Shown: one piece after another, positions 1 through 64,000 of the stretch
Layout: each line of letters starts with the position of its first letter
Position numbering within the stretch: the first letter of the stretch is position 1
Assembly (NCBI RefSeq): GCF_028369105.1
Contig: NZ_JAQNDO010000001.1
Coordinates: 2,473,711-2,537,710 of the forward strand
From: Polyangium mundeleinium
Lineage (GTDB): Bacteria; Myxococcota_A; Polyangia; Polyangiales; Polyangiaceae
Length of the DNA: 64,000 nt
Reading direction: 5' to 3'
Position numbers and translations under genes: made by a program
The notes under the pieces: generated by a model
What the model was told of the DNA's origin: nothing
Databases searched by the model: none
The model's input: only the letters and a program-made list of their open reading frames with translations

Positions 1-1185
1 CGCCGTCACGAGGGCGGCGGCCCGCTCCGCCCGTGCAAGCGCGTCCTTGTCGCCCGACGCCTCGAACAGCATGCACATCGCCGCGATGGCGAGTCCATTC
101 TCGTAGGCGTATACGTGATCATCGACGCGCGGAATCCCGAGCTTGCGCCGCCCGGCGTCGTCGAGGCGATAATACACGTCCCCGTCGATGAACGGTTTTC
201 CCTCCTCGTGTGCGCCCACGTCCGCGTCCTGGCTCACGAGGAAAGCGCCCTCGGCGTTCGACAGGAAGGTCGACAGGTACCGCGCGATCCCGCGGGCGTC
301 CTCCAGCAGATCCTTGCGGCCGGTGGCCTTGTGCGCGGCGGCGTAGGCTTCGAGGTTCGCCGCCTGGTACGGCATCAGCTTTTCGTAATGGGGTTCGGTC
401 CACGTCGAGCCCGCGGAATACTGGTAGATGCCGCCCCATACCGGGTCGAGGATCGCGCGCTGCTTTTCCAGGGTGAACACGGCGCGCCGGCGCGCGAGTT
501 CGTCCCCGTGCGCCGCGCGCCGGAGCTCGAAGAGCACGTTCGCCCCGAGCGGGGATTTTTGAAAATTCCCCCAGCTCCCCTCTTCCCGGTCGAAATAACG
601 ATCCATGTCGATCGATACGCGCGCCGCGATCCACGGCAAAGCCTCGGGCGCGGGCACGGTCCGCGTCGGGTCCTGCGCTTTGTCGCCGCCCTCCGCGTTT
701 GTTGTGGCAATCGCTTCGAGGATGGGCAAGAGCTCGTCTGCAGGCAGGTATCCGCGGTATTTGCCGATCTCCTCGGCGTCGGGCGAGAGCAGGATCGTCG
801 CTGGCCAGCCCCAGTCGACATACCGTTCGCCGATGTCCGGGCGCTCGTCGATGTCGACCCGAATGGCGACGAACTTCTCGTTCAGGAGACGGCCCACGCG
901 TTCGTCGTGGTACGTTGTCTCGTCCATCACGTGGCACCAGTGGCACCACGAGGCCGCGCCATCGAGGAGAATGAATTTCCTCTCGGCGCGGGCGCGCGCG
1001 AAGGTCTCCGGCGAAAACGAATGCCAGGTGAAGAGCTGCTTTTGTTCCTTCGCCCGCGCGAGCGCGAGGTTCACCGCGTCCGGTGTCCCCGCTCGCACGA
1101 GCCCGCGCGGGGACACCTGGGACGCCTGGGGCGTCGCGCCACAGCCGAGGGCGAGCACGAGGGCGGGAAGCAGAAAACGTCGCAT
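1..1185 (-). CDS. DUF255/YyaL-type thioredoxin-fold lipoprotein (3' end outside window)
   Basis: The reading frame stays open from the ATG at 1185 to the window edge, giving 395 codons with no stop. Residues 1-15 form a short hydrophobic leader ending in a lipobox (LALGC, Cys15), so a lipoprotein is predicted. Around residues 50-160 lies a thioredoxin-like domain with the SWCHWCHVMDE signature (Cys81, Cys84) typical of the DUF255 N-terminal domain of YyaL/SPATA20-like proteins. The following part resembles the (alpha/alpha)6-barrel half of that family (WGGIYQYS, VSQDADVGAHEEG, YENGLAIAA). The family is usually cytosolic and about 600-700 residues; a lipid-anchored version is less usual. The exact reaction of the family is not established; a thiol redox role is inference from the CxxC. 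Confidence 0.85.
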   Translation of the reverse strand, partial: MRRFLLPALVLALGCGATPQASQVSPRGLVRAGTPDAVNLALARAKEQKQLFTWHSFSPETFARARAERKFILLDGAASWCHWCHVMDETTYHDERVGRLLNEKFVAIRVDIDERPDIGERYVDWGWPATILLSPDAEEIGKYRGYLPADELLPILEAIATTNAEGGDKAQDPTRTVPAPEALPWIAARVSIDMDRYFDREEGSWGNFQKSPLGANVLFELRRAAHGDELARRRAVFTLEKQRAILDPVWGGIYQYSAGSTWTEPHYEKLMPYQAANLEAYAAAHKATGRKDLLEDARGIARYLSTFLSNAEGAFLVSQDADVGAHEEGKPFIDGDVYYRLDDAGRRKLGIPRVDDHVYAYENGLAIAAMCMLFEASGDKDALARAERAAALVTA

Positions 1186-1232
1186 CTCGCCCCACGTACG
1201 CGCGGCCCCGCGTGGCGGATCCCCCGGGGCCC

Positions 1233-1607
1233 TCACGGATCGCCCGTGGGCTGAATGGCCGTCGTCTCGACCATGAGCATGACGGTCCTCCCCGGGGCCC
1301 GCGGTCGATGCATCACGCCCTTCGTGATCGTCACGCCCTGCTGCGGCCCGAGCTCGATCGTCTGATCTTCCAGATCGATGAGGAGCTTGCCTTCGAGGAC
1401 GAAAAAAAACTCGTCATCGTCGTCGTGCTTGTGCCAGTGGAAATCGCCCTCGATCACCCCGAGCCGCACCACGCTGCCATTGACCTGCGTTAGCGTCCGG
1501 TTTTGCCACGTCTCGGTGCATGCGGCGACGACGGCGGGAACGTCGATGCGCTCGAGGTGCTGGAACTTCACATCGAGGTTGATGTTGTACTTGGCTCGAT
1601 CGGTCAT
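1233..1607 (-). CDS. Small single-domain cupin
   Basis: A 124-residue protein that is almost entirely one cupin beta-barrel. Metal ligands are visible as His57, His59, His61, Glu66 and His100 (FHWHKHDDDDEFFFVLEG and GVMHRP), the pattern of a mononuclear-metal cupin of the mannose-6-phosphate isomerase-like group. There is no signal peptide, so it is probably cytosolic. It lies just upstream of the DUF255 lipoprotein gene on the same strand, leaving a 47-base gap, so co-transcription is possible. The substrate cannot be told from sequence. The ATG at 1607 is preceded by a GGAGAAG stretch that could serve as ribosome binding site, although it sits rather far away. Confidence 0.85.
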   Translation of the reverse strand: MTDRAKYNINLDVKFQHLERIDVPAVVAACTETWQNRTLTQVNGSVVRLGVIEGDFHWHKHDDDDEFFFVLEGKLLIDLEDQTIELGPQQGVTITKGVMHRPRAPGRTVMLMVETTAIQPTGDP

Positions 1608-1657
1608 ACGAGGGTCTTCTCCTGGGGCGGGATGTTACGTCCGTTCGCCGGGCACCG

Positions 1658-3451
1658 CTAGAGGTTCAGCATGTAGAGCGCGAGGGCCGCAGTGCGGTCC
1701 GTTTTGCGTTCTTCGAGGGACGCCGTGACCTCCGGCGCGAGCCCGACGAGCTTTCCGTACTCGCCGAGCGCGCGGATGCGGGCCCTTGATACCTCGCCGA
1801 AGTAGATGTGAGAGATCTTTTTCTGGTCCGCCGGGTCGAGCGGCTGCAGGTACCCGCGCAGAATCGCGCGCGCCGTATCCATCGACGCGCCCGGCGCGCC
1901 GGAGGCGTGGAACGTGATCACACGCTCGAACGAGGGCTGGAAGTACGTCCACGCCTCCGCCGTCGCAGCATCGAGCGGGATGGGCGCGAGGGCCTTTTCT
2001 TCGAGCCAGGCGCGCACCCCGGCGTGCCGTTCGATCCATTCCGGGTGAGCGAGCAGCTCGCCCGCCGCGGCTGTCCACACGGGCTGCTCTTCGGCAGGGT
2101 AAGCGATGCCCGCGCCATGTTCGTCGTGGCTCCGATCCCGCGGGCCGACTTGCTCGGGCTTCGCCATGAGGAGCTTTTCGAGAAGCTTCACCCGTCGCGC
2201 CTCGTCCACGCCGTCGAGGCCGAGCGCGACCCGCATGCGGCAAACGGTCTCGGTATCGAGGCGAATACGCTCCCCCTCGAAGATGGGCGCGATGAACGCG
2301 TCGAAGCGCTGCGACGCCTCGGCCGCCGGCAGCCAATGGCCGAGCTCGCGGAGGACGTAGCACCGCGGCGCGTTGAAGCGCAGCGTTTCGAGCTCCTTGT
2401 CGAGCTCGCGCACGCGGGCGAGCGCGGCGGCCTCCGGGACCTTGCCGCGCGCGGGCTCGACGTAACGCAACTCCAGCTTGGTATTGAATTGGTTTCGTCG
2501 CGGCGGTGGCAGCTCCGCCACGCTCGTCGTTTTCTGGGGGGTGTCGAGATCAAAAAGCGCCGCGCGAGCAACCTCCGCGAGATCCCGCGCCGCGCCCGGA
2601 ACGCCTCGCGTCAGCGGCACCTCGCCTTTCGCCGCGAGGATCTCGTTCACGAGCGCGCGCGCCTCCTGTTCCAGGCCAAACCGCACGCCGAAGGCGCCCA
2701 GATCGTTTAGCTGCAGGATCACGAGCTCCAGCGAGGCCGCGTCCGCCGGGCCTTCGAGCCTCCGCTTCACTTCGGGGAGCAGGCCACGGAGGATCGCCGG
2801 CCCCTCTTCGCCCTCCGCGCGTGTGGGATGTCCCCATAACATCTGCGAATAGACGGCGGAGGCCGCGCCGTGCAAGAGGAGCTGCTCGCGCGCGTCCTTG
2901 CTCGTGCGCACCCGATCGAGCAGGAGCCGCCGGCCCTCCGGGTCGTTGTCGACGATCCAATAGGTGGGAATGCTCGCGAGCGCGAGATACCGAACGTAAG
3001 ATTTCGGGGGGCGTGGCCCGGGTTCGTCCGGGCCGAGCTCATACGCGGTGATGCTTGCTTCGTCCCGCTTGGCGAGCGCCATGAGGATCTTCGCGTCGTG
3101 CACGGTGCGGATGCGCGCGACGAGCGACCGCGAAAAGACGAGGGGTTTTTCGTCGAATGCCGCTGCGCTCTCCGCTTCGAGCTCCCTGTTGCAGGGGGGC
3201 GCGAGGAGGAGGTCGCTGACGTCGGGGAAAAGCGAGGGGATCGTCTCGAGGATGTGGGCCCGCACGAGCAGCGGGGCGTGCGCGGCTCGGTCCCACTCGC
3301 GCCGCATCAGGGCGAACATCTCGTCGGGGACGGGACGGCCGACCTGGGGGACCGAGCCGCTGAGGCACGGTGGAGCGCTCTGCCACTGCGTGGGCGCGCA
3401 GGCGGAGAGCGCGAGAGCGAGCGCGAACGGGACGGCGGCGCGGCGCTTCAT
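1658..3451 (-). CDS. Large lipoprotein of unknown function
   Basis: A protein of 597 residues if it starts at the ATG at 3451; this start gives a clean signal sequence (MKRRAAVPFALALALSAC, lipobox LSAC), whereas the longer frame to 3520 only adds a non-hydrophobic extension. The mature part is rich in Arg, Leu, Glu and Ala, with many predicted helices, and shows no catalytic motif I recognise. Coding bias is typical of its neighbours. It is divergent from the DUF423 gene, with a 98-base gap that must hold both promoters. Helical-repeat scaffolding is possible, but that is a guess. Confidence 0.75.
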   Translation of the reverse strand: MKRRAAVPFALALALSACAPTQWQSAPPCLSGSVPQVGRPVPDEMFALMRREWDRAAHAPLLVRAHILETIPSLFPDVSDLLLAPPCNRELEAESAAAFDEKPLVFSRSLVARIRTVHDAKILMALAKRDEASITAYELGPDEPGPRPPKSYVRYLALASIPTYWIVDNDPEGRRLLLDRVRTSKDAREQLLLHGAASAVYSQMLWGHPTRAEGEEGPAILRGLLPEVKRRLEGPADAASLELVILQLNDLGAFGVRFGLEQEARALVNEILAAKGEVPLTRGVPGAARDLAEVARAALFDLDTPQKTTSVAELPPPRRNQFNTKLELRYVEPARGKVPEAAALARVRELDKELETLRFNAPRCYVLRELGHWLPAAEASQRFDAFIAPIFEGERIRLDTETVCRMRVALGLDGVDEARRVKLLEKLLMAKPEQVGPRDRSHDEHGAGIAYPAEEQPVWTAAAGELLAHPEWIERHAGVRAWLEEKALAPIPLDAATAEAWTYFQPSFERVITFHASGAPGASMDTARAILRGYLQPLDPADQKKISHIYFGEVSRARIRALGEYGKLVGLAPEVTASLEERKTDRTAALALYMLNL

Positions 3452-3549
3452 CGGTGGGGGCAACATACCGCGACAGACCGGCTCCGTCCCAGGTACTTTC
3501 GTCGCTCCCGGCTCGTGCACGATCGCGACACGCGCGTCACGCTCTGCGC

Positions 3550-3936
3550 ATGGAACGTTTCTCCCTCCTGCTCGCCGGCGTGGTCGGCTTCCTCGGGGTC
3601 GCGCTCGGCGCGTTCGGGGCGCACGGGCTCAAGAAATGGGTCACGCAGTTCCCGGACGCCGAGCAGCGCCTCACCTGGTGGCAAACCGGATCCCAATATC
3701 ACCTCCTCCACGCCCTCGCGATAGGCCTCACGGCCTTGCACCCCACGCCAACGAAGGAAGGCAGCGCCCTCGCGCCCTGGTTCTTCCTCGGCGGTATCTT
3801 TCTTTTTTCAGGCAGCCTTTACGTCATGACGTTGACCGGCCGTCGTGTGCTCGGCGCCGTCACGCCCCTCGGCGGCCTCCTGCTGCTCGCCGGCTGGCTC
3901 GCCATTGCGTTGAACGCGCTTTTTGCGACGGCATGA
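3550..3936 (+). CDS. DUF423 family small inner-membrane protein
   Basis: A 128-residue, very hydrophobic protein with about four membrane helices. The N-terminus (LLAGVVGFLGVALGAFGAHGL) and the 'QYHLLHALAIGL' and 'GSLYVMTLTG...LGAVTPLGGLLLLAGW' segments are the hallmark motifs of DUF423 (YgdD-type) proteins, and the length matches the family. Molecular function is unknown. The ATG at 3550 is chosen because the first membrane helix begins immediately after it; the 60 codons upstream in the same frame are Arg-rich and non-membrane. Confidence 0.92.
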   Translation: MERFSLLLAGVVGFLGVALGAFGAHGLKKWVTQFPDAEQRLTWWQTGSQYHLLHALAIGLTALHPTPTKEGSALAPWFFLGGIFLFSGSLYVMTLTGRRVLGAVTPLGGLLLLAGWLAIALNALFATA

Positions 3937-3990
3937 CTCATGCTAGATGCGGGATCACCGGGCGCGCATGGGCGCCCCGAAGGAGCTAGA

Positions 3991-5040
3991 ATGATCTTCG
4001 CTTTGACCTCCACGTCTCGTCGCTCGTCTCCCGCTGCCCGCCGGCGTGCCACTCTGCGCCATGGGCGCTCCCCGCTCGCCAGGGAGAAAGCGCGCCTCGT
4101 CGCCCATTTCCGCGCGGTCCTCGCCGAGCTCCGCGCGCACGACACGAGCCACCTGTCCCCCGACCAACGCGCGGCGCGCGCGGGCCTGATCGCCGAGCTC
4201 CAGCGGTACGCCCGCACCGGGCGTTTCCCGCGGAACCTCGATTTCCCCGGGATCCGCATGCCCTATTTCGTGGACGCCTTCGGGACGCGTTGCGCGATGG
4301 CGCACCTCATCGAGGCGACCGGCGAGACCGATCTCGTCGCGCGCGTGGCAAAGGCGGCGAACAATGCGTTCGTTCGCGAGATCGAGGGGGACGCCGCGCT
4401 TCGCGCCTGGCTCGATCGGGCGGGGCTCACGGCGGCCGAGGCGGCACGGATCCAGCCGTCGTATTGCTTCGTCAGCAAGGCCGACGCCTGCTTCTGCCAG
4501 AACAATGGTGTTGATGTCGTCGCTGTGGCCGAGGCGACCGTGACGGCGATCCAAGCGGGGGGCATGGCCACCGCGAAGGTCGACGTCCTTCATGGTGCTG
4601 TCCTCACCTCCCCGATGGTGGGCGACACGATCGACGTCTACAACGCAGGTTCCACGGTCGGTGCTCCGGTGCTCGTCGGAATCACCGAAAACAACTCCTC
4701 GGTCGGGGCGGTGCAACTCGACGCGACGGGATCCGTCAAGCTCTCCTGCGGGCTCGACGTGCCCAAGATCTCGAAGCAGGACGCGATCAACGCAATGCTC
4801 GCGACGACCAGCGGCGGCGAGAATTCCGCATGCTCGGACTATCTCGAGAAGAAGGACGCCGTCTGGGGCGAGTCGCAGTGCGGATCGGAAGAGAGCGGTG
4901 ACGAGGTTGATGGCGGCTGTTCGGTCACGGCCGCAGGCGGCGCGTCCCCGCTGCTCCTCGGCTCGCTCGTGCTCGCCGCGGCGACGTTCGCGCGGCGGAG
5001 GCGCGTGGCCCGGAAGCGGAAGGCGTCCGCGATTCGCTAG
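3991..5040 (+). CDS. Secreted/surface protein with MYXO-CTERM-like anchor
   Basis: A 349-residue protein starting at an ATG preceded by an AGGAG ribosome binding site. Residues about 40-170 hold a conserved-looking block (RNLDFPGIRMPYFVDAFG, CAMAHLIEATGETDLV) that I remember from uncharacterised proteins but cannot name. A Cys-containing linker follows (SYCFVSKADACFCQ). The C-terminus carries Cys, a short linker, a hydrophobic helix (PLLLGSLVLAAATFA) and an Arg-rich end, the layout of MYXO-CTERM sorting signals in myxobacteria. The N-terminus is Arg/Ser-rich and a Sec signal is not obvious, which is odd for an anchored protein. Function unknown. Confidence 0.8.
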   Translation: MIFALTSTSRRSSPAARRRATLRHGRSPLAREKARLVAHFRAVLAELRAHDTSHLSPDQRAARAGLIAELQRYARTGRFPRNLDFPGIRMPYFVDAFGTRCAMAHLIEATGETDLVARVAKAANNAFVREIEGDAALRAWLDRAGLTAAEAARIQPSYCFVSKADACFCQNNGVDVVAVAEATVTAIQAGGMATAKVDVLHGAVLTSPMVGDTIDVYNAGSTVGAPVLVGITENNSSVGAVQLDATGSVKLSCGLDVPKISKQDAINAMLATTSGGENSACSDYLEKKDAVWGESQCGSEESGDEVDGGCSVTAAGGASPLLLGSLVLAAATFARRRRVARKRKASAIR

Positions 5041-5126
5041 CACACGCGCGGCCGCGTGAAGGAGCCTCCGGGGCGTCCGGTCTGGACAGGCCCCGGGAGC
5101 TTCTGTATATCCGTTTCGAGGAACGG

Positions 5127-5507
5127 ATGAAGCGGCACGCACCCACGAGCGCCGCCGGAGAAGGCAAGGCGCGGAAACTCGTGAAGGTCGGTCCGAACGG
5201 GAAAGCCCGCGTCGCGCCGATGCCCGAGCGGGCCCCCGTGGGGATGGTGCGGCCTCGCGCGCCTGCCGAGCGCCATTCTCTCCCCACGCTCGCCTCCCGG
5301 CGGAGCGGGGCGGTCCGCGGCGTCGGCGCTTGTTATAGCTGCGCGGCGCTCGGGGAGGTTCGTCTGTACGAAGCGGTCGACGTGGGCAAGGTGCTGCTCT
5401 GCGGCCCTTGCGCGGACAAGGCGCGCGCCGAGACGTTCGGCCGCGCCGAGCCGCTCGACCACGCCATCATGGTCGGCGGGTTCGAGACGAACCGAAGGCG
5501 GCACTGA
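5127..5507 (+). CDS. Small protein with two CxxC knuckles (zinc-ribbon-like)
   Basis: A 126-residue basic protein. The last third holds CYSCAALGEV and, 18 residues later, LLCGPCADKA: two CxxC pairs separated like a zinc ribbon or treble clef. The first 65 residues are Lys/Arg/Pro-rich and probably disordered. The start at 5127 has a GAGG about eight bases upstream. Zinc binding and a nucleic-acid or protein-interaction role are inference. It is followed by the remnant of an opposite-strand hydrolase and then by the radical SAM cassette. Confidence 0.65.
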   Translation: MKRHAPTSAAGEGKARKLVKVGPNGKARVAPMPERAPVGMVRPRAPAERHSLPTLASRRSGAVRGVGACYSCAALGEVRLYEAVDVGKVLLCGPCADKARAETFGRAEPLDHAIMVGGFETNRRRH

Positions 5508-5700
5508 TCACGCCGCCCGGGGCCTGGAGGATATCCATCGCCTCCCGGAGCATGCCCTGGGGGACGTAATGGCCCCCGTCGAATTCGTGGTACGTCACGG
5601 TGTATCCCGCGGATTCGAGGGCGGGGACGAGCCGCGCCAGACGGAAGGGGAGCCGTGCGAATCCCTGTCGTGCAGCGAACGGGTGCGTGATACCGTCCGC
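5467..5700 (-). pseudogene. 3' remnant of an alpha/beta-hydrolase (carboxylesterase/phospholipase type)
   Basis: Read on the minus strand, the gap before the radical SAM cassette encodes a recognisable C-terminus: a region around the catalytic Asp (ADGITHPFAARQGFARL), then LVPALESAGYTVTYHEFDGG followed by HYVPQGMLREAMDIL, the usual catalytic-His end of PF02230-like carboxylesterases. No N-terminal half (nucleophile elbow GxSxG) is present upstream, where the 210-residue gene begins at 5703 on the other strand. The frame runs on to a stop at 5467, overlapping the preceding gene's 3' end. This looks like a gene truncated by a rearrangement at about 5700. The alternative, a chance antisense frame, is unlikely because motif order and spacing fit the family. 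Confidence 0.5.
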
Positions 5701-5702
5701 GA

Positions 5703-6335
5703 ATGGCGAAGAAGCGGGAGGTTCAGGTCAACGCGGTGTCTCGTTACGAGAAGTCGTCGGGCCGCCTCGTGCTCGAAGAATACTCGAGCTGCGAGGTGCC
5801 GGCGGGGTGTGGCGGCGCGATCCTGCGATGGATCGACCCGCACGAGGCGCTGCCGCTCCACCTGTGGCTCTGGACGACGGGGCAAGCCGACCTCTTCTTC
5901 GACGGCGCGCCTTTCACGTCGAGCCGCGTCGATGCGCGCGCCGGCAGCCACGTGCTCGCGCTCTACGTGCGCCCCAAGGAAGATCTCCCGCCGCAACTCG
6001 CGCTCTCGTTCGGGTACTCCGACGACGCCAAGGGGGCCACCGATCCCGCGCGATCGCGGTCGATAGGCCGCAAGATCCAGGCTCTTTCGGGCGCGGGCGC
6101 CGTGATGGTCGGATCGACGAAGCAGCCCAGAGGGGATGGCTGGCGCCTGCCTGGCTTCGACGACGGCCGCTGGCAGCCCCTCGTCCGCATGAGCGCCGCG
6201 ACGAAAGAGCCCAAGAAAGACTGGCACCTCAAGCAGGTGCAAGAGACGGGCGCGTGCATCGTCGGTTTGCCTGGACATACAGGCCCGCTGTGGGTGCGTT
6301 GCTCCTTCGAGCTCGCGCTGGGAGGTGCCCCGTGA
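5703..6335 (+). CDS. Beta-sandwich protein, first gene of radical SAM cassette
   Basis: A 210-residue protein without signal peptide. The predicted structure is mostly beta. Its second half contains GDGWRLPGFDDGRWQPLVRM and, after about 30 residues, PLWVRCSFELAL, a pattern like the galactose-binding-fold domain at the N-terminus of many glycosidases (W..p.fDD..W ... lW.R..F.l). The first half (HLWLWTTGQADLFFDGAPF) is likewise beta-rich. It overlaps the radical SAM gene by four bases (GTGA), so translation is coupled. It may be a substrate, a recognition subunit or a chaperone of that enzyme; the sequence does not decide. The resemblance to sugar-binding domains is by eye only. Confidence 0.75.
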   Translation: MAKKREVQVNAVSRYEKSSGRLVLEEYSSCEVPAGCGGAILRWIDPHEALPLHLWLWTTGQADLFFDGAPFTSSRVDARAGSHVLALYVRPKEDLPPQLALSFGYSDDAKGATDPARSRSIGRKIQALSGAGAVMVGSTKQPRGDGWRLPGFDDGRWQPLVRMSAATKEPKKDWHLKQVQETGACIVGLPGHTGPLWVRCSFELALGGAP

Positions 6336-7651
6336 GCCCGCGGCCGCCCCTCGTGCTCGTGCCGCAGTTCTTCGGCTCGACCGTCTTCGATCGGCGAACC
6401 TCCCGGTATTTCCCATTCGATCACGAAGCGACCGACGTCCTCCTCCGCGCCCGCTCGACGTCGATCGGCGCGATGATCGACGCCGCCCCACCCGAGCGCC
6501 GGGATGCGCTCGGCGCGTTCGCCGCGGCCTTTTATCACAAGGATTTCTTCACCCACGATTTGCGGTTCGACGGCGAGGCCCTCGACGTCGTGCCGCCGGC
6601 CGATCACCTCACGGGGCCGCTCGCCGTGCACCTCGAGGTCGTCGCCGCGTGCAACCTCACGTGCTCGCATTGTTTTGCGGGCGAGCTCCCGCGCCGCGAG
6701 CCCCCGCTCACGCTCGCCGAGCTCGATACGCTGTTCGCCACCCTCGCACGGATGGGATCGTTCCGCCTCGGCCTCACCGGCGGAGAACCGCTGCTCCGCA
6801 AGGATCTCTTCGACATCCTCGATCTCGCGACGAGCCACGGCCTGCACCCGTGCCTCACGACGAACGCGCTCATGCTCACCGAGGAGACCGCGAAGAAGCT
6901 CGGCGAACGGTCGCTCGTCTGGCTCAACGTCAGCCTCGACGGGGCGACGGCCGCGACGAACGACGCGGTGCGTGGCGCGGGGACGTTCGATCGGGTGCTG
7001 GAGAAGCTCGTGATGCTTCGGGCGCACGCGCGATTCTCGCTCGCGTTCACGGTGATGCGTCACAACGCCGACGAGGCACGCGCGTTCGCCGAGCTCGCCG
7101 CGCGGACGGGCGCGTTCACGGCCGTGTTCCGGCCGCTTTATCCCGTGGGTTCGGCCGAGGCGCGGGAGGAGCTCTGGCCGTCGTTCGGCGATTACGAGCG
7201 CGCGCTCGACGCGATCTGGACCCTCGGCGGAGACGAAGCGGGCCGCCCCGCCGCCGTGCGCGCGATCGATCCGTTCTCTTCGAAGAGCCGCCGTGATTCG
7301 CAGGCGGTCGTCCAAGACAACTGGGGGTGCGGCGCGGGCAATACGGTCTGCTCCATTTCCGTCGGCGGCGACGTGAACCCGTGCAGCTTCCTCGGGCCCA
7401 CGTTCGTCGCCGACAACGTCCGCCGCGCCCCGTTCGATCACATCTGGAGCGAGGGCGAAAGGTTTCGCAGGATCCGCGGCCTGCCCGGCGACGGCACCGG
7501 CACGGCCACGTTCGGCGGCGGCTGCCGCGCGCGTTCGCTCGTCATGGCCGGCGACGTCAATGCCCCCGATCCCTGGCTCGCCGAGCACGAGAAAGTCCCG
7601 GCGCGCCGCAATCCGCTCACTGTGCTTCGCGCCCAGCGGAGGCTCGCATGA
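6332..7651 (+). CDS. Radical SAM/SPASM enzyme
   Basis: A 439-residue enzyme starting at the GTG at 6332, which overlaps the upstream stop. The radical SAM cluster motif is C107-x3-C111-x2-C114 (AACNLTCSHCFAG), followed by the GGEP motif (LTGGEPLLRKDLF) and TTNALML and NVSLDGA strands of the partial TIM barrel. The C-terminal part has SPASM/twitch-like cysteines (WGCGAGNTVCSISVGGDVN, PCSF, GGGCRARS), fewer than in a full two-cluster SPASM domain. This class installs crosslinks or other changes in peptides or proteins, or acts in cofactor synthesis. A 90-residue N-terminal extension (FGSTVFDRRTSRYFPFDHEA) resembles neither a RRE nor any domain I can name. It overlaps the next gene by ATGA. No short precursor peptide is evident. 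Confidence 0.92.
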   Translation: MSPRPPLVLVPQFFGSTVFDRRTSRYFPFDHEATDVLLRARSTSIGAMIDAAPPERRDALGAFAAAFYHKDFFTHDLRFDGEALDVVPPADHLTGPLAVHLEVVAACNLTCSHCFAGELPRREPPLTLAELDTLFATLARMGSFRLGLTGGEPLLRKDLFDILDLATSHGLHPCLTTNALMLTEETAKKLGERSLVWLNVSLDGATAATNDAVRGAGTFDRVLEKLVMLRAHARFSLAFTVMRHNADEARAFAELAARTGAFTAVFRPLYPVGSAEAREELWPSFGDYERALDAIWTLGGDEAGRPAAVRAIDPFSSKSRRDSQAVVQDNWGCGAGNTVCSISVGGDVNPCSFLGPTFVADNVRRAPFDHIWSEGERFRRIRGLPGDGTGTATFGGGCRARSLVMAGDVNAPDPWLAEHEKVPARRNPLTVLRAQRRLA

Positions 7652-8697
7652 AGCCCCTCGACACGGAATGGCTCCTCTCGGCCGATCACGTCTTGCCCTC
7701 GGCCGCGGAGCTCTTGCACCTCGCCGCGAAGCTCGCCGCGAACGGCGAGCTTGAAAAGGCCGCGACCGCCTGCGACGCTGCATTCCGCGTCGCCCCGGAC
7801 GATTCCGACGTTGCCTCTGCGCGCGCGCTCCTCCTCGATCGGCTGCGCATCGAGGAGCACGGCCTCGTCTTTCGGTACGTGCCCGCGGGGCCTTTTCTCA
7901 TGGGCGCGGAGGACGGCGACCCCGACGAGCGCCCCGTGCACGCGGTCGAGCTCGAACCCTTCTGGATCACGGAGGTTCCGATCTCGTGGTCCGCGTATCA
8001 CGCCCTCCTCGGCTGGTCCCCGCCGCCCTACGGCATGCCGCAGCACAAGCCGATCCGAGATCCGAAGACGGGCAAGTACGACGACGAGCTGTTCTTTCTC
8101 CACAACGATCACAAGATCCGGCGGAAGTATTGCGCGAGCGAGACCCTCCTCGAGCACGAGGTCCCGCCGAGCGACGCGACGCGCCCCTGGACGTACGACC
8201 AGAAGCCGATGGTCGCGGTCTCGTGGGCGCAGGCGAACGCGCTTGGAAAGGCGCTCTCGAACGATCGGGTGACCTACCGTTTGCCCACCGAGGCCGAATG
8301 GGAGAAGGCTGCGCGGGGCGGGCTCGTCGGTCGTCGTTATCCGTGGGGGGACGATCCGCCCACGCCCGAGCTTTGTGACTTCGATCGATTCGAGGCGTTC
8401 TCGATCCGTCCGCCGCAGGACTTCCCGCCGAACGGCTACGGTCTCCACGGGATGAGCGGCGGCGTCCGGGAATGGACCGCCGACGGATACGACGCCGCGT
8501 CTTACGCCGAGAGCCCGCGTGCGCGCCCCACGGGCCCCGCGACGGTGAAGCAGCGGGTGCTCCGCGGGGGCTCGTGGGCCGATTGCGCGTGGGCGGTGCG
8601 TGTCTCCTTCCGCATGGGGCACGCGCCCGACAGGGCGAGTGATCCGACGATTGGGTTTCGCCTGTGCCGGACGGCCCGCGGAACGACACGTCGCTGA
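7648..8697 (+). CDS. SUMF1/FGE-fold protein with TPR-like N-terminus
   Basis: A 349-residue protein. Residues 15-65 look like a TPR pair (ELLHLAAKLAANGELEKAA). From about residue 75 the SUMF1 fold is clear: YVPAGPFLMGAEDGDPDERP, WITEVPISWSAYHALLGW, PMVAVSWAQANALGKAL, YRLPTEAEWEKAARGG, GMSGGVREWTADGYD, RGGSW and GFRLCR. The paired active-site cysteines of true formylglycine-generating enzymes (Cx4C just after the RGGS motif) are absent; only one Cys follows RGGSW. It is therefore unlikely to activate sulfatases and more likely belongs to the broader SUMF1 group, which includes EgtB-like iron enzymes and non-catalytic members. It is translationally coupled to the radical SAM gene by an ATGA overlap. 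Confidence 0.9.
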   Translation: MKPLDTEWLLSADHVLPSAAELLHLAAKLAANGELEKAATACDAAFRVAPDDSDVASARALLLDRLRIEEHGLVFRYVPAGPFLMGAEDGDPDERPVHAVELEPFWITEVPISWSAYHALLGWSPPPYGMPQHKPIRDPKTGKYDDELFFLHNDHKIRRKYCASETLLEHEVPPSDATRPWTYDQKPMVAVSWAQANALGKALSNDRVTYRLPTEAEWEKAARGGLVGRRYPWGDDPPTPELCDFDRFEAFSIRPPQDFPPNGYGLHGMSGGVREWTADGYDAASYAESPRARPTGPATVKQRVLRGGSWADCAWAVRVSFRMGHAPDRASDPTIGFRLCRTARGTTRR

Positions 8698-8789
8698 CCT
8701 TCGCGGGCGCGGGCCGGGGTGGTGCAGCACATGCGCCGCGCGTGGTCCCCACTACCCGCCGCCAAACTTTCGTTTGTCGCCGGAGGGAT

Positions 8790-8811
8790 GTTGTGGCATC
8801 GTAACGTCATG
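8790..8811 (+). promoter_or_regulatory. Conserved box upstream of XRE gene (copy A)
   Basis: GTTGTGGCAT at 8790-8799, followed by GT and the start ATGCC, is repeated almost exactly ahead of the XRE paralogue at 36572, at nearly the same distance from its ATG (19 versus 20 bases). A second shared block, AAACTTTCGTTTG at 8764-8776, has a counterpart there but at different spacing. A core promoter or autoregulatory operator is inferred. Confidence 0.5.
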
Positions 8812-9147
8812 CCCAGACGAACCATACCTTCTCCCGCCGCAGCCAAGGTCGGCGCGCGCATCCGCGTGCTGCGCCTCGAACGGGGTCTGTCCCTCCAGCA
8901 CGTTGCCGATGTCGGTCAACTGTCGAAGGGTCACCTCTCCAGCATCGAGCACGGGCTCGCGGCGATCACGGTCGAGACGCTCGTGCGCATCGCGCAAGGG
9001 CTGGACGTATTGGCGATGGATCTGCTCACGTTCCCGGAGGACGAGGAGCGGGGTCGCATCGCCGACATCATTCGCACCAAGATCGGAAAGAAAGAGCTGC
9101 CGAAGCTCCGGCGGGAGCTCTCGGCGCGCGGCGCGGGCAAGGCCTGA
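8809..9147 (+). CDS. XRE-family helix-turn-helix regulator (copy A)
   Basis: A 112-residue protein with one HTH_3/XRE domain at residues about 15-70 (KVGARIRVLRLERGLSLQHV, then [20 protein letters not shown]). It is followed by an acidic stretch (LTFPEDEERGRIADII) and a basic C-terminus ending in [15 protein letters not shown]. It is a close paralogue of the regulator at 36201-36572: the HTH core and the ELPKLRRE tail are nearly the same. The ATG at 8809 begins the paralogue-matching MPRR sequence, so the longer upstream frame is not used. It is probably a cytosolic DNA-binding repressor; its targets are unknown, but the shared upstream box suggests self-regulation and perhaps cross-regulation. 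Confidence 0.9.
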   Translation: MPRRTIPSPAAAKVGARIRVLRLERGLSLQHVADVGQLSKGHLSSIEHGLAAITVETLVRIAQGLDVLAMDLLTFPEDEERGRIADIIRTKIGKKELPKLRRELSARGAGKA

Positions 9148-9171
9148 AGCCGCCCCGGGGGGGGCCGCTTC
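9146..9171 (+). terminator. Hairpin after XRE gene
   Basis: GAAGC, a C:C mismatch, GCCCC, a GGGG loop, GGGGC, then GCTTC form a stem of two 5-bp parts beginning at the stop codon, followed by a short pyrimidine-rich stretch (CGTCCTCCTC). A probable terminator; there is no long T run, as is common in high-GC genomes. Confidence 0.5.
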
Positions 9172-9220
9172 GTCCTCCTCGACGCTCATCGCGTCGGCCT
9201 TCCGTGCTAACCTCCTCCGC

Positions 9221-10039
9221 ATGCAGGACGCTCTCGACGCGCTCACGGACGACGTACGGTCCACGCAGCCCGAACAGATTTTGATCGTCACCGGCGCCGG
9301 CGTCAGCCACGCCAGCGGAATCCCCACGTTCCGCGGGAACGATCCCGACGCCATCTGGAAGCGCGACGTCACCGAGCTCGGCACCCGCGCGTTTTTCTGC
9401 GAGAACCCCGCGGGCTCGTGGCAATGGTATCTCTCGCGATTCGAGAAGGTCTCCGGCGCGAAGCCGAACCCGGGGCATCACGCCATCGCGGCGCTCGAGC
9501 GATTCCAGACGGAGAGGGGCGGCGACTTCCTCCTCGTCACGCAGAACGTCGACACCCTGCACGAGCAGGCCGGGTCGAAGCGCATGGTCAAGGTCCACGG
9601 GACGAGCGATCGGTATCGGTGTTCCCGGAGCGGCTGCGAGCTCGGCGCGCTCGAGGGATCGATCGCCGCGTCCGAGGTCGACCTCACGGCGTTCCGGGCA
9701 AACCCCGTGGAGGCGAACGTGCCGCGTTGCCCTTCGTGTGGCTCGTTTCTGCGGATGCACGTCCTCTGGTTCGACGAGGTGTATGCCGGGCACGACGACT
9801 ACCAGTGGAGTCGGGTGCTCGACGCTGCGAAGGTGCAGGCGCGGCTCGTGATCTTCGCGGGCACGTCCTTTTCGGTCGGCGTGACCGAGCTCGTGACGCA
9901 ATCCGCGCGTGCGCGGCGCGTGCCCGTCTTCAACATCGACCCCACGCCGCGCATCCACCAGCCGGGTATCATGTCCATCGCCGCCGGCGCGGAGGTGGCG
10001 CTCGTCGAGGTGTGCAAGCGGCTCGGCGTGGCCGTGTAG
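9221..10039 (+). CDS. Sir2-family NAD-dependent protein deacylase
   Basis: A 272-residue sirtuin. Visible motifs: GAGVSHASGIPTFRG (NAD binding), TQNVDTLHEQAG, the catalytic His in KVHGTSDRYRC, a zinc site built from CSRSGC and CPSCG, and FAGTSFSVGVTELV of the Rossmann fold. It removes acyl groups from lysines using NAD. The residues that mark desuccinylases (Ala-Tyr-Arg) are not clearly present. SIR2 domains also occur in phage-defence NADases, but this single-domain, zinc-containing form fits a housekeeping deacylase better. The start at 9221 is set by the family N-terminus. Confidence 0.92.
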   Translation: MQDALDALTDDVRSTQPEQILIVTGAGVSHASGIPTFRGNDPDAIWKRDVTELGTRAFFCENPAGSWQWYLSRFEKVSGAKPNPGHHAIAALERFQTERGGDFLLVTQNVDTLHEQAGSKRMVKVHGTSDRYRCSRSGCELGALEGSIAASEVDLTAFRANPVEANVPRCPSCGSFLRMHVLWFDEVYAGHDDYQWSRVLDAAKVQARLVIFAGTSFSVGVTELVTQSARARRVPVFNIDPTPRIHQPGIMSIAAGAEVALVEVCKRLGVAV

Positions 10040-10052
10040 CCGGGGCGTTGAG

Positions 10053-11069
10053 ATGGCGGCGGGGGAAAGGAAATCCTTGCGCGTGGACGGGCTGTTGCTC
10101 GCTCTCGAGTCCCATGCGGGGAGGTGGGAGCTTTCGACGGACGACGCGAAGAAGGATCCCCTATGCACGCTGGCCTGGATCGTAAATTTCGCCGCCGGGG
10201 GAGGGTGGCCCGGGCTGGAGGAGGCGATTGAGCATCGGAGGAAGCCGCCTTTCGTGCAAGAGCTCGGCGCCGCTCCCGTGGCTCCCGAGGAGGTCACGTA
10301 CGTCGAGCGGCTCGATTGGCGCATCCTCACCGGCAAGACGTTCGATGCAAACGATGCATGGGGGGTCGCCTCCACGTTTCTCGGCCCCGGGATGATCCTG
10401 CCGGGCACGACCCTTCTTCGCCTCATTCGAGCGCTGCGCGAGCTGAACGGAGAGCTCCCCAAGACGGCCGAGCCGGCGCGCGAGCCTCCTGTGGAGTCGC
10501 CCTTCGAAACCCTCGACCTCGACGAGGTCGTCGAGCTCGAAAGGAGCGCCGTGGAGCTCGACGACGTCGCGCGAAAGGTGGGGAAGACAGGCGCAGAGGA
10601 GGGGTGCGAGTCGGCAGGCCGGTCACAGTTGTTCGTCTCCCTGGACGTGTACGGCTTTCTCGGCACCGACGGGTACGCGGAAAAGCACGCGTGGCTCGAA
10701 GCCCATGGGCTCGGGACCTTGCTCGGTTATCACGACGCTGCGGAGGCGCTCCGTCGTTATTTGCGGGATCCCGAGCGCAAGCACTTCCTCCCGGAGGCGG
10801 CCGAGGACGAGGAGGTCGTCGGCGCCTGGGTATCCGTCGACTGGTTTCGCCTCGGTGTCCCCACGCCGCCGGGCATGAGCCCCGTGTCGTGGCTCGCGCG
10901 TTGCGAGCGTTTTTTGCGTGACTACGACCCCGAGTCGTTCGAGAGCCCGTTCTCGCTCTCCATGAAGATCGGGAGTGAGACCTACGAGGTCGAATGGAGG
11001 AGGGACCACCACCAAAAGCCCTCGGTCGTTCGCGTCTTCGTGGAGAAGTGGCCTGGAGAACGAGCCTGA
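10053..11069 (+). CDS. Protein of unknown function
   Basis: A 338-residue, acidic, soluble protein beginning 14 bases after the Sir2 stop. I recognise no family. It is Trp-rich in places (YVERLDWRILTG, GAWVSVDWFRLGVPTPPGM), with an acidic middle (DLDEVVELERSAVELDDVAR) that may be a helical linker. There is no signal peptide or membrane segment. The tight spacing suggests co-transcription with Sir2 and perhaps with the two genes downstream. Confidence 0.7.
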   Translation: MAAGERKSLRVDGLLLALESHAGRWELSTDDAKKDPLCTLAWIVNFAAGGGWPGLEEAIEHRRKPPFVQELGAAPVAPEEVTYVERLDWRILTGKTFDANDAWGVASTFLGPGMILPGTTLLRLIRALRELNGELPKTAEPAREPPVESPFETLDLDEVVELERSAVELDDVARKVGKTGAEEGCESAGRSQLFVSLDVYGFLGTDGYAEKHAWLEAHGLGTLLGYHDAAEALRRYLRDPERKHFLPEAAEDEEVVGAWVSVDWFRLGVPTPPGMSPVSWLARCERFLRDYDPESFESPFSLSMKIGSETYEVEWRRDHHQKPSVVRVFVEKWPGERA

Positions 11070-11118
11070 CCACGGGGTCGGGTCGAACCTTCTTGCCTCC
11101 GCGCGGCGAAGCTCGTAG

Positions 11119-11763
11119 ATGGGCGCCACCTTGGGTGCGCTCCGCGGTAGCCTCACGTTCTCGCGCTTCTACGTCACTGGTGACATCCCCGACGATGTTC
11201 CCGGAACGACGCTGAAGCGCATCCGTGCCAACGCTTTCCAGCCCCTCTCGCCCGACGACGAGAAAAACGAGGGCGCGGGCTGGGCCAGCATCGAGGATCC
11301 CTTCGTCACGGACCTCGATCACGAAAAGGTCTTCTACAACGAGTACGTTTGTCTGGGCTTGCGCCTCGATCGGTGGGTCATCCCCGGCCCGCTGCTCAAG
11401 GCCCACCTGCGCGACGCCGAGCAGGCGCTCCTGGCGAAGAGGGGCCTCGAGCGCCTCGGCAGGCAGGCGAAGGCCGAGTTGAAGACGATGGTCGTGCGCA
11501 AGCTGCGGCGCCAGCTCGTGCCCTCGCTCAAGAGTTACGACGTCGTGTGGAATTTGCGGACGAACGTGCTCCACCTGTACAGCCAATCCGAGCGCATCGC
11601 GGCCCTGCTCGACGACCTCTTCAAGCGCACGTTCAAGGTCGACCTCGTGCCCGAGAGCCCGGGCACGGCCGCCGATCGCCTCGGCCTCGACGCCAAGGAG
11701 GCGCGGGCCATGGCCGGGCTCGAACCGACGATCCTTGCCCGATTGGAAGAGGAGGCGCGCTGA
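11119..11763 (+). CDS. RdgC-like recombination-associated protein
   Basis: A 214-residue protein resembling RdgC in pattern: an N-terminal sheet domain (GSLTFSRFYVTGDIP, GWASIEDPF), then PGPLLKAHLRDAEQALLAKR, a basic helix region (KTMVVRKLRRQLVPSLKSYD) and a C-terminal WNLRTNVLHLYSQSERIAAL block comparable to the C-terminus of RdgC. Proteobacterial RdgC is about 300 residues and forms a DNA-encircling ring dimer that modulates RecA; this one is shorter. The assignment is from remembered motif layout and is not certain. The next ATG overlaps its stop (TGATG). Confidence 0.6.
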   Translation: MGATLGALRGSLTFSRFYVTGDIPDDVPGTTLKRIRANAFQPLSPDDEKNEGAGWASIEDPFVTDLDHEKVFYNEYVCLGLRLDRWVIPGPLLKAHLRDAEQALLAKRGLERLGRQAKAELKTMVVRKLRRQLVPSLKSYDVVWNLRTNVLHLYSQSERIAALLDDLFKRTFKVDLVPESPGTAADRLGLDAKEARAMAGLEPTILARLEEEAR

Positions 11764-12341
11764 TGGAGCTCCTGGATCTCATCGAAGGGCGCCGCTTCAT
11801 GGGGCGTGAATTCGTGGTCTGGCTCTGGTTCGAGAGCGAGATGCAGGAGACGAACCTGCACCCGACGGGCGCCGATCCGGTCTCGATGTGGCTGGAGGCG
11901 CAGATCACGCTCGTCCTGGAGAAAGAAGAGAGCCGGCTCAAGGGCGCGATTCCGGCCTCGTCGCCGGAGGCGAAAGAGGCGCTCCGGCAGGGCAAGCTCC
12001 CGAAGGAGGCGAAGATGCGCCTCGTGCACGGGGAGCGCGAGTATGCCTGGACGCTCAAGGCCGATTCGCTGGCGCTCTCGGGCCTCAAGTTGCCCACGCA
12101 GCTCAAGAAGAACGACGAGAAACACGAGGTCTTTTACGAGCGCATGATGCTGCTCGAAGACCTCGAGACCTCGCTCTCGGCGCTCTACGCGGACTTCGTG
12201 CGCCTGCGCCTCGCGGATCCGTGGGACGACGAGATCGTCCCGCTCATGAAGAACTGGGCGCACGGCGAGAAGGCGGACGCGGGCGCGTACCTCGCCACGA
12301 AACGCGCGGTGCTCGGCGAGAAGCGGAAACGCAAGCGGTAA
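11763..12341 (+). CDS. Protein of unknown function coupled to RdgC-like gene
   Basis: A 192-residue, Lys/Glu-rich soluble protein whose ATG overlaps the stop of the RdgC-like gene by one base, so the two form an operon. Features: MELLDLIEGRRFMGREFVVW at the start, a charged middle and a very basic end (LGEKRKRKR) that could bind nucleic acid. I cannot assign a family. The coupling suggests it works with the RdgC-like protein, perhaps as a DNA-associated partner. Confidence 0.75.
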   Translation: MELLDLIEGRRFMGREFVVWLWFESEMQETNLHPTGADPVSMWLEAQITLVLEKEESRLKGAIPASSPEAKEALRQGKLPKEAKMRLVHGEREYAWTLKADSLALSGLKLPTQLKKNDEKHEVFYERMMLLEDLETSLSALYADFVRLRLADPWDDEIVPLMKNWAHGEKADAGAYLATKRAVLGEKRKRKR

Positions 12342-12361
12342 CCAGCCCGGTTTCCTGCTCC

Positions 12362-12410
12362 TTGACAGGGAATGGCACGGACCGTTAGGACTCAAACGAG
12401 TCGTTACGGT
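12362..12410 (+). promoter_or_regulatory. TTGACA promoter element with overlapping inverted repeat
   Basis: TTGACA at 12362-12367 is followed by a nested palindrome, ACCGT (12381-12385), GACTC, AAAC loop, GAGTC, ACGGT (12406-12410). It lies between the operon above and the lipoprotein gene starting at 12434. It may be a promoter with an operator over the -10/+1 region, or a terminator of the upstream operon. Confidence 0.4.
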
Positions 12411-12433
12411 TCTTGCCTTTTCTGGAGGAGATC

Positions 12434-13413
12434 ATGAATCATCGTGGCTGGAGGGGTCGGTGGATTTCGCTCGTGCTGGCGGGCGTGGCTGCCGTGGTCG
12501 CGGCGTCCGGATGCTCGGATGACCCGTCGTCGTCGAATACGGGCGGCGCCGGTGGGACCGGCGCGGGCGGGAATGGCGGCGCCGGTGGCGGTGGTGCAGG
12601 CGGCGGCGGGATGGGCGGCACCGGCGGGATGGGCAGCGGCGGCGGGGGCGGGGGCCTCGCGGAGCGCACGTCGGCGCGCATGTTCCTGTCCGGGCACAGC
12701 CTCACGGACAATCCATTGCCGGACCACGTCCTGACCATCGCGCAGAGCCTCGGCAAGGACTTCAATTTCAACGAGCAGATCGGCATCGGATCGCCCATCC
12801 GCGTGAGGACCAAAGGCGGGAGCTTCGACGCGCCGGGCTGGCCCGGATACAGCACCGGGAAGAACCGCGAAGGCAGCGACATGAAGAGGATACGTTCGGG
12901 TTCCTGCGCCATTTCCACGACCGATTGATCGACGGCAACCCGGCCGGGCACACGCTGTGTTACCATAGCTGGCTCGACGTCGACAAGAATGCCCCGACGA
13001 CGTGGATCAACCACGAGAAGAACGCGCTCTACGCGTTAGTGGAAATAGAGCTTGGGGGGGGGGGGGGGGGGGGGGGGGGGGAAGGGGGGGGGGGGGTGGG
13101 GGGGAAAAGGGGAATGCGTGGCGACGAAGGTGAACCTCTCGCTCGCGGCCGAGGCGGGGGGGAGGGTCGAGGTGCTCCCCGCGGGCGCGCGCTCGTTGAT
13201 CTCGTGGAGCGGATCCTGAACGACGAAGTGCAAGGCATCACGGGCACGACGCCGCAGAAGCTCGACAGGATCTTCAGCGACAACGTGCACATGACGCCGC
13301 TCGGCTCGTATTACCTGGCGCTCGTCACGTACGCGTCGATCTTCCGGGCCTCGCCGGTCGGCGCGGCCGTCCCTGCAGGGATCAACTTGACATCGGGACG
13401 ACATGCCTGGTAA
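12434..13413 (+). pseudogene. Frame-disrupted lipoprotein, SGNH-hydrolase-like remnants
   Basis: It starts with a clear lipoprotein signal (VVAASGC) and a Gly-rich linker, then RMFLSGHSLTDNPLPDHVLT and IGSPIRVRTKGGSF, which recall GDS/SGNH-type lipoproteins. The frame breaks near 12885; the next frame continues with EDTFGFLRHFHDRLIDGNPA and YHSWLDVDKNAP. A G-rich insertion interrupts it after 13035, VATKVNLSLAAE resumes in another phase, and a further one-base slip near 13190 separates LPAGA from LVDLVERIL. The end (SDNVHMTPLGSYYLALVTYA) is intact. All pieces keep high-GC codon bias, so a recently intact gene or an assembly fault is likely rather than old decay. Confidence 0.6.
13036..13112. 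other. Poly-G tract, probable assembly artefact
   Basis: Twenty-eight consecutive G (13054-13081) are followed by further G runs of 13, 7 and 4 broken by AA, T and AAAA. The flanks would read smoothly as TAC GCG TGG AA(A) TGC GTG GCG if about 75 bases were removed. Nothing like it occurs elsewhere in the window. Two-colour Illumina chemistry produces exactly such G runs. Confidence 0.6.
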
Positions 13414-13466
13414 GGGGCGCCGCCCTCGGTTCCACCGGGTCTGATCATTCCCCTTCGAGAGGATTC

Positions 13467-13822
13467 ATGCGCCTGCGAAACTCCCTGGTTCTCGTGCTCG
13501 CTCTCACCACGACCGGCTACGGTTGCAGCAAGTCCGATGGGGCTGCCGATTCGACGAAATCGGGAGGCGACTCTGCGAAGAGTTCGGTGATGCCGTGAAG
13601 AAATGGGACCTCGCCGAGATGGGCGACCGCTCCGGTGGCAGGCTCTCGCCGAGCGGCGTCGTGTACAACCACCGTTTCCTCGCGGGGGACGCCGGCGTGC
13701 TCGCGATCGAGCGATCGCGATCGCAGGGGACTGCGCGGCTCGTGGGGACGACGCTCGTCGCCGTGAAGGCGGACGACGATGCCACGAAGAAGGAGCTGTA
13801 CGACATCCTCGGCGGGAGCTGA
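13467..13822 (+). pseudogene. Small lipoprotein with apparent frameshift
   Basis: The ATG at 13467 opens a lipoprotein signal (MRLRNSLVLVLALTTTGYGC) and a Ser/Asp-rich linker, but stops at 13598 after 43 residues. A different frame, open across the same spot, continues with a well-biased coding sequence (DAVKKWDLAEMGDRSGG ... ATKKELYDILGGS) to 13822. Joined by one indel near 13570-13595, the two give a plausible protein of about 117 residues. It lies 50 bases after another broken gene, which makes local sequence error as likely as true mutation. Function unknown. Confidence 0.5.
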
Positions 13823-13837
13823 GGACGCCCGCTCCGT

Positions 13838-14686
13838 TCAGGAAAACCCACGCAAAGGCAGGTCCGGCCGCTGGAGCCAGTTGTCCGCGGCGTAATACGC
13901 GTCCGCCTCGACGACGTGCACCGTATACGCGTGCCGTGACCGCGCCGAGCGGTTCTCCTCGCTTCGATGCGGCAAGAGCCCGTGCAGCACGACCAGCGTG
14001 CCTGCCGGGACTTCGAGGGGAAAGGCGCCGTCCTCGACGAGGGGGACCGGATCCAGCACCTCGAACCGCGTGCTGCCGCGCTCGTCCCGCAAAAAACGTT
14101 TCTTGAGCCCCTGCCGGTGCCCGCCGGGCACCACCCACAAGCATCCATTCTCGATCGTCGCGTCCTCCAGCGCGAACCACAGGCCGGTGACGGTCATGGG
14201 CTCGGTGTAGAGGAACGTCGCGTCCTGGTGGCAAACCACCTCGCCGCCGATGTGCGGCTGCTTGAAGATGTACATCGATTGCACCAGGACCGGGCGCGAG
14301 AGCCCGAGCTCGGCCGTCAGCGCGGCGAGGGCGGGTGTGCGCGAGAATCGATCGAAGACCGGATCGAGATCGTGCATCGCATGGGCGATCTTGTTGAGCG
14401 CGCGCTCCTTGGGCACGCGCAGGCGGCCGTCCGGGCCGAGCGCGCCCTCCTCGAAGAAAAAACGGACCTTGTCGCCCGATGCGAGGAAATAGTCGTCGGA
14501 GGTGCGCGTCTGCTCGTGGGTGCTGAAGATCGAGCGGTGCGCCTCCGGGTCGAAGGCGTCGACGAGCTCCTCGACACGGCGCTTCAGCGCGAGGCACGCT
14601 TCGGCCGAGACGAATCCGGGCAAGACGAGGAACCCGTCGCGCTCGAAGGTGTCGCGGCGTTCGGACGGGGCGATGGGCCGGGGCAT
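13838..14686 (-). CDS. Phytanoyl-CoA dioxygenase (PhyH) family protein
   Basis: A 282-residue Fe(II)/2-oxoglutarate dioxygenase. The HxD pair is in VVCHQDATFLYTEP, the distal His in VLHGLLPHRSEENRS, and a nearby Arg would bind 2-oxoglutarate. GLWFALEDATIENGCLWVVP and GGH are typical of PhyH. The architecture resembles eukaryotic PHYHD1. It would hydroxylate a small molecule or an acyl-CoA; the substrate is unknown. The ATG at 14686 is preferred over 14725 because GGAGGG lies a short distance upstream. Its stop is 15 bases from the convergent small lipoprotein. Confidence 0.9.
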   Translation of the reverse strand: MPRPIAPSERRDTFERDGFLVLPGFVSAEACLALKRRVEELVDAFDPEAHRSIFSTHEQTRTSDDYFLASGDKVRFFFEEGALGPDGRLRVPKERALNKIAHAMHDLDPVFDRFSRTPALAALTAELGLSRPVLVQSMYIFKQPHIGGEVVCHQDATFLYTEPMTVTGLWFALEDATIENGCLWVVPGGHRQGLKKRFLRDERGSTRFEVLDPVPLVEDGAFPLEVPAGTLVVLHGLLPHRSEENRSARSRHAYTVHVVEADAYYAADNWLQRPDLPLRGFS

Positions 14687-14810
14687 GGCTCGATTCTCGT
14701 AGCCCTCCCGGACCCGGCTGTCCACGGCTCCGCGGGGAAGCCCGTGCGTGGCCGAGCCGTCGCGCGCGGCGGGTGTTGCGCCGCGGCGAAGCTCGCCTTA
14801 CGCTCCGCCC

Positions 14811-15140
14811 ATGCATCCGCACCCCTGGCGAATCGTGCGCGCGCTCCGCGTGCTTTTCGCCTGCCTCATGCTGATGCTACCGGCGGCTCCCGCGCGCTCG
14901 GCGCCGGTCGTTCCGGACACGGTGGTGCTCATCGCGTACGCGGGGGCAGCTCCGTACGCCGCGGCGGCGCGCGGGGTCGCGTCGCAAAACGCCGAGGCGC
15001 CGCAGGCTGCGGTCGAGGTCGAGGCCCGGCCCGCGCAGGTGGCCTCGTTCGTCCAGGCGACGGCGGCGCTCCCGGCGGATCCGGGCGCCACGCGCGTCCC
15101 CGCGGATCGCTGGCTCCTTCACTGCGCTCTCCTTTGCTGA
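14811..15140 (+). CDS. Small secreted Ala-rich protein
   Basis: A 109-residue protein with an N-terminal signal peptide (IVRALRVLFACLMLMLPAAP, cleavage after ARSA). The mature part is Ala/Val/Pro-rich with two cysteines near the end (LLHCALLC). No family is recognised. It is divergent from the PhyH gene across 124 bases, which must hold both promoters. GC bias supports coding, but a short Ala-rich frame in this genome deserves caution. Confidence 0.5.
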   Translation: MHPHPWRIVRALRVLFACLMLMLPAAPARSAPVVPDTVVLIAYAGAAPYAAAARGVASQNAEAPQAAVEVEARPAQVASFVQATAALPADPGATRVPADRWLLHCALLC

Positions 15141-15189
15141 ATTCGACGGCCCTTCCCGCGGCCTTCGATTCCACAGCAAGGAGAAAGCG

Positions 15190-15390
15190 ATGTCGCCTTT
15201 GGTGCAAAGCCCTCGGAGAAGGGCCTGGCGGCGCTTCGTCCGTCGCCTGCTTTATTCGTTTCGCTCGATGGGCCGGATTGCCCTCGTGCTCGGCTCGGCC
15301 ATGTTCCCCGGGATGCCGCCTCCGCCTCCGCCTCCACCTCCGCCGATCGAGGAGCAGGCGTCTGGCGGGAAGAAGATGTCCGAGCTTTAG
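15190..15390 (+). CDS. Small basic protein with membrane helix and Pro run
   Basis: A 66-residue protein preceded by AAGGAG seven bases before the ATG. It has a basic N-terminus (RRRAWRRFVRRLLYSFRS), one hydrophobic segment (IALVLGSAMFPGM), then ten consecutive prolines and a polar tail. It is probably a single-pass membrane microprotein. No homologue comes to mind. It lies 49 bases after the small secreted protein and may share its transcript. Confidence 0.5.
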   Translation: MSPLVQSPRRRAWRRFVRRLLYSFRSMGRIALVLGSAMFPGMPPPPPPPPPPIEEQASGGKKMSEL

Positions 15391-15466
15391 ATCGCGCTGC
15401 GGCATGCTGCGGCATAACGATGGGCGCCCGTCCACGCGGCCGTCGTTCTGTGCTACCTCACGCCGC

Positions 15467-16966
15467 ATGCTGCTCACCCGTGCCGAGTCCACCTCCTTCC
15501 GCGAGACCTCCCTCCACGCCGACGTGATGCGTTTCGTGCGCGCGCTCGAAGCACGGAACGACCCGCGCCTCCACGTCACGACCTTCGGCACCTCGCCCGG
15601 CGGCCGCGATTTGCCGCTCCTGATCCTCTCGAAGGACCACGTCCGTACGCCCGAGGAGGCCCGGCGCAGCGAGCGCCCCGTCGTGCTCATGCTCGACGGC
15701 ATTCACCCCGGCGAGGTCGAGGGCAAAGAGGCGAGCCTCGCGCTCGTCCGTGACCTGCTCGACGGCCGCCATCCCGATTGGCTCGACACGATCACGCTGC
15801 TCGTCGCCCCGCTCTTCAACCCGGACGGCAACGACGCGCTCGACCCCGCCAATCGACGGCTCGATCTGAAAAAGCTCGCCGGCCAGGTCGGTCCCGTGGT
15901 CGGGACGCGCACGCAGAGCCAGGGCATCAACCTGAACCGCGATTACATGCGCCAGGCTGCGCCCGAGATGCGGGCCTTGCAGGACAACGTCTGCCTTCCG
16001 TGGGCGCCCGACCTCACGATCGACAACCACGCGACGAATGGCTCGGTGCACCGCTTCCACATGACCGTCGACGTGCCGCACACCGTCGCGTCCGGGCGGC
16101 GCGAGCCGATCGATTTCATGCGCGAGCGCCTCGTGCCGGAGGTCATCGCCGCTGTGCGCGCCCGCGGGTTCGAAAGCGGATGGTATGGCAATTTCGTGGA
16201 GGACGAGCGCGTGCTCGACGCGGGCGGCGAGGTCGACGCGGGGACGGCCGTGGACCTCGGCTGGATGACGTACCCACACCACCCGCGCTTCGGCTCGAAC
16301 TACCGCGGCCTCACGAACCGGCTCGATTTGCTCCTCGAGTGTTATAGCTACCTGCCGTTCGAGGAGCGTGTCCGCACCGCGACCGCGTGGCAGATCGAGA
16401 CGCTCTCCTGGGCCGCGAAGCACGCGGACGACATTCGCCAGGTCGTCGCGTCGAGCGCCGCGCCGCCGGATCGGGTCGCCGTGCGCTATCGCCTCGATCG
16501 CATGGAAACACCGGTCGAGGTCCTCACGCGCTCGCCCCGCACCTTGGACGGCGCGCCCGTCGCGGTGCAAATCCCCTATTTGGGGCGTTTCGAGGGCACC
16601 GTGTTCGTCGATCGGCCCCGCGCCTACCTCGTCCCGCCCGCGGTGGCCGAGCACCTGCGCCGCCACGGATTGCGCGTCGCGGCGGCCGAGGGCGCGTACG
16701 ACGTCGAGGTCGCGCGCGTGACCTCGCTCGGCACGGAGGGAGGGCGCGGGATTCTGGAAGCGGCGGCCGTCGGCGAGGTCGCCGTGGAATGGAAGAGGGA
16801 TCGCCGGAGCGCGCCCGCGGGATGGTCGCGCGTCGATACGAACCAGCCGCTCGGCGCGATTGCGGTGTACCTCTGCGAGCCCGAGAGCGACGACGGCGCG
16901 GTCGAAAACGGGCTCTTGCCGGTGCCCGCCGTCGGCGACGAGCACCCGGTGTTTCGCGTCCGCTGA
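15467..16966 (+). CDS. M14-family zinc carboxypeptidase-like protein
   Basis: A 499-residue protein. The zinc motif HxxE is in LDGIHPGEVEGKE, with a following LFNPDGNDA and NLNRDYMR typical of M14 peptidases; the third ligand His is probably in TIDNHATNGSVH. The middle continues with a 'GTAVDLGWMTYPHHPRF' region and the C-terminal third (VEVLTRSPRTLDGAPVAVQI) is a beta-rich add-on. There is no Sec signal at the chosen ATG, so it may be cytosolic, which is unusual for M14 enzymes. It cleaves C-terminal residues or amide-linked groups; the specificity is not visible. Its stop is nine bases from the convergent selenoprotein. Confidence 0.9.
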   Translation: MLLTRAESTSFRETSLHADVMRFVRALEARNDPRLHVTTFGTSPGGRDLPLLILSKDHVRTPEEARRSERPVVLMLDGIHPGEVEGKEASLALVRDLLDGRHPDWLDTITLLVAPLFNPDGNDALDPANRRLDLKKLAGQVGPVVGTRTQSQGINLNRDYMRQAAPEMRALQDNVCLPWAPDLTIDNHATNGSVHRFHMTVDVPHTVASGRREPIDFMRERLVPEVIAAVRARGFESGWYGNFVEDERVLDAGGEVDAGTAVDLGWMTYPHHPRFGSNYRGLTNRLDLLLECYSYLPFEERVRTATAWQIETLSWAAKHADDIRQVVASSAAPPDRVAVRYRLDRMETPVEVLTRSPRTLDGAPVAVQIPYLGRFEGTVFVDRPRAYLVPPAVAEHLRRHGLRVAAAEGAYDVEVARVTSLGTEGGRGILEAAAVGEVAVEWKRDRRSAPAGWSRVDTNQPLGAIAVYLCEPESDDGAVENGLLPVPAVGDEHPVFRVR

Positions 16967-16975
16967 AGGCTTGCC

Positions 16976-17626
16976 TCAATCCCCCGGAAACCTACGCGCG
17001 AGCCAGGCCTCCACCTCCTCCGGGTGGAACTCGAACGGGCCCATGCCGCCCTTGTAAACGACCTGCCCCTTCTCGTCGATCACGTACAGCCGCTCCGGCC
17101 ACGCCGCATAGGCCGCGTTCGCGGGGTTCTCGATCGGATCCACGAGGAGCGGGATGTCGTACTGGAATCGCTTCACGAAATCGGCGGCGATGGCGACGCG
17201 CGCGTCCGTGCTCCGCGGCTGCGGGTAGCAGACGTTGTGCTCCTCGTTCACGTCCATCTGCCATTCGTCGGTCGGGTGGGCCTCCTTGATGTACACCGTG
17301 AGGAATCGGGCGCTCTTGCCATAACGCCCGGACATCGCCTTCAGACGCTCGACCGAGCGCCGGAACGGCGGTCATGTGAAGCTGCCGAAGATCAGGACGA
17401 GCGGCTTGTCCCCGATGTACGCCGAAAGCTTCTCCCGCCGCCCCTCCGCGAGCGCGACCATCTCCACGTCCGGCGCCGCCTCGCCGACCTTGAGCTGCCC
17501 TTCCTCGCGCTGGTCGTACCGCAACATGCCGATCACGTTGCGCGGGCCCATCCACCCCACGAACGCCGCGCCTCCCGCCAGGAGGAGCGCGCCGACCGCG
17601 ATCAGAGCTTTTTTCGTTCGCGTCAT
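16976..17626 (-). CDS. Deiodinase-like selenoprotein (in-frame UGA = Sec85)
   Basis: A 216-residue protein with an N-terminal membrane helix (ALIAVGALLLAGGAAFVGWM) and a thioredoxin-fold domain. The TGA at 17372-17374 lies exactly where iodothyronine deiodinases have selenocysteine: LVLIFGSFT-U-PPFRRSVERL, and the downstream frame continues with the deiodinase signature VYIKEAHPTDEWQMD and ends VVYKGGMGPFEFHPEEVEAW, as in vertebrate DIO. The conserved His of EAHP is present. A SECIS-like hairpin follows the UGA at the right distance. Reading TGA as stop would give a useless 84-residue stub. Bacterial Dio-like proteins probably act as thiol/selenol redox enzymes rather than on thyroid hormone. 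The start at 17626 has AGAGG just upstream; a GTG at 17644 is possible. Confidence 0.88.
17344..17361 (-). promoter_or_regulatory. Bacterial SECIS-like hairpin
   Basis: Downstream of the Sec codon the mRNA can fold GGCGCUC-GGUC-GAGCGUC: seven pairs, one of them G:U, with a loop starting GG. The loop begins 17 nt after the UGA. Bacterial SECIS elements usually have a G early in the apical loop, placed about 16-37 nt after the UGA, so the fit is good. Confidence 0.7.
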
Positions 17627-17700
17627 GGCCTCTTTGTTTACCACGCCCGCGAAGTGGTTGGAAGGGCCACGGATCCGGCCGGTTGTCGGGTGCGAAGAAG

Positions 17701-18888
17701 CTAAAACGGATTCTGCTGCTTTCCGTTCGGACGGGGCGGCGCCGCCGGGCCCGCCGAGGCCGAGGCGGATGCAGGCGGCGCCGCCGCGAGCGCCGTGACC
17801 CGGCTTTGCGCCTGCCGCTGCAGGTCCGCGAGCATGCGCGCGCCGGGGCCACTCGACGGGAGCCCGAGGAGCTTTTGATAGAAGGCGACGGCCTGCTCCT
17901 TTTGCCCGAGGTCCTCGCTCGCGACGCCGGCCCCGAGGAGCGCGGGCGCCGAGGCCACGTCGTCCGCGAGCACGCCGCGAAAGACGTCGAGCGCGGTCGC
18001 CGCCTTTTTCTGCCGCACGAGCGCGAAGCCGAGCGCATTGCGTGTCTCCGGATCCGGGCGCATCAACGCCGCGGCTCGGAGCGCGCGCTCCGCGTCTTCG
18101 AGCTTGCCCGCGCCGAGCAAGGCCTGGCCGAGGGAACCCACGGCCGCGGCGCTCTTCGGGTCGAGCTCTGTCGCGCGCTGAAAATGCTGGATCGCCTCGC
18201 CATTCTTCTGCTGCGTGGCCCGCGCGCTCCCGAGGGCCAGACGCGCGTCGAAGCTCTCGGCGATCCGGAGGGCCGCTTCGAGGTGCTCGGCGGCGCCCGG
18301 GATGTTGCCCTCGGCGAGCTCGATCTGGCCGAGCCCCACGAGCGCCCCGGCGTTTTCCGGCTTCGCCTTCAGCGCGAGCTGGAATTCGGATTTCGCGCGC
18401 GCCGCGTCCTCCTTGCGGCCCATCAGCACGAGCCCGAGCGCGGTGTGCGCGAGCGCCGAGCTCGGGTCGAGCGCGAGCGCCTCGGCGAACTTCATCTTCG
18501 CCCCCTCGGCGTCGCCCTGCCGGGCCAGGATGTTGCCGAGCGCGGTCAGATACACGGCCGCGCGTGGTTTGTCGATGTCGAGGAGCAGCTCGGCCTCATA
18601 TCGAGCGTCGTCGATGGCCTCGGGCGCGATGCGTGATGCGCTTTCGGCGATGAGGTGGACCCGCGCGCGCATGAGGGCGCGTTGCACGTCGGGGTCCGTG
18701 GGGGCGAGCTCGCGGGCATGGCCGTACGCCGCGAGCGCCTGCGGGTACCGGCCCGCTTCGAGGGCGACGTCGCCCTGCGCGAGGTGCTCCCGCGCGAGCT
18801 CGGGGGTGCGGTTGCAGGCCCAGAGCATCACGGCGCAGAGGAGGAGCGAAGGCAGCCGCGGGACGCGGGCGAGGGGCCTCGGGATCAT
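17701..18888 (-). CDS. TPR-repeat lipoprotein
   Basis: A 395-residue protein with a lipobox (CAVMLWAC) and about eight to nine tetratricopeptide repeats from residue 30 to 360, for example GDVALEAGRYPQALAAYGHA, FAEALALDPSSALAHTALG and HFQRATELDPKSAAAVG. The C-terminus is a disordered Ala/Ser/Pro tail. TPR lipoproteins of this type are scaffolds for envelope complexes. Its stop is 56 bases from the selenoprotein's likely start, on the same strand, so the two may be co-transcribed. Confidence 0.92.
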   Translation of the reverse strand: MIPRPLARVPRLPSLLLCAVMLWACNRTPELAREHLAQGDVALEAGRYPQALAAYGHARELAPTDPDVQRALMRARVHLIAESASRIAPEAIDDARYEAELLLDIDKPRAAVYLTALGNILARQGDAEGAKMKFAEALALDPSSALAHTALGLVLMGRKEDAARAKSEFQLALKAKPENAGALVGLGQIELAEGNIPGAAEHLEAALRIAESFDARLALGSARATQQKNGEAIQHFQRATELDPKSAAAVGSLGQALLGAGKLEDAERALRAAALMRPDPETRNALGFALVRQKKAATALDVFRGVLADDVASAPALLGAGVASEDLGQKEQAVAFYQKLLGLPSSGPGARMLADLQRQAQSRVTALAAAPPASASASAGPAAPPRPNGKQQNPF

Positions 18889-18904
18889 CGGGGCCGTTCT
18901 ACGC

Positions 18905-18934
18905 CCGAGGCGGCCGGGAGAAAAGGCCGCTCGG
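18905..18934 (-). terminator. Hairpin downstream of the TM protein gene
   Basis: CCGAG, GCGGCC, a nine-base loop GGGAGAAAA, GGCCGC and CTCGG can pair as an imperfect stem of ten to eleven pairs. It lies between the TPR gene start and the stop of the next minus-strand gene, and would end transcription of the collagen-like operon. Confidence 0.45.
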
Positions 18935-18944
18935 CGCTGTCGCC

Positions 18945-19421
18945 TCAGGGTTCGTCGGTCCCAGGCGGGAGTTCGAGGACCCGAGGTGTGAGCGGCTCCG
19001 TTGTCACGGCGTCGCGGGCGCCGACCTCGGCGTTCACCTCGAGGACGCGCGGGACGAGCGGCTCGGCCGTCAGCACGCCGCGGGTGGTGGAGACCTCGAC
19101 GTCGACATGGAGCTCGCGCGGCACGAGGGGCTCCTTGGAGCCATTGCGCACGTAGTCGCTCGGATCGAGCGGTTTCCGTGGTTCCTCGGGCGCGGCGATC
19201 ACGGGCTCCGGGGTCGCCACGTTCGTCGCCGTCCTTGCCGTGGGACGCGTCGTCCCCGGGGACGCGACAGTCGCGTGCTCGACGCCGACGGGGCTCGCCG
19301 CCGGGCCTCGCGCCTCCGGCGCCTCGGCGAGGCGCGCGTGGATGAACAGGGCCGACCCGACGACGAGGCCCGCGAGCGCGACGATCGTCAGGATCCGCGC
19401 GCGCCTGACACGTTCATTCAT
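18945..19421 (-). CDS. Single-pass membrane protein with PLVPR repeats
   Basis: A 158-residue protein: a basic start, a membrane helix ([18 protein letters not shown]), a disordered Ala/Pro/Thr region, then three repeats of about 24 residues ([41 protein letters not shown]). The ATG at 19421 overlaps the stop of the collagen-like gene (ATGAATGA), so the two are translationally coupled. It may anchor or help export the collagen-like protein. No known family. Confidence 0.8.
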
Positions 19422-22400
19422 TGTAATTCGAGCTTTGGGCGCAGCGGAACCAGTGGTTTTCGTTCTTGTCGCAGTTGCCCTCGAAGTTGGTGAGGTTGCC
19501 CGTGTTGTTGATGCAGTACGCGTCGTCGTCGCCGGAGCGATTTCCGAGCCAGTCGCCGTTGAGCTGTCCACCGGTGCCGTACGTCTGCAGGATCCGGTAA
19601 TGCTCGTTGTAGGTCGTGATATGCCCGCCGAGCGCGGCGCAGACGTTTTGCGCGTTGTTGAAGTTTTGCTGGGAGAAATACGGCGTGACGCAGATCGTAT
19701 TGGAGCGCGTGATGCCTCCCAGGTTCGTCGTGGTGGTGACGCCATAGGCATTGAACGGAGCCGTGCAGTTCCTCGGGCCGGCGCCGATGAGCTGGAGCCA
19801 GGTCGTGTTGCCGGCGTTGTTCGTCTTTCGATACCAGAGGTCCTGGTCGAAGAAGCTGCCGCCGATCTGCATGGCGTAGTTGTTGCCGCCGTTCGAATGC
19901 CGCACGTCGATGAGGTGCTGCCAGCCCGACGCGTTCGGATAGTAATTCACCGGCGCGGAGGTCTCGAAGAAGCCGCTTCGCGAGCCCGTCGCGTCGGCGT
20001 TGTCCTTCGTCTCGGTCCGCGTGAGGCCATTGCCCCAGTACACGATGCCGTCGGATCGGATGTTGCCGGTCGCGTGGACCTGCTCGGCCGGGTTCGCCGT
20101 GCCGACGCCGATGGTGCCGGGGAAATAGTTGATGCCCGACGTGCCGCCGTCGTACTGTAGATACGCGCCCGTGTCGTTGTGGATGCCGCCGCGGAACTGC
20201 GCCTGCGCCGTGAAGTAGACGGTGCCGGAGTTGAAATAGGCGCCGCCTGGAACGATGACGTACGAACTCGCCACGATGTACGGGTTCGCCGCGGTGAACC
20301 GGATGTTGCCGGCGCCGTCGGCGCCGGAGGCGATGCGCAGGTAGCCGTTCGCGTGGATGTTCGAGGCGGCGAACTGCTCGTAGCCCGTGCCGGGGTTGTT
20401 GTACGTGCGGACGATGCCGTCGCTGCCCATGCCGAGCTGCGAGGCGACGACGCCCGGCCAGTGGAAGGCAATGCGCGGCGTCGCGGTCGTGCGGACCTCG
20501 ATGGACGCCGTGTCGTAGACCGTGCCCACGCCGCCGGTGACGTCGAATCGGCCGGTGGTGGTCACCGTGGTGGCGTCGTCGGTGATGCTCGAATTGCCGC
20601 CGGTGGTGGCGCCGGTGAATTTGATGACGGTATTGACCGTGCCATTGATGTTGGCCGAGCCGGCAGGGCCTTGCGGGCCCTGCGCGCCTTGCGGGCCCTG
20701 CGCGCCTTGCGGGCCTTGCGCGCCGGTGGCGCCGACGGGACCCGCGGGGCCCTGGGCGCCGGTGGCGCCGGCCGTGCCTGCGGGGCCTTGCGGACCGATG
20801 GCGCCGGTGGGGCCGATCGGGCCCTGGGTACCCTGGGGGCCTTGCGCGCCGGTGGGGCCGATGGGGCCTTGCACGCCGGTCGCGCCGATGGGGCCTTGCA
20901 CGCCGGTCGCGCCGATGGGGCCTTGTGCGCCGGTCGCGCCTTGCGGACCCATGGCGCCGGTCGCGCCGGTGGGGCCGATAGGGCCTTGCGCGCCGGTCGC
21001 GCCGACGGGGCCTTGCGCGCCGGTCGCGCCGACGGGCCCCTGCGGACCGATGGCGCCGGTCGCGCCGACGGGCCCCTGCGGACCGATGGCGCCAGTCGCG
21101 CCGACGGGCCCCTGTGGTCCGACAGCGCCGGTCGCGCCGACGGGCCCCTGCGGACCGATGGCGCCAGTCGCGCCGACGGGCCCCTGCGGTCCGACAGCGC
21201 CGGTCGCGCCGACGGGCCCCTGCGGACCCATCGCACCCGTGGGGCCCATGGGTCCGACGTCTCCCTGAGGACCGGTGATACCCTGTGGACCGATGGGTCC
21301 AACCGGTCCGGTGGGGCCTGCGACCCCCTGGGGACCGATCGCGCCCGTGGGGCCCATGGGTCCGACGTCCCCCTGAGGACCGGTGATACCCTGTGGACCG
21401 ATGGGTCCAACCGGTCCGGTGGGGCCTGCGACCCCCTGGGGACCGATCGCGCCCGTGGGCCCCATGGGTCCGACGTCTCCCTGAGGACCGGTCGCACCCT
21501 GTGGCCCGATGGGTCCAACCGGTCCGGTGGGTCCTACGACCCCCTGCGGACCCATCGCACCCGTGGGGCCCATGGGTCCGACGTCCCCTTGAGGACCGGT
21601 CGCACCCTGTGGCCCGATGGGTCCAACCGGTCCGGTGGGTCCTACGACCCCCTGCGGACCCATCGCACCCGTGGGGCCCATGGGTCCGACGTCCCCTTGA
21701 GGACCGGTCGCACCCTGTGGCCCGATGGGTCCAACCGGTCCGGTGGCCCCTACATCCCCTTGCGGACCCATCGCGCCGGTCGCGCCCATCGGCCCCACGG
21801 GACCCACCGCGCCAGTCGCGCCGGTCGCGCCGGTCGCGCCGGCCGGCCCCATCGGACCCATCGGCCCCATCGGACCCGCCGGACCCATCGCGCCGGCCGG
21901 ACCCATCGGACCCATCGGTCCCATCGGCCCCGCCGGCCCCATCGGACCCATCGCGCCCACCGGGCCCACCGCGCCCGTCGGCCCCATCGGCCCGACCGGA
22001 CCCATGGCGCCCGTCGGACCCGCGGGGCCCGCCGCGCCCTGCGCGCCGATCGGGCCTTGCGGACCCGTGGGACCCTCGAGCCCCGTCGGCGGACCGACCC
22101 ACTCGCCGTTGTTGTTGATGACCTCGGTCCCGTTGATCGTGACGCTCGTCGGGTGGATGTCCCCGTTCACGTCGTTCGCGAGCAGCGCATACGGCACGCT
22201 CTGGATGGGCGCGCGCGGCTCGAGCTCCGGATCGCTATCGATCGTGATCCCCAGGTACCGCACCGAGCCGTCGAAGAGTTTCTCGAACGGCACGATCGAG
22301 CCGAGCGAGACCGAGTAAAACCCCTCGTCGAAGTCGACCTTGTGCTGCTCGCTCCAGAGCGGCGTCTGCGCGTTCGCCGCGTCGTAGATCGCGAACGTCA

Positions 22401-22557
22401 CCGTGAGCGAGCCGTTGATCGGCGCGTCGTCCGCGTCGAAGAGCCGCCCTTGGTTGGTGATCGTCAGGGGGACGGCCGCGTCCGCGTTCGAGATGGCGCA
22501 GAGGCCACCCACCAGAACCGTGGCCGCAAGCAGACGGCGAATCGTGCGAAACCTCAT
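19414..22557 (-). CDS. Secreted collagen-like (Gly-X-Y) surface protein
   Basis: A 1047-residue protein. It has a Sec signal ([18 protein letters not shown]), a 125-residue N-terminal beta domain ([32 protein letters not shown]) often found ahead of collagen-like stretches in bacterial surface proteins, then about 160 uninterrupted Gly-X-Y triplets (roughly 20655-22092) dominated by GPT, GPQ, GPM and GAT. The C-terminal 380 residues are beta-rich ([37 protein letters not shown]) and resemble trimerising tail-fibre-like domains, with four to six Cys near the end. Bacterial collagen-like proteins form trimeric stalks. The start at 22557 is chosen for the signal peptide. Confidence 0.92.
21240..21775 (-). 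repeat. 108-bp tandem repeats within the collagen region
   Basis: A unit of 108 bp (36 residues, 12 triplets) recurs about five times; its landmark CCCATGGGTCCGACG recurs every 108 bases from about 21247. Sequence differences between units are few, so length change by slippage or unequal crossover is likely. Confidence 0.8.
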
Positions 22558-22730
22558 GGGCGTCTCGTTCTCGCGGGGGCCGCCGGGAAAAAACCCGCGC
22601 GAGATCCCCCTCGACATAGTCACGCTACGCGTGTCCAGGGAGTCGCGTCAATGGTGTCGCGTGCGCCTGGAGAACCCCTCTGAGCTCGACGCCCCGCGTC
22701 AGCCAGCCACAGGCTGTTTGGCGTGCTCGG

Positions 22731-24122
22731 TCAGCCCACCGAAAGGCTCATCCCATCCGCGAGCTTTTCGAGCGCCTCGCGCCTCGTCATGGTGACGCGG
22801 GCGATGGCGCGGGCGAGCGCGGCGATCGGCGGGCAAGCCTGCGTGTTCAGCCAATCTCGCGCCGGAACCCGCCCGCGGATCCACGGCCGCGTGGATTCGA
22901 GCCGCTCCATCAGCGCGCGCTCGCCGAACGCACGGTACAGGAACGCGGTATACGGGGAGGCGCCGAGGTCGAAGCTCGAAGGGCTCGCGCGGCCCTCTTC
23001 GAGCAGGCGGAGCAGGACGGGATCGAGGTCCGAGGAGGAATCCGGCGCCGGCTGCAGGAAGAGCTCGGCCCGCACGGGGTTCGTGTTGTTCTCGTCCGGA
23101 ATGCCGCCGAGGAAGAGCTCGATGGGGGCGTCGCCGCCCGTGGCGCAGGCGAACGCCTCGATGAGCGCGATCGTATAAAGCTTCGCCCGCAGGTATCGCA
23201 CGGCGAGCGAGATGTTGCGGCGGGCCTGGGCGATCCTCCGGGCATGGACCTCCGGCGAGGGTTCGCCGCGGAACGCATGGAAGACACGCTCGGCGGCGAG
23301 GGTCGAGAGGAAGCCCTCCATGCGCTGCAAGGCGAGCCGATACTCCCCGTTTCGATAGACGTTCGGCATGTGGAGCGCGGGGTTCGTCTCGGGGAGGAGC
23401 CGCCAGGTATTGTCGAGGAATCGCGCCGGATCGGACTCGGCGAAGTTCTCGACGTCGCGGTTCGCGAGCCGCACCGCCGCGCGCACCGCGTCCTCGCAGG
23501 CATTCGCGTCGAGCCCGGGGATCGCGAGGTCCCGCAGGCGCCCGGTCAGGCGATCGAACGTGGTCGTCTCGCGAAACGGGGTCGTCGCCTCGATGCCGGC
23601 GGCGATCTCGGCGAGGTGGCGGGGCGGCAGGAACGGCGCGAGGCACTTGGCGGCGACGAACGCGCTCGCGAGCTCGTTCAGGCCGGTCAGCGGCGTGAGC
23701 TCGTCGCCGGGCTCGCGGCCGAAGATCCGGGCGACGAGCGCCGCGGCCGGGTCCTCCAGCACGCCGAGCCCGAGCCGATAACCGGTTCCATCGACGTGCG
23801 TGAGCAGCGGGCGGAGCAGATCGCTCACCATCCGAGGAAAACCCTGATCTACCTGCACGTACACGACATCGTGGAAGATGCCCGCGAGGGTCTCGACGGG
23901 GCCCATCCCCTCCGTGAGGGTGAGCACGTGCGCGTGGCTGTGGAATTCGCGGGCCTGCCCCGACAGGGCCTCATGGACGAGGAACGTGGGGCGCTCGAGC
24001 TCGAGCGCGCTCGGGCGACCGCCGAGCCGCGTGAGCGCATCGTCGAACCGGACGAGGAGCCGGTGGATCGTGGGGAGCGCGGCGTCCACGGACGGCAGAG
24101 GGAGCATGCCGTCCCATAACAC
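22731..24122 (-). CDS. Predicted HD-like hydrolase family protein
   Basis: A 463-residue soluble protein with no signal peptide. Residues 45-100 contain EFHSHAHVLTLTEGMGPVET followed by LAGIFHDVVYVQVDQGF, i.e. His-rich helices with an HD pair like the first helices of HD-domain phosphohydrolases. The rest is helical with no further motif that I can place. It may hydrolyse a phosphate ester or nucleotide, but some ligands of the full HD pattern are not identified, so the assignment is tentative. The start may be the GTG at 24122 or the ATG at 24107. It is tightly followed upstream by the delta-60 lipoprotein gene on the same strand. Confidence 0.65.
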   Translation of the reverse strand: MLWDGMLPLPSVDAALPTIHRLLVRFDDALTRLGGRPSALELERPTFLVHEALSGQAREFHSHAHVLTLTEGMGPVETLAGIFHDVVYVQVDQGFPRMVSDLLRPLLTHVDGTGYRLGLGVLEDPAAALVARIFGREPGDELTPLTGLNELASAFVAAKCLAPFLPPRHLAEIAAGIEATTPFRETTTFDRLTGRLRDLAIPGLDANACEDAVRAAVRLANRDVENFAESDPARFLDNTWRLLPETNPALHMPNVYRNGEYRLALQRMEGFLSTLAAERVFHAFRGEPSPEVHARRIAQARRNISLAVRYLRAKLYTIALIEAFACATGGDAPIELFLGGIPDENNTNPVRAELFLQPAPDSSSDLDPVLLRLLEEGRASPSSFDLGASPYTAFLYRAFGERALMERLESTRPWIRGRVPARDWLNTQACPPIAALARAIARVTMTRREALEKLADGMSLSVG

Positions 24123-24149
24123 ACGTGTCGCTGCGCGTGGACCGTTTCT

Positions 24150-25505
24150 TTACATCCACATGCGAACGACCACTCCATACGTCCCCGGACCCGGGCTCAT
24201 CCCCACATCGGCGCCGCCGAGGAGGACCCGATCGTCCGCGTGGAGACGGACCGTGTGCAGGACCCCGTCCTCCCCCAGGTAAACCCGCAGGATGCCGTGC
24301 ACCCCGAACGTGGTGTCGACCTTCCCGTCGCACGTGTAGCGCACGAGGACGGGCGCGACGCCTTCGGTCGCATTGCCGGCCACGAGGATGCCTCCGCCGG
24401 GCAATACGACCATGTCCTCGGCTTGCATGTCGCCCGCCCCGCGCAGCCACGCCGCGCGGCCCTGGGAGCCGAACGAGAGGTCGGGGCTGCCGTCTTCGAG
24501 GAAACGACGGACCACGAATTCTTTGGTCCCGCCCGGGCCGGTGTCGCCGGCCACGACAATGGTGCCGTCGGAAGAAGGCGCGACGGAGACGGCGCGCTCG
24601 CTGTTCATCGCGGCGCCGGCCACGACCACGCCGTCGTTGCCGAACGAGGGATCGCGCACGCCGTCCGCCGTCACGCGGATCACGACGATGCTGTTTTTTT
24701 GGCTCAGGTCCGCGGTGCCGGCCACCAGAATACGGCCGCTCGTGTCGAGAGCGACCGAGCGGGCCTCCGCGGAGATGCCCACGGGGATGGTCAAATATCC
24801 ATGGGGCGCGGCGAATGTCGTATCGAGCGCGCCGGAAGGGGTGGCGCGGGCGACGAGCAGCTCCGCGCCGCGCTTCCCGACCACGAGGATCTTGTCGTCC
24901 GAAAGAACCAGGCCATCCGCGACGGACTCCTCGCCGCCGAGGTCGATGAGGCTTTTCCCGTCGGTGCCGAACCCTGCGCCTCCGATCGAACCGTTCTGCG
25001 AAAACCGGACGAGCGCGATGTTCGCGGATTGGCTCTGGAACGGTTCCCGGAAGCCCATTGCGATGATCCCGCCGTCGCTCTGGTGCCCGACGGCGTAGGC
25101 ATACGCGGCGTCGGCGGTCGACGACGCGAACCCCGCGCCGGCCGTGCCATTGGCGCCGAACGTCGGATCGAGCCTCCCGGACAGGGTGAGCCGCGCCAGG
25201 CGGAAACGAATGCCGCCGAGCCCTCCCGCGCCCCAGCCCGCCGCGAGGATACGATCCCCCTGGACATCCAGCCCGAAATACCCGCCGTCGTCGTCGGCCC
25301 CAAAGCTCACGCGGGCCATTCCGTTCACGCCGAAGGTATCGTCGAGCCTGCCCGCACGAGGGCTGGTCGTCTGGCACGAGGCAAAGGCCTCGCTCCCGAC
25401 GCGAGGCTCGTGGTTGTCGTTGGGCGAGGGATCCGCGCCGCACCCGACAAAGGCTGCGAGGGACGAAACGACCAGACCGGAAATCGCTCTCGGGGACCAC
25501 GTCAT
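24150..25505 (-). CDS. Delta-60 repeat lipoprotein
   Basis: A 451-residue protein with lipobox AFVGC and about six or seven repeats of the delta-60 type, each with G.LD.TFG..G (RLDDTFGVNGMARVSFG, LDPTFGANGTAG, VRDPSFGNDGVVV, PDLSFGSQGRAAW, VDTTFGVHGILRVYLG). Such proteins are thought to fold as beta-propellers on the cell surface, and they are common in myxobacteria. No catalytic motif is seen. The ATG at 25505 puts the hydrophobic segment at the N-terminus. Confidence 0.9.
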   Translation of the reverse strand: MTWSPRAISGLVVSSLAAFVGCGADPSPNDNHEPRVGSEAFASCQTTSPRAGRLDDTFGVNGMARVSFGADDDGGYFGLDVQGDRILAAGWGAGGLGGIRFRLARLTLSGRLDPTFGANGTAGAGFASSTADAAYAYAVGHQSDGGIIAMGFREPFQSQSANIALVRFSQNGSIGGAGFGTDGKSLIDLGGEESVADGLVLSDDKILVVGKRGAELLVARATPSGALDTTFAAPHGYLTIPVGISAEARSVALDTSGRILVAGTADLSQKNSIVVIRVTADGVRDPSFGNDGVVVAGAAMNSERAVSVAPSSDGTIVVAGDTGPGGTKEFVVRRFLEDGSPDLSFGSQGRAAWLRGAGDMQAEDMVVLPGGGILVAGNATEGVAPVLVRYTCDGKVDTTFGVHGILRVYLGEDGVLHTVRLHADDRVLLGGADVGMSPGPGTYGVVVRMWM

Positions 25506-25595
25506 GCGCGCGAACGTCGAGCCGCTCCGCGGGGACGTCAAAGCCGCATCCATGTCCTCCCGTGTTTTCCTCTTCAGGCGCGCCTTGCGAGGTCG

Positions 25596-27590
25596 CTACG
25601 GGGTTTTTCGTTCGACCCGCAACCGATAGGGCCCCGCGTCCTTCTCTCTGGGCCCGTCGACGATGATCTTGTATTTTCGGGCCATGAGGTTCTGTTTTGT
25701 GATCAACGGGCGACGCGGCGCGCGCTCCCTGACGCACACACTCGGGACCATCTCGCCCTCGACGAAGACGGACAGCGCCGGCGTCCAGCCCGGCGTCTCG
25801 ACGCGGAAGAGGTAATCGCCGGTCTCCTTGATTTCGAGGAGCCATTCGTCATCGTTGCCGTAGGATGCGCAGAGCGCGGAGTCGTCGGTCGATTTCGACG
25901 TATCCCCCGCGACCTCGCGGCCGATCTCGAGGATGCCGCCATTCGCGAGCGGCACCTCCTCCTGCACGCGCAGCGTGTACGCGCCCGCGTCGCCGCCGAA
26001 CCCGTCGACGACGACCTGGACCTTGGCGCCTCGCGCGAGGGAAACGTGCACGATGGACGAGCTGTAGTAGCCGGCCCGATCATCATTGCAAGTGAGGAGC
26101 CCTCCGCCCGCGTGGGAAAGCGCGAGCGCACCGTCGTACTCGCTGTCGAGCTGCAAGGCATAAAGGCCGGCGTGCGGGGCCGTGAACGTCCAGGTCTCGT
26201 CCGGCGAGCCTTCCGCGATGACACAATCCAGGGAAAAACCGTCGTGCGCGCCGCTCGTATTTCCGCGCGCCGCGGCGCCGAGCGTCAACGCGCCACGCGC
26301 GCGTGACGGGCCTCGCGGGGCCGGCCGGGGGAGGTCCCCTCCGGGGTACGTGCCGATCCCGTCGGATGCCAGGATCGCGAGATCGATCGCGCCTTGGCGC
26401 TGCCGTACGAGCACCGGCGCTCCCAGGGCCGTCACCCTGGGTCGCTCCATCGAAGGGGATCCCACGACCGCGGGGGCATTGTTCGGACAACCTCGGAATC
26501 GGTCGCTGAGCTTGTGATGCGTCGGCGGGGTGCAGAGGCGCATCGGGCCAGAAGCGCCGAGGACGAGCATGCTGTCCACGAGCGAAATGCGGCCCTCCGG
26601 GAGCTCGTCGATCGGGAGGAGCGGCAGGCCCGTGTACGGATCCGACGGACCCTCCAGCGTCGGCGCCTCGGTCCTCGGCTCGATGGGACCTGGCGCGAGC
26701 GGAGCGGGCTCGCCGATGGCGATACGCCCGTCGCTCAGCCGCGCGAAGAGACGCGCTTCGAGCGGCGCGTGGCCGTGGACCGATCGCCCCGCCGCGTCGT
26801 GCTCCGAGTCGAATCGACCGATCCCGGGGAGCCATTGCACCTTCCGGCGGAGCCAAGGCATACCGTCGTACGCGGGCTTGTCGGCGGACAGGACCGAGAT
26901 GGCGCCCGAGCGCTGGACAACGACCCATACGGCGCGCTCATTGTCGAGCGTGCGGAGGGCGAGATGGCCCCGCGGCGGGAGCGCGACCACGCCGAGCGGG
27001 GCAGGCAGGGAGGGGCGTTCGAGGGAAGCCATCGGCGGAGGCGTTCGAGACGGCGCCGACGCCTTCGGTTTCGCCGCCGGCAACTCGAATGCGTACCCCG
27101 CGTGGGGCGGATCCGCGAGGTACACGAACCGCGGCAGCAAGATCCGTCGAGGGACGGCGATGACCTGCGCGATGCCCACCGCGATCAAAATACACTCGCC
27201 GCCGAAATACTTCCTCGAAAGCCTCAACGTGCCCGCGGCGTCGACCTCGACCGCATCGATCTCCGGCTCGCAGGCGCCGCCGTCATACGCCGCGCCGAGC
27301 ACCACGTGGGTGTCGAAATCAACACGCGGCAGAGGGCCTTTTGCGTGGACGGCGCGCCAGAGCGAGCGCAGCTCGTCCTCGTCGGTCGCGAGCCACGCGC
27401 CCTCCGTCCCGAACTGCTGCGACCTGCCATTCGCGAGCACGCGCAAGCCGCCGGGCTCGGCGCTCGTCGCGCGGGCGATCACCCCGACGGGCTTGGGCGC
27501 CTCCGAGAGCGGGCTGCCGCGGAGGGCGTCCGTGCAGCCCGCGAGCGAAAACGAGAGCGCGAGGAGGAGCGAACAGAACACGCGCGGCAT
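25596..27590 (-). CDS. Lipoprotein with two C-terminal PPC-like domains
   Basis: A 664-residue protein with a strong signal and lipobox (LLLALSFSLAGC). The N-terminal half (residues 60-150) has a small beta domain with YDGGACEP; the middle is unassigned with a Pro-rich linker. The last 200 residues hold two tandem beta-sandwiches like bacterial pre-peptidase C-terminal (PPC) domains (WTFTAPHAGLYALQLDSEYD, SIVHVSLARGAKVQVVVDGF, then EWLLEIKETGDYLFRVETPG). PPC domains usually flank secreted proteases, but no protease domain is visible here. Probably surface exposed. Confidence 0.82.
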   Translation of the reverse strand: MPRVFCSLLLALSFSLAGCTDALRGSPLSEAPKPVGVIARATSAEPGGLRVLANGRSQQFGTEGAWLATDEDELRSLWRAVHAKGPLPRVDFDTHVVLGAAYDGGACEPEIDAVEVDAAGTLRLSRKYFGGECILIAVGIAQVIAVPRRILLPRFVYLADPPHAGYAFELPAAKPKASAPSRTPPPMASLERPSLPAPLGVVALPPRGHLALRTLDNERAVWVVVQRSGAISVLSADKPAYDGMPWLRRKVQWLPGIGRFDSEHDAAGRSVHGHAPLEARLFARLSDGRIAIGEPAPLAPGPIEPRTEAPTLEGPSDPYTGLPLLPIDELPEGRISLVDSMLVLGASGPMRLCTPPTHHKLSDRFRGCPNNAPAVVGSPSMERPRVTALGAPVLVRQRQGAIDLAILASDGIGTYPGGDLPRPAPRGPSRARGALTLGAAARGNTSGAHDGFSLDCVIAEGSPDETWTFTAPHAGLYALQLDSEYDGALALSHAGGGLLTCNDDRAGYYSSSIVHVSLARGAKVQVVVDGFGGDAGAYTLRVQEEVPLANGGILEIGREVAGDTSKSTDDSALCASYGNDDEWLLEIKETGDYLFRVETPGWTPALSVFVEGEMVPSVCVRERAPRRPLITKQNLMARKYKIIVDGPREKDAGPYRLRVERKTP

Positions 27591-27687
27591 ACGGGCAAGA
27601 AGACCAACTTCGCCCGGCATGTCAAGCGTGTCCCGGGGAGGGGAGGGGAGGAATGAGCGCGCCCGCGGCGGAGCGCGCTCCCATCCG

Positions 27688-29517
27688 TCAGTTCTTGACG
27701 AACCCTTGGCGGATGTAGGTCACCGGCGCTTCGACCGTGTATTCGTATCGATAGTTGAAGCGCGATTGCTTGCGCGCCTCGGCGATGTAGGCGTCGAACG
27801 TGGCCTCTTTGCCGATCGACCCGTGGTACGTGCCGAGGTTGCGCTCGGGATCCGGGTACGAGACGGCCGTTTTCGTGGCGTCCATCTCCTTCGACGTCAC
27901 GAGCCACTCGTCGTAGGATTGGCCGGTCGCGTTCGCGCCGAATTCGAACCAGCCCTTCGTGGCCGCGCTCGAATGCCAGTGGTTCGCGAGGAAGGTCACG
28001 CCGGCGTTGTACGGCTGGTTGAAGAACCGCGCGAGCTCCTCGCCCCGGAGCGGCGACTGGAAATCGTTGGACTCGACCTTCACGTTCGTGAGCGCCGTCG
28101 TGGAGAAGCGGATCCCTCCGCGCCAGTCGTAGACGATGTTGTTCCGGATCGTGAGGTCCTTGATCGCCTCGTCCGGGACCTGCATCGGGTCGTATTTGCG
28201 CGTGAGCTCGAAGGCGACGTGATTGCCGCCCGCGGTCTTGTCGTGCGTGAGGATGTTGTTCTCGACGACCGCCGACTTGATGTTGCCGATCTGGATGCCG
28301 ACCCCGCGCGTCTCGGCCTCCGTGATGTCGCCCGCGTCACTCACCACATTGCCGGTCACGGTGCCGGTGACGCCGCCGGAGACCGGCGTCGCCGGCCCAT
28401 TCGTCAAGCCAAACGAGAAGCCGATGGGATTCTCGACGACGAGGTTGCCGTCCACGGTGCCGCCCGCGCGCGCCTGGAGCCCGTGGCTCGCCGCGCGCGT
28501 CGTGATGTTGCCGCGGATCGTCACCTTCGAGCAAGACGACTGGATGTAGACGTTGTGGTTGGAGATCGTCGCATTCGCGCCGGGCACCTGCGAATTCCAG
28601 CCGTTGTGGTCGAAGATGTTCCCTTCGAGGACGAGCACGTCGACGTTCATCGCATAAAAGCCCTCGGCGTCGTCGGTGATCACGCTCGGATTCGGATCCT
28701 CGAGTTTGTACGCGTCGACGATGACCGAGCGGCGCAGCCGGACATTGTTGATTTTGCCCTCGACGCCCTGGAGGCTCAGGTTGTTCGTGTAGGACTGGAT
28801 CATCAGATCCTCGAAGAGCAGGTCGCCGCCCTTCGCCAGCCACACCACGCCCTCGTCGCCCGCCGGGCCCACGAAATCGGGGCTCGCGGGGTCGCGGGTG
28901 TTCGCGTGGAAATGAAGCCCCACGAAAGCGAGGTGCTGGAGCGTGGGGCCGGCGTCCGCGGAGAGCCCGCGTTTCGCGCCCGTCTTGAGGAGCGGGCGCG
29001 CAACGGCGTCGCCGTACGTCGAGACGACCATCAACTCCGACGTGCCTCGGCCCGAGAGCGTCCACGTGCCGAGCCCCTCGTTCCAGGCGTCGCCGCGCTT
29101 CAGGAGCAGCCAATCCGGGAAGCCATCGCGCAGGAGTTGCTTGCCCTTGGCGATCGTCTTGACGGCCTTCTCCGGGGAAAGGCCGTCGTTCTCGTCGTTG
29201 CCGTCCGAGCTGGATACGTAGACCTTTTGGGTGTCGTCGCTCTCCTTGAAGTTGGTCCATCCAACGGTCGGATCCCAGGGCGGACCCGCATCCGCGGCGC
29301 CGCTCCCTCCGGCGCCCCCGTCGCCGCCCGTGCCTCCGACGCCGCCCGTACCTCCGATGCCGCCTGCGCCGCCCGTGTTGGTCCCCGTGGAGGTCGATCC
29401 GCTCGCGCCCGGCCCGGGATCCGTGCCGCAGCCCTGCGTGAGAGCGAACGCTCCGAGGAGCCCCAGGAGCACGGGGGCCACGGCGAATGAAGTCGAACGC
29501 GTGATCTTCGAAAGCAT
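27688..29517 (-). CDS. Right-handed beta-helix lipoprotein (pectate-lyase-like fold)
   Basis: A 609-residue protein: signal with lipobox (LTQGC), a Gly-rich linker of GGxGG units, then KVYVSSSDGNDENDGLSPEK, which opens many parallel beta-helix proteins. Repeating beta-helix coils follow (NNVRLRRSVIVDAYK, LVLEGNIFDHNGWNS, VTIRGNITTRAASHGLQ, AVVENNILTHDKT, LTIRNNIVYDWRGGIRF). Such folds occur in polysaccharide lyases and in binding proteins; catalytic Asp/Lys residues cannot be assigned by eye. It is divergent from the kelch protein gene, with about 200 bases between the starts. Confidence 0.88.
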   Translation of the reverse strand: MLSKITRSTSFAVAPVLLGLLGAFALTQGCGTDPGPGASGSTSTGTNTGGAGGIGGTGGVGGTGGDGGAGGSGAADAGPPWDPTVGWTNFKESDDTQKVYVSSSDGNDENDGLSPEKAVKTIAKGKQLLRDGFPDWLLLKRGDAWNEGLGTWTLSGRGTSELMVVSTYGDAVARPLLKTGAKRGLSADAGPTLQHLAFVGLHFHANTRDPASPDFVGPAGDEGVVWLAKGGDLLFEDLMIQSYTNNLSLQGVEGKINNVRLRRSVIVDAYKLEDPNPSVITDDAEGFYAMNVDVLVLEGNIFDHNGWNSQVPGANATISNHNVYIQSSCSKVTIRGNITTRAASHGLQARAGGTVDGNLVVENPIGFSFGLTNGPATPVSGGVTGTVTGNVVSDAGDITEAETRGVGIQIGNIKSAVVENNILTHDKTAGGNHVAFELTRKYDPMQVPDEAIKDLTIRNNIVYDWRGGIRFSTTALTNVKVESNDFQSPLRGEELARFFNQPYNAGVTFLANHWHSSAATKGWFEFGANATGQSYDEWLVTSKEMDATKTAVSYPDPERNLGTYHGSIGKEATFDAYIAEARKQSRFNYRYEYTVEAPVTYIRQGFVKN

Positions 29518-29725
29518 GAGAATCTCCAGCGCGCGCCCCTCGCCGGGATGACGAGGGAAGGAATCAATCTCACGGAGTTTTGCGCAGTCCGTCAAGCGTC
29601 GTGAAGGTCGTTTCCGTGCGATACGAAAGCGCAGCGCCTGGCCATTGACGCGGGAGGGGCTTGACGCCGCGCGTCCCCAGGTCTTCGATGCTCCGCTTTC
29701 CGACCTGCTTCAGGAGATCCACTGC

Positions 29726-32680
29726 ATGCAATCGATTCGCCCGTACCGGCGTGCCCTGCTCGTGCCGCTGCTCCTGCTTCCGTTCGGCGCTGCCTGGGGC
29801 GGCGCGGGGTGCAGCAGCGAGGAGCCGCTCGGTGCGTCGTCCGGGCCCGCGCGCGCCGAATTCACGCCTCGCGTGATCCTGCGCGAGGCGGCGGCGCTGC
29901 GCGAGCGTTTCCCGGCGCAGGCGGCGCGGATCCTCGACGCGGACGCGCTCTTCGTGGGCAGCGACGAGGGGTTTTCCCCGGCGCCGAGCGGCGCGCAAAA
30001 GGCGCGCTGGGTCCGCTCGCCGGCCTTCCCGAGCGAGGCTCCGAGCGAGGAGGTTCACGAAGAGGCGAGGTCTTTGCCGAGCGGCCTCAGCGCGCGTTTC
30101 CCGCGTCGCGCCGAGGATCCGGTGCGCTTCGAGCTGCCCGGGGATGTTTCGGTGCACGTGCGCGAGATCGGCGCGGGCGGCGAGGGCGCGATCGCCGCGC
30201 ATGCGGTCGCATACGGGCGAGCGGACGGGACTTCGTTCTGGACGGTGACGGGAGCGGGGTACGAGGAATGGTTGTGGCTGGAGCCGGGCGTCGCGGCGCC
30301 TGATCACGCAGCGGTCGCTTGGTCGATCGAGGGCGCCGAGGTACGGCAGGCGGGGGACGCGGTGGAGCTCCTCGATGGCCGCGGCGCGTCGCGAATCCGC
30401 GTGACGGCGCCGGAGGCGTTCGCGGCATCGGGCCGGCCCGTCGCGGCGCGGCTCGTCGCGCGCGGCGATACGATCGAGGTATGGGTCGACGACGCAAACG
30501 GAGAGGAGGTGCTCGTCGATCCGGTGTGGACGCCGACCGGGGCCCTCAATGCGACACGAGCCTATCACACCACGAATTTGCTCCCGAGTGGCAAGGTCCT
30601 CGTGACCTCGGGGCACAATGGGATGAGTTATGTGGCGTCGAGCGAGCTTTACGATCCCGCCACCGGGAGCTGGACGTATGCGGGGTCCGTGATGTACGGG
30701 CGCGCCGGGCACCAATCGGCCGTCCTCACGGGGGGGCAGGTGCTCATCATCGGAGGTTGGGACGGCGGCTCGGATTGCCTCAGGTTTACCGAAATCCATA
30801 CGCCTTGGATGAAGACGTGGTCCCTTGCAGCCCCCCTCGGCGTCGCGCGTTGCGCCGTCTCGGTCGCGCTGATGGCCAATGGCAAGGTGATGGCTTCGGG
30901 CGGCCTCACGTACGGCCAAACGGCGATGGCCTCGGCGGAGGTTTATGATCCGAGCACGAATACCTGGACGCCGACCGGGCCCATGAACGAGCCACGCGCA
31001 ACCCACGCGCTGCAGGCGCTCCCGAATGGCAAGGTGCTCGCCATCGGCGGCGCGCCGACCCCGACCTCGTCGGCCTATGTCTCCGCGGAGATCTACGATC
31101 CGACGACAAACGCCTGGACCGCCGTCGCGCCGATGAATGCGGCGCGCGCGCAGCACACGTCGACGCTCCTGCCGACGGGCCAGGTCCTCGTCGTGGGCGG
31201 GACGAGCTCCTCGAATGGCGCCCTCGACACCGCGGAGCTTTATGATCCGGCGACGAACACCTGGACGTCCGCGGGCGTGATGAGCGAGGCACGACGCCTC
31301 CACTCGGCCACGTTGCTCCCGGGCAACGAGGTGCTCGTCGCGGGCGGGATGCGCCCCGACACCTCGTCGTCGGGCACCACGGACATCTATCACGTCGAGA
31401 CGAACCTCTGGACCCCGGCCGGCGCGCTGGTCGGCGCACGCTATCGCCACGGGGCGGCGCTGCTCGGGATGGGCACGGTCCTCGTCGCAGGGGGGCAGCA
31501 TGGCCTGGGGTACATCGGCACCGCCGAGCTCCTCACCGGGGCCGACGCGCTCGGCGCGGCCTGCGCCCTTGGCCTCGATTGCAAGAGCGGCTACTGCGTT
31601 GATGGCGTCTGCTGCGATACCGCGTGCAACGCCGGCGCCTGCGACGCCTGCTCCGTGGCTGCCGGCGCCGCCACGAATGGCACCTGCGCGCTGCTCACCG
31701 GCAACACGTGCCAGGACGGCAATGCCTGCAGCCAGAATGACGTCTGCCAGAGCGGCGTGTGTGTCGGGACCGTCCCCGTCGTTTGTCCCCCGCCGAACGA
31801 CGTCTGCCATGTGCAGGGCACCTGCGATCCGCAGACCGGTTTCTGCGGGAACCCGAGCGCGCCGGACGGGACGGCTTGCAGCGATGAAAATGCCTGCACC
31901 ACCGGAGACGTTTGCCAGGCGGGGACGTGCATGGGCAGCTCCGTCGTTTGCGCCCCGTCGGACGATTGTCACGTCGCCGGCGTGTGTGATCCGGTGACCG
32001 GCTGCTCGAATGCCGCGAAGCCCGACGGCGCCGCGTGCAACGACGGAGACGCGTGCAGCCAGACGGACAACTGCCAGGCGGGCACGTGCGTCGGAACGAC
32101 CCCGGTCGTCTGCGCGCCGATCGACGCTTGCCATGACATCGGCACGTGTGACCCCGTCACGGGGCAATGCTCCGCGCCGGTCAAACCGGAGGGCACGTTC
32201 TGCGACGACGGCAATGCCTGCACGCAGACGGACGCGTGCCAGGCCGGCGTTTGCCTCGGCGCGAACGCGATCACGTGTGCGCCGCCCGACGCCTGCCACG
32301 AGGAGGGCGCTTGTCATGCCGTGAGCGGCGTCTGTGTGTACCCAGCCAAACCCGATGGCGCGGCCTGCCCGGGGGGCACGTGCGCGGCGGGCGTGTGCAT
32401 GCACGACGGCGTGGGCGGAGGCGGCGGCACGGGGGGTATGGGAGGCGTGGGCGGCAGCGGCGGCGCCGGCGGGAATGGGAGCGGCGGCGGCGTGGGCGTG
32501 GGCGGCTCGAATGCCGGCACGGGCGGGGACGCGAGTATCGGCGCGGGCGGGAGCGACCTGATCATGGGCGGCGGTTGTAGTTGCAGGATGAACGGAATCA
32601 CGCCGACAGGCTTCCCGGCGGCGACGGCGGCGCTCCTTCTCGGGTTTGCCATGGGGCGCCGACGCGGGCGAGCGAGGTAG
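29726..32680 (+). CDS. Kelch-repeat, Cys-rich lipoprotein with MYXO-CTERM-like tail
   Basis: A 984-residue protein. CAGGAG precedes the ATG by about ten bases. It has a signal with a Cys at AGC, an N-terminal domain (residues 40-270), six kelch-type motifs (LLPSGKVLVTSGHNGMSY, ELYDPATGSWTYAGSV, LPNGKVLAIGG, LLPTGQVLVVGG, LLPGNEVLVAGG), then about six Cys-rich units (CKSGYCVDGVCCDTAC, CQDGNACSQNDVCQSG, CSDENACTTGDVCQAG). A Gly-rich linker, CSC, a hydrophobic helix and an Arg-rich end (FAMGRRRGRAR) form a probable sorting signal. This architecture is common in Polyangiaceae. Both a lipobox and a C-terminal anchor signal seem present, which is odd. Confidence 0.9.
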   Translation: MQSIRPYRRALLVPLLLLPFGAAWGGAGCSSEEPLGASSGPARAEFTPRVILREAAALRERFPAQAARILDADALFVGSDEGFSPAPSGAQKARWVRSPAFPSEAPSEEVHEEARSLPSGLSARFPRRAEDPVRFELPGDVSVHVREIGAGGEGAIAAHAVAYGRADGTSFWTVTGAGYEEWLWLEPGVAAPDHAAVAWSIEGAEVRQAGDAVELLDGRGASRIRVTAPEAFAASGRPVAARLVARGDTIEVWVDDANGEEVLVDPVWTPTGALNATRAYHTTNLLPSGKVLVTSGHNGMSYVASSELYDPATGSWTYAGSVMYGRAGHQSAVLTGGQVLIIGGWDGGSDCLRFTEIHTPWMKTWSLAAPLGVARCAVSVALMANGKVMASGGLTYGQTAMASAEVYDPSTNTWTPTGPMNEPRATHALQALPNGKVLAIGGAPTPTSSAYVSAEIYDPTTNAWTAVAPMNAARAQHTSTLLPTGQVLVVGGTSSSNGALDTAELYDPATNTWTSAGVMSEARRLHSATLLPGNEVLVAGGMRPDTSSSGTTDIYHVETNLWTPAGALVGARYRHGAALLGMGTVLVAGGQHGLGYIGTAELLTGADALGAACALGLDCKSGYCVDGVCCDTACNAGACDACSVAAGAATNGTCALLTGNTCQDGNACSQNDVCQSGVCVGTVPVVCPPPNDVCHVQGTCDPQTGFCGNPSAPDGTACSDENACTTGDVCQAGTCMGSSVVCAPSDDCHVAGVCDPVTGCSNAAKPDGAACNDGDACSQTDNCQAGTCVGTTPVVCAPIDACHDIGTCDPVTGQCSAPVKPEGTFCDDGNACTQTDACQAGVCLGANAITCAPPDACHEEGACHAVSGVCVYPAKPDGAACPGGTCAAGVCMHDGVGGGGGTGGMGGVGGSGGAGGNGSGGGVGVGGSNAGTGGDASIGAGGSDLIMGGGCSCRMNGITPTGFPAATAALLLGFAMGRRRGRAR

Positions 32681-32759
32681 ACCGTTTCGTATCGGAGGGG
32701 CGTCGCCAGGCGCAAAATCGCTTGACAAGGGCTGGTCACTTCGCAGACGTTGGCCCGCA

Positions 32760-34514
32760 ATGCGTCCGGACAATCACATTCGCATGGGCTGGGTACTCCT
32801 TGCCGCCCTCATCGGGGCTGGCGTGGGGTGTGGAAACAAGGAGGGCGCCGGGGGGGGCGCTGCGCCGGGAACTTCCGGTGCTTCGTCGGCCGCCGCGCCT
32901 GCATCCACGGGGGCGGCGCCCGCTGGCGGGAGTGAGGGGGCGGCCGTGCAGCCGACGACGCCCCCCTCGACGAAGAGCATTCAGGTCAGCATCAAGGACC
33001 TCCAGCTCTTCCACCCGTACTCGTCCGAGCGCGCGATGCCGAGCGTGCGCGACAACGGCACGTTCAGCACGCGCGACCAGAATTCCGCGTATGGCCTCGG
33101 CATCATCATCGAGGCGACGAACGACACGGGCGAGGTGCTCTCCGACGCGTGGTTCGAGGGCAGCCTGCGCTTCGTCAATGGCGACCGCGAGGTCGAGTGC
33201 AAGTTCGGCCCCGATTCGGTCGGCGATCTCTACAACACCACGTACACCCTCCAGTTCAACAACGTCCCCGACGACGCGAAGGCCGACCCGTTCACGGGCG
33301 AAAAGCCCTCGGCGTGGCGGAACGAGAGCAACTCGACGAACGAGAGCGTCTGGCGGCCGGGGGAGAAGATCCGGCTCATGTCGCGGAAGAACGAGTGCGA
33401 GTCGGTCGTGATCGCGGACATGCCGCCCTCGCAGATCCGCGGCCGCATCGTGGTCAAGGCGAACAAGGTGTTCGTGAAATCGTATGCGTCGGTGTTCGAC
33501 GAGGGCGCCTTCGATCTGGCGCTCGTCGGGGATTCCGTGCGTATCCGCGACAAGGCGTCGGGCCACATCGCCTTCGTGCCCGTCCGCGAGGAGGCGGAGG
33601 GCAATCGGAGCGCGCGGAACAACGTCCTCACGATGACGGCGGCCAAGGACGCCTCGAAGGACGCGCCCGCCGTGCCGCTCACGCACCTCGAGCTGCGCTA
33701 CCCGATTCGCTACACGCGGGCGGACATCCTCGAGAGCGCGCCGCTCGAATTCGATCTGCCGCCGCCGTCGATGACGATGCAAATGGTCAAGCTCCCGAGC
33801 GGGGAGATGGTGCACGCGTCGGGCAACGTCCTCGTGTACGTCAAGGAAAACAAGGTCGTCTACCAGGACATGGCGAAGGCGAAGCTCAGCCTGCTCGGCA
33901 TCTCCCGCGAGGACGTGCCGGGGGCGAGGCCGGAGGTGACGTTCACGAAGAACGAGCTCTCCGGCTCGGTGAAGAACGCGACGATCACCGATCACGTGGA
34001 CGATTCGGCGCTTTCGAAGGGGCAACGCAAGCTCAGCGTGACGTGGAACCTGCACCTGCAGGGCGACGGCATCGACCGGCGCCTGCGGGTTCCGTTCGAC
34101 ATCGCGTCGAGCGAATACGAGAAGGCGGCCGGGGACCTCCAGAAGGTCGACGGCGGAGACGCCGCCGCGGTGGCGGACGCGAAGGCGGCCGAGGCGAAGG
34201 CGAAGGCCGCGAAGAGCGCGGCCGAGACGAAATACAAGAGCGGCATGAAAGGCGAGCGCGAGAAGCTCGCGAAGGCCTTCGCGTGCGCCGAGGTGAAGAT
34301 CGCGACGAACCGCGGGACGAAGAGCCCGTCCAATGGAAAGGCCGTGGGCGAGGCGTGCAAGGCGCTCGTCACGGGGAGCGACGACCTCGAGGTGACGATC
34401 ACGTATACGCTCGAGCGGTACGAGATCCCGGTCGCGCTCGTGTACTCGCTCGGCGGCGATTTCACCTGGAACCCCATCGCGAGCGCGCCGCTGCTACGTC
34501 TCGACCCGCGCTGA
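32760..34514 (+). CDS. Large lipoprotein of unknown function
   Basis: A 584-residue protein with a lipobox (LIGAGVGC), a Gly/Ala/Ser linker and a long mature part. It contains beta-rich stretches (IIIEATNDTGEVLSDAWFEG) and an Ala/Lys-rich coiled-coil-like helix near residues 475-515 (DAKAAEAKAKAAKSAAETK). No enzyme motif is seen. A TTGACA at 32722-32727, 32 bases upstream of the ATG, may be a -35 element, though no good -10 follows. The start could also be the ATG at 32784. It is followed by strong hairpins. Confidence 0.85.
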   Translation: MRPDNHIRMGWVLLAALIGAGVGCGNKEGAGGGAAPGTSGASSAAAPASTGAAPAGGSEGAAVQPTTPPSTKSIQVSIKDLQLFHPYSSERAMPSVRDNGTFSTRDQNSAYGLGIIIEATNDTGEVLSDAWFEGSLRFVNGDREVECKFGPDSVGDLYNTTYTLQFNNVPDDAKADPFTGEKPSAWRNESNSTNESVWRPGEKIRLMSRKNECESVVIADMPPSQIRGRIVVKANKVFVKSYASVFDEGAFDLALVGDSVRIRDKASGHIAFVPVREEAEGNRSARNNVLTMTAAKDASKDAPAVPLTHLELRYPIRYTRADILESAPLEFDLPPPSMTMQMVKLPSGEMVHASGNVLVYVKENKVVYQDMAKAKLSLLGISREDVPGARPEVTFTKNELSGSVKNATITDHVDDSALSKGQRKLSVTWNLHLQGDGIDRRLRVPFDIASSEYEKAAGDLQKVDGGDAAAVADAKAAEAKAKAAKSAAETKYKSGMKGEREKLAKAFACAEVKIATNRGTKSPSNGKAVGEACKALVTGSDDLEVTITYTLERYEIPVALVYSLGGDFTWNPIASAPLLRLDPR

Positions 34515-34551
34515 GCGGGTCCTCGGCGGCTCTGCGCGTCAGCAGAGCCGC
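34503..34551. terminator. Double hairpin between convergent genes
   Basis: First stem GACCCGC-GCTGA-GCGGGTC (34503-34521) overlaps the upstream stop codon. The second is a perfect 10-bp stem GCGGCTCTGC, six-base loop, GCAGAGCCGC (34526-34551), whose loop holds the stop codon of the opposite gene. Probably a bidirectional terminator. Confidence 0.65.
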
Positions 34552-34838
34552 TCGCACGGGTACTGTCCACGCACGTTCGCCAGGAAATACCGACCCAGCG
34601 AGGGTGCGTGGAGCAGCTCGTCGTGCACCTCCGGGGGCACGCCGCTGTAGCGGTAGAGCCTGCCGTCCTTGAATTCAAGGTCGAGCTCGTGCGCTTCGGG
34701 GTTGTACCCGACGCTGCGCAGGCTCGTGGACGTCACCGGGACGCGCGGCGGGAAGTCCTCGGGTGCCTCCGTTTCACACGGACGAACCCAGTCCGCGGGC
34801 AAACCCTGATCACCTATGCTGGAGCGGCGGTTCTGCAT
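34539..34838 (-). CDS. KTSC-domain protein
   Basis: A 99-residue protein whose last 65 residues form a KTSC domain: VTSTSLRSVGYNPEAHELDL, FKDGRLYRYSGVPPEVHDEL and SLGRYFLANVRGQY. The family takes its name from a Lys-Thr-Ser-Cys motif in C-terminal domains of lysyl-tRNA synthetases; here the corresponding positions differ. Function is unknown, with a nucleic-acid or tRNA link suggested for the family. The ATG at 34838 is chosen because upstream codons look non-coding. Confidence 0.85.
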   Translation of the reverse strand: MQNRRSSIGDQGLPADWVRPCETEAPEDFPPRVPVTSTSLRSVGYNPEAHELDLEFKDGRLYRYSGVPPEVHDELLHAPSLGRYFLANVRGQYPCERLC

Positions 34839-34964
34839 GCAGACCACGTTCCGCGACGAACGTGCCTTCACCGGGACGAACCTGCTTGCTGTGCTTGTCG
34901 TTTGTCTGCGGTTGCACACGACCAGGGTTGACGGCGCCGGGCGGCCTGGGATACGAAATCGAGC

Positions 34965-35690
34965 ATGCTCGTTCGTGCTCGAAGCATGCTCCTCGTCGCG
35001 CTCGCCCTGTCGCCGTCCGCTTGCACGAAGAAGAAGGACGACGCGGTGGACCTCGCGGGGTTGCGGCCGATCACGATGGAGATCGTGGTGGTCGACGATG
35101 ACTTCGACCCTTTCGCGAAGCCCGCGGGCACGCTGCCCGAGAGTGTATCCGTGCGTGCCGAGGAGAGGCTCTCGCGGTCGGGTTTTCCCGCGACGTTCCA
35201 GTACGCCATGCTCGTCAAGAAGCCGGGCGAGACGTACGTCCAGGCCAAGGAGCGCTTCTCGCCGTGGCTCTCGACACTACCGCTCCCGGCCGGCCGCAGG
35301 TTCGTCCTCGGCGACGTGATGGAGGACGACGAGACGGGGGAGCCGCGGCCCATTGGCCTTCGCACGTACGTGGTCGCGGGAGAGGCGATCGTGACCCACG
35401 CAAACGTGGTCGACGCGATCGTGCTCGAGGACGACGGAAAAGGGCCGATACAGCCGCCGGCCGTGCTCGTGACGCTCGACGCCGTGGGCGGCGAGCGGTT
35501 TCACGCGGCCACGCGGGAGCACGTGAAGGAACGACTCGCCATCGTGGTGGACGACAAGGCGATGAGCGTGCCCCTCGTCCAGTCGCCCATTCCGGGCGGG
35601 CGTGTGTCGATTTCGATGCACGGAACCGACGATCGCGCGGTGGCCGAGGCCCGGCGGCTCGCCGTGGCGCTGCGTGGGAAATCAAGATGA
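34965..35690 (+). CDS. Lipoprotein with SecD P1-head-like domain
   Basis: A 241-residue protein with a short signal and lipobox (LALSPSAC). The C-terminal part matches the P1 head region of SecD: PPAVLVTLDAVGGERFHAAT, REHVKERLAIVVDDKAMSVP, then IPGGRVSISM, close in layout to SecD's 'RLAIVLDGKVISAPVI...PI.GG..QI'. No SecDF membrane helices follow. SecD assists protein export from the periplasmic face; a lipid-anchored stand-alone head domain could bind exported proteins, but this is inference. The start codon sits within the palindrome GAGCATGCTC. Confidence 0.75.
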   Translation: MLVRARSMLLVALALSPSACTKKKDDAVDLAGLRPITMEIVVVDDDFDPFAKPAGTLPESVSVRAEERLSRSGFPATFQYAMLVKKPGETYVQAKERFSPWLSTLPLPAGRRFVLGDVMEDDETGEPRPIGLRTYVVAGEAIVTHANVVDAIVLEDDGKGPIQPPAVLVTLDAVGGERFHAATREHVKERLAIVVDDKAMSVPLVQSPIPGGRVSISMHGTDDRAVAEARRLAVALRGKSR

Positions 35691-35866
35691 CGCGGGCGCC
35701 GGATCAGGGGAACGACTGGTATCCGGCCGGCGGGTAGCACGAGACGTTGGGCGAATGCCCCGAGCCGGCGGAGATTCATTCACTCTCCTGTCCGAATAAC
35801 ACCGTATACCACGACGCCGCCCCCGGAAGAAAAGGGCACCCGCGTCCTCGCGGTATCCTTGAAACG

Positions 35867-36004
35867 ATGTCCCTCCCCGAGCGCGCCCGGCACATCGACG
35901 CGATGTGGCGAGCGGACGCGAGGGATGTCGGCATGACCTCTGCTTCCCGGGGCGCGTCCGGGCGCGAGAGGCTGCGCCCGCGGCAGACAGGAGCACGAAG
36001 GTGA
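35867..36004 (+). CDS. Possible small protein coupled to next frame
   Basis: A 45-residue frame (MSLPERARHIDAMWRADARD ...) that ends in a GTGA overlap with the following 65-residue frame. No upstream Shine-Dalgarno is obvious. The overlap is the only support for both being genes; they may be chance. No family recognised. Confidence 0.25.
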   Translation: MSLPERARHIDAMWRADARDVGMTSASRGASGRERLRPRQTGARR

Positions 36005-36198
36005 TACGGAAGGAGAAATCGAGACCCGACGATCGAAGCGAGCCCGAGGTTCCCCCGAACGGCCCGCCGCGGGCGCCGCAGGCCGACGCCGAGGGCAACA
36101 TTCCCCCGAATGCCCTGCATACGCCGACGCCCCCGGAGACGCAGCCCTCCGACCCGAGGCATTACGAAAAAATACCCAAGCTGCCTGGAGACCCCTAG
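36001..36198 (+). CDS. Small Pro-rich disordered protein
   Basis: A 65-residue frame starting at a GTG with AGGAGC ten to fifteen bases upstream. It is rich in Pro, Asp and Glu (EVPPNGPPRAPQADAEGNIP, HTPTPPETQPSD) with no predicted fold or signal. The short hairpin AGACC-CCTA-GGTCT at 36189-36202 sits between its stop and that of the convergent XRE gene. Moderate evidence only. Confidence 0.4.
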   Translation: MIRKEKSRPDDRSEPEVPPNGPPRAPQADAEGNIPPNALHTPTPPETQPSDPRHYEKIPKLPGDP

Positions 36199-36200
36199 GT

Positions 36201-36572
36201 CTAAGCGCGCGCGCTCGTACGGCGACGCGTCGGGGCTTGGGCCTCCGCCGGAGCGCGCGCCAGCATTTCGCGGCGCAGCTTCGGCAGCTCCTTCTTCGGC
36301 AACCTGCGCACGAGATCCGCGATCCGGCCTCGATCGTCCTCTTCGGGGAACGTCACGAGATCCATCGGGAGCGCTTCGAGCGCACGCGCGATGCGCTCCA
36401 GCGTCTCGACCGTGATCGCCGCGAGCCCATGCTCGACGCTGGAAAGATGGCCTTTCGATAGACCACCCGCGTCCGCGAGCTGGGCCAGGGACAGGTTCCG
36501 CTCGACGCGCAGCGCGCGGATACGGGCACCAATCTTGGAAGTGAAGGGAGCAGCCGTCTTTCTTCTAGGCAT
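36201..36572 (-). CDS. XRE-family helix-turn-helix regulator (copy B)
   Basis: A 123-residue paralogue of the regulator at 8809. The HTH ([40 protein letters not shown]) and the tail [16 protein letters not shown] are closely similar; the C-terminus is extended by a basic, Pro/Ala-rich 20 residues. The ATG at 36572 starts the shared MPRR sequence. It is divergent from the erythromycin-esterase-family gene, so it may control that gene as well as itself. Confidence 0.9.
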
Positions 36573-36592
36573 GTTCGAGACTATGCCACAAC
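36570..36592 (-). promoter_or_regulatory. Conserved box upstream of XRE gene (copy B)
   Basis: On the minus strand GTTGTGGCAT (36592-36583) followed by GT and the start ATGCC matches the element before the paralogue at 8809. A further AAAACTTCGTTG lies at 36637-36626. Probably promoter plus operator with a very short leader. Confidence 0.5.
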
Positions 36593-36833
36593 CACGATCC
36601 CAGCCAAACATGATTTCGTCATGCGCAACGAAGTTTTACTTAGGCGAACATTCATTGTTGTCAGGAGGCGACGCGCATCCGTGGCTCTGGATCGCGGGCG
36701 CGGGGCGAGCGTGCAGGCCGCGCTTTTGCGCGCGCGAGCGGCTTCTCGAGCGCGCAGCGCTCGCGCGGCCTCCACATACGTGATGCCTCAATGGCATCTT
36801 GTGATTCCGACCGTGACGTATCATGACGCGAAC

Positions 36834-38177
36834 ATGGCTACGCATGCGCCGCTCCAGGGGGCACTGCCTCGCACCGTGGCGGCGTGCGCTCTCCCGCTCG
36901 AGGGGACGCGACACGACCATGATGCATTGCTCCATGCCATCGGGGATTCGACGCTCGTCCTTCTCGGCGAGGCGTCGCACGGGACGCACGAGTTCTACAA
37001 CGAGCGCGCGCGCCTGACGCGCCGGCTCATCGAGGACAAGGGCTTCTGCGCGGTCGCGGTCGAGGCCGACTGGCCGGACGCCTATCGCATCAATCGTTTC
37101 GTCCGAGGCAGGGGCCCCGACCCCGGGCCACTCGAAGCGCTCAGCGGATTCGAGCGCTTCCCCGCGTGGATGTGGCGAAACACGGATGTCCTCGATTTCG
37201 TGAAGTGGCTACGGGAGCACAATGACGCGCACCCCCACCGCGCCGCCGGGTTCTACGGGCTCGATCTTTACAGCATGAACACGTCGATCGAGGCCGTGCT
37301 CGCTTATCTCGACCGGATCGATCCCGAAGGGGCCGAGATCGCGCGGCGGCGGTACGGGTGCTTCGAGGTCTTCGGCCGCGACACGCAGGCGTACGGGTAT
37401 GCGACGAGCCTCGGGATGGTGGCGTCGTGCGAGGACGAGGTCGTCCGGCAGCTCATGGAGATCGAGCGGCGCGCGCCCGAGTACGCTCGCCGCGGTCCAG
37501 ATGAGGAGGGCGAGGACGAGGCATTTTTCGCCGAGCAGAATGCACGCCTCGTGAAGAATGCGGAGCGTTACTATCGTGCGATGTTCCGCGGCGGGGCCGC
37601 CTCGTGGAACCTGCGCGACGAGCACATGGCCGAGGCGCTCGATGCGCTGCGGGCGCACCTCGGGCGTCGTCGCGGCGCCCCCGCGAAGGTCGTCGTGTGG
37701 GCGCACAACTCGCACCTCGGCGACGCGCGGGCGACGCAGATGTCCCGCGAAGGCGAGCTCAACGTCGGCCAGATCGTGAAGGAGCGCCATCCGGACGTGT
37801 TCTCGATCGGGTTCACCACGTATGCGGGGATGGTCTCCGCGGCGTCGGGCTGGGGCTCCGAGGTGGAGCAAAAACGCGTGCGTCCCGCCCGCCCCGACAG
37901 CTACGAGGCGATCCTGCACGCCACGGGGCTCGAAAAGTTCGCGCTCCTCCTGCGGGATCCGAGGCTCTCGCCGCTTCACGCCCAGCGGCTCGAGCGGGCG
38001 ATCGGGGTCGTGTATCTGCCGGCGAGCGAGCGGGCGAGTCATTATTTTTATGCCGATCTCGCCGCCCAGTTCGACGCGGTCATTCATTTCGATCTGACGC
38101 GCGCAGTCGAGCCCCTCGAAAAGACCGCGCGCTGGGATGCCGGCGAGGCGCCGGAGACGTACCCGACGGGGCTTTGA
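36834..38177 (+). CDS. Erythromycin esterase family protein
   Basis: A 447-residue soluble protein of the EreA/EreB superfamily. Hallmarks: [20 protein letters not shown] with the catalytic His and acidic residues, [46 protein letters not shown] and [15 protein letters not shown], and the length fits. True Ere enzymes hydrolyse the macrolide lactone, but most environmental members have other, unknown substrates. The start may be the ATG at 36834 or, in frame, 36783; no Shine-Dalgarno decides. It is divergent from the XRE regulator B. Confidence 0.92.
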
Positions 38178-38294
38178 GCCGCCCGTTCGAACGAAGGGGC
38201 TTCCCGCCCGCGCAGCGAGCCCTAGGAGGGCACCCATGCCCCCTTCGATGCATTGCGCCGCGGTGTTCGTCCGGAGCGGCGCCCCGGAGGATCC

Positions 38295-39419
38295 ATGTTC
38301 GACTGGCTGATCGTGGGCGCTGGGTTCGCAGGCAGCGTTCTGGCGGAGCGGCTCGCGCGCGGCTCGGGCAAGCGGGTCCTGCTCCTCGACAAGCGCCGGC
38401 ACATCGGAGGCACCGCGTACGACCATTACGACGACGAGGGCCTGCTCGTCCACAAGTACGGCCCGCACATCTTCCACACGGACTCGAAGGAGGTCTTCGA
38501 GTACCTCTCGTCCTTCACCGCGTGGCGGCCGTACCAGCACCGGGTGCTCGCCTCCGTGGACGGGCAGCTCGTTCCGATCCCGATCAACCTCGATACCATC
38601 AATCGCTTGTACAACCTCCGCTTGACGTCGTTCGAGCTCGAAGCGTTCTTCGCCGAGCGGGCCGAGAAGGCCCCGCGCGTGCGGACGAGCGAGGACGTCA
38701 TCGTCGGGAAGGTCGGGCGCGAGGTTTACGAGAAGTTTTTCCGAAACTACACGCGCAAGCAATGGGGTCTCGATCCCTCCGAGCTCGACGCCTCGGTGAC
38801 CGCGCACATCCCGGTCCGGACGAGCCGCGACGATCGGTATTTCACGGACACGTTCCAGGCGATGCCGCTCCACGGCTACACGCGGATGTTCGAGCGCATG
38901 CTCGACCACCCGAACATCAAGGTCATGCTCGGCGTGGATTTTCGCGAGGTGAAGAAATCGATCCCGCACGAGCAGGTCATCTACACGGGGCCGATCGACG
39001 CATATTTTGATGATTGTTACGGCAAGCTCCCGTACCGCTCCCTCGAGTTCCGGTTCGAGACGAAGAACACACAGGTCTTCCAGCCGGCGCCCGTGGTGAA
39101 CCACCCGAACGAGCACCCGTACACGCGCGTGACCGAGTTCAAGTACCTGACGGGGCAGGAGCACCCGAAGACGACCCTCGTCTACGAATATCCGCGCGCC
39201 GAGGGTGATCCGTACTATCCGATCCCGCGGCCCGAGAACGCGGAGCTCTACCGGAAATACGAGGCGCTCGCGGCGGCCACGCCCGGCGTCCATTTCATCG
39301 GTCGACTGGCGACGTACCGATATTCCAACATGGATCAGGTGGTCGCGCAGGCGCTCGGGCTCTACGCGAAGCTCACCGGCCTGCCGCACAAGCGGACGCC
39401 GTTCGCGAGCGCGGCGTAG
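38295..39419 (+). CDS. glf: UDP-galactopyranose mutase
   Basis: A 374-residue flavoenzyme that interconverts UDP-galactopyranose and UDP-galactofuranose in surface polysaccharide synthesis. Seen: the FAD motif LIVGAGFAGSVLAERLA, RRHIGGTAYD, YGPHIFHTDSKEVFEYL, FRNYTRKQWG, PIDAYFDDCYGKLPYRSL, GDPYYPIPRPEN and YRYSNMDQVVAQAL. Length and motifs match bacterial Glf. GGAGG lies seven bases before the ATG. No other galactofuranose genes are adjacent. Confidence 0.96.
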   Translation: MFDWLIVGAGFAGSVLAERLARGSGKRVLLLDKRRHIGGTAYDHYDDEGLLVHKYGPHIFHTDSKEVFEYLSSFTAWRPYQHRVLASVDGQLVPIPINLDTINRLYNLRLTSFELEAFFAERAEKAPRVRTSEDVIVGKVGREVYEKFFRNYTRKQWGLDPSELDASVTAHIPVRTSRDDRYFTDTFQAMPLHGYTRMFERMLDHPNIKVMLGVDFREVKKSIPHEQVIYTGPIDAYFDDCYGKLPYRSLEFRFETKNTQVFQPAPVVNHPNEHPYTRVTEFKYLTGQEHPKTTLVYEYPRAEGDPYYPIPRPENAELYRKYEALAAATPGVHFIGRLATYRYSNMDQVVAQALGLYAKLTGLPHKRTPFASAA

Positions 39420-39599
39420 GCAACTCTGGCATTCCCGGAATCTGCGGCTCCGCCGGACCGGGCGTTCGACGCCCCCTGCCTCGATATCACGCCATAACGC
39501 AAGATCCTTTTATTCCCGGGGGTCGAAAGCTTCGCGCTCTGCCGATCGAGCTTGCTCGTCGTCGAAGTCGTGCTGATGATGATATTGACGGGCTCAGCC

Positions 39600-41072
39600 A
39601 TGATACGACGACATTCTTTGCGAGGGCTCACGGGACAGGTGTCACGCCGCGCGGCGCTGAAGGGGCTCGGGGCAGGCATCGGCGCCGCGGCGCTCGGGAG
39701 CGGGTGCGCGGCGGGGCCCGATCGTTGTGAGGCCGGACCCGCGGCGCCGGCCGTGGGCCCCGATTTCGACGCGAGCGGCGCGCCCACGCCGAGGCGATTG
39801 CTCGCCGGGATCGACACGTTCGTGGTCGTCATGATGGAGAACCGCTCCTTCGACCACTTCCTCGGGGCGCTCGCATTCGACCCCGATTACCCCGCGCGGG
39901 AAGCCGTCGACGGGCTCGAAGGCGGCGAGACGAACGCGGACGACGACGGCACCACCATGGCCATGCACCGGGCAGCAGCTCCGTGCGCGCACCACGGCCC
40001 GCTGCACACCTGGGACGCGGCGCACGTGGCCTTCGCCGGAGGGCGAAACGACGGGTTCTTGCGGGCGAACACGGGAGTCCGGTGGCGGCAGCGCGACGCG
40101 ATGACGTACCACGATCGGAGCCAGATTCCGCTCTTTTATGCGCTGGCCGATCAATACGTGGTCTGTGATCGGTGGTTCTCGTCCGTGCTCGGGCCGACCT
40201 GGCCGAACCGGTTTTTCCTGCACGCCGCGACGTCGCAGGGCATCACGACGAACGATCCGATCGCGGACGGGCCAGCGACGTTATGGGAAAAGCTCGGCAA
40301 GGGCTGCTGGTCCGCGAAGGCGTACACCGCCGGGCCCGCACACTGGTATCACGCGGGCTTCCGGGGGCGCCCGCTCGGGGGCAACGATCCGATGGTCTGC
40401 ACGCGGATCGAGACCTTTTTCCACGACGCCCGCACCGGCAACCTGCCCAACTTTTCCCTCATCGACCCGGATTTCTGGTCCTCCGACCTCCACCCGCCGC
40501 ATAGCCTGGCCCTCGGCGAGGCCCTGCTCGGCAGCATCGTGCGGTCGATGCAGGAGAGCCCGCAATGGGGGCGCTCGCTCCTCCTCATCACATTCGACGA
40601 ATACGGCGGGTTCTTCGACCACGTGCCCCCGCCGACCACGGAGGACCCGCGCCCGGCGTTCCGCCAGCTCGGCTTCCGTGTCCCCTCCCTGGTGATCGGC
40701 CCGTCCGTGCGCGCGGGGGAGGTCGTCTCCACGCAATTCGAGCACGTCTCGATCGCGGCCACGCTGGCCACGCGGTTCGGCATCGAGAGCCTCGGGCCTC
40801 GCATGGATGCGGCGGCGGATCTCACGTCGTGCATCGACCCCGCGCGGGCGGGTTTGCCCCCCCGGCGCGTGGGCAGGCTCCCCCGCGTCGACATCGACCG
40901 GCGGCGCGTGGAGGAGGTGAGCTTCCATTTCACGAGCCAACCCGGGATCGAAGCGGCGCTCCGCGCAGGCGCCATTCCGCAGGATCGAATCGACACGCGC
41001 TCGCACGAGGAGCGCCTCCGCTCGCTCCTGCGTTACGCCGAGGAGCTCGAGGTCGCGAGGGTCCGCGGATGA
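39600..41072 (+). CDS. Tat-exported phosphoesterase (phospholipase C/AcpA family)
   Basis: A 490-residue protein. A twin-arginine signal is visible (SRRAALKGLGAGIGAAALG) ending at a Cys that could be a lipobox. The family signature FVVVMMENRSFDHFLGAL is followed by FYALADQYVVCDRWFSSVLG, PTWPNRFFLHAA, FSLIDPDFWS, LLLITFDEYGGFFDHVPPP and FRVPSLVIGPSVRAG, as in non-haemolytic phospholipase C and the acid phosphatase AcpA. It would hydrolyse phosphodiesters or phosphate esters outside the cytoplasm. Its stop overlaps the start of the barrel protein gene (ATGA). Confidence 0.93.
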   Translation: MIRRHSLRGLTGQVSRRAALKGLGAGIGAAALGSGCAAGPDRCEAGPAAPAVGPDFDASGAPTPRRLLAGIDTFVVVMMENRSFDHFLGALAFDPDYPAREAVDGLEGGETNADDDGTTMAMHRAAAPCAHHGPLHTWDAAHVAFAGGRNDGFLRANTGVRWRQRDAMTYHDRSQIPLFYALADQYVVCDRWFSSVLGPTWPNRFFLHAATSQGITTNDPIADGPATLWEKLGKGCWSAKAYTAGPAHWYHAGFRGRPLGGNDPMVCTRIETFFHDARTGNLPNFSLIDPDFWSSDLHPPHSLALGEALLGSIVRSMQESPQWGRSLLLITFDEYGGFFDHVPPPTTEDPRPAFRQLGFRVPSLVIGPSVRAGEVVSTQFEHVSIAATLATRFGIESLGPRMDAAADLTSCIDPARAGLPPRRVGRLPRVDIDRRRVEEVSFHFTSQPGIEAALRAGAIPQDRIDTRSHEERLRSLLRYAEELEVARVRG

Positions 41073-41857
41073 GGCAGACACGCTTGCATGCAGCCGCCCT
41101 CGTGGTTGCCCTCGCCGCGGGGGCGACGCGGGCCGAGGCCGCCGAGGAAACGGCCCCGCCCGAGGTCAAGCGGTCGTGGATGCTCCCGCCGCTCGCGCGG
41201 AACATGGTCCGCGTGCAGGGCACCGTGCGCCCGTTCTTCAACATGATCGGGCCGGGCGGGGGCGCGATCGGGGATCTCTCGGTCGAGTATTATTTCCAGC
41301 GGCCCTTCAAGCTCGGCTTCGAGCTCTCTCCGTTCGCGTTCGTCCTCGTCCCTGAGGGGCCGGGCACCATCGTGCATGCCCGGCTGCGCGGGGCGTTCTC
41401 CTCCGATTACGTTGAGGTCGGCCTCGGCATCGGGGGGCGAATGCAATATTTTGGTCCGAGTGGCCTCTCCGTGGCACCGGCGATGCGGCTTGGCAGCCTG
41501 GACGGCGCGCATTTGCGGGCGGAGCTGGGGTATTCGCTGATCCGAAACTATTACACGCAGCAGACGCAGTTCGCGCTCTCGCACGTGACCGGCGGGCTCG
41601 ACGTGCCGGTGACGCGACGATTGGCCGTCACCATGGACGGCGGGTATGGCCTCGATCTATGGGCCTATGCGACCCTCGGCGTTCGGCAATGGATCCACGG
41701 GCATGGCGAGCCGGGTTCGCTCGCCATCGGCGCATCGGCAGGCGCCGCGTGGGTGGTCGATCGATTTCCCTGTCAGTATGGAGACATCAACCCATGCCGC
41801 GGAGCCGCTTGGGGTCTCGGGCCGACGATTGCCGTCCGGGTCGATCGACGCTTTTGA
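41069..41857 (+). CDS. Outer-membrane beta-barrel-like protein
   Basis: A 262-residue protein with a Sec signal (ALVVALAAGATRAEA). The mature part alternates polar and hydrophobic residues in strands separated by short turns (DLSVEYYFQRPFKLGFELSP, YVEVGLGIGGRMQYF, LAVTMDGGYGLDLWAYATLG) and ends in Phe (IAVRVDRRF), as outer-membrane barrels do. Its ATG overlaps the phosphoesterase stop by four bases, so the two are made together; it may be a surface partner or simply share regulation. Confidence 0.8.
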   Translation: MRQTRLHAAALVVALAAGATRAEAAEETAPPEVKRSWMLPPLARNMVRVQGTVRPFFNMIGPGGGAIGDLSVEYYFQRPFKLGFELSPFAFVLVPEGPGTIVHARLRGAFSSDYVEVGLGIGGRMQYFGPSGLSVAPAMRLGSLDGAHLRAELGYSLIRNYYTQQTQFALSHVTGGLDVPVTRRLAVTMDGGYGLDLWAYATLGVRQWIHGHGEPGSLAIGASAGAAWVVDRFPCQYGDINPCRGAAWGLGPTIAVRVDRRF

Positions 41858-41875
41858 CGAAGTCTTGCGGGGGGT

Positions 41876-41894
41876 GTGGGGGACGAGCCCCCAC
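41876..41894. terminator. Hairpin between convergent genes
   Basis: GTGGGGG-ACGAG-CCCCCAC, a perfect 7-bp G/C stem, lies between the stops at 41857 (+) and 41910 (-). Probable terminator, possibly acting in both directions. Confidence 0.55.
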
Positions 41895-41909
41895 GTTGAC
41901 CGAGATCCG

Positions 41910-42308
41910 TCAATACATGGGCGTGCCGCCGCTGCCGCCCTGGCCCGTCGGGCAGGACAACGAGCCGACGATGTAGCAGCCATGGGTCGGGACGTCGCAG
42001 CAGTTGGCGCCGCCTTGCGGGGCCGCGGGACAGCTATTCTGGCAGTCCGCGTCGGCGTTGCACTGGTTCACGCAGACCGCGCCGCCGCCGCTGCTGCTGC
42101 TGCTGGAACTCGACGCCGTGCTCCCGCCCGCGCCGTCGCCGCCGCTGCCGCCGGCCCCGCCGCCGCCGCCGGGTCCGACGTCACCGCCGTCGCCGCCTTC
42201 GCCGCCGGAAGGCTGGTTGCCGAACTCCGGGCGCTCGGAGGTCGCGCAGGCGGAGAAGCTCACTGCCAAGAGACCGAGGACCAACCAGGTGACGCTAGCG
42301 TATTTCAC
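41910..42308 (-). CDS. Small Cys-rich lipoprotein
   Basis: A 132-residue protein with lipobox (LLAVSFSAC), a Gly/Ser-rich linker with a run of eight Ser, then a compact Cys-rich end (CVNQCNADADCQNSC, CCDVPTHGCY, SCPTG) with eight Cys likely to form disulfides. No named family. It is divergent from the glycosyltransferase-like gene, with only 66 bases between starts. Confidence 0.85.
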   Translation of the reverse strand: MKYASVTWLVLGLLAVSFSACATSERPEFGNQPSGGEGGDGGDVGPGGGGGAGGSGGDGAGGSTASSSSSSSSGGGAVCVNQCNADADCQNSCPAAPQGGANCCDVPTHGCYIVGSLSCPTGQGGSGGTPMY

Positions 42309-42374
42309 GAGTTTGTGGTCTGAGAGTACCCGAATGCCGCGCTCTCCACAACTCTCTCCTTGTGGCTCTCGACA

Positions 42375-44192
42375 ATGACGAACGACGCGGCCCCTCGCTC
42401 TTCCCGCACGCCGCAGCCCCGCGCGACAATTGCAGCGTTGTCAGAAGTCATGCAACGTCGACGCACCTGGATGGGCCTCGGACTCATTTTGCTGCTCGGC
42501 GTCATCGTCTACCTCCCCGCGATCCGTACGCCCTTCCTGCTCGACGATTACCTCCAGGCGTCGATGATCGAGGGGACGTTCCCCGGCAAGCGGGGCCCGT
42601 TCGACCTGTACGACTTCATCAACGACGCCGATCGCGCGGCCCTCACCGAGCGCGGCATGCTCCCGTGGTGGGCGCACCCCGAACTCCAGATCCGCTTCTT
42701 CCGCCCGCTCGCGAGCGCCCTTCATTATTTCGAACACCAAGCGTTTCGCGGCGCGCCGCTCCTGATGCACCTGCACTCGTTCGCCTGGTGGGCGGCGATG
42801 GTGCTCGGCGCGCGCGCTCTCTTCCGGCGCGCGCTTTCGGCGCGAGCGGCGGCGATCGCGACGGCCGTGTTCGCGCTCGCGCCCGCCCACGCGATTCCAC
42901 TGGCCTGGCTCGCCAACCGCGAGGCGTTGCTCTCGCTCACGTTCGGGTTCGCGGCCCTCGCCGCGCACGCGCGTTTCCGCGAGGAACGAAGGCTGCGTGA
43001 TGCCGCGCTCGCGACGCTGCTCTTCACGCTGGCGCTTCTCTCCGGCGAGTACGCCGTGTGCTTCGGCGGTTACGTGCTCGCCCTGGAAATCGTGGGCAAA
43101 CGCGAGAGCCTGCTCCGGCGCGCCGCGTTCGTCTCGACGTTCGTGTTGCCCACGGTCGCGTACCTCTACGTGCGGCATCGGGGCGGGTATGGCTCGTTCG
43201 GCTCGGGCTTCTACACGGATCCGTTCCGCGAGACGGGCTTGTTCTTGCGCGCCGTACCGCGGAGGTTCTTCACGCTCGTCGCGGATGGTTGGCTCGCGCT
43301 CGACGACGAGACGCTGTTGCCCAACAACACACCGGTCGTGCTGCCCGTGCTCCTCGCGGTCGGCACCGCGGCGTTGCTCTACGTGCCGCTGCGGCGTGCG
43401 TACGCGGCGCAGGACGAGGCGCGCCGCCCGCGGATCGCGTGGCTCCTCCTCGGCTCGGTGCTCGCGCTCGTGCCGGTATTGCCCGTGGTGCCCTCGCCGC
43501 GTGTGCTCGGCGCGAGCTTGCTCGGCATCGCGCCGGCGGTCGCCATGCTCCTCGAATATGCTTGGTTCTCCCCGGCGAGCGACGAGGCGGCGCGCGGGCC
43601 GAGGAGCGCGGCAGCGCAGCTCACGGGGCTCGCCGCGGTGGCGCTCGGCTTCGCGCACCTCGTGCACGGGCCCGGGACCGCGTGGCTCATGGCGCGGAGG
43701 CAGCAGCGATCCGCCGATGACTTCACGAAGCACTCGGCCGAGCTGCGCGGGCAAATCGAGGCGCCGGAGGACGCCGAGGTGGTCGTGCTCCGCTGCATGG
43801 CGAGCGCGTTTTTCCTGCCGTTCGCGCTCGATGATCGGGGCCGGTTGCCCGCGCGCTGGCGGATCCTCGCGCAGACGGGTCACGCGCTCGTGCTGCGGCG
43901 TGACGCGCGCACGCTCGACATCCGTGTGCCCCCGGAGCACAGCCTCTTCCCGATGGGATCGGGCGCGCTCTTCCGCAGCTACGACGCCCCGATCGCGCAA
44001 GGTGAGGTCTTCACGGTGCCCGGCGTCCGCGTGACGGTCCTCGACGTCGGCCCGCGTGGCCCGCGATCGGCGCGCTTCGTGCTCGATCGGGATCTCGATT
44101 CGCCGTCGCTCTCGTGGATCACCGAGGGCCGGAAGGGTTTTACCTTCGCGGAGCTGCCGCCGCGCGGGTTCGGAAAGCCCTTCGATCCCTAA
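42375..44192 (+). CDS. Polytopic GT-C glycosyltransferase-like membrane protein
   Basis: A 605-residue protein with about nine to eleven membrane helices. After the first helix comes YLPAIRTPFLLDDYLQ, an acidic loop like the catalytic loop-1 of GT-C (dolichol/polyprenyl-phosphate-sugar dependent) transferases, then FFRPLASALHYFEHQAF, common in this class. The last 150 residues are soluble. It probably glycosylates an envelope acceptor; specificity is unknown. The start could be 42375 or an ATG at 42450 nearer the first helix. Its 3' end overlaps the convergent acyltransferase by four bases. Confidence 0.75.
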   Translation: MTNDAAPRSSRTPQPRATIAALSEVMQRRRTWMGLGLILLLGVIVYLPAIRTPFLLDDYLQASMIEGTFPGKRGPFDLYDFINDADRAALTERGMLPWWAHPELQIRFFRPLASALHYFEHQAFRGAPLLMHLHSFAWWAAMVLGARALFRRALSARAAAIATAVFALAPAHAIPLAWLANREALLSLTFGFAALAAHARFREERRLRDAALATLLFTLALLSGEYAVCFGGYVLALEIVGKRESLLRRAAFVSTFVLPTVAYLYVRHRGGYGSFGSGFYTDPFRETGLFLRAVPRRFFTLVADGWLALDDETLLPNNTPVVLPVLLAVGTAALLYVPLRRAYAAQDEARRPRIAWLLLGSVLALVPVLPVVPSPRVLGASLLGIAPAVAMLLEYAWFSPASDEAARGPRSAAAQLTGLAAVALGFAHLVHGPGTAWLMARRQQRSADDFTKHSAELRGQIEAPEDAEVVVLRCMASAFFLPFALDDRGRLPARWRILAQTGHALVLRRDARTLDIRVPPEHSLFPMGSGALFRSYDAPIAQGEVFTVPGVRVTVLDVGPRGPRSARFVLDRDLDSPSLSWITEGRKGFTFAELPPRGFGKPFDP

Positions 44193-45397
44193 CCCGCGAA
44201 GCGCTCCCGGAGGCGGAGCGAGGGTTTTTCGATGAGCACGTGCATCGCGTAGCCGATCACGAACGAGATCAGCATCGTCGCCACGAGGGCCGCGGGCCAG
44301 ACGAGGAGGAGCGAGACGCGCTTCGCGTGGAGGGCCTTCGCGGCGGGCAGGACGACGTGGTCGATGATCGGGATGTGCACGAGGTAGACGCCATAACCGA
44401 GCGTCGCGGCGCGGCGGAAGAAGGGCGCCGAGAGGCCACGGTGGATCCACCCGTCGCCGTGGAGCAGGAGCGGCAGGGCGCAGAGGTACATGAGGCTCGT
44501 CACGGTGCCCCAGGCGAAGACGTGCACGAGCTGGACGTGCTCTTCGCCGAACATCGCGGGGTTCAAGAGGAGCCAGAGGCACGTGAGCGCCGGGATCGCG
44601 AGGAGCGCGCGGTGGAAGGGCCGCGCGAGGAAGCGGCCCACGGTCTCGCCGTGGCGCTGGTGGATGAAGGCGAGGAGGATCCCCGCGACGAGTGTGTCGA
44701 AGCGCGTGTGCGTGCGGAAGTAGAGCGCGCCGTAGAGGATGAAATCGTTCCACGGGCGGTAACGGAAGTAGATGACGAGCCGCACGACGAGCGCCGCGAG
44801 GAAGAGCGCGCCGAGGAGCCAGAAGCGCGCGCGCTCGCTTCGCAGGCGGTGGAGCACGAAAAAGAGGAGCGGGACCGTCAGGTAAAACTGCTCTTCGAGC
44901 GAGAGCGACCAGCCCCAGAACATGATGATGTCGGGGCGGTGCAAGGAGACGAAGTTCGTCAGGTACGTGTACTCGTAGGGCAGGTGCGCGCGTTGCGTCG
45001 CCGTGAGCGGGAGCGCGAGCGCGAGGATCGTGAGCACCACGTAGTACGAGGGGAACGTGCGCAGGACGCGGCGTAGATAAAAGCGGCGCAGATCCTGGGT
45101 GCCGTTCTTCTGGAGGGAGCGGAGCAGGATCGAGCCGATGAGGAAGCCGCTCAGGAGGAAGAAGAGATCCATCCCGAAGAAGATCGAGAGGGATCGGTCG
45201 ACGAAGCCGCGATCGAGGGGGATGCCTTGCTCGCCCCAGAAGATCCACGTGACGTGGTACTGGACGACGCTGACGATCGCGACGACGCGCAGGCCGTGGA
45301 GCGCGGGGTAACGGTTGTCGAGGAGATCGAGGCCAAAGAAGGCGCGGAGCCCGGAGGGTTTCGCGGGCGCGCCGAGGGCTTGGGCGGGCGCGGACAT
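44189..45397 (-). CDS. Acyltransferase 3 family membrane protein (OafA-like)
   Basis: A 402-residue protein with about ten membrane helices. It begins the domain with YPALHGLRVVAIVSVVQYHV, the conserved Arg/His site of the family, followed by FGMDLFFLLSGFLIGSILLR, YLRRVLRTFPSYYVVL and WGWSLSLEEQFYLTVPLLFF. Such proteins move acyl groups from the cytoplasm onto surface sugars or lipids. Together with Glf and the GT-C-like protein it suggests local surface-glycan modification functions. Confidence 0.95.
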   Translation of the reverse strand: MSAPAQALGAPAKPSGLRAFFGLDLLDNRYPALHGLRVVAIVSVVQYHVTWIFWGEQGIPLDRGFVDRSLSIFFGMDLFFLLSGFLIGSILLRSLQKNGTQDLRRFYLRRVLRTFPSYYVVLTILALALPLTATQRAHLPYEYTYLTNFVSLHRPDIIMFWGWSLSLEEQFYLTVPLLFFVLHRLRSERARFWLLGALFLAALVVRLVIYFRYRPWNDFILYGALYFRTHTRFDTLVAGILLAFIHQRHGETVGRFLARPFHRALLAIPALTCLWLLLNPAMFGEEHVQLVHVFAWGTVTSLMYLCALPLLLHGDGWIHRGLSAPFFRRAATLGYGVYLVHIPIIDHVVLPAAKALHAKRVSLLLVWPAALVATMLISFVIGYAMHVLIEKPSLRLRERFAG

Positions 45398-45425
45398 CGA
45401 GGGGCGATGGCGAGCGAGGAGAAGC

Positions 45426-46187
45426 TCACTCCTCCGGCTTCACGCCGCACATGGCCGCGACGCGGTTCACCTTGGCCTTGAACTCGTCGCCCGCGGGGTC
45501 GACCTTCTTCGACTCGTTGAGCAGGGTCGCGAACCGGCGCATGGGCGGGACGCCCTCCTTGAGCGCGCCGAGCATGGCCGTGAGGCTCGACTTCACCTTC
45601 GCGTCCTTGACCTGGAGTTTCTCCATCGCTGCGATGAACTTCTCGATCGCGGCCGCATGCTCGGCGAACTTCTCGCCCTCCATGCGGGGGACCTTCTGGA
45701 GCTCGACGCCGAGGGCATCACACTCGGCCTTCGGCCCGTTGTTGCACGTCGCGTCGAACGCGTTCGCCGTGGACGTGACCTTCTTCTCCCACGCGCTGAG
45801 CTGGCCCTTGATCTGCTCCATCTCGTCGACGATCGGGCCCATCGACTTGAGCTGGTTGCCAAAGCTCTCGGCCTGGGTGGCGAGCTCGGCGACGGCCTCC
45901 TTGAAGTCGGGCGTCTCGATGGGCTCCTTTTTGAGCGCGTCGGAGAGACGGAGGAACGCACCCGTGAGCGAGCGCATTTCCTCGGACGGGCCGTTGCCTT
46001 TCGGCCGATCTTCGAGGGCCACGAGGTGCTTGCCGACGGCCTCGCACTCGGGCGGCCGGGGCTTGCCGTCGCCGCTGGTCTCGCTCGTGTTTGCGTCGGC
46101 GGACGTCTTCGGTTCCTGAGCGGCCCCGCCGCCGCAGGCGACGACGAGGAAGAAGAAGGGGGCGAGGAGGACCGAGCGCGTTCGCAT
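45426..46187 (-). CDS. Helical lipoprotein of unknown function
   Basis: A 253-residue protein: signal with lipobox (FFFLVVAC), a short Ser/Thr linker, then a wholly alpha-helical mature part with Lys/Glu-rich heptads (MEQIKGQLSAWEKKVTSTAN) and four Cys (ECEAV, TCNNG, ECDAL, MCGVK). It is probably a helical bundle in the periplasm. No named family. A gap of 28 bases separates it from the acyltransferase start on the same strand. Confidence 0.85.
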   Translation of the reverse strand: MRTRSVLLAPFFFLVVACGGGAAQEPKTSADANTSETSGDGKPRPPECEAVGKHLVALEDRPKGNGPSEEMRSLTGAFLRLSDALKKEPIETPDFKEAVAELATQAESFGNQLKSMGPIVDEMEQIKGQLSAWEKKVTSTANAFDATCNNGPKAECDALGVELQKVPRMEGEKFAEHAAAIEKFIAAMEKLQVKDAKVKSSLTAMLGALKEGVPPMRRFATLLNESKKVDPAGDEFKAKVNRVAAMCGVKPEE

Positions 46188-46253
46188 GGCGCGGGGATAT
46201 CCTAGCCCCGGGGCGCGGTCAACCGCGGGAGCGGGCGGGCGTCGGCGAGAGGT

Positions 46254-48269
46254 TCACGGCACGGCGAGGCAGGCGCCGAGTCTGCGGAAGCCGTTCGGGT
46301 TGGGATCGCCGACGGTCGTCGCGGTGACGGTGTCGTACTGGCTGTCCCAGTTTTTTCGATAAAGGAGATCGTAGACGCCGGGCAGAAGGCTCGCCGTCCA
46401 GGTGGGACCATTGAGCATGTACCCGCTGCCGCTGTAATTGAAGGACGCGACGGCGTGCAGGGCGCCCGTATCGATGGCGCGGAAGTAGAACGTGGCGCCG
46501 GCGTAATAACTCATCGGGGGGATCGGCTGTCCGGCGAGTGTGATCGGGACCGAGAGGGTGGTCATGGGCACGTCGATGTCGAGCGTGTTGTTCCCGGCTG
46601 TGATCGTGACGTCGAGGTCGAGGAGCCGCAGGCCGTTTGGATTGGGATCGCCGACAGTCGTCGTGGTGACGGTGTTGTACTGGCTATCCCAGTTCTTGCG
46701 GTACCAGAGCTCGTAATCGCCGGGCAGGAGGCTCGTGGTCCAGGTGGGGCCGTTGAGCATGTAGCCGCTGCCGCTGTAGTTGAAGGAGGCGACGGAATGG
46801 AGGGCGCCGGTGTCCTTCGCTTTGAGGTAGAACGTGGCGCCGGCGTAGTAGCTCATCGCGGGGAGCGGCTGTCCGCCGAGCGTGATGGTGCCCGAGACCG
46901 TGGCCCGCGGGACATCGATGTTCAGTGTGTTGGCTCCGGGCGTGATGGTGACGCTTCCGCTCAAACGGCGCATGCCATTGGGATTGGGATCGCCGTCGCC
47001 GGTGGTGGTGACGGTGTTGTACTGGCTGTCCCAGTTTTTGCGGTACCAGAGCTCGTATTCACCGGGCAGGAGGCTCGTGGTCCAGGTGGGGCCATTGAGC
47101 ATGTAGCCGCTGCCGCTGTAGTTGAAGGATGCGACGGAATGGAGGGCGCCGGTGTCCTTCGCTTTGAGGTAGAACGTGGCGCCGGCGTAGTAGCTCATCG
47201 CGGGGAGCGGCTGTCCGCCGAGCGTGATGGTGCCCGAGACCGTGGCCCGCGGGACATCGATGTTCAGTGTGTTGGCTCCGGGCGTGATGGTGACGCTTCC
47301 GCTCAAACGGCGCATGCCATTGGGATTGGGATCGCCGTCGCCGGTGGTGGTGACGGTGTTGTACTGGCTGTCCCAGTTTTTGCGGTACCAGAGCTCGTAT
47401 TCACCGGGCAGGAGGCTCGTGGTCCAGGTGGGGCCATTGAGCATGTAGCCGCTGCCGCTGTAGTTGAAGGATGCGACGGAATGGAGGGCGCCGGTGTCCT
47501 TCGCTTTGAGGTAGAACGTGGCGCCGGCGTAGTAGCTCATCGCGGGGAGGGGCTGCCCGCCGAGCGTGATGGTGCCCGAGACCGTGGCCTGCGGGACATC
47601 GATATTCAGCGTGTTGGCTCCGGGCGTGATCGTGACGTTCTTGCTCAGGATCCGCATGCCGTTGGGATTGGGATCGCCGTCGCCGGTGGTGGTGACGGTG
47701 TTGTACTGGCTGTCCCAGTTTTTGCGGTACCAGAGCTCGTAATCGCCGGGCAGGAGGCTCGTGGTCCAGGTGGGGCCGTTGAGCATGTAGCCGCTGCCGC
47801 TGTAGTTGAAGGAGGCGACGGTATGAAGGGCGCCGGTGTCCTTCGCTTTGAGGTAGAACGTGGCGCCGGCGTAGTAGCTCGTCGCGGGGAGCGGCTGTCC
47901 GCCGAGCGTGATGGTGCCCGAGACCGTGGCCGTCGGGACATTGATGTGCAACGTGTTCGCGCCCGCGCCGAGGACGAGGTTCGTCTGGAGGATCCGCATG
48001 CCGTTCGGATTGGGATCTCCGCTGCTGGTGGCGGAGACAGTGTTGTACTGGTTGTCCCAGTTTTTCCGGTACCAGAGGTCGTAGATGCCGGGCAGGAAGC
48101 TCGTGGTCCAGGTAGGGCCATTGAGCATGTAGCCGCTGCCGCTGTAGTTAAAGGATGCGACGGCATGCTGCGCGCCGGTGTCCCGGGCCTTCAGGTAAAA
48201 TATGGCGCCGGCATAGTAGCTGGACGCAGGGAGCGGCTGCCCGCCGAGCGTGATCGTGCCGGAGACGGT
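46254..48269 (-). repeat. Six tandem 342-bp repeats
   Basis: Unit boundaries on the minus strand: 48269, 47927, 47585, 47243, 46901 and 46559, the last unit being 306 bp with the stop. Units 3 and 4 are almost identical in DNA, the outermost ones most diverged, as expected for recent internal duplication by unequal crossover. Confidence 0.9.
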
Positions 48270-50129
48270 GCCGAGCGGGACGTCGATTCCACCAGGCATC
48301 GGCGTGGTCGTCGCGCAATCGAGGTTCCCTGCACAACCCGCGGTCGGAGCGCCCTTGCAGACGCCGGCAGCGTCGCATGTGTCGCCCTGTGTGCAGGGGA
48401 TGCCGTCATTGCAGGCGCTGCCCGCGGACTTCGGGATCAGCGGGAAGCTCTGCGTGGCCTCATTGCACGCGCCATAGGAGGCGCAGGGGCCGGGTGCGGG
48501 CGGCGCCACGGGGACGTTCGTGTGGATGCAGCCCTTCGCGTCCGCGCTTGGGTTCGCAGGCGTGCAGCTCTCGGTGCCCGTGCAATAAAGGTTGTCGTTG
48601 CAGAGCGCGTTCGTCGCCGTGTGCTTGGGCGCGCCGTTTTGGCAGACATCGGTGGTGCAGAAAATGCCGTCGTCCGGAAGGAGCGTGTTGTCGACCGTGT
48701 TCGCGCAGCCCGTGAGCGCGTTGCAGGTGTCCACGGTGCAGGGATTTCCGTCGTTGCACGTGAGGGCCGTGCCGCCCGTGCAGGTGCCTGCCTGGCAGGT
48801 TTGTCCCGTCAAGCAGAGCGTCGTGGAGCAGGCCGCGCCGTTCGGCAGCGTCGTGTAGGTGCACGCGCCATTGACGACCGTATCGGTGGTGCAGGGGTTG
48901 CCGTCATTGCAGGCGGGTGTGTAACACTCGGCCACACCGCCGTTGTTTTTGCAGGCCTGGTTCAACGCGAGGCAGGGGTCGGGCTTGCAAGGGTCGTTGG
49001 TGCATCCGCCCTGGCCGTCGTCGTGATACCCGGAATCGCAGGAGCAGACCGCGAGCGGGCCGTTCGGCGTGCATACGGTCTTGTGGGGAGCGACGCACGG
49101 GGTCGGCAAGCAGGGATCCTGCGTGCAACCGTCCATGCCGTCGGGGTGATAGCCCGCGTCCACGTCGCAGTCGGCGCAGGAATCGCCGGCATACCCCAGA
49201 TCGCAAGTGCAAACGACGACGCCGTTGGCATCCGAACAGGCGCCATGCCCACTGCAACTCGCGGGCGCGCAGACCTCGTCGACGACGCAGGCGCCGCCCT
49301 CGTCGTGATACCCGGCGTCGCAGCCGCACACCGGCATCCCGTTCGGCGCACTGCAAACGGTCTGGTGCGGCTCCTTGCAGGGGTTCGGCAAGCAAGGATC
49401 CTGCGTGCAGCCGCCCGCGCCGTCGGGGTGGTATCCCATCGCATCGTCGCACGTCCCGCAGTTCGGCGGCGCCCAGCCCGGGTCACAGGTGCAGCTCAGG
49501 CTGCCGGCGCCCGCGTCGATACACACGCCGTGTCCGCCGCAGGTCGTGGGCATGCACGTCGCGTCGGGCACGCAAAACCCGTTTTCGTCGTGTGTGCCGG
49601 CGCCGCAGCCGCACACGATCATGCCGCCTTGCACTGAGCACATGGGTTTGTCGGAAGAGCAGGGGTTCGGCTCACAAGGGGTATTCGTACACCCGCCCTG
49701 GCCGTCGGGGATGTATCCGCCTTGTGTGTCGCAGTCCACGCAATGATCGCCCGCGAAGCCGGGATCGCAGGTGCAGATGACCGTTCCGCTCGTCGCGTCG
49801 CAGGAGCCGTGTCCGCCGCAGGTCGTGGGCGTGCAGGTGGTATCCGGGATACACGCGCCGGCCTCGTCGTGATGGCCCGGATCACACTGGCACGAGGCCA
49901 TGCCGCCTTCGTCTTTGCACGTGGTGCGGCGCGGCTCGGTGCAGGGGTTCGGCGTGCATGGATCGGAGGTGCAGCCGTCGAACCCGTCGGGGTGCTGCGA
50001 GGGCGGGCATTCGCTGCCGGCGTCCACGGCGGGCGGCGGTTGTTGCGGGCCGTCGTCGCCGCAGCCGGCGTGGAACGTGACAAGGAAAAGGACTCCGAGC
50101 AGAGTCCGGAAGGCTCCCGAGCGTTTCAT
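46254..50129 (-). CDS. Giant EGF-like lipoprotein with six tandem 114-residue domains
   Basis: A 1291-residue protein with lipobox (FLVTFHAGC). Residues 40-390 contain EGF-like Cys-rich units (CGGHGSCDATSGTVICTCDP, CSGHGACSDANGVVVCTCD) alternating with DG..GC..DPC.PNPC units. Residues 390-620 carry CNDGNPCT repeats. Then come six domains of 114 residues, each running from TVSGTITLGGQPLP to the next, with SYYAGATFYLKAKDTGALHS, YMLNGPTWTTSLLPG and YRKNWDSQYNTV. They look like small beta-sandwiches of the carboxypeptidase-regulatory or PPC kind. It is probably a long adhesive stalk on the cell surface. Confidence 0.9.
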   Translation of the reverse strand: MKRSGAFRTLLGVLFLVTFHAGCGDDGPQQPPPAVDAGSECPPSQHPDGFDGCTSDPCTPNPCTEPRRTTCKDEGGMASCQCDPGHHDEAGACIPDTTCTPTTCGGHGSCDATSGTVICTCDPGFAGDHCVDCDTQGGYIPDGQGGCTNTPCEPNPCSSDKPMCSVQGGMIVCGCGAGTHDENGFCVPDATCMPTTCGGHGVCIDAGAGSLSCTCDPGWAPPNCGTCDDAMGYHPDGAGGCTQDPCLPNPCKEPHQTVCSAPNGMPVCGCDAGYHDEGGACVVDEVCAPASCSGHGACSDANGVVVCTCDLGYAGDSCADCDVDAGYHPDGMDGCTQDPCLPTPCVAPHKTVCTPNGPLAVCSCDSGYHDDGQGGCTNDPCKPDPCLALNQACKNNGGVAECYTPACNDGNPCTTDTVVNGACTYTTLPNGAACSTTLCLTGQTCQAGTCTGGTALTCNDGNPCTVDTCNALTGCANTVDNTLLPDDGIFCTTDVCQNGAPKHTATNALCNDNLYCTGTESCTPANPSADAKGCIHTNVPVAPPAPGPCASYGACNEATQSFPLIPKSAGSACNDGIPCTQGDTCDAAGVCKGAPTAGCAGNLDCATTTPMPGGIDVPLGTVSGTITLGGQPLPASSYYAGAIFYLKARDTGAQHAVASFNYSGSGYMLNGPTWTTSFLPGIYDLWYRKNWDNQYNTVSATSSGDPNPNGMRILQTNLVLGAGANTLHINVPTATVSGTITLGGQPLPATSYYAGATFYLKAKDTGALHTVASFNYSGSGYMLNGPTWTTSLLPGDYELWYRKNWDSQYNTVTTTGDGDPNPNGMRILSKNVTITPGANTLNIDVPQATVSGTITLGGQPLPAMSYYAGATFYLKAKDTGALHSVASFNYSGSGYMLNGPTWTTSLLPGEYELWYRKNWDSQYNTVTTTGDGDPNPNGMRRLSGSVTITPGANTLNIDVPRATVSGTITLGGQPLPAMSYYAGATFYLKAKDTGALHSVASFNYSGSGYMLNGPTWTTSLLPGEYELWYRKNWDSQYNTVTTTGDGDPNPNGMRRLSGSVTITPGANTLNIDVPRATVSGTITLGGQPLPAMSYYAGATFYLKAKDTGALHSVASFNYSGSGYMLNGPTWTTSLLPGDYELWYRKNWDSQYNTVTTTTVGDPNPNGLRLLDLDVTITAGNNTLDIDVPMTTLSVPITLAGQPIPPMSYYAGATFYFRAIDTGALHAVASFNYSGSGYMLNGPTWTASLLPGVYDLLYRKNWDSQYDTVTATTVGDPNPNGFRRLGACLAVP

Positions 50130-50229
50130 GAATTCGCCTCGAACAGGGACGTGGGGGACTTGCGGGCGGGATGGTACGGAAACGCTGGGTTCCGTTCAAC
50201 CAGTTCGCGCGCGTCCCGGCGAGGCGGGA

Positions 50230-50291
50230 CCGGCGCCGCAGGGGCGCCGGGAAAAGCGGCAGCCCCGCGCGGCGGGAGGGGCGCCGCGCGG
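50230..50291 (-). terminator. Two hairpins downstream of the metalloprotease gene
   Basis: A perfect 10-bp stem CCGCGCGGCG, loop of seven, CGCCGCGCGG (50265-50291) lies just after the stop of the protease gene, followed on that strand by a second 8-bp stem CCGGCGCC-GCAGG-GGCGCCGG (50230-50250). Probable terminator before the EGF-like gene. Confidence 0.55.
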
Positions 50292-50312
50292 AGCTGCGAA
50301 GGCGTGTCGGGC

Positions 50313-51524
50313 TCAGGGCGCCGTATAGGTCACGGAGAGCTGATACTGGCCCCAGTTGTATCCATACACCGCAATGAACGCCTGGGATTGTCCCGCAGGA
50401 ACGGTCAGGCTACACGCCTCGTTCGGGCCGGTCTTGTACGGGCGGCAGTTCCATTTCGAGGCCGTGGGCTGCGCGCCGAACCGCACGTAAAGATCGGGGT
50501 CGCCCTTTCCGGTCATCGTGACCTGGAACGTCGTCCCCGCGGCCACGGAGAGCGGGGCGAGCTGCGCGAGCTGCGTTTTGCTCACGGTGCCGCTGAAGCT
50601 CTGCGTGGTCGGCGAGCCGCCCGGAGCCGGAGGATTGCCGGGGTCGCCGGGGCCGGGATCGCCGGGCTCCGGGGCCGGGGGCGCGCCGCCGGGCGCGCCG
50701 TAGACCAGAACGGCGCCCTGCTTGTCCTTGTCGGTCAGGCTCAGGGTCTTGTCGCCCGTCCCATTGCATTGCGGGTAATGCATGACCGACTTGGAGTCGT
50801 AGGGGGTGAGCTCACGCCACTGGTTGTCCTCGAAGCACGTGCCGGCCTCGGGGCGGGTGTGCTCGTGGCGGAAGCCGAGGGTGTGGCCGAGCTCGTGCCG
50901 CAGAATACCGGTGAGCGTGGTCGGCCCGTTGTTGCCGAATGCGCCGCTGTCGATGAGCACGTTGCGGCTGCTGCGGGCGTCGCCGGGGAAGAACGCGCGC
51001 GCGAGGTACTGGCCGCCCGAATTCGTGGGCCGCACGTCGAAGAGGACGTTGCTGTTCTGCGCGGTGCAGCTCCCATCCTGGGCGGACGCGTGCTGGTATT
51101 TCACGTTCGTCACGGCCTCCCAGGCAGCGGTCGCGTCCTTCATGGCCTGGACCGCCGCGTCGTAGCGGGTGCCGAAGGTCGTGCTCACGCAGTACGTGAG
51201 GTTGAGCTTCTGGGTGTCGTTCCACTTTGCATCCTGGCCGCCCGCGCGGTGGATGATGAGCGCCCCGTGGCGGACGTACGTCTCGTAAAACTCCTCCAGC
51301 TTCTTGACGTCGTCGATCGGCGTGTCGCCGTCGACGATGTAGATGCCCGTGTCTGGCTCACGATACGTAACGGCCTCGAATTCTTCGAAGCTCGCATACG
51401 TGTCGGCCACGGCCTCGTCGCCGCTCGGCGCTCCCGCGCACCCGGCGCCGAGCGCGCCGGAGACGAGGACGAAAGCAACCACGGATCGGCCCGCAAAGCC
51501 GATGTTCTTCGTACCAGCGCTCAT
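50313..51524 (-). CDS. Secreted zinc metalloprotease (metzincin) with PPC domain
   Basis: A 403-residue lipoprotein (lipobox LGAGC) preceded by GGAGGAAATACG-ATG, a strong ribosome binding site that fixes the start. The zinc site is H210-E-L-G-H214-x5-H220 (RHELGHTLGFRHEHTRPEA) with Met248 of the Met-turn (SVMHYP), typical of metzincins, closest to the M12 (astacin-like) 'HExxHxxGFxHEH' pattern. After a Pro/Gly linker, the last 110 residues form a PPC-like beta-sandwich (GTTFQVTMTGKGDPDLYVRF). It is likely to digest proteins outside the cell, fitting a predatory lifestyle. There is no obvious propeptide Cys switch. Confidence 0.93.
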   Translation of the reverse strand: MSAGTKNIGFAGRSVVAFVLVSGALGAGCAGAPSGDEAVADTYASFEEFEAVTYREPDTGIYIVDGDTPIDDVKKLEEFYETYVRHGALIIHRAGGQDAKWNDTQKLNLTYCVSTTFGTRYDAAVQAMKDATAAWEAVTNVKYQHASAQDGSCTAQNSNVLFDVRPTNSGGQYLARAFFPGDARSSRNVLIDSGAFGNNGPTTLTGILRHELGHTLGFRHEHTRPEAGTCFEDNQWRELTPYDSKSVMHYPQCNGTGDKTLSLTDKDKQGAVLVYGAPGGAPPAPEPGDPGPGDPGNPPAPGGSPTTQSFSGTVSKTQLAQLAPLSVAAGTTFQVTMTGKGDPDLYVRFGAQPTASKWNCRPYKTGPNEACSLTVPAGQSQAFIAVYGYNWGQYQLSVTYTAP

Positions 51525-51926
51525 CGTATTTCCTCCATGGCCCGGCATCCACGTGGAGCCATCGGGACAGAATGTGGATGACGCAAGGAAGCAGGGCGCG
51601 CGCATGTGCGTCAATGCAAGCGCACGATTTCACCGGTCCGGGTGCCGACGCCAACGAAGTTCCATTGAGCGCCCCATGGTTCGTCGAAATCGTGAAGATC
51701 TATGAAAAACGCGCAAAAAGAAGAAAGGACGTTGTCCGGTCCACGCCTCGGCGACACAGGCTCCGGGTGTGCTGCGCGTCCTGACAAACCGGCGGGTGAA
51801 GGGAAACGTTGCATTCGGTCGCGGCGCTTCGCGCGATGCAATCGTGAGGGGGCAGGGCCCCTCTCGGATGGGCGGATCGCGACGGCGGCCTTGCGGGGGC
51901 CGCGGAGGGAGGCTAGGGAAGGGCGC
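51525..51926. other. Intergenic region between divergent protease and Nudix genes
   Basis: About 400 bases without a convincing gene. It includes a relatively A-rich stretch near 51695-51730 and the protease gene's leader. Promoters for both genes are expected here, but I could not define -35/-10 boxes with confidence. Confidence 0.5.
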
Positions 51927-52475
51927 ATGAAGCCCTGGTCCGTGATGCAGAGCCGCCCGATCGTCGCGCGTCGATGGTTGACCGTCCACGAGCAGCGCAT
52001 CGCATTGCCGCACGGCGGCGAGATCGACGAGTTCCACGTGATCGAGGCGCCCGACTGGGCCTCGGTGCTGGCGGTGACGGAGGAGGGGCAGGTCGTGTTC
52101 GTCGATCAGTATCGACACGGCGCGGCGCGTGTGAGCCGGGAGCTGCCGGCAGGCGTGATCGACGCGGGCGAGACGCCTGAGCAGGCGGCGCGGCGCGAGC
52201 TCGAGGAGGAGACGGGGTTCGTCGCGGCGACCTGGCTGCCGCTCCTGACCACGAACACGGAGCCGAGCCGGCACACGAACCGCGCCCATTTCTTTTTCGC
52301 CGCGGGCGCGCGCCGGGCCTCCGAGCAACGGATGGATCCCGCGGAGAACATTCACGTGGCGCTGATGGAGCCGAAAGAGATCGTGCCCGCGATCGAACGT
52401 GGGCAGATCATCCACGGCGTGCACGTGGGCGCAATCCTGCTCGCGGTGCGGCGAGGGCTCTTGTCGCTCGATTGA
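51927..52475 (+). CDS. Nudix hydrolase (ADP-ribose pyrophosphatase-like)
   Basis: A 182-residue enzyme with a full Nudix box, GVIDAGETPEQAARRELEEETGF, shown here at about residues 78-100 (Gx5Ex7REUxEExGU). The N-terminal strand pattern (VHEQRIALPHGGEIDEFHVI) and QVVFVDQYRHGAARVSRELP are typical of ADP-ribose/ADP-sugar pyrophosphatases, which hydrolyse nucleoside diphosphates linked to X. Magnesium-dependent and cytosolic. The start at 51927 follows AGGGAAGGGC. Confidence 0.93.
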   Translation: MKPWSVMQSRPIVARRWLTVHEQRIALPHGGEIDEFHVIEAPDWASVLAVTEEGQVVFVDQYRHGAARVSRELPAGVIDAGETPEQAARRELEEETGFVAATWLPLLTTNTEPSRHTNRAHFFFAAGARRASEQRMDPAENIHVALMEPKEIVPAIERGQIIHGVHVGAILLAVRRGLLSLD

Positions 52476-52489
52476 GGCAGGGAGAGGGG

Positions 52490-52519
52490 GCGGATTACGC
52501 TCGGGCGAGCGTGATCCGC
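52490..52519. terminator. Strong hairpin between convergent genes
   Basis: GCGGAT, one mismatch, ACGCTC, loop GGGC, GAGCGT, mismatch, ATCCGC: twelve pairs around one mismatch, placed between the Nudix stop (52475) and the stop of the convergent monooxygenase-like gene (52530). Likely a bidirectional terminator. Confidence 0.65.
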
Positions 52520-52529
52520 ACGGGGAGGG

Positions 52530-53768
52530 TCACTTCGCGAGGCAGGCGTCGAACTCGGTCTTGCAGACGATCGCCGGATCCTGGCCCGGGCCGAGCTTGA
52601 AGAAGCAACGCAAGGCGTCGGAGAACTCCCGCGAGACCGCTTCGTCGGCGTTCGTCACGCAGGGCGTCATGGCCTCGAGGCCGCCCATGCCGCCGATGGC
52701 CTGCTGCACGCAGGCGAACGACTCGGCGCACGTCGCCTTGCCATTGCCCACCCACTCGCCGCCGATGAAGTTCGGCGTGTTGGGAGCGGAGGGCTCGGCA
52801 AGGCAGTTCGACGTGGCCGGATCCGCCGGGTAATACGAGCCGATGAGCATACACATCTCGTCGGTCGAGCGCGGGCCCTGGAAGACGTCCTTCGCCTGCG
52901 CGTTCGAGTAGTCACACCAGTAATCGAACCGCTCGCCCGCCTTGATCTTGAGGCCCTCGCCGAAATCCTTGACGGTCACGTTCTCCCATTCGGTGCTCGT
53001 GTAGAACGGATCCGCCTTCCCCTCGATTGACGCGGCATACCCGACGCCGCGGGCGTGCATGTGGGATTGCACGTTCGCGATCGTGATGTCCTTGTGCACG
53101 GGGCAACGCATGCGCGCGCGGCCCTCGGCCTGCGCCCCGACGTGGATGAAGGGGTTGTAGAGGAAGAGGATGTCGCCCTCCGTCTTCACCTCGGCCTCGG
53201 GGACCGTGTAGAGGTTCACCCGGACCTCGGGCTCGATGGTCTTCATCGAGGCGTTGATGTAATGCGCGTTCATGAGGAGCACGGCGCCCGGGCGCACCTT
53301 CATGGCCACGCCCTCGGGGAAGCGCAGCATGGAGTCGCCGTCGGCGTTCTGCGAGCCGGCGACGAGCTTCTCCACGGCCCAGCCATTCGTGGCGCCGTCG
53401 GAGCAGTCGAACACGCCGCTCGTATCGACCACGGTCCCGTCCTCTTTCTGGGTCGGGATCTCTTCGTAGCTCGTCTGGTAGAGCAGGAAGTGGTGGCTGC
53501 CCTTCGAGTAGCGCACTTCGTCGCGGCTGACGAAGAGCCCCTCGGCGGGCGCCTGCACGAACATGCAATGCTCACCCTCGGTGCCGGCGTCGAGCTTCGT
53601 GACCATCTTGAACTGCACGCCCTTGCCCGCTTCCGGGGGCGCAAGCAGCTCTTCCTGTCCGGGCTGCTCGGGCCCCGCGGGCTCCGTGCCGCCACAGCCC
53701 ACGAGGGCCGGCAGGGCGAAGGTGAGGGAAGGGATGGCGGTCCTGATTAAGAAGCGGCGAAGATGCAT
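52530..53768 (-). CDS. Copper type II monooxygenase-like (PHM/DBH-fold) lipoprotein
   Basis: A 412-residue lipoprotein (lipobox PALVGC). Copper ligands of the peptidylglycine/dopamine monooxygenase family can be placed: His92-His93 (KGSHHFLLYQT), His169 (LLMNAHYIN) for the first copper, His236 and His238 (QSHMHARG) plus Met305 (DEMCMLIGSYYP) for the second. Cys pairs fit disulfides. The family uses ascorbate and O2 to hydroxylate substrates; here the substrate is unknown. A C-terminal 80-residue helical Cys-rich domain is extra. Two palindromic operators lie just upstream of the ATG. Confidence 0.85.
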   Translation of the reverse strand: MHLRRFLIRTAIPSLTFALPALVGCGGTEPAGPEQPGQEELLAPPEAGKGVQFKMVTKLDAGTEGEHCMFVQAPAEGLFVSRDEVRYSKGSHHFLLYQTSYEEIPTQKEDGTVVDTSGVFDCSDGATNGWAVEKLVAGSQNADGDSMLRFPEGVAMKVRPGAVLLMNAHYINASMKTIEPEVRVNLYTVPEAEVKTEGDILFLYNPFIHVGAQAEGRARMRCPVHKDITIANVQSHMHARGVGYAASIEGKADPFYTSTEWENVTVKDFGEGLKIKAGERFDYWCDYSNAQAKDVFQGPRSTDEMCMLIGSYYPADPATSNCLAEPSAPNTPNFIGGEWVGNGKATCAESFACVQQAIGGMGGLEAMTPCVTNADEAVSREFSDALRCFFKLGPGQDPAIVCKTEFDACLAK

Positions 53769-53784
53769 GACCCGTCCTTGGTAA

Positions 53785-53822
53785 TGACCGGTGGTCACCC
53801 CGTGTTAGTGACCGGCGGTCAC
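53785..53822. promoter_or_regulatory. Two palindromic operators TGACCGGYGGTCAC
   Basis: TGACCGGTGGTCAC at 53785-53798 and TGACCGGCGGTCAC at 53809-53822, centres 24 bp apart, each with the TGACC-N3-GGTCA palindrome. They lie 17-54 bases upstream of the monooxygenase-like start and between two divergent genes. This is the size of a TetR-family type site; no such regulator is encoded in the window. Confidence 0.65.
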
Positions 53823-53932
53823 AAAGTCAACTCCCGGAAGGTGAAGAATTGCTGCCCGGGTGGGTGTTGCCTTTGGTACCCACTCGCGGTAAAAAGTTCA
53901 TCGGTCTCGCAACTTCGTACAGGGGTGTGGGG

Positions 53933-55012
53933 ATGGGCGACATGGCGGACCCGACGACGAGCAAGCTCCTCGGTCAGCTCCCTGCGGGGGTGGAGCTTCG
54001 TGACATTGGTTTGTCCTTCACGCTGCCCCGCGGCAAGAACCTCAGCCGGACCTGGACCCGCGCGCTCCGGACCGAGCTCGCGAGCCGCGTGCGGCTGCGG
54101 ATCGCGCAGGATCGGCTGACGTTGCGGTGTGATCCGCCGATCGTCGTCGACGCATTGTGGCCCGCGAAGAACATGCTGTTCGGGGGCGCGGACGTGCGTT
54201 TTTCGGACGCGGGCATCGAGGCGTGGGTCTCCTCGATCGACGGCCCGGGCGAGGGGCTCCTGGATTTCACGGGGGAGGCCAAAAAGCAGATCGTGGAGAT
54301 CCTCGCCGCGGGCCTGCGCGGCACGAAGATGGCGGTCCCCGGCTACGATCCGATGCGGGACGAGACCGCGCTCGCCACGCTCGAGGCGATCGCCGACAAT
54401 TTCCGGAGCGCGCCTTCGAGCGGAACGTCGGACGTATCCATTGCGGATCTCGGGGATCCCGCGGCCGAGGCGACGTTCGCGCTGCGCGAGCCCTTCGTGT
54501 ACGAGCAGAACGGCACGGGGCTCTCGGTGGCGGCCGGCGGGGCGATCCACGTGCAAATCAAGGGGAGCGGGAACCTCGCGACGATCGCCGCAGGGACGTC
54601 GAACGCGGCGCGCGTCCAGGCCGCGAACCTGCAATCGATCACGATCACGAGCGAGGCGCTTTCGGTCGTCAACGGCGGAAGCCCGCTCGTGGAACTCACG
54701 TGCATTCGTATCGATCGCGGCGGGGCCGTGACGCTGTCGCGGCTGCGGCTGCGTGGGACGCTGGAGGAGGTCGCGGGGCTCGAATCGCTGGTGCGCGTGG
54801 TCGCGGGGGTGGTGCGCTTCGCCGGGGGCGAGGTGGCGCTCGATGCGGGGCTCGCGCTCGCGGTCCAGGATCCGGCGTCCGAGGCCACGGTCGTACCCGG
54901 GCTCGTCCGGAGCAAGATCGAGGAAGTGCTGGCCGAGGGCGTGCGGCGGCTCGTGCACGAGCACGCGGAGGTGATCCCAGGGCTCGATCTGCGGGACGTG
55001 CTCGCGGTCTGA
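53933..55012 (+). CDS. Protein of unknown function
   Basis: A 359-residue soluble protein without signal peptide. It is Ala/Leu/Arg-rich, with beta-like parts (LRIAQDRLTLRCDPPIVVDA) and a repetitive C-terminal half. The start may be 53933 or 53942. No family is recognised. It is divergent from the copper-enzyme gene and could share its operators. Confidence 0.7.
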   Translation: MGDMADPTTSKLLGQLPAGVELRDIGLSFTLPRGKNLSRTWTRALRTELASRVRLRIAQDRLTLRCDPPIVVDALWPAKNMLFGGADVRFSDAGIEAWVSSIDGPGEGLLDFTGEAKKQIVEILAAGLRGTKMAVPGYDPMRDETALATLEAIADNFRSAPSSGTSDVSIADLGDPAAEATFALREPFVYEQNGTGLSVAAGGAIHVQIKGSGNLATIAAGTSNAARVQAANLQSITITSEALSVVNGGSPLVELTCIRIDRGGAVTLSRLRLRGTLEEVAGLESLVRVVAGVVRFAGGEVALDAGLALAVQDPASEATVVPGLVRSKIEEVLAEGVRRLVHEHAEVIPGLDLRDVLAV

Positions 55013-55063
55013 GCGCTCCGGAACTTTTCGCGCGGAGAGGGGATGGTGTAGGGTATCGGCGGA

Positions 55064-56098
55064 ATGCAAGCGCGCCGCGCCTCGGCTTTGACGCTCCTCG
55101 GGCTCGTGCTCGCGGCAGCGTGGTCTTCGAGTGGCGCGTCGGGGGCGCCCGGCCGTCCGGTCCCCCTCGCGAGCGTGATTCCGAGGCCCGCGCCGCCGCC
55201 CGTGTCCCTGGAGGCGCCGCCCGCGGCACAGAAGCCGCGCGCGACCGTCGCTTTCGTGGGCGACGTGTCGATGGCGCTCGGGGTCGGGGCGGTGATCAAG
55301 AAAGGTTTGGAAGCGGGGTTTCCTTTTGCGCACGTGGCCGAGCGGCTGCGGTCGTACGATCTTCTCGTGGGAAACCTCGAATGCGTGGTGACGTCGCAGG
55401 GCGAGCCCGCGATTCCCGAGCCATTGGTCGCGCCGCTGGAGACACCGCGCCTCTTGCGCGACGCGGGTTTCGATATGGTGTCGGTGGCGAACAACCACAC
55501 GCTCGACATGTCGGAGGCGGGGTATTTCGAGATGCTCGAGCGCCTCGACTCCGCGGGGCTCGGCGCTTTCGGGACGACGCAGGCGAGCCCCGGGCGTGAG
55601 GCGTTCGTGGTGCGGGAGGTGTCCGGGGTACGAATCGCGTTGATCGGTCACGTGGATCGAGGTCGTGCGCGGTCGCGGCAGGACGTGGAACGGGCGCGGG
55701 AGCGGGCCGATGTCGTGATCGTGTTCGTTCACTGGGGGATCGAATACATGCTCACGCCCACGAAGTATCAGCGCGAGGCGAGTCGCGAGCTCATCGACGC
55801 CGGGGCGGATGCGGTCATCGCGGCGCATGCCCACGTGGTGCAGCCGGCGGAGCGATATCGAGGGCGGCTGATCGCGCACGGGATCGGCAATTTCGTGTTT
55901 TCGGGCATGACGCGGACGGGGAGCCACACGGGCACGCTCCTGGAACTCGATGTGACCCGGGAGGGGGTGACCGGGCATCGGTTTTTGCGGGTCGCGATCG
56001 ACGAGCGAGGCGCGCCGCGTTTCGTGGGGAACCCGAGCGAGGAGGCGCCGCTCGATCCGCCCGGTCCGCGGCCGATGCCGCCGATGGCCGGAGAGTAG
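55064..56098 (+). CDS. CapA-family metallophosphoesterase-fold protein
   Basis: A 344-residue protein with a signal-like N-terminus and Pro-rich linker. The CapA/PgsA motifs are present: TVAFVGDVSMALG, LLVGNLECVVTSQGEP, VSVANNHTLDMSEAGYFEML, IALIGHVD, VFVHWGIEYMLTPT, ADAVIAAHAHVVQP and HGIGNFVFSG. CapA takes part in poly-gamma-glutamate synthesis, but no capB/capC genes lie nearby, so a different envelope phosphoesterase role is possible. It is convergent with the next gene, the stops being three bases apart. Confidence 0.93.
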   Translation: MQARRASALTLLGLVLAAAWSSSGASGAPGRPVPLASVIPRPAPPPVSLEAPPAAQKPRATVAFVGDVSMALGVGAVIKKGLEAGFPFAHVAERLRSYDLLVGNLECVVTSQGEPAIPEPLVAPLETPRLLRDAGFDMVSVANNHTLDMSEAGYFEMLERLDSAGLGAFGTTQASPGREAFVVREVSGVRIALIGHVDRGRARSRQDVERARERADVVIVFVHWGIEYMLTPTKYQREASRELIDAGADAVIAAHAHVVQPAERYRGRLIAHGIGNFVFSGMTRTGSHTGTLLELDVTREGVTGHRFLRVAIDERGAPRFVGNPSEEAPLDPPGPRPMPPMAGE

Positions 56099-56101
56099 GC
56101 G

Positions 56102-57127
56102 TTACGCTCGGCGCGTGCGCCGCGCGGCGATGGCGGCTGCGGCGAGGACTGGCAGGAAAAACCCAGGCGCGTCATTGCTTTCGGGTGTATGCATCGTACA
56201 CCCGCCGCTGGAAGGGTTGGCCGGCGTCATTTCGCCGCCCTCACCGCCCTCGCCCCAGTCGCCTCCGCCCGCGCCGCCAGCGCCCGACGTCGAGGAGCTC
56301 GCCCCGCCGGGGACGACGGGTTGCGGGTCGTCCACGAGGTAAAGCGCGCCACGAATGAAAAGCACGGGCCGCGGGCGAAGGGGCGTTCCCTCGACGAGGG
56401 CAACCACGTCGGCCGCGGGGCGTACGGCGGCCGTTCCGAGGTCGAAGCGCCAGGTCGCTGCGGCGCCCGGCGTGACGAGCCTGCGCACGCCGCCGTCCAC
56501 GAGCCACACCTGCCCCGTGCCGTCGTCGGCCTGGACGAGCTCGGGTTTGTCGGGGATATCCGGGCCGTCGGGGAGGAGGTCGGCGTCGGCCGCGGGCAGG
56601 GGCAAGAGGTCCCAAAAAGACGAGAATCGCCAGGCGTCGTACGTGGGGGCGCCGACGACCTTGCGACGCACGCCGGATTGCGCGGCGGGCGGGCACTGGA
56701 GCGTGCGAGGGCTGTTGCCGAGCGCCGGATTGCCCTCGCCGCCGGTGTCGATTCCGTAGGCGTAGACGTCGCGGGCATTGCCGTCGTGCAGGGCGAGCGG
56801 CGAGGGGGCGAAGAAGCCGTGCTCGCACGAGCCGATGGCCGCGCAGAGATCGTCGCGGTGGACGTTCGCGCGGACGGCGATGGCAGGCGCGCCGGGGGTG
56901 CCCGCCGGGCCGCCGTAATAGACGTGGACGTCGATAGGCTGGTTCGGGACGTCGGGATCCTGGGCCCAGCCGGCGATGGCGTCGCACCCGGCGTTGTCGA
57001 GGTATCCCGTGGGCTGGACGGCGAACGCCGTCCGCGGGGCGAGGAGCGAAGACGCGAGGAGCGATGCCGCGGCGCCGAGGGTTCGCAAAGACGAGGGGGG
57101 ATGGGAAGGCAATGGCACGCGCCTCAC
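56102..57127 (-). CDS. Secreted protein with MYXO-CTERM-like anchor, coupled to DUF1552 gene
   Basis: A 341-residue protein starting at a GTG that overlaps the DUF1552 stop (GTGA). Sec signal (LGAAASLLASSLLAPRTAFA). Residues 30-130 look like a small beta domain (GYLDNAGCDAIAGWAQDPDV, PIDVHVYYGG). A Ser/Gly-rich linker with a CTMHTPE motif, a hydrophobic helix (FFLPVLAAAAIAA) and Arg-rich end form a sorting tail. Probably surface anchored. It is the third gene of the DUF1592-DUF1552 operon and may be a partner of those proteins. Confidence 0.85.
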   Translation of the reverse strand: MRRVPLPSHPPSSLRTLGAAASLLASSLLAPRTAFAVQPTGYLDNAGCDAIAGWAQDPDVPNQPIDVHVYYGGPAGTPGAPAIAVRANVHRDDLCAAIGSCEHGFFAPSPLALHDGNARDVYAYGIDTGGEGNPALGNSPRTLQCPPAAQSGVRRKVVGAPTYDAWRFSSFWDLLPLPAADADLLPDGPDIPDKPELVQADDGTGQVWLVDGGVRRLVTPGAAATWRFDLGTAAVRPAADVVALVEGTPLRPRPVLFIRGALYLVDDPQPVVPGGASSSTSGAGGAGGGDWGEGGEGGEMTPANPSSGGCTMHTPESNDAPGFFLPVLAAAAIAARRTRRA

Positions 57128-58479
57128 ACGAGGATGTCGCCGAAGGCCTCGGACGTCTGGCCGCCGTTCCAGCCGAAGCTCGGCGTTTCGAGGCCGACGC
57201 CGCGCAGCATGGTGACGTGGGCCTTGCTGTAATTGCCGCCGGGATTGCGGACGTGGACGTTGCGGCGGATGTTCCCATTGGCGCCGCCCGCGAGGACGCA
57301 GGGCATTTCGGCGACGCTGTGCTGATACCCCTCGCCATATTCGGAGAGGCCAAAGACGAGCGCGCGATCGAGCAGCGTGCCCCCCGTCGGCTCGACGACG
57401 GCCTGGAGCCGGCCGAGGAACGCCGCGAAGGCCTGCATTTGATACAGGATGCCCGCGCGGGCGTGCTCCCAGGCACCCTCGTGGACGGTGGTATGAAAAT
57501 CGTTGGGCACGCCGAGGTTTCCGAAGACGTGCGTCGTCGCGGGGGAGCTCAGCATGAACGAGAAGACCCGCGTCATGTTGCAGGCGAGCGCCGAGGCGAG
57601 CAAAGAGCCCATGATCTCGGTCTTTGCGACGAGCTCCTCGTTCGGCGCGGGTTTGCCCGGGGGCGCGCACGACTCGCCCGAGAATTCGAGGCGGTTCTTG
57701 ACGGTGTTGAGGTGTTCGAGGTGTGCCTCGATGCGCTGCTTGTCGGCCGCGCCGACGCGGCCCGAGAGGCTCTTCGCGTCCTCCAGGACCGCATCGAGCA
57801 GGAGCGCCCGGCGCTTCATGCCGGCCGTGTCCGCCGCGACGCCAAACAGGAGATCATAAAGCTGCCCCGGATCGAGGATCGGCGGGTTCAGGTCGTCCGG
57901 ACCGTTGTACGAGATTGCGTTCCAGTGCCCGTAATCGTGGAAGCGCGCGGTGCTCGCGCCGAGGACGAGGGAGCGGAAGCGCGGGGCTTCCGGGCCATAG
58001 AAATCCGGGTGTTTCGCGATGTACTGGTCGAGCGTCGGGCGCAGCGCAGTGAGCGTGTGCGAGGGGTGATCGAATCCCTCGGGGCGAATGCGATCGCCGG
58101 TCATCGAGACCATGAAGCCCCGCATGTGCCCGTCGCTCTGGCCCGCCGGGAGATCCGGCACTTCGGTATGCGGCGTCAAACCCGTCACGACGCTCGGCTG
58201 ATAGGGCGCGAGCGGCGCGAGCAGCTCGCTCGGCGTATAGTCCTTGCCGGTCGTGGAGGGCGTCCAGAGGTCGGGGTGGCCGGCCTGGGGCGCGCCGTGG
58301 CCGTCGTGCCAGGGCAAACCGCCGCCCCAGAAGAAGATGCCGAAGATCGGCCCGGTGGACGCGGCCTCGGCGCCGCGCGCTCCGAGCATTGCTTCGAGCG
58401 TGGGCAAGGCGAGGGCGACGGCCGTGCCGCCCACGGCGCCCCGGAGGAAGGTTCGTCGGGAAAGGGGCGTGGTCTTCAC
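57124..58479 (-). CDS. DUF1552 family Tat-exported protein
   Basis: A 451-residue protein starting at a GTG with AGAGGAGAG upstream. The twin-arginine signal is LSRRTFLRGAVGGTAVALAL. Body motifs such as GIFFWGGGLPWHD, LAPYQPSVVTGLTPHTE, GFDHPSHTLTALRPTLDQYI, SFMLSSPATTHVFGNLG and FGLSEYGEGYQHSVAEMP fit DUF1552, in which the sequence often resembles sulfatase/alkaline-phosphatase-like proteins. The gene is coupled at both ends by GTGA overlaps. DUF1552 genes are usually found next to DUF1592 genes in Planctomycetes and Myxococcota. Function unknown. Confidence 0.94.
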   Translation of the reverse strand: MKTTPLSRRTFLRGAVGGTAVALALPTLEAMLGARGAEAASTGPIFGIFFWGGGLPWHDGHGAPQAGHPDLWTPSTTGKDYTPSELLAPLAPYQPSVVTGLTPHTEVPDLPAGQSDGHMRGFMVSMTGDRIRPEGFDHPSHTLTALRPTLDQYIAKHPDFYGPEAPRFRSLVLGASTARFHDYGHWNAISYNGPDDLNPPILDPGQLYDLLFGVAADTAGMKRRALLLDAVLEDAKSLSGRVGAADKQRIEAHLEHLNTVKNRLEFSGESCAPPGKPAPNEELVAKTEIMGSLLASALACNMTRVFSFMLSSPATTHVFGNLGVPNDFHTTVHEGAWEHARAGILYQMQAFAAFLGRLQAVVEPTGGTLLDRALVFGLSEYGEGYQHSVAEMPCVLAGGANGNIRRNVHVRNPGGNYSKAHVTMLRGVGLETPSFGWNGGQTSEAFGDILV

Positions 58480-60142
58480 GGTCTCTCCTCTTTGCCGATG
58501 TAACGGAAGGCGTCGTGCGTGACGAGCTCGATCAAGAGGGTGCGGAAATCGAAGGAGGCGCCGGCGAAGCGCGAGGCGAGGTCTTCGAGCGCGAGCCGCT
58601 CGCCCTTCGTCTCGACGCGCCCCTGCGCGTGGCGATAAAGCTGCTGGACCATGCAACGGCCGACGCGGGGCTCGGTTTCGAGGACCGTGGCGAGCTCGCG
58701 CGCATTCGCGAGGGATTTGCGTCGAGGTCGCCGGACGAATCGATGGGCACGTCACCCGCGAAGACGGTGCGGTAATACCCCGACGAGTCGAAATGCTCGA
58801 AGAGGAAGCCGGGCGGGTCCATGAAGTTGTGGCACGCGGCGCAGGCGGGGTTCGTGCGGTGCGCCTCCATTTGCTCGCGCACCGTTTTGGGGTCGCCCAT
58901 CGGTGGATCGAGGGTCGTGTCGACGCCCGGAGGCGGGGCCGGGACCTCCAGGCAAAGGACACGCTCGCGGACGTATTTGCCGCGCGCCGTGGGCGAGGTG
59001 CGGGTCTCGTGGGCATTCATGGTGAGGAACGCGCCGAGCGTGAGCAGGCCGGCGCGCGGACCGTCCGCGGGCAGCTCCACCGGGACGAACATGTCCGTCG
59101 TCGCGCCGGGCGCCTCGATGCCATAAAGCGCCGCGAGGTCCGCATTCACGAACGTCTTGCGGGTGCTGAAGATGCTGCGCGCGTCGCCGCGGCTTTCGAA
59201 GACGACGTCGTCGACGAGGAGCTCGACCTCGCGGCGCATGGCTTCCTTGAGGGTGGGCGTGAAATACGGATACGCGGCCGGGTCGCGCTGGACACCGTCG
59301 AGGCGGCCGAGGTCGAGGTATTGCCGGAAAAACGCCTGCATGGCCGAGCGCGCGCGTGGATCGTCGAGCAGGCGCTCGGCCGCCGCGGCGACGCCTTCGG
59401 GTTTGTCGAGCTCGCCTTTTTCGGCGGCGTCGAGGAGCGCGTCGTCCGGGCCCTGGTTCCAGAGGAGGAACGAGAGGCGCGTGGCCATTTCGTATCCCGT
59501 GAGCTTGCGCCGGCCGGGGGCAGCATCGTCGGGGACGCCGACCTCGGCCCGATAAAGGAAATGAGGGGACTGGAGCAAGCCCGAGACGGCGAGGCGCAGG
59601 CCCTCCCACGCGCTCGGATCCGCGAGGGTCTGCGCGATTCCGACCCAGCGAGCGGCCTCCTCGTCCGTGAGCGGGCGCCGGAAGACACGCCGGCCGAAGC
59701 GACGCAGGAAACTCTCGACGCAGGCGTCGCCGGGCGCGGCGGGCTCGCAGCCGACGAAGGCCGCACGCCGGGCCGGATCGGCGAACGCGTAGCGCGTGAT
59801 GGCGTCGGCGGACTCCTCGTATTGCTGCACGCCGAACTCGGAGAGCGTCGTGCTCGAAGCGCCGATGTTGTAGAAGAGAAACGGCTTCGTGTCATCTTCG
59901 AGCGGCGCCTTCGGCATGCTCGCGCCGAAGAGCTCGATGAGCGAGTTCTGGTACTGCGCGGCCGTGAGGCGCGGGAGCGCGGGCGCGGCGAGGACGAGCG
60001 ACTCCGCTTCGGTCGTGTCCTCGTCTGCGTCGCCGATGACGCCGACGCATGCGGTGAGCGAAGCGCCGAAGACGGCGATTGCCGCTGAAAACCCGAGCCA
60101 CCGCGCTCGGGATCGCCCAGGATGCGGACGTTTTTGGACCAT
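58476..60142 (-). CDS. DUF1592/DUF1588-type c-haem lipoprotein (one apparent frameshift)
   Basis: A lipoprotein (lipobox ASLTAC) of about 555 residues once corrected. Domains in order: DUF1587-like (LPRLTAAQYQNSLIELFG), DUF1595-like (FLRRFGRRVFRRPLTDEEAA), DUF1592 (YEMATRLSFLLWNQGPDDAL), DUF1588 (LTMNAHETRTSPTARGKYVR) and a haem c motif CAACH (NPACAACHNFMDPPGF), then DUF1585-like. The uncorrected frame derails after SSGDLD at about 58720 and stops at 58532; adding one base there restores DLDGKSLANARELATVLETE and ends in a GTGA overlap with the DUF1552 gene. This is either a sequencing error or a recent mutation. Confidence 0.88.
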
Positions 60143-60300
60143 GGCCTTGTGCGCAGGTTACAGCGGAGCCGAGGGGCAGGGAAGAGACAAGGTAGGGCCC
60201 TTGTCCACGCTTTCCGGAGGCGCGTGAACACTCCGGTGGAAGAAGTCCCGCGAAGCCGGAGGGCCCTCCCGCGTGGCGCGGATTCGCGTATCGTACGCGG

Positions 60301-62010
60301 GTGGCTCCTGTTCCCGTGACGTTTTTCTACCGGCCGGAGCGGCCCGCGGCGTTCGCGTCGATCTGCGGGGAATGGTCGGCGTTCCATCCGACGCCGATGG
60401 CGCGGCGCGAGGACGGGTCGTTCGAGGCGACGATCGAGGCGGCGATCGGGGTGCACGAGTACAAGCTGCACGTGGAGGGCGCGCGCTGGGAGCTCGACCC
60501 GGACAACCCGCGAACACGGGCGCGGGGCGGCCTGCGGAACAACGTGCTCGTGGTGGGCGGCGCGGACGAGCCGATCCTGCACGCGCCGGTGCGCCCGTTC
60601 GTGGGCGTGGAGGAGGACGGTCGGCTCTGCATTCGCGCGGCGCTCCGTCGCGGGCACGGGAGCGGCCTCGTCGTGCGGTGGGACGAGGGTGCAGGGATGC
60701 GCGAGGAGGCCATGCGGGTCGATGCGGAGGAGGACGAGCACGTTGTCTTCGAGGCGCGGCTGCCGGCGTCGGCGCGGCGCGTCTCGTACGTGTTTCGATT
60801 GGAATCGGGGCGGCTCGTCGGGCGCGCGGGCGGGGCAGGGCAATGGTTCACGATTCCGAGGCCGGAGGCGCCCCAAGGCGCGGGGCGGGGCGAGGGCGCG
60901 GCGGCGATTGCGATTGAGGGGGCCTCGGCGTCGGAGACGTCCGGCGACGCGTTTCGCGCGGGGCGCGTGGTCGCGCCGCTGCCCGTGCGGCTTTACGTGA
61001 CCGTGACCGAGCGGTGCAATCTGCGCTGCGCCCATTGCATCACGGACGCGCCGGAGAAGACGCGGAGCGGGCGCGCACGCACGGTGCAGCCGTGGCTCCT
61101 CGACGCGCTGCGGGAGCCGTTCGCGGCCGCCGCGTACGTGGGCTTCGTGCACGGCGGCGAGGCGCTCGTGGCGCCGATTTTCCCGGAGGTGCTCGCGGCG
61201 ATCCAGAAAGGCCGCGCGGGTCGTCCGGGCCGCACGGACGTGCACTTGCTGTCCAATGGAATGGCGCTCGACGAGGCGCGGTTCGATGCGCTCTGTGATC
61301 TCGGGCTGACGAGCCTTTCGCTTTCGCTCGACGGCGCGACGGCGGGGACCAACGACGGGCTCCGGATCGGCGGGCGGTTCGCGACCCTCGTGAAGAACAT
61401 CGAGGGCATGATCCGGCGTCGCGCGGCGCGTGGGGTCGACGTGCGGATCGGGATCTCGACGGTCGTGACGGCCTCGAACGTGGACGAATTGCCCGCGCTC
61501 GGGAGGCTCGTGGCTTCGCTCGGGGTCGATTGGTTGAAGGTCGAGGAGGTTTTTCCGTGCACGACGCGGGCGCAGGTCGAATGGATCGATCCGCGGGGGG
61601 AGCGGGTGCTTCGTGGGATCCGCGAGCTCGGGGCGATCCTCGCGCCGGCGGGCGTCGTGCTCGTGGATCATCTCGATCCCGGCGGCGCCTGTCCTTGCGT
61701 GGCCGGCGATGATCCCGCGTTTCAGGTTTTTCGCGCGGCCGACGATTTCGCCAATCGCACGCGTTTCCTGACGTGTCGCATGGAATGGGAGCAGGCGTGC
61801 ATCGACCCGGATGGCAGCGTGCATCCCGTGGCGTACGAGGCGCCGATGATCGGCTCGCTCGCGTCGTCATCGCTCGTCTCCCTGTGGAACGGAGAGGTGA
61901 TGCAGAGCCTGCGTCGTGCAGCGCTTTCCAGGACACCGTCGCTGATCCGGCAGGCGTGCCCCGAGGCGTCTTGCGTCCCGACGCCGCGGCGTGCCACGAT
62001 CGCGCCATGA
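60301..62010 (+). CDS. Radical SAM protein with N-terminal CBM48- and CBM34-like domains
   Basis: A 569-residue protein. Residues 5-86 match the glycogen-binding E-set (CBM48/AMPK-beta) pattern (VTFFYRPERPAAFASICGEW, GVHEYKLHVEGARWELDPDN). Residues 100-186 resemble the N-terminal domain of neopullulanases (LVVRWDEGAGMREEAMRVD, VSYVFRLESG). After a linker, the radical SAM motif is C239-x3-C243-x2-C246 (VTERCNLRCAHCITDAPE), then GFVHGGEALV, LLSNGMALD, SLSLDGATAG and a C-terminal CRMEWEQACIDPDGSVHPVA with distal Cys. The start is the GTG at 60301. The end overlaps the CAP/SCP gene by ATGA. It may modify a protein or peptide bound near glucan; the target is unknown. Confidence 0.85.
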   Translation: MAPVPVTFFYRPERPAAFASICGEWSAFHPTPMARREDGSFEATIEAAIGVHEYKLHVEGARWELDPDNPRTRARGGLRNNVLVVGGADEPILHAPVRPFVGVEEDGRLCIRAALRRGHGSGLVVRWDEGAGMREEAMRVDAEEDEHVVFEARLPASARRVSYVFRLESGRLVGRAGGAGQWFTIPRPEAPQGAGRGEGAAAIAIEGASASETSGDAFRAGRVVAPLPVRLYVTVTERCNLRCAHCITDAPEKTRSGRARTVQPWLLDALREPFAAAAYVGFVHGGEALVAPIFPEVLAAIQKGRAGRPGRTDVHLLSNGMALDEARFDALCDLGLTSLSLSLDGATAGTNDGLRIGGRFATLVKNIEGMIRRRAARGVDVRIGISTVVTASNVDELPALGRLVASLGVDWLKVEEVFPCTTRAQVEWIDPRGERVLRGIRELGAILAPAGVVLVDHLDPGGACPCVAGDDPAFQVFRAADDFANRTRFLTCRMEWEQACIDPDGSVHPVAYEAPMIGSLASSSLVSLWNGEVMQSLRRAALSRTPSLIRQACPEASCVPTPRRATIAP

Positions 62011-62546
62011 AACGCATTTCACCTTTCTATGGGCTCGTGCTCGTTCCTTTCCTTCTGGCCGCCGCGGGCTGCTCTGACGACGAGGGAGGCGGCAACACGA
62101 ATGCGGGCGAGCCGGCCTCGATGCAAGGGATCACGGAGGCCCACAACGCGGCGCGCGCGTCCGTCGATCCGCCGGCCGCAGAGCCGCTGCCGCCCCTCGT
62201 CTGGTCGTCCAAGATCGCCGCTGTCGCCCAGGCCTACGCAGAGAAATGCGTATGGGAGCACAGCAGCAATGACTACGGCGAGAACCTCTACGCGAGCTCC
62301 AATGGCTCGACCGCCGAGAAGGTCGTCTCGAACTGGGTCTCCGAGAAGGCCGATTACATCTATTCGTCGAACGAATGTTCGGACGTGTGCGGCCACTACA
62401 CCCAGGTCGTCTGGGCGAAGACGACGAGGCTCGGGTGCGGCATGGCGAAATGCAGCACGGGCTCGCCGCTCGGCGGCGGGGATTGGGAATTCTGGGTTTG
62501 CAACTACGATCCGCCCGGGAACTACGTCGGGCAGAAGCCGTACTGA
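62007..62546 (+). CDS. CAP/SCP-domain lipoprotein
   Basis: A 179-residue lipoprotein (lipobox LLAAAGC) with a CAP (CRISP/allergen V5/PR-1) domain: ITEAHNAARASVDPP, WSSKIAAVAQAYAEKCVWEH, YGENLYASS, VVSNWVSEKADY, CGHYTQVVWAKTTRLGCGM and WVCNYDPPGNYVGQKPY. The His and Glu residues of the conserved cavity are present. It overlaps the radical SAM gene by four bases, so both are made from one transcript, and it is a candidate substrate. Bacterial CAP proteins are envelope-associated, mostly of unknown activity. Its stop abuts the next gene's stop (TGATCA). Confidence 0.94.
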   Translation: MKRISPFYGLVLVPFLLAAAGCSDDEGGGNTNAGEPASMQGITEAHNAARASVDPPAAEPLPPLVWSSKIAAVAQAYAEKCVWEHSSNDYGENLYASSNGSTAEKVVSNWVSEKADYIYSSNECSDVCGHYTQVVWAKTTRLGCGMAKCSTGSPLGGGDWEFWVCNYDPPGNYVGQKPY

Positions 62547-63332
62547 TCAGGCCCGAGCGAGCACGCGCGCGAAGTCGAGGCCCGTGATCAGGCCGACGAG
62601 CTCGCCATTCTCCAGCACGAGCACGCGGCGGGCGCGCGATTCGAAGGCGTGCGCCGCCGCGCGGTAGAGCGGCGTCTTCACGTGCTGCGTGAGGATGCCG
62701 TAGTTCATCACGTCCTCGACCTTCGTATCGGGCACGAAGCTGCGCGCGGCGAGCGCCTCGACCTGCGTGAAGACGCCGACCGGGTGGCGGTACTCGTCGA
62801 CGATCACGACGCCCGTCACCTGCGCGCGGTCGAGCCGCGAGGTGGCCTCGGCGATCGTGGCCGTGAGGGGGAGCGAGATCACAGGCTTCGTCATCACGTC
62901 GCCGATCGGCGCTTCGAGGCGGAGCGCGCGCACGGAGGAGAGCACCTCCTCGATGCTGAAGACGCCGACGAGCTTGCCTTCCTGCTCGACGTACACGCGA
63001 TGCACGTGCTCGTCGGCCATGATCCGCGCCGCCGCCGTCACGGGCGCGTTCGGCGAGACCGTGAGCACGCCCTTGTGCATGTGATCCGAGACGGGCTCGG
63101 TGGGCAGGTCGATCGGCTGAATGCCCGCGAGCGAGGCCGGTTGCAGGCGGCCGATGCGCAGGAGGTCGGTCAATGAGACGACACCGAGCGCCTTGCCCGT
63201 GTCGTCGACGACGGGCGCCGACGAGATGCGTCGCGACGCGAGCAGCAGGTAAGCCTCATCCACGAGCGTGTCGGGCGTCACCGACAGCACGGGGGATTTC
63301 ATCAGCGTCGAGACGAGGAGGGGCGTGGTCAT
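62547..63332 (-). CDS. Protein with four CBS domains
   Basis: A 261-residue cytosolic protein made only of two CBS-pair (Bateman) modules: repeats begin LMKSPVLSVTPDTLVDEAYL, HMHKGVLTVSPNAPVTAAAR, VMTKPVISLPLTATIAEATS and VMNYGILTQHVKTPLYRAAA, each followed by a hydrophobic strand pair (SAPVVDDTGKALGVVSLTDL, VTGVVIVDEYRHPVGVFT). Such modules bind adenine nucleotides or other ligands and act as sensors or regulatory subunits. No fused effector domain is present. The ATG at 63332 is chosen as the first Met before the first repeat. Confidence 0.94.
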   Translation of the reverse strand: MTTPLLVSTLMKSPVLSVTPDTLVDEAYLLLASRRISSAPVVDDTGKALGVVSLTDLLRIGRLQPASLAGIQPIDLPTEPVSDHMHKGVLTVSPNAPVTAAARIMADEHVHRVYVEQEGKLVGVFSIEEVLSSVRALRLEAPIGDVMTKPVISLPLTATIAEATSRLDRAQVTGVVIVDEYRHPVGVFTQVEALAARSFVPDTKVEDVMNYGILTQHVKTPLYRAAAHAFESRARRVLVLENGELVGLITGLDFARVLARA

Positions 63333-63906
63333 AGGGGCGGCGCCTGGCAAGACGTTTGCCAAGTCATATACAAGCCTCCCCTCCCACTTGTCGAGCCCCT
63401 TCCTGCAACCTTTGCGTGAAGCGTGCAACCCTTGCGCTCCTCCCGGCGAGGCAACGCACATGGGGTCTTCATCCAACTTCGCACGAAAGTGCTGAATCCT
63501 GCGGAGGCTCGTTGCAGAACGATACGCATGGTTTCGTTTCGTTCGTTGCGGCTCCTCGCGGAACGAAAACGCCGGTACGTTCGATAACTTCGGTGCTCGC
63601 CCTCGAGAGCGTCACCCACGAGAACGACGACTCCTGATCTCGAAAAGGTGTGTCCGGGCCGCCACGATGGGAAAAAAAGCGGCGAAGCCCGGAGTCTCCC
63701 GAATGCCATTCGCGAAATGTCGTGGGATTCGGGGCTCGGCGTCATTGCGCTGACGCTCGATGGGCCGTGCGTCCTTCGAAGATTCACGACGCCCTCGGAA
63801 TGCGTACGTCCTGGGTGCTTCCGTGTCGTAAAGTAAACCCTGGGCCGCTATCGAAATCGGCGTAAGGCCGCGAGGGGAGCTCGCAAGCCGTTGGAGGATG
63901 GGACGC
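63333..63906. other. Intergenic region with an inverted repeat
   Basis: No convincing gene in 574 bases between divergent genes. It holds the possible CBS promoter and the perfect 8-bp inverted repeat TTTCGTTC (63537-63544) / GAACGAAA (63561-63568), which could be a hairpin or a regulator site. A Shine-Dalgarno GGAGG at 63892 belongs to the last gene. Confidence 0.5.
63366..63394 (-). promoter_or_regulatory. Possible promoter of the CBS gene
   Basis: On the minus strand TCGACA (63394-63389), 17 bases, then GTATAT (63371-63366), about 33 bases before the ATG. Both boxes depart slightly from consensus. Confidence 0.35.
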
Positions 63907-64000
63907 ATGGCAGGGTCGAGGACCTGGACAGTAGGCAAGCAGTTCAGCGCGGCCATCGCGCTTCCTCTCATTTTTCTGGTGCTCATCGGCTCGTACGCCT
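63907..64000 (+). CDS. N-terminus of a membrane protein, possibly a sensor (3' end outside window)
   Basis: Only 31 codons are present: a polar start (MAGSRTWTVGKQFSAAIALP) running into a hydrophobic helix (LIFLVLIGSYA). GGAGG lies about ten bases before the ATG. The 'GKQF' followed by a membrane helix is seen at the N-terminus of many chemoreceptors and sensor kinases, but with so little sequence this is only a guess. Confidence 0.55.
   Translation, partial: MAGSRTWTVGKQFSAAIALPLIFLVLIGSYA

Follow-up and report, generated by a model that had tools for sequence, protein, structure and literature searches.

The question raised by this locus is what a radical SAM enzyme does with the front end of a glycoside hydrolase, and how it came to carry one. 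The window analysed here, a stretch of 64,000 nucleotides of Polyangium mundeleinium, holds a gene whose product joins CBM48- and CBM34-like domains to a radical SAM domain and, immediately downstream, a gene for a CAP/SCP family protein (Table 1). The original prediction, made from the letters of the stretch, had cited no described enzyme of this architecture, had taken the CAP protein as a candidate substrate or partner of the enzyme and had suggested a possible tie to glycogen or envelope glycans. The reading developed below, to which an even chance is given, is that an ancestral glucan enzyme of four domains was split in Polyangium, that the window gene encodes its radical SAM half, and that the two halves still form one system in trans.

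Table 1. Coordinates of the radical SAM gene, its parts and the overlapping CAP gene in the window.
Feature	Positions	Strand	Details or evidence
CBM48/CBM34-like front end joined to a radical SAM part, whole gene	60301..62010	+	569 aa, GTG start
CBM48 / AMPK-beta-like domain, residues 1-88	60301..60564	+	Pfam and residue alignment
CBM34-like (alpha-amylase N) domain, residues 89-187	60565..60861	+	Pfam below cut-off, model, Foldseek
Low-confidence, fast-evolving linker, residues 188-216	60862..60948	+	Model, omega, alignment to L041
Radical SAM core and SPASM/twitch-like C-part, residues 223-556	60967..61968	+	Pfam, alignment, structure comparison
CAP/SCP family protein, 179 aa, putative lipoprotein-type N-terminus	62007..62546	+	PF00188

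Domain organisation and predicted fold

Pfam profiles placed AMPK1_CBM (CBM48, PF16561) at residues 19-86 of the window protein (27.6 bits, cut-off 26.8), Radical_SAM (PF04055) at residues 234-368 (43 bits, cut-off 29.5) and SPASM (PF13186) at residues 492-541 (26 bits, cut-off 21.5), and found no GH13 catalytic barrel in the protein. Alpha-amylase_N (CBM34, PF02903) matched residues 91-169 below its cut-off of 23 bits (14.9 bits, or 17.2 for the N-terminal part alone); the family profile and the first Foldseek row nevertheless indicate CBM34. In the AlphaFold model (mean pLDDT 87.4), beta domains consisting almost wholly of strands occupy residues 1-187; residues 192-208 form a disordered linker, after which comes the radical SAM part. 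Ranked by E-value, Foldseek puts first 4aef (E 1.5e-13), an amylase that the PDB sequence list calls neopullulanase and whose low fit (TM-score 0.20, rmsd 27) arises because the match spans a whole chain of several domains; SkfB, BlsE and SuiB follow. The predicted union of a GH13-type, CBM48/CBM34-like front end with a radical SAM domain was thus borne out by Pfam, the model and Foldseek alike. Among other libraries, NCBIfam matched the protein with 56 families, none of them at cut-off among the 25 listed, the defence library with viperin models only (the fused relative L041, described below, matches viperin and GlgB) and PHROGs with a single general radical SAM entry. A group of DUF1552 and DUF1592/DUF1588/DUF1595/DUF1587 genes (57124-60142, - strand) lies divergent from the radical SAM gene.

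Across six Polyangium genomes (15 pairs), mean omega was 0.21 for the CBM48 part, 0.26 for CBM34, 0.81 for the linker, 0.24 for the radical SAM part and 0.16 for CAP, and both genes are held by purifying selection.

As regards docking, passages of PMC4032982 name W100, K126, W133 and N150 as the four critical sugar-contact residues of AMPK beta1, and passages of PMC6274970 report that W100G and K126Q each abolish glycogen binding by AMPK. The window equivalents of these named residues are F28, K55, W63 and N80, three of the four being kept. The W100 equivalent is phenylalanine in 6/6 Polyangium window-type proteins and tryptophan in the other 15 aligned rows, and glucan binding could therefore be weakened in Polyangium, although the substitution at F28 retains an aromatic ring. 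The same module families, CBM48 in AMPK beta and CBM21 in PPP1R3, place an enzyme on glycogen in eukaryotes; there, however, the enzymes are unrelated, whereas the window protein is bacterial and its CBM48/CBM34 part is predicted to bind glucan.

The radical SAM part

The cysteine motif C239-C243-C246 (CxxxCxxC, window numbering) is conserved in 21/21 rows, and together with HGGE (residues 284-287) it is kept in 27/27 rows of a 28-row alignment of the window protein and its relatives; these motif columns, like the GH13 columns considered below, are assigned roles that we take to be catalytic. Further downstream, C466 and C492 occur in 21/21 rows and C553 in 20/21, C464 and C500 being present in 12/21 and 13/21. 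A full SPASM domain with two auxiliary clusters has seven C-terminal cysteines. With three conserved downstream cysteines, the window protein fits at most one auxiliary cluster and is therefore not filed as a full, seven-cysteine SPASM protein.

Structure comparison by VIA-align over residues roughly 204-565 gave Z-scores of 21.1-22.5 for SkfB, SuiB, DesII, anSME and BlsE (SkfB 22.5, SuiB 22.2, anSME 21.1). These SPASM/twitch enzymes share with the window protein the radical SAM core, the SAM-cluster motif and the SPASM-like C-part, but differ from it in the number of C-terminal cysteines and in having no glucan-type front end. Since the peptide maturases SkfB, SuiB and anSME score much like the sugar enzymes BlsE and DesII, the fold does not choose between these two kinds of chemistry. 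Pfam detected no RiPP-recognition domain in the protein, and space for a small precursor gene is scant, with 158 bases upstream, a four-base overlap downstream and a convergent gene adjoining the CAP stop.

Fused relatives with a GH13 barrel

A search for the same fusion in other genomes, in which genes at the relatives' loci were called with a dynamic-programming caller, revealed a longer form. Myxococcota relatives carry the same radical SAM part within proteins of about 970-1320 aa ordered CBM48-CBM34-GH13-radical SAM. In most relatives a GH13 barrel separates the front end from the radical SAM part; the window protein is a short form without it. Within the host's family, the radical SAM family was matched (E <= 1e-40) in 19/108 genomes, three of which (G007, G017, G018) have a single frame of about 1100 aa in which front end and radical SAM part match at separate places. 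Local BLAST at 20 non-Polyangium loci found both parts matching one ORF with a long insert between them in 17, the remaining three being L036, L039 and L053. In L041 (1048 aa) the insert comprises 513 residues, a GH13 barrel plus C-domain, at the position of the window linker; Pfam recognised an alpha-amylase catalytic domain in 7/7 full-length fusions scanned. The L039 fusion (5350-7080) retains just the last portion of GH13 and has an opposite-strand gene before it, either a rearrangement or an assembly fault.

At order level the family was present in 25/183 genomes with 26 matches. Frames of 993-1481 aa account for 17 of these and the Polyangium short form for six; two run into a contig end (G012, G475), and in G302 the frame is broken into pieces of 786 and 223 aa. 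GH13-like sequence also occurs in the G476 and G460 frames. The short form was seen only in Polyangium, in 6/6 genomes, where the own genome and G085-G089 form one genus and all six are treated as Polyangium. A phylum sample yielded 15 carriers among 377 Myxococcota genomes, one of them outside the class. A short-pattern scan of 84,980 species, a method that reaches close relatives only, returned 10 loci, titled Polyangium or myxobacterial/deltaproteobacterial MAGs. Loci L031-L034 repeat G085, G088, G086 and G087 (in the 28-row alignment L031 duplicates L055), and L037 and L036 belong to G414 and G444, respectively (100% identical DNA).

The GH13 nucleophile Asp and acid Glu are each conserved in 18/18, and the His-Asp pair in 19/19, covering rows of the same alignment. 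This part is closest to neopullulanase, maltogenic amylase and cyclomaltodextrinase, CBM48/CBM34-GH13 enzymes (4aef; TVA II, 1jf6) whose front end resembles that of the window protein and whose domain order and catalytic residues resemble those of its fused relatives; in contrast to these enzymes, the window protein is without the GH13 barrel and its relatives run on into a radical SAM enzyme. In two genomes a radical SAM/BATS (biotin synthase-type) gene directly precedes the fusion with a 1-base overlap (L091 5364-6245, L093 4221-5222).

No fusion of GH13 and radical SAM was described in the literature searched, which covered openly licensed PMC papers; passages of PMC1249566, PMC8841776 and PMC8436480 matched on common words only and held no such fusion, and searches on radical SAM carbohydrate enzymes and on radical SAM, glycogen and myxobacteria gave nothing further. 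As predicted, therefore, the architecture of the window protein has no earlier description there, and neither, as far as found, has any polypeptide that combines a glycoside hydrolase with radical SAM chemistry. Conservation of the fusion, with the catalytic residues of GH13 and radical SAM both retained, indicates that some myxobacteria tie radical chemistry to the handling of alpha-glucan.

A reciprocal half in Polyangium

A second locus in 6/6 Polyangium genomes encodes a CBM48-GH13 protein of 657-661 aa without a radical SAM part; in the own genome this GH13-only gene lies at G000:C1:11398405 (L060) and the window gene at C1:2534011. Trees divide the fusions into two groups. In the radical SAM tree (31 rows), group 2 forms one clade (100/100), with group 1 and Polyangium on the other side (100/100), Polyangium adjoining the fusions L096 and L041 (92/87). 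The CBM-GH13 tree (29 rows) places the GH13-only proteins on the group-2 side (100/100), their position inside or as sister to group 2 being left at 44/38, and they are 46-52% identical to group-2 fusions over almost the whole length. In the N-domain tree (35 rows), window-type front ends go with group 1 and GH13-only front ends with group 2 (97/98), and Polyangium stands next to ten of the twelve rows of group 1 rather than among them (84/76). The radical SAM trees omit L053 and L097, and the other two omit L036, L039, L053 and L097; several rows of the radical SAM and CBM-GH13 trees have an unusual letter make-up. Outgroup branches of 2.9-8.8 changes per site made outgroup rooting fail, so four outgroup radical SAM proteins were left out of the final radical SAM tree and the trees are read unrooted.

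Compared with L041, the window protein lacks residues ~197-709 and has about 31 linker residues instead. Given its grouping with group-1 fusions, the short form was most likely derived from a group-1 fusion by loss of the GH13 part of about 510 residues. The group-2 copy most likely lost its radical SAM part, which the 44/38 placement makes the simpler reading rather than a proven one. Because both groups share the four-domain order, the fusion would predate the split between them, and Polyangium would have lost opposite parts from two paralogues; with the root not fixed, reciprocal loss is the simplest reading but falls short of being proven. All six Polyangium genomes represent a single evolutionary event, and G017 keeps both a group-1 and a group-2 fusion at full length. 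With both halves kept in 6/6 genomes, such a loss from paralogous fusions would exemplify duplication with a subsequent division of labour, and the genus offers a natural experiment, its halves lying at two loci so that each can be tested alone.

Two other histories for the short form can be set against this one. Domain shuffling, by which the radical SAM gene captured the front end of its own genome's GH13 gene, has in its favour that the two Polyangium front ends are 47% identical over residues 21-161; it is the least probable of the readings considered, since the front ends fall in different groups (97/98), forcing them together costs 19 log units with their sisterhood rejected (AU p 0.026), and the window front end is closer to that of a group-1 fusion (52% to L041). 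That the short form is ancestral and the barrel a later insertion is likewise very unlikely: the barrel would have had to insert beside the very N-domain that usually accompanies it, the root would have to fall on the Polyangium branch, and group 2 has the identical domain order, even if the root of the radical SAM tree is not fixed, its outgroups being too distant, and the N-domain tree puts Polyangium beside most group-1 rows.

Neighbouring genes and co-occurrence

Group-1 fusions usually stand with an upstream lipoprotein-like gene bearing CBM21 (PF03370; 29.3-48.1 bits in three scanned neighbours, cut-off 28.9), whose family profile matches PPP1R3B and a glucoamylase. Group-2 fusions stand with another lipoprotein-like gene, F1, for which no family exceeded its cut-off in nine scanned; its model is beta-rich (pLDDT 82.5) and gave one PDB row at E <= 0.001 with a TM-score of 0.16, no convincing match. 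F1 was considered as a CBM21 protein, but the profile comparison covered 54 C-terminal columns only with a probability of 18%, and F1 is therefore not called one. Loci of both groups may also have a PHP-domain gene. Among 24 usable fusion loci (L036, L049 and L053, at contig ends, and the odd L039 being left out), a CBM21 or F1 gene was present in 21/24 and a PHP gene in 11/24. In 6/6 Polyangium genomes, F1 and PHP genes lie beside the GH13-only gene; as the lipoprotein-like gene has stayed with the GH13 half, the set of lipoprotein, GH13 and radical SAM persists although the fusion is split. The lipoprotein-type N-termini of the CAP, CBM21 and F1 proteins are putative, read by eye.

Co-occurrence was followed in the 377-genome Myxococcota sample, three profile searches being treated as one sample because they share the same draw and their listed parts agree. 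The CBM21 profile matches exactly nine genomes (G260, G300, G302, G351, G372, G403, G414, G427, G444) and the F1 profile exactly six carriers of the radical SAM family (G000, G086, G088, G089, G006, G329), which together are exactly the 15 genomes with that family. Fisher's test on 9/0/0/368 gave 2.6e-18, a value inflated by relatedness. Six of the nine CBM21 genomes had fed their profile (L092, L095-L098, and L037 for G414), as had five of the six F1 genomes theirs; G351, G403 and G444 are independent CBM21 finds, each with its CBM21 gene on a contig other than the fusion's. The CBM21 profile found no such gene in the own genome; a PF03370 search was also blank, but its controls stayed silent too. 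The F1 family (L060 5260-6381 and relatives) occurs in this sample only in group-2 carriers.

In G017, a second CBM21-like gene without a signal-like N-terminus (L043 10656-12604; 27 bits against 28.9) overlaps a different radical SAM/SPASM gene, and this pair adjoins the group-1 fusion. Homologues of the second radical SAM gene in G427 (L133) and G443 have no CBM21 neighbour, L133 lying near a GH94-type gene.

The overlapping CAP gene

The CAP protein matches PF00188 at 82.4 bits (cut-off 21.1). As had been noted, its ATG at 62007 overlaps the TGA of the radical SAM gene by four bases (ATGA), and this overlap is kept in 6/6 Polyangium genomes. The own genome holds six CAP-family matches. Homologues (E <= 1e-20) occur in 38/108 genomes of the host's family, six Polyangium and 32 others, and just two of the latter (G007, G012) also have the radical SAM family; G007 has CAP genes at 3.48 and 9.19 Mb and its fusion at 0.61 Mb, megabases apart, and blastp found no gene of the window CAP cluster at the fusion loci examined. 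Being frequent in relatives without the radical SAM family, CAP appears to be a common protein that became coupled to the radical SAM gene in Polyangium. The proposal of an enzyme-partner pair therefore stands as far as linkage within that genus goes and is not supported as a general association; a functional link in Polyangium is possible, though not required.

A model for the system and its rivals

The domains of the fusion and its CBM21 neighbour are of alpha-glucan families, and the front end remains under selection in the form without a barrel, so the radical SAM part most likely acts on a glucan-derived sugar or at a glucan surface. The suggested alpha-glucan tie is thus supported in part, by the GH13 domain in the same chain of relatives and by the adjoining CBM21 genes. 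In the form we would propose tentatively, the radical SAM enzyme alters glycogen or malto-oligosaccharides on alpha-glucan, in a four-component system with GH13, a glucan-binding lipoprotein and a PHP phosphoesterase. An ancestor of the order CBM48-CBM34-GH13-radical SAM would have been kept as one chain by most Myxococcota carriers found, and the Polyangium ancestor would have retained a group-1 copy without GH13, the window gene, and a group-2 copy without radical SAM. From the reciprocal half and the co-occurrence, an alpha-glucan system has probably been split, the window gene being its radical SAM half, and the two halves probably work in trans; this cooperation, the glucan binding and the glucan-derived substrate are what we infer beyond the observed architecture, conservation, trees and co-occurrence. 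CBM48 and CBM34 would anchor the enzyme to glycogen or maltodextrin as the alpha-glucan, GH13 would supply or trim an oligosaccharide, and the radical SAM site would cleave SAM, its 5'-deoxyadenosyl radical modifying a glucan-derived sugar; oxidation, epimerisation or dehydration may be guessed as the reaction, and the removal of a phosphate by the PHP protein is likewise a guess.

Protein maturation is the main rival, and a less likely one: here the radical SAM part would be a protein or peptide maturase of its lipoprotein partner before export (CAP, or CBM21 and F1 proteins elsewhere) or of the GH13 domain, and the CBMs would only position it on glycogen. SPASM-like peptide maturases (SkfB, SuiB, anSME) are among the top structural matches, lipoprotein-like genes accompany most usable fusion loci, the CAP overlap is constant in Polyangium, and the second radical SAM gene of G017 overlaps a CBM21-like gene, all of which would suit a maturase. 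Yet in Polyangium F1 remained with the GH13 half and not with the radical SAM half, CAP is common in genomes without the radical SAM family, the homologues of the second G017 enzyme are without a CBM21 neighbour, and the scant room for a precursor gene and the absence of a RiPP-recognition domain by Pfam also speak against it. Still less probable is that the short form is a relic, its front end left over from the lost GH13 part and no longer glucan-binding, its radical SAM part having drifted to a CAP-linked job. Such a relic would account for the replacement of the W100 equivalent by phenylalanine in short forms only, for the lack of a CBM21 partner detectable with the CBM21 profile in the own genome and for CAP as a new neighbour, but the omega values of CBM48 and CBM34 are as tight as that of the radical SAM part, and three of the four AMPK contact positions are intact.

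Elsewhere in the window, at about 5703-8697 (L004 596-3590, the window coordinates being derived by assuming a 1500-base flank of L004), three overlapping genes encode a 210-aa protein without a Pfam match, a radical SAM/SPASM protein of 439 aa and an FGE-sulfatase-type protein.
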